A program made the position numbers and the translations under genes. From NCBI GenBank assembly GCA_009995705.1, contig JAADBR010000167.1, positions 1-11,103 of the forward strand: 11,103 bases of DNA. The letters run 5' to 3'. Source of the stretch: Microcystis aeruginosa W13-11 (GTDB lineage: Bacteria; Cyanobacteriota; Cyanobacteriia; Cyanobacteriales; Microcystaceae). Position 1 is the first letter of the stretch. Each line of letters begins with the position of its first letter. The notes under the pieces were generated by a model. That model did no database searches and was not told the DNA's origin. It saw only the letters and a list, made by a program, of their open reading frames with translations. Of the stretch, positions 1 to 11,103 are shown one piece after another.

Positions 1-170
1 TTATTGCTCCTTATTGAGAATAGGTTTTGATGCCATTTTTGGTGCTTTACTGTTTCTCAAATGCCTTTTTTCGCTCCTTATGTTTATTTTTATGCTCACT
101 TTGATTTTTTCTCTTCGTAATTTCTCTCTGTGACAGCTTAGGGTGCGGAATGTGGGTTCTAAGGTTAGCC

Positions 171-575
171 ATGAACGACGAAGAAATTCGCATTCCTGAA
201 GAAATTGTGCCAGAAGTGCTAGAACTGGCCTCGCGATACTATGCTGATTACACCCAGAGCTTCTCCGAGTCGGAATTAGTAGCGGCTGCCAAAGAAGTGC
301 GGATTCCGGCTGAATTTATCCCACAAGCGATTCGGGAAGTTCAGACGCAACGCCAGCAAAAGTTAGAGCGACAGAAGAAGGCGACACAACAACGCCAGAG
401 ATTGCTATCTGTGGGGGTAGGTATAATAGGGGTGATTGCGCTTTCGGGAATGTGGACATATAATACCCTAGTGAGTTCTGCATCAAGAGTAAATGCAGCC
501 TAGGCGCAAGTGGAAAACCAACTCCAGCGGCGTGCTGATCTCATCCCCAATCTCGTCAGCGTCACACAAGCATAG
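171..575 (+). pseudogene. LemA-family protein with N-terminal extension, stopped at a conserved Trp and truncated
   Basis: From ATG 171 (AAGG about 6 nt upstream; the in-frame ATG at 150 is a poorer choice) 110 codons run to a TAG at 501-503. Residues 1-60 contain two similar helical units, around IRIPEEIVPEVLELA and VRIPAEFIPQAIREV. A Gln/Arg/Lys-rich stretch that could be coiled coil follows, then one membrane segment at about 79-94, then YNTLV and RVNAA. LemA proteins continue here as (N)AWAQVENQ-QRR-DLIPNLV. After the TAG the same frame reads AQVENQLQRRADLIPNLV and SVTQA, ending at a second TAG (573-575). The first stop therefore sits where the family has Trp (TGG to TAG), and the helical core of the LemA domain is missing. 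LemA proteins are single-pass membrane proteins of unclear function. The fragment might still be made as a small membrane protein, but the LemA domain is lost. The family call is confident; any function is not. Confidence 0.85.
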
Positions 576-652
576 GTTCTCTTGGTTTAGTCCGGTTAAA
601 TCTAGCCTAGCATAAACTTTTCTATCGGGTTATCCCAGAAGGGTTCGGGAGT

Positions 653-679
653 AACCACGGAGACACAAAGAACACAAAG
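653..679 (+). repeat. Dispersed A/C-rich repeat, copy 1
   Basis: This 27-bp sequence, beginning AACCACGGAGACACAAAG, recurs in inverted orientation at 10632-10658 with two mismatches. It contains the ACACAAAG motif twice. Similar GACACAAAGAACACAAAG strings are frequent intergenic repeats in cyanobacteria. It lies between the LemA remnant and the methyltransferase remnant and has no visible coding role. Confidence 0.7.
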
Positions 680-752
680 TCAAAATAGATAGGGTAATCG
701 ATCTTGCCGGTCAAGAAGAAGGATTAATAGCCATTTATAGAGAGAATTAGTC

Positions 753-1103
753 ATGCAAGCTTTTCAGGTTAAAATTGAATATGGAGACTTTCAAACTCCC
801 CCAGAGTTAACTGAAAAGATTTGTCAAAAATTATGGCAAATTCAGGTTAACCCCGATGTTATTATTGAGCCAACTTGTGGTATAGGTAACTTTTTAAAAG
901 CAGCTTCACTTACCTTTAAAGAAACTGAAAAAATTCTTGGCTTTGAAATTAATCCTAATTATATCACTCAGATTAATCAAGATCCGCAAATATCCCAAGA
1001 TCAAAGAATACAAGTTGAACAGAAGAATTTTTTTGATTGTGACTGGTATTCCTTGACTCAATCATGGTCAGAAAATATTTTATTCTTGGGGAATCTGCCT
1101 TAG
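753..1103 (+). pseudogene. N6-adenine DNA methyltransferase (M.TaqI-like), N-terminal catalytic part, ends in a stop inside motif IV
   Basis: This is the first 116 codons of a class I SAM-dependent DNA methyltransferase of the NPPY/W (gamma, M.TaqI-like) type. Visible motifs are motif X GDFQTP (11-16), motif I EPTCGIGNF (39-47, SAM binding), motif II with acidic E65 in FEIN (64-67), an acidic FFDCD segment (93-97), and then LFLGN leading into catalytic motif IV. That motif should read NPPW but reads N-L-P-stop (1092-1103): the first Pro is Leu and the Trp codon is TAG. The same frame continues to 2201 with the rest of the enzyme. The fragment lacks the catalytic tetrapeptide and the target recognition domain, so it should not methylate DNA. 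The start ATG 753 follows GAGAGAATTAG, a weak purine-rich ribosome binding site. No restriction endonuclease gene is visible nearby. Confidence 0.85.
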
Positions 1104-2201
1104 ATAACTAACTCAAAACAAGGACTTATTAACGGGAAAAATTTACCTCAAAAAAGCAACTTTCAAGGCTATCATGGTTTAGATGCTATGACGGGAAGAA
1201 GTAATTTTGATATTTCAGAGTGGATGTTAATTAAGCTCATTGAATGTCTCGATCGACGTTTAGCTTATCTGGCAATTATCTGTAAAACAGCCGTATCTAG
1301 AAAAATTTTAAACTATATCTATACTCACAAAATTCATCTCGTTTACTCGGCAATTTATCCGATCAATACTCAAAAATATTTTCAAGCTAATGTAGATGCT
1401 TGTCTTCTGTTTTGTCAATTTGATTCTCATTCAGTAAATTACTTTTGTGATGTTTTCAATAGTTTTGAGGAAGGAGAATTTCAGCGCATTGGTTATCAAA
1501 ATAATATCCTAGTCAGAGATTTAAATACTTTTACTAGATTAAAATATTTATATCATCGGCATCCTCAAGAAAAATGGCGTTCAGGAATTAAACATGATTG
1601 CTCAAAAGTCATGGAATTACAGTTAGTTAATGAAATTTTTGTCAATGGTTTAAAAGAAGTCGTTGATCTTGAACCTACCTATCTTTATCCTCTCCTTAAA
1701 GGTTCAGATGTGGCACAAAATCGCCTAGAGGTTATCAATAAATACATTTTGGTAACTCAGAATTTTATCGGTGAATCTACAGCAAATGTACGGTATCTAG
1801 CACCAAAAACTTGGCAATATTTAGTTGATCATAAAAATTATTTTCTGAGGAGAAAGAGCAAAATTTATCAAAATCAGCCAGACTTTTGCATATTTGGTGT
1901 GGGTTCTTACAGCTTCTCCCCTTTTAAAATCGCCATTTCTGGACTTTATAAAAAACTGAATTTTAACCTTATATTACCCTATCAAAATCAACCCGTTATT
2001 TTCGATGATACCGTTTACTTCCTAAGCTTCGATGATTTAGATACCGCTCAAAAAACCTTACAGCTTCTCAATTCCCCTTTAGGAAAAGAATTTTATGACT
2101 CCTTGATATTTTGGGATGAAAAACGACCGATAAAAACTCGTATTTTAAATAGTTTAAATTTATCAGTTTTAGCCGAGAGGTTGTTATCCTATAAGCTTTA
2201 A
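1104..2201 (+). pseudogene. N6-adenine DNA methyltransferase, C-terminal part with target recognition domain (in frame after the internal stop)
   Basis: The reading frame of the N-terminal part continues without another stop from 1104 to TAA 2199-2201, giving a gene of 482 sense codons plus the internal TAG, normal for the family. It opens with ITNSKQG, NLPQKSNFQGY, and GLDAMTGRSNFDISEWM, which is the segment that normally follows NPPW in this family. Later come LEPTYLYPLLKGSDV (near 1669) and a target-recognition-like region with FGVGSYSFSPFKIAISGLYK (near 1894) and FDDTVYFL. An internal ATG at 1188 could start translation of a 337-residue product, but that product would have neither SAM site nor catalytic motif. 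Such MTases usually pair with a restriction enzyme. None is present, and an imperfect palindromic element begins 12 bp after the stop. The family call is confident; the sequence specificity cannot be told. Confidence 0.8.
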
Positions 2202-2212
2202 TTTTAGCTGCT

Positions 2213-2311
2213 TTATAGCGGTGTGCAGTCGTATGAGGTACAGTGTCACGAGCTATAAACCATGCTAGGCAAAGCTTGGTCTGTATCTCACTCAAGCGCT
2301 TACCGCTATAA
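2213..2311. mobile_element. Candidate MITE: about 99-bp imperfect palindrome with 10-bp perfect ends
   Basis: The segment begins TTATAGCGGT (2213-2222) and ends ACCGCTATAA (2302-2311), a perfect 10-bp terminal inverted repeat. The inside is also partly self-complementary: ATGAGGTACAG on the left against CTGTATCTCAC on the right, and CCATGCT against AGCTTGG near the centre. It could fold into one long imperfect hairpin. The ends carry TATA, compatible with TA-targeting (IS630/Tc1-like) elements, although no target duplication can be proven. It lies between the methyltransferase stop and the YciI remnant and has no coding capacity. It could instead be an unrelated hairpin repeat. Confidence 0.5.
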
Positions 2312-2428
2312 TAACCCACCTGACAAGATTGGCGATCTGCTATGCAGTGCCTTCGACATCGCACTATATCGATTGGATTGACCATTCGATCGTAAAATAG
2401 CAACAGATCAAGAGAGTACAGGCCAAAT

Positions 2429-2632
2429 ATGCCGAAATTTGTTGTCTGGGGTAGCTATTGTGAAAATGTGCTCCGAAAACGCGCACCCTATCGTCAAGCA
2501 CATCTAGAGGGATTAAATCAGCAGAAAGAACGGGGAATTCTCATTACTATCGGACCAACGGCAGATTTAAGCCAAGTTTTCGCCATTTATCATGGTTGCC
2601 AGCGAGTCAGAAGTACGAGAATTAGACGATGA
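2429..2632 (+). pseudogene. YciI-like protein, frameshifted and 3'-truncated
   Basis: The first 55 or so residues match the cyanobacterial YciI-like pattern: MPKFVVWGSYCENVL, KRAPYRQAHLEGL, QKERGILITIGPTADL, and VFAIYH. YciI proteins are small (about 90 residue) ferredoxin-like-fold proteins, with possible enzymatic activity at a conserved His-Asp pair; the His of QAHLEGL is visible. After IYH the frame reads an unrelated GCQRVRSTRIRR and stops at 2630-2632. The expected continuation, VASESEVREL, is found in another frame at 2595-2624, so a net +1 indel lies at about 2591-2595. Even in that frame the rest of the family C-terminus (normally DPYW and beyond) is absent. The gene is therefore both frameshifted and truncated. 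Confidence 0.75.
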
Positions 2633-2736
2633 GGTTTCAGTTGTCATTATTCTCAGTTGTAAACACCGAAAAAATGCTTACACCGGACTATAATATAAGT
2701 CCATCCCCTCTAGATTGATCCCTAAAGAGTGAAAAA

Positions 2737-3750
2737 ATGATAAATAACCAAATTGATTTACGGTGGTGGCTACTGAGTAACTTGGCGAGTATTCAATCTT
2801 TGTCAATTATTTACAGAATATCGGTAATAGTCACTTTTATTATCTTCATTTTTTGCGCTTTTTCTCCTTTCATGTTCTTGATAACTCCCACGGGTAAGAT
2901 ACGGAAATTTTTATTGTCAAATCTAATATTTATTATCTCCTTAGTGACTTTTATTTTAGCAGCACGCTGGCCAGGTTTCTTGCCACCAATGCTAAACCCC
3001 GATGAGGCACTATTTACCGCAGGTGCTCTCAAACTGTTGAAAGATCCAGTTTTCTGGCGTGCGGTAGATACAGGTTCATCTGGACCTCTCAATGTTTATC
3101 CTCTGACTCTACCAGCTTTTTTCGGGTTCAGAATTGAATATGCTAGTAGTCGTGTTATCGGCCTAATCATGATAATTGCTGCTATTGTTTGTCTTTATTA
3201 TGCTTTATCCATTCTCTACGATAAGAGCCTTTCTCGCCTAGCAATAGTTCCCGTTGTTACAACTGTAGCCTTAATGACATTTTTTGACTATGTGCATTAT
3301 ACAAGTGAACATTTTTCGATTGCAATATTAAGTGTGGCCTTGTTAATCGTTTGTAAATATTATGCTGGTAATTCATCTAATCCTAATCACCTGATATTTG
3401 CCTTGGGTTTTATCCTGGGAACTACTCCTTTTGCCAAAATGCAGTCAGTTCCTATAGCTTTCTCAATTGCTTGTATATTTTTTCACATACTCTGGCTAAA
3501 AAGCAGAGCAAGAGGTCAATTTATCAGGAGTGCTGCTGCTTTCTTTCTTGGGGGAATGTTGTTCTCGGCTTTAGTCCTACTATATCTAACAATTTTCTCA
3601 ATATATGATGCTTTCTGGAAATCTTATATACAACAGAATTTATTGATTTATTCTAGTCATGGTTTGATGGCAGCAATTCTCATTTTGATGCTAGAAGCAG
3701 ATTTTAGCACCCCCACCAAAAATGTCATAACCCTCATAATGACTGAATAG
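2737..3750 (+). pseudogene. GT-C/PMT-type membrane glycosyltransferase, N-terminal part, interrupted by a MITE
   Basis: Residues 1-311 (to 3669) are native. They contain several hydrophobic segments (about 30-50, 58-76, 140-160, 167-182, 194-207, 218-230, 238-254, 266-290). The first large loop carries NPDEALFTAGALKL (87-100) and DTGSSGPLNVYPLTLP (111-126). An acidic motif in the first extracytoplasmic loop of a multi-pass protein is typical of GT-C (PMT/ArnT-like) transferases, which move sugars from polyprenyl-phosphate donors. From residue 312 the frame runs into the MITE, which adds about 26 foreign residues and a TAG (3748-3750). The remainder is at 3807-4645. A TATAAT hexamer lies at 2689-2694, but I find no convincing -35. 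The fold class is likely; the substrate and exact family are unknown. The two fragments are unlikely to work as a transferase unless they associate. Confidence 0.7.
3662..3670. repeat. Left target-site duplication of the MITE
   Basis: GTTTGATGG immediately precedes the left terminal inverted repeat and is repeated exactly at 3798-3806 after the right one. A 9-bp duplication marks a transposition event. In the coding frame it encodes part of the His-Gly-Leu-Met-Gly stretch of the glycosyltransferase. Confidence 0.92.
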
Positions 3751-3797
3751 CTGAAATTACACCCGTCCAACACTGATTGGTGAAATGAGAATTGCTG
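3671..3797. mobile_element. 127-bp MITE inserted in the glycosyltransferase gene
   Basis: The element starts CAGCAATTCTCATTT (3671-3685) and ends AAATGAGAATTGCTG (3783-3797), a 15-bp perfect inverted repeat, flanked by the exact duplication GTTTGATGG. It encodes no transposase. Its right half (3734-3780) matches the reverse complement of 10875-10921 at 45 of 47 positions. Its 16-nt right end (3782-3797) matches 10799-10814 exactly in inverted orientation. It therefore looks like an internally deleted relative of the IS at the right end of the window, mobilised in trans. Removing the element plus one duplication (136 bp) brings the upstream and downstream frames together. Confidence 0.93.
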
Positions 3798-4645
3798 GTT
3801 TGATGGGAGACGTAAATCAACTAAGCTTTTTCAGAAAAATCAACATATTTCTTCGGATGTTAATAAGAGTGCAAGATACAAGAATATTATTTTTATTAAC
3901 AGCAATTGTCTTGATATTAGGAGTACCATTTTTAATAATAAAGCGTGTTTCCTTAAGCCAAAATCAAGAAAAGTCCAAGACATTTTGCTTTGTCTATTAC
4001 AGTTTATTTATTTTGGTTGCATCGAGTTACTCAGTTATCAAACCAGGAAACGGGTTTACTCATTATTTGCTGTTTCTAATCATGCCTAGTGGATTTCTCA
4101 TTGGCGTCTTTATGGGTGAACTGGCAAAAGTTTTACAGGTGTCAAAATTAACTCGTTCAAACTTAAGTTTCTCTCTTTTAACAGGTGTCATTTTGATTAC
4201 AGTTGCTAGTAGTTTTTTAGAATTTGCCGCAACGATAGCATCAGATAATTTTTACCTCGATAATCGCAAAAGATTTGCTAAAAATTATCTTAGTCCGATT
4301 GCAGAAACTATTCTCAAGTATGCTTCTCCTGGTGAATCTATGGCTGTCTGGGGATGGGCATCAGAGTTATATGTTGGCACGGGACTGGTAACAGCAACAA
4401 GGGCTATTGTGATGGGGCCATTTAAATACTTTCCCCTACAGCAATATTTTTTCAAACAGTATGCAGACGATCTTATTAATTCTAAAGCTAAGTTATTTGT
4501 TGATGCTGTAGCTCCGAGAATGTTTTTCTTTACCGATAGAGAAACTCAGGGACACGAAGTTTTTCCTGAAATTGCTAGGGTTATCAAGGAAAATTATCGG
4601 CTAGTTGATGAAGTTCAAGGAGTTCGTATTTATCTTAAAAAATGA
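3785..4645 (+). pseudogene. GT-C/PMT-type membrane glycosyltransferase, C-terminal part
   Basis: Native sequence resumes at 3807 (GDVNQLSFFRK). The apparent ATG at 3785 lies inside the MITE's right terminal repeat, with no clear ribosome binding site. Hydrophobic segments are at about 34-52, 67-84, 93-111 and 128-146. A soluble C-terminal domain follows (about 155-286) with SPIAETILKY, AVWGWASELYVGTG, ATRAIVMGPF, and FVDAVAPRMFFF. This matches the extracytoplasmic C-terminal domain often seen in bacterial PMT-like proteins, with its WG..ELY..TG pattern. Joined to the upstream half the protein would be 590 residues, a normal size for the class. The stop is TGA 4643-4645. The sequence is otherwise clean, so the insertion is probably recent. 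Confidence 0.7.
3798..3806. repeat. Right target-site duplication of the MITE
   Basis: This is an exact second copy of GTTTGATGG, directly after the right terminal inverted repeat and immediately before the resumed glycosyltransferase coding sequence. Confidence 0.92.
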
Positions 4646-4670
4646 TCCTACGCTGCCTTACCCCTTGTTC

Positions 4671-4704
4671 TTGGTTAAATAACCACTGAAGTGGTTACTA
4701 CCAA
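4671..4704. repeat. Palindromic intergenic repeat after the glycosyltransferase remnant
   Basis: The core TAACCACTGAAGTGGTTA (4680-4697) is a perfect palindrome apart from its central GA (8-bp arms). It is framed by outer arms TTGGT (4671-4675) and ACCAA (4700-4704). Sequences of the AACCACTGAAGTGGTTACTA type are recurrent in cyanobacterial intergenic DNA. It lies 25 bp after the stop codon and could act as a transcript end, but no T-run follows, so a classical terminator is not supported. Confidence 0.55.
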
Positions 4705-4761
4705 CTCGGAAGCTTGTCAACTGGATTTGATAACCGAATAAATATAGAACCTTTTCGCTAA

Positions 4762-4790
4762 TTGTCTTGGAGAGATAGGTTAGTTATAAT
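4762..4790 (+). promoter_or_regulatory. Sigma70-type promoter candidate upstream of the secreted nuclease-nucleotidase
   Basis: TTGTCT (4762-4767) and a perfect TATAAT (4785-4790) are separated by 17 bp. The -35 matches TTGACA at 4 of 6 positions. Transcription would begin near 4797 and leave a leader of about 210 nt before ATG 5008. A second TATAAT at 4894-4899 lacks a recognisable -35. Confidence 0.45.
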
Positions 4791-4821
4791 GACAAGTCTG
4801 GGATTTTCAGCAAGGAACTCT

Positions 4822-4863
4822 ACAACGATAGGATTTCATTCGTTGTGCAATTTGGCTATCGTT
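4822..4863 (+). promoter_or_regulatory. Overlapping inverted repeats in the leader of the nuclease-nucleotidase gene
   Basis: ACAACGA (4822-4828) pairs perfectly with TCGTTGT (4840-4846), with an 11-nt loop. AACGATAG (4824-4831) pairs perfectly with CTATCGTT (4856-4863), with a 24-nt loop. The two left arms share AACGA, so the stems exclude each other. As RNA they could be alternative structures; as DNA they could be operator half-sites. No U-run follows either stem. Confidence 0.3.
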
Positions 4864-4915
4864 AACGTTATACTTCATGTTTATGAGAAAGGCTATAATT
4901 TAATCAATAATCTCT

Positions 4916-4967
4916 TTTAACCAAAGATTTACCGGTCATTAAAGAAGAGCTTACCAGCCATTAATCT
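4916..4967 (+). promoter_or_regulatory. Pho-box-like array (SphR/PhoB type) upstream of the nuclease-nucleotidase
   Basis: Five 8-mers start exactly 11 bp apart: TTTAACCA (4916), ATTTACCG (4927), ATTAAAGA (4938), GCTTACCA (4949), ATTAATCT (4960). The cyanobacterial Pho box is described as repeats of (C/T)TTAACC(T/A) with 3-bp spacers. The first unit matches 8/8, the others 5, 5, 5 and 6 of 8. A -10-like TAGGGT (4976-4981) follows the last unit by 8 bp. The position, about 40 bp before the start codon of a nucleotide-degrading secreted enzyme, suits phosphate-starvation control. The weak units mean this could be an AT-rich coincidence. Confidence 0.42.
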
Positions 4968-5007
4968 TTGAACTCTAGGGTAGTAGAGGTACCAACCTTG
5001 CTGCAGT

Positions 5008-8000
5008 ATGAGTACCGCTACCTTTACAGAAAATTTTAATACTTTTACCGGTTTGGGATTAGCCCCGATTCCGAGTCTAGGCCAGCTAGATTCCGACCTT
5101 TGGATTATTTCCGGCCTTTCCGATAGCAGCATGACCTACGGGGATACCCGTACCTCAGGAGATTTTGCCAGAGGACAGACATCTAACCCTGTCACCACCG
5201 GGGGAGTTTATGCTTTCATCGTCGCTTCGGGAAATAATGCTTTTGGGGTACAACCCACAACAGATGATTTTACCCCCGGCACTATCACCCTACGCTTACA
5301 GAATGTCACTAATAGCTTAGTGGATTCGATTACTCTTTCCTATATCATCCGCTTTCGCAACGACCAATCTAGGGCTAATTCTCTCAACTTTTCCTATTCC
5401 GGGGACGGAAATAGTTTTACTGCTGTTAGCAGTTTGGACTTTACCACCCCGAAGAGTTCCGACAGTCTGGGTTGGCAGTCGGTAACTCGCTCTATTACTC
5501 TTTCTGGACTAAGCATCGCCGCTAATAGTAATTTTTTCCTGCGTTGGACGGGGGATGATGTTGATGGTAGCGGTAGTCGTGATGAGTATGCAATTGATGA
5601 TATTGCCGTGACTGGTTTAGCCGCTCCAGGTACAGTTGTTCCGCCCACTCCTACCCTCGCAAAAATCCATGAAATTCAAGGCACAGGTTTAGCCAGCCCA
5701 ATTTTAAATCAATTGGTGACTGTAGAGGCGATCGTGGTGGGAGATTTCCAGGGTAATACAGGATTAAGTGGTTTTTATCTCCAGGAGGAAGATAGCGATA
5801 GCGATAGTAATCCTCTGACTTCCGAAGGCTTATTTATCTTTGAAGGCAATATCCCGATTGTTAACATTGCAGTTGGCGATAAAGTCAGAATTACAGGAAC
5901 AGTTAGTGAATTTGGTAGCGCGGGGGTATCCCTAACCCAACTGAGCAGCATCACAGAAGCGTTAATTATTTCTAGTAATAATTCGCTGCCCACGGCTGCC
6001 ACTATTAGCAATCTCTCGAATGCGAATGCTCAAACCCAAGCTTTAGAAGCTTTTGAGGGAATGCGGACAACTTTCGCCGAAACTCTTTCTTTAACTGAAT
6101 ATTTCCAACTTGGTCGTTTTGGCAGTGTGGTTTTATCCTCTGGGGGACGCTTACAGCAACCCACTAACCTTACCAATCCGGGGACAGATGCCAATACTTT
6201 ACAAGCGAGTAATAATCTGCGACGGATTACCCTTGATGATGGCAGTAATAGCACTTTTCCGACGACTCTATTCGGACGCGGTGGCAATCCCCTCAGTACC
6301 AGCAATATTTTACGAGCCGGGGACACAATCACGGGATTAACCGGAGTATTAGACCAACGCTTCGGAATCTATCGCGTCCAGAATAACCAAGGCGTCGACT
6401 TCCAAGCAGTCAATAATCGCTCAGAAACGCCCACTAATGTGGGGGGTAGGCTAAAAATTGCCAGTTATAACGTCCTTAATTACTTTACCACCATCGCCGA
6501 TGGTAACAATAATGCCAGGGGTGCCAATAGTACCAACGAATTTCAGCGTCAAGAGAATAAATTAGTCACGGCGCTTATCGGTCTTGATGCCGATGTTTTC
6601 GGGTTGATAGAATTGGAAAATAATGGCGATGGCACGATATCTAACCTTGTTAACGCTTTAAATACCGTTGCCGGTGCAGGAACCTACGCTTTTATCCCCA
6701 CAGGTACAATTGGCACTGATGCGATTAAAGTGGGATTGATTTATCGACCCGCTAAAGTGACCCCTGTAGGCAATTTTAAGATCTTAGACAGCAGCGTTGA
6801 TACTCGTTTCGATGATACTCGCAATCGTCCCGCCCTAGCACAAGCCTTCCAAGAAGTCAATACCAGTGCCAAATTTAATTTAGTCGTCAATCACCTAAAA
6901 TCAAAAAGTCAATCGGGTTTAACTAATACAAGTGATCCTAACTTCGATCGAGGAGATGGTCAAGGCTTCTGGAATGCCAGCCGCACCAATGCCGCTTTAG
7001 CCTTAAAGGATTGGATAGCCACAGACCCCACTAATAGCGGTGATGGGGATTATTTAATTATCGGGGATCTCAATGCCTACGCCCAAGAAGACCCAATTCG
7101 AGCGTTCGAATCCGCCGGATATACAAACTTAGTGAGTCGATTTGGGGGTATTAACGCTTATTCCTACGTTTTCGATGGTCAAGCTGGTTATCTCGACCAT
7201 GCTCTCGCTAATGCTAGTTTAGCCGCCCAGATAACAGGAGTGACGGAATGGCACATTAACGCTGATGAACCCAGTGTTTTTGACTACGATGACAATATCG
7301 TTGACCCCGGCGAAAATCCCTCTAATCCTCCCTTAAACCCCTCTGCACTCTACCAAGTTAACCCCTATCGTACCAGTGATCACGATCCCGTTTTAATTGG
7401 CTTAAACTTAACCACTCCCCAACCCTTTAAACTGCAATTATTCCATTTTTCCGACAACGAAGGCGGAATTTCAGCCCTTGATGATGCCCCGCGCATGAGT
7501 GCGGTGCTAAATGCTTTGCGACAGCAGGACATCGATAATAACGGCGTAGCCGGTTTTGCCAATACCCTCACCCTTGCATCTGGAGATGCTTATATCCCAG
7601 GTCTATTTTTCGGGGCCAGTGAACAGGTATTCGGGGCAGTTGGCCGCGGCGATATCCAGATTCTCAACAATTTGGGAGTACAAGCGAACGCTTTTGGTAA
7701 TCATGAATTTGACCAAGGTACAGCAGTTGTCCGTAATCTAATTCTTCCCAGTGGCAACTATCCCGGTACAAATTTCCCCTATCTCAGTTCTAATCTTAAT
7801 TTTGCCCCCGATACCAACTTAGCCAGTTTAGTAACTGCTGATGGTCTCGAAGCCAGCACCATTCCAAATAAAATCGCCAAAAGTACAGTGATTACCCTGC
7901 CCAATGGCGAGAAAATTGGCATTATCGGCGCAACTACACCGATTTTACGCTCAATTTCCAGCCCAGGTAACGTGGGAGTTTCTCCTGCTAATCCAGATGA

Positions 8001-9696
8001 CCTTGATGCTTTAGCGGCCATTATTCAAGCTTCCGTCGATGCACTTTTGGCCGCTAATCCGGGGATGAATAAGATCGTCGTGTTAGCCCATATGCAACAA
8101 TTATCGATCGAACAAGCCCTAGCAGAACGTTTACGCAATGTCGATATTATCGTCGCTGGCGGTTCCCATACCCGCTTAACCGACGGAAACGACCGTTTAC
8201 GCGCTGGAGACACTTTCCAGGGGGTTTACCCCATTGTCAAAACCAATCCAGACGGCAAACCAGTAGCGGTAGTTAATACCGATGCCAATTATAAGTACGT
8301 CGGGCGCTTAGTTATCGATTTTGATAGCAATGGTCATATCATTCCCGAAAGCTACAATCCCAATATTAGCGGCGCTTACGCCACCGATGCCCAAGGAGTG
8401 ACGGAAGTGGGAGGAACCGGGTTAGAAGACCCCGAAATTCGGGGGATTACCAATTCCCTGAGGGAGGTTATTAACGCTCAAGAAGGCAATTTCTTCGGCT
8501 TTACGCGAGTTTTCCTCAATGGTCAACGGTCAGGGACAGGATTAGATGGAGTTCGCCAACAGGAAACCAACCTCGGCAATATTACCGCCGATGCTAACCT
8601 AACTGAAGCCAAAAAAACCGATGCTAACGTGGTTATTTCCCTGAAAAATGGCGGTGGCATTCGCAATAGCATTGGCAGTATTATCGTTCCCACCGGTGCG
8701 GAAGCAGTACGGGTAGCACCAGAAGAAGTACCAGGGGTGAAACCAGCCGGGGGAATTTCGGAAGTAGCGATTAAAAATGCCCTCAGCTTTAATAATTCCC
8801 TCAGTCTCACCACTGTCACCGCTAGTGAATTAAAGGGGATTTTGGAGTATGGCCTAGCCGCTAGTACAAATGATCCTGCTAATTCCCCGGGCCGTTTCCC
8901 GCAAGTGGGAGGAATGGCCTTCAGCTTCCACCTTGATGACCCCGCCGGCAGTCGGATAAAATCTTTGGTAATTAAGGGTGAAAACGGCACAGTTATCGAT
9001 GTAGTGGTGCAAAATGGTGCAATTATTGGTGATGCTAATCGTAGCTTCCGCATGGTGACGCTTTCTTTTCTTCTTGATGGCGGTGATGGTTATACCATTC
9101 CCCAGCGCAATCGCGTCAACTTGCTAGGCAGTACACCCAACTTCACTGGAAATGCAACTTTTGCCCCCGATGGTACGGAACAGGACGCTTTTGCAGAGTA
9201 TTTACGCTCGAATTTCTTCAATCAACCCTTTTTAGGGGGAGATGTGAGCAGAGAATTTGATACCCGTCTGCAAAACCTCAATTTCCGCAGCGATGAAGTT
9301 TTGCGTTCCACTCGTTCGGGTACGGCGGGCATTGATAATCTAGTGGGTACTACCGGTGATGATGTCCTAGTCGGGTTCCAAGGTCGCGATACCCTAACTG
9401 GTTTAAGTGGTAATGACTTCTTTGTTTATGTCAGCTTGAGCGATCGCAGTGATACCATCTCTGATTTTACCGTGGGCAGCGACAAAATTGTTCTCACGCA
9501 ACTGCTTAACAGTTTGAATTACGCTGGCAGTAATCCCATTGCTGATGGTTATATCACTTTTACTGCTCGTGGTAGCAGTACGGTTCTCAATATCGATGCT
9601 GATGGTTTTGGAACTGCTGCTAATCCTTTATCCCTAGCATTAATTAATAACGTTGCGGTGGCGCAATTGAATAATCTCAATAATTTCCTGTTCTAG
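5008..9696 (+). CDS. Secreted multidomain nuclease / 5'-nucleotidase (ExeM/NucH-like EEP + metallophosphatase + RTX, type I secretion)
   Basis: A 1562-residue extracellular enzyme. Residues about 1-205 form a beta-rich jelly-roll-like region. About 215-320 form an OB-like domain as in ExeM/NucH (HEIQGTG, FYLQEED, VGDKVRITGTV). About 480-800 form an EEP nuclease domain: YNVLN (487-491), catalytic ELEN with E535, NHLKSK with H629, GDLNAY with D687/N689, LDH (729-731), SDHDPV with D791/H792. About 810-1120 form a calcineurin-like metallophosphatase: HFSDNEGG (813-820), SGDAYIPG (858-865), GNHEFD (897-902), H1028, GGSHT (1051-1055). About 1155-1420 form a 5'-nucleotidase C-terminal domain with NGGGIR (1214-1219) and LDGGDGYTI. 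Four RTX-like nonapeptides (1438-1473) and a DTISDF..GSDKIVL tail end the protein. There is no N-terminal signal peptide, consistent with type I export via the C-terminus. The likely job is cutting extracellular DNA and releasing phosphate. ATG 5008 has no good ribosome binding site, but no better in-frame start is seen. Confidence 0.9.
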   Translation: MSTATFTENFNTFTGLGLAPIPSLGQLDSDLWIISGLSDSSMTYGDTRTSGDFARGQTSNPVTTGGVYAFIVASGNNAFGVQPTTDDFTPGTITLRLQNVTNSLVDSITLSYIIRFRNDQSRANSLNFSYSGDGNSFTAVSSLDFTTPKSSDSLGWQSVTRSITLSGLSIAANSNFFLRWTGDDVDGSGSRDEYAIDDIAVTGLAAPGTVVPPTPTLAKIHEIQGTGLASPILNQLVTVEAIVVGDFQGNTGLSGFYLQEEDSDSDSNPLTSEGLFIFEGNIPIVNIAVGDKVRITGTVSEFGSAGVSLTQLSSITEALIISSNNSLPTAATISNLSNANAQTQALEAFEGMRTTFAETLSLTEYFQLGRFGSVVLSSGGRLQQPTNLTNPGTDANTLQASNNLRRITLDDGSNSTFPTTLFGRGGNPLSTSNILRAGDTITGLTGVLDQRFGIYRVQNNQGVDFQAVNNRSETPTNVGGRLKIASYNVLNYFTTIADGNNNARGANSTNEFQRQENKLVTALIGLDADVFGLIELENNGDGTISNLVNALNTVAGAGTYAFIPTGTIGTDAIKVGLIYRPAKVTPVGNFKILDSSVDTRFDDTRNRPALAQAFQEVNTSAKFNLVVNHLKSKSQSGLTNTSDPNFDRGDGQGFWNASRTNAALALKDWIATDPTNSGDGDYLIIGDLNAYAQEDPIRAFESAGYTNLVSRFGGINAYSYVFDGQAGYLDHALANASLAAQITGVTEWHINADEPSVFDYDDNIVDPGENPSNPPLNPSALYQVNPYRTSDHDPVLIGLNLTTPQPFKLQLFHFSDNEGGISALDDAPRMSAVLNALRQQDIDNNGVAGFANTLTLASGDAYIPGLFFGASEQVFGAVGRGDIQILNNLGVQANAFGNHEFDQGTAVVRNLILPSGNYPGTNFPYLSSNLNFAPDTNLASLVTADGLEASTIPNKIAKSTVITLPNGEKIGIIGATTPILRSISSPGNVGVSPANPDDLDALAAIIQASVDALLAANPGMNKIVVLAHMQQLSIEQALAERLRNVDIIVAGGSHTRLTDGNDRLRAGDTFQGVYPIVKTNPDGKPVAVVNTDANYKYVGRLVIDFDSNGHIIPESYNPNISGAYATDAQGVTEVGGTGLEDPEIRGITNSLREVINAQEGNFFGFTRVFLNGQRSGTGLDGVRQQETNLGNITADANLTEAKKTDANVVISLKNGGGIRNSIGSIIVPTGAEAVRVAPEEVPGVKPAGGISEVAIKNALSFNNSLSLTTVTASELKGILEYGLAASTNDPANSPGRFPQVGGMAFSFHLDDPAGSRIKSLVIKGENGTVIDVVVQNGAIIGDANRSFRMVTLSFLLDGGDGYTIPQRNRVNLLGSTPNFTGNATFAPDGTEQDAFAEYLRSNFFNQPFLGGDVSREFDTRLQNLNFRSDEVLRSTRSGTAGIDNLVGTTGDDVLVGFQGRDTLTGLSGNDFFVYVSLSDRSDTISDFTVGSDKIVLTQLLNSLNYAGSNPIADGYITFTARGSSTVLNIDADGFGTAANPLSLALINNVAVAQLNNLNNFLF

Positions 9697-9739
9697 CTTT
9701 TTTTAGCCGATGCTCGCAACGCCCACTAGGATTTTTTTT

Positions 9740-9744
9740 AGGAG
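9740..9744 (+). promoter_or_regulatory. Ribosome binding site of the PEP-CTERM gene
   Basis: AGGAG lies 8 nt before ATG 9753. It is the clearest Shine-Dalgarno sequence beside an intact gene in the window and contrasts with the poor site of the large upstream gene. It fixes the start of the PEP-CTERM protein. Confidence 0.75.
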
Positions 9745-9752
9745 TAATCACC

Positions 9753-10265
9753 ATGAATAAAGTTGCTGTAATCACTGGTTTAGCCCTAGCATATTTTGCT
9801 GTCAATGTCAATAGTTTACAAGCGGCAAATATCACCTACAATTTTCAGGGTGCAATAACTTCTGGAAGTCTGACAGGAAATTATTCCGGCTCGGCTAGTT
9901 TTGATGATGGGACAATTACAGGCGTAGATTTTGAATCTACCCCCTTGAGCAATATTAGCTTTAATCTCCTCAGCCATAGCTTTAATCTCGCTTCAGCTGA
10001 TGCTCCTCCTGTGGCTAATTATCTCGATGGAACTTTTCTTGGCATCGATTATAGTGTCACCTCTACTAATGCTTTCTTTCCTATCGCTAATTTTGCCCTG
10101 ACTAGCGGATTATTTAACCTCAGCGAAGCGGCTTTTACCTACACTCCTCGCTTGGGTATTGCGGGACAAGGTAGCCTAACTTTTAGCAAAGTTCCTGAAC
10201 CTTCTATGGTTATCGGCTTAATTACCTTAGGAGGAATAGGTCTTGTCCTCCGCAAAAGTCTCTAA
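9753..10265 (+). CDS. PEP-CTERM sorting domain protein, small exported envelope protein
   Basis: The protein has 170 residues. A signal peptide occupies about 1-24 (MNKVA, then a hydrophobic core and LQA, with likely cleavage before ANITY). The mature part (25-146) is rich in Ser, Thr, Asn, Gly and Phe and predicted beta-rich, with no enzymatic motif that I recognise. The C-terminus is a standard PEP-CTERM signal: VPEP (147-150), a hydrophobic helix (MVIGLITLGGIGLVL), and the basic end RKSL. PEP-CTERM signals are processed by an exosortase, which is not encoded here. The gene starts 56 bp after the nuclease-nucleotidase on the same strand and may be transcribed with it, though no functional tie is shown. 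The class call is firm; the role is unknown. Confidence 0.88.
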   Translation: MNKVAVITGLALAYFAVNVNSLQAANITYNFQGAITSGSLTGNYSGSASFDDGTITGVDFESTPLSNISFNLLSHSFNLASADAPPVANYLDGTFLGIDYSVTSTNAFFPIANFALTSGLFNLSEAAFTYTPRLGIAGQGSLTFSKVPEPSMVIGLITLGGIGLVLRKSL

Positions 10266-10320
10266 CTAATTTGAGACTTCCTTAGCTAAAAACGCCTACC
10301 TCAAACTCATAGGTAAGCGT
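10256..10320 (+). terminator. Two stem-loops at the end of the PEP-CTERM gene
   Basis: AAGTCTC (10256-10262) pairs with GAGACTT (10273-10279), with a 10-nt loop that begins in the stop codon. A second stem, ACGCCTACCT (10292-10301) with AGGTAAGCGT (10311-10320), has one mismatch and a 9-nt loop. No T-run follows, so Rho-independent termination is only a possibility. The second stem also overlaps the 3' end of the minus-strand remnant. Confidence 0.35.
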
Positions 10321-10511
10321 AGCTTATCGGTTACTCTACCTAAACTTTCAGATAAAACTCTGGCATAGACAAAATCAGCCAACTGCGTACCCGACCAGAA
10401 ACCGTGGTAGCCGTCCCATTCATCGGCCCGCTTCGGTGTAGGGGCGAAGCATTCGGACAATAACCTATCGGTGAAACCAGAAATGGCTCTTCTCGGTTCT
10501 GTATGATAAGT
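10296..10511 (-). pseudogene. C-terminal remnant of an unrecognised protein on the minus strand
   Basis: Read on the minus strand, an open frame of 71 codons runs from just after a stop at 10512-10514 to TAG at 10296-10298. It has no ATG start. The last 42 residues look like genuine protein, with stretches DEWDGYHGFWSGTQLADF, YARVLSESLGRV, and TDKLRLPMSLR. The upstream part (about 10419-10457) lies in a dispersed cyanobacterial repeat read in frame as ECFAPTPKRA. A TIR-bounded element starts about 7 bp beyond the open end. I do not recognise the family. This is probably the tail of a gene broken up by repeats; a second minus frame is also open here, so the call is tentative. Confidence 0.4.
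10419..10457. repeat. Dispersed cyanobacterial repeat, copy 1 (complete)
   Basis: The first 25 bp (10419-10443, TTCATCGGCCCGC then CGGTGTAGGG) recur at 10774-10798 with two mismatches. The following GGGCGAAGCATTCGG (10442-10456) recurs inverted at 10740-10754. GGGGCGAAGCATTCGG strings are frequent intergenic repeats in cyanobacterial genomes. Confidence 0.7.
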
Positions 10512-10517
10512 TTAACT

Positions 10518-10614
10518 TAGGGACTTGCGCTTTGATAATGTACCATTTATGGCTTGTCTGATTCTTCTACAGAGCGACTGTCTGGCTGGGATATTATTCC
10601 TACGCAGGTCCCTT
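10518..10614. mobile_element. Candidate short TIR-bounded element (MITE-like), about 97 bp
   Basis: AGGGACTTGCG (10519-10529) and CGCAGGTCCCT (10603-10613) are inverted repeats with one mismatch in 11, with TTA-like bases outside each end. The interior has no coding capacity. No target-site duplication longer than 2 bp is visible, so an insertion event is not proven. It lies directly upstream (minus sense) of the minus-strand remnant. Confidence 0.45.
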
Positions 10615-10631
10615 ACATAGGATCGATCAAC

Positions 10632-10658
10632 CTTTGTGTTCTTTGTGTCTTTGTGGTT
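10632..10658 (-). repeat. Dispersed A/C-rich repeat, copy 2 (inverted)
   Basis: The reverse complement matches 653-679 at 25 of 27 positions. It sits between the TIR-bounded element and a short palindrome at 10682-10701 (AATGTAT with ATACATT). The two copies lie almost 10 kb apart in opposite orientation. Confidence 0.7.
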
Positions 10659-10739
10659 CGTTCCACCCCCTCCCTAGGAGGAATGTATCTTAGAATACAT
10701 TTTACCCACCAAACCTAGGAGAGCCCAGAAATTTTCTAC

Positions 10740-10798
10740 CCGAATGCTTCGCCCATACTTTTTGCCGAGCATCTTCATCGGCCCGCGCCGGTGTAGGG
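10740..10798. repeat. Dispersed cyanobacterial repeat, copy 2, cut by the insertion sequence
   Basis: The left arm CCGAATGCTTCGCCC (10740-10754) is the inverted match of 10442-10456. The right part (10774-10798) matches 10419-10443 at 23 of 25 positions. The match to copy 1 stops exactly at 10798, where the IS terminus begins. The missing part, expected to begin GCGAAGCATTCGG, should lie beyond the IS outside this window. Confidence 0.6.
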
Positions 10799-10948
10799 CA
10801 GCAATTCTCATTTCAAAAAGTAACAATTTGTACAGACAGAAAAAGAGATTTAACAGGTGGCAAAATCGCGATCGCCAATCACTGTTGGACGGGTGTAATT
10901 TCAGCTATTCAGCCATTATGACTGGAGTTTAGACTAACTCAACCTGCA

Positions 10949-10968
10949 ACCAAACTGCACAGTTTGGT
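10949..10968 (+). promoter_or_regulatory. Palindrome in the IS leader, upstream of the transposase start
   Basis: ACCAAACTG (10949-10957) and CAGTTTGGT (10960-10968) are perfect 9-bp arms around CA. A strong hairpin this close to a transposase start could block translation of transcripts entering from outside, as is known for some IS elements. It could equally be a transposase or repressor binding site. Confidence 0.4.
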
Positions 10969-11040
10969 CTAATGATAAGAAGACTACAAGGAGTCAAAAA
11001 AAGGAGATAATGGGATAAAATTGTCAAATAATCAAAAAAC

Positions 11041-11103
11041 TTGAATCAATCTACTCAGAAACTCCAGGATTTTAGAAATGAAGTCTATCAACTACTAGGG
11101 CCA
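11041..11103 (+). CDS. Probable transposase, N-terminal fragment running off the window
   Basis: From TTG 11041 the frame reads LNQSTQKLQDFRNEVYQLLG to the window end. It is open from just after a stop at 11029-11031. No ATG is available in this frame. An AAGGAG at 11001-11006 is far upstream, and the nearby ATG 11010 stops after two codons. TTG 11021 would join this frame if the A-run at 11035-11039 were one base longer, so a frameshifted start is possible. The DFRNEVYQ pattern resembles the start of cyanobacterial DDE transposases, and the position inside the IS end supports this. Too little is visible to name the family. Confidence 0.4.
   Translation, partial: MNQSTQKLQDFRNEVYQLLGP

Follow-up and report, generated by a model that had tools for sequence, protein, structure and literature searches.

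Has a mobile element broken a gene at this locus, and if so, where did the element come from and what is left of the gene? The window which we analysed is a stretch of 11,103 nucleotides from Microcystis aeruginosa W13-11 (contig JAADBR010000167.1). The original prediction was that a MITE of 127 bp, with perfect 15-bp terminal inverted repeats and an exact 9-bp target duplication, interrupts a glycosyltransferase gene of 590 codons, which is restored when the element and one copy of the duplication are removed. The features concerned are:

2737..3670, forward strand: 5' half of the gene, read as a GT-C-fold glycosyltransferase, comprising 311 codons and the opening base of codon 312; its DNA is 96% identical to that of the unbroken homologue at locus L001 (Microcystis LSC13-02), the model of whose protein shows a GT-C fold
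3662..3670, unstranded: left copy of the target-site duplication, GTTTGATGG, which is present as a single copy in LSC13-02
3671..3797, unstranded: 127-bp MITE with an internal deletion, its family reaching 186 bp in the longest form found
3671..3685, forward strand: left terminal inverted repeat, CAGCAATTCTCATTT, the same as the ends of 1.84-kb insertion sequences
3783..3797, reverse strand: right terminal inverted repeat, holding an in-frame ATG at 3785 which opens ORF 3785-4645
3798..3806, unstranded: right copy of the target-site duplication, GTTTGATGG, an exact 9-bp direct repeat
3807..4645, forward strand: 3' half of the glycosyltransferase gene, with its stop; its protein is 92% identical to that of L001 over 278 aa, the DNA running on into the same downstream region as in L001
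10799..10921, opposite orientation: second, truncated MITE copy with its right end missing; 96-97% identical to the 186-bp copies over 123-124 bp

The predicted structure of the element was borne out in every part from the window sequence, the arms at 3671-3685 and 3783-3797 being 15 bp long and 100% complementary. Chance was assessed by searching the window and 200 first-order Markov sequences for arms of ≥ 10 bp next to a direct repeat of ≥ 6 bp. The window contained one such structure, the element at 3671-3797, against a mean of 0.005 per Markov sequence (n = 200), and the full combination of 15-bp arms and a 9-bp repeat was found in 0 of the 200. As single-stranded DNA the element folds better than 200 out of 200 shuffles (z = −4.35), which is expected from its inverted ends. 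It has no coding capacity, with stops in all three forward frames.

The same-frame joining of ORF 2737-3669 to 3807-4645 had also been claimed. The frame is indeed restored, but the upstream half ends at 3670 rather than 3669, because the split Gly codon begins at 3670. The joined gene comes to (934 + 839)/3 = 591 codons including the stop and therefore encodes 590 residues, as predicted, and no residue is lost at the junction, which reads SSHGLMGDVN exactly as in the LSC13-02 homologue. The 136 bases added by the insertion are not divisible by three; the upstream frame enters the element and stops after 26 codons (ORF 2737-3750, 337 aa). Downstream, ORF 3785-4645 (286 residues) is in frame with the 3' half and starts within the right terminal repeat. 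Neither half of the gene contains further stops or frameshifts beyond the insertion. When the terminal repeat is read outward, at 3783-3797 as at the ends in L006 and L007, it gives an ATG followed by Arg-Ile-Ala, so that insertion in the right frame supplies the downstream part of a gene with a new start codon.

The description of the gene as a glycosyltransferase is supported by fold, since the structure modelled for the L001 protein is of the GT-C type. By sequence it is less secure: only a 53%-identical relative (P0021) passes a Pfam cut-off, and narrowly (PMT_2, 27.0 bits against a cut-off of 26.1), whereas neither half in the window matched a Pfam family and the proteins of L001-L003 had no match above cut-off. 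On the strength of the model, the interrupted gene probably encodes a membrane glycosyltransferase of the GT-C type. Enzymes of this type carry acidic catalytic residues in the first extramembrane loop, and D89 and E90 were invariant in 53 sequences. Sequence identity to ArnT and related GT-C glycosyltransferases (PDB 5f15, 5ezm) is 9%.

When genome contigs were scanned with the downstream half, three loci were found, all in Microcystis (L001, L002 and L003), in which the gene is uninterrupted and encodes 590, 591 and 590 aa respectively. Alignment with uninterrupted genomes had been suggested as a check on the insertion, and neither of the outcomes named beforehand as refuting it was observed: these homologues lack the 127 bp, and LSC13-02, the closest of the three, matches at the junction, where it reads TTGATTTATTCTAGCCATGGTTTGATGGGAGACGTAAATCAA, with a single GTTTGATGG exactly in place and no element. 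It is collinear with the window downstream over 5.4 kb at 92%. In L002 and L003 the gene is likewise unbroken and the target sequence itself has diverged. When 12 Microcystis genomes were searched with the L001 protein, near-full-length uninterrupted copies with 83-100% identity were found in 4 (G001, G002 with two copies, G003 and G012 with two copies, the first three being the genomes of L001-L003). A remnant with a stop was found in G005 and only matches of about 43% identity in G006 and G007, while 5 of the 12 had no match. The gene is therefore variably present across these genomes and its loss appears to be tolerated. G012 also carries several glycosyltransferase paralogues within approximately 13 kb (L073, L079, L084-L086), some of which are fragments.

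The insertion had been called recent and possibly polymorphic between strains. The lack of further stops and frameshifts is consistent with a recent event, but the dS to the nearest relative, L001, is about 0.08-0.09 and gives an upper limit only, and the insertion could fall anywhere on that branch. Against L001, dN/dS was 0.33 in the first half of the gene and 0.50 in the second; pairs of intact genes in this comparison gave slightly lower values (0.23-0.27 and 0.41-0.49). Polarised codon changes numbered 8 synonymous and 15 non-synonymous on the window branch and 6 and 6 on the L001 branch, too few to call. As for polymorphism, other genomes do lack the insert, but a second inserted allele was not found in two protein searches. 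The first of these used the 590-aa homologue and returned 91 proteins from the best 7998 candidates by shared words, with the 337-aa product inside its length range; the second used the 286-aa ORF and returned 20, and the two together gave 103 proteins. None of the 103 contained the element-coded peptides tested, and none had a length of 330-345 or 280-292 aa. The matches of 262-263 aa which we inspected begin at a Met further downstream and, judged by their sequences, would fit gene calls on fragments or other truncations. One metagenomic version of 377 aa (P0029) changes frame slightly upstream of the insertion point, and may represent a further null allele of natural origin or an error in assembly.

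We also compared the element to the same 12 Microcystis genomes and found matches in 2 of them (3 in G001 and 2 in G007). The copies with both ends readable are 144, 145, 186 and 186 bp long and each has an exact 9-bp duplication; the duplications differ among these copies and the window (CTTTTTTGC, GTGGCGCAG, ATGGGGAAG, CCTACGAAC and GTTTGATGG). The 127-, 144- and 145-bp forms each miss a different internal stretch of the 186-bp form, and the 127-bp form with its internal deletion occurs only at the window locus among the copies found. From 10921 onwards the right end of the second window copy is replaced by a different repeat, which matches two other Microcystis genomes at 99%. In a sample of 148 genomes of the order, at least 5 had matches among the candidates scored (up to 5 per genome), and the 3 matching genomes outside the 12-genome Microcystis set had short matches only, of 22-36 bases. 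The element had no match in annotated plasmids and phages, and the paired-end pattern had none in viral contigs.

The 15-bp end itself (≤ 1 mismatch) was present in all 12 Microcystis genomes, against 0 or 1 occurrence per genome of a reversed control pattern among the matches listed. Five pairs of ends which we retrieved lie 1837-1867 bp apart; four of these enclose one long ORF of 436-454 residues and the fifth (L040) has the same frame. These 1.84-kb insertion sequences (L039, L043, L044 and L045) have ends identical to those of the MITE and 9-bp duplications at several copies, and differ from it in carrying this transposase ORF, where the MITE carries none. Those at L039 and L043 have 55 subterminal bp in common with the 186-bp MITE. 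The left 55 bp of this MITE form match the left end of the 1837-bp element at 91% identity, and its right 18 bp match the right end exactly. The window copy shares the 15-bp ends and retains just 17 bp of the end where the 186-bp form shares 55 bp, so its link to the parent runs via the 186-bp form. The transposase scored below the cut-offs of both Pfam DDE_Tnp_1 (22.1 bits for L039 and 16.9 for L045; cut-off 23) and NCBIfam IS4_2 (21.7 bits; cut-off 152). Among the 15 plasmid matches listed, one was named “ISNCY family transposase” (63% identity) and two only “transposase”. Full-length open transposase matches were found in 6 of the 12 Microcystis genomes. There was no match in G001 and only a partial one, at 43%, in G007, both of which carry MITE matches; these genomes may have lost transposase copies in assembly, because contig numbers reach hundreds. 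At L041 a 1.84-kb copy is interrupted by about 1 kb encoding another transposase-like frame, with the outer 9-bp duplication intact.

Target duplications were counted over 26 distinct places, with repeats of one place counted once and with L004 and L065 (which run off contig ends) and the truncated window copy at 10799-10921 excluded. An exact 9-bp duplication flanked 4 of 7 insertion-sequence copies (1837-2873 bp), 4 of 13 separate elements of 121-122 bp with the same ends and 0 of 1 element of 87 bp; later rearrangement is a possible reason for its lack at the other 3 insertion sequences and 9 of the 121-122-bp elements. The 13 elements of 121-122 bp form one family by shared words, which is related to the 186-bp family at the ends only. 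In L047, L048, L052 and L054 the 121-122-bp element lies within an apparent larger shared repeat, with the same flanks in several genomes, and there the 9-bp duplication is absent.

The exact empty site, the further copies with 9-bp duplications and the likely parent insertion sequence all uphold the predicted MITE insertion. We consider it very probable that a trans-mobilised, internally deleted relative of the 1.84-kb insertion sequence broke this 590-residue GT-C-type glycosyltransferase gene and left a probable null allele. The insertion sequence's transposase would have moved the non-autonomous element in trans, as the shared ends and equal duplication length suggest. The element entered codon 312 of the GT-C-type membrane glycosyltransferase gene in a Microcystis strain and duplicated 9 bp of its target, as the empty and filled sites show, and the 136 added bases shift the frame into a stop after 26 element-coded residues. 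The predicted product is an N-terminal half of 337 residues, which would keep the invariant Asp-Glu pair but lack the remainder of the membrane domain as well as the C-terminal domain, and the inserted allele is most likely null.

The 127-bp form was seen at one locus only, so the internal deletion may have come after insertion. In a variant compatible with this explanation, the copy that inserted was longer (the 186-bp form or the complete insertion sequence) and later shrank in place; we would give this variant a little under an even chance. It is favoured by the separate internal deletions of the 127-, 144- and 145-bp forms. However, the 144- and 145-bp forms are likewise flanked by perfect duplications, which suggests that shortened forms may move themselves; this is indecisive, because these too may have shrunk after insertion.

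It is very unlikely that the split gene still works as two chains, a 337-residue N half and a 286-residue C half begun at the ATG in the right repeat. ORF 3785-4645 would provide such a C half, the insertion falls in a low-confidence loop (residues 307-318 of the L001 protein model), no terminator-like site was found in 3500-3900, and a published MITE insertion in Microcystis sbp is described as transcribed through (PMC11448079). However, 3500-3900 holds a single promoter-like match, which lies on the minus strand and does not exceed chance expectation; the 103 proteins include neither predicted chain; and loss of the gene appears to be tolerated, since it is absent or a remnant in several genomes.

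It had also been proposed that the insertion could revert by precise excision. For Tn5 and Tn10, it is established that inverted repeats assist such excision between short direct repeats, work which is cited in PMC4390865. That article itself found precise loss to be a minority outcome for an archaeal insertion sequence. A reversible population switch could be imagined: precise excision at a low level between the 9-bp repeats, aided by ends that form hairpins, would restore an enzyme for surface sugars, and a two-chain version drawing on the start codon in the element's own end might come from the inserted form. We regard this as highly improbable. Least credible of all, and rejected, is the idea that the 127 bp are ancestral to the locus and were lost in relatives, for which we found no evidence in favour: they are absent from three named relatives, one with a single exact target copy, and the same element lies elsewhere between different 9-bp duplications.

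Microcystis genes disrupted by MITEs have already been published, and the loss of a gene to a mobile element in the present case, though clean, is ordinary. In M. aeruginosa PCC 7806 ΔmcyB, a 187-nt MITE assigned to ISL3 is reported in sbp and livG with 8-nt duplications (PMC11448079). As described there, it resembles our element in being short and without a transposase, with inverted ends and a target duplication, in lying inside genes and in having a parent insertion sequence inferred from shared ends. Its ends, however, start GGCTCTTCG and are imperfect and 9 nt long, whereas ours are perfect over 15 bp (CAGCAATTCTCATTT) with a 9-bp duplication and a different transposase; the repeat start CAGCAATTC is absent from the main text of that article. 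The same source reports that the ISNCY-like ISMae2 broke a glycosyltransferase gene in one PCC 7806 derivative. A 95-bp MITE in the Microcystis pirE precursor gene, said to silence pirE (PMC3428304), likewise lies in a coding gene and differs from ours in length (95 against 127 bp). We found no description of this 9-bp-duplication family in the literature searched, which excludes the likeliest source, the NIES-843 genome paper (Kaneko 2007, 10.1093/dnares/dsm026). The locus leaves general understanding unchanged. It offers a clean natural record of a single transposition, with the filled site, the empty site, family members of graded length and a probable parent all identified, extends the MITEs found described for Microcystis by a family with 9-bp duplications, and is a further example of strain-specific loss of a probable membrane glycosyltransferase gene.

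Two other features of the window were observed. A possible adenine-specific DNA methylase gene at 753-2201, with weak matches that are all under curated cut-offs, contains a TAG at 1101-1103 and is thereby broken into two ORFs, 753-1103 and 1188-2201. The region 5008-9696 encodes a protein of 1562 residues in which nuclease (ExeM/NucH-type) and 5'-nucleotidase regions are combined with a C-terminal RTX calcium-binding repeat.
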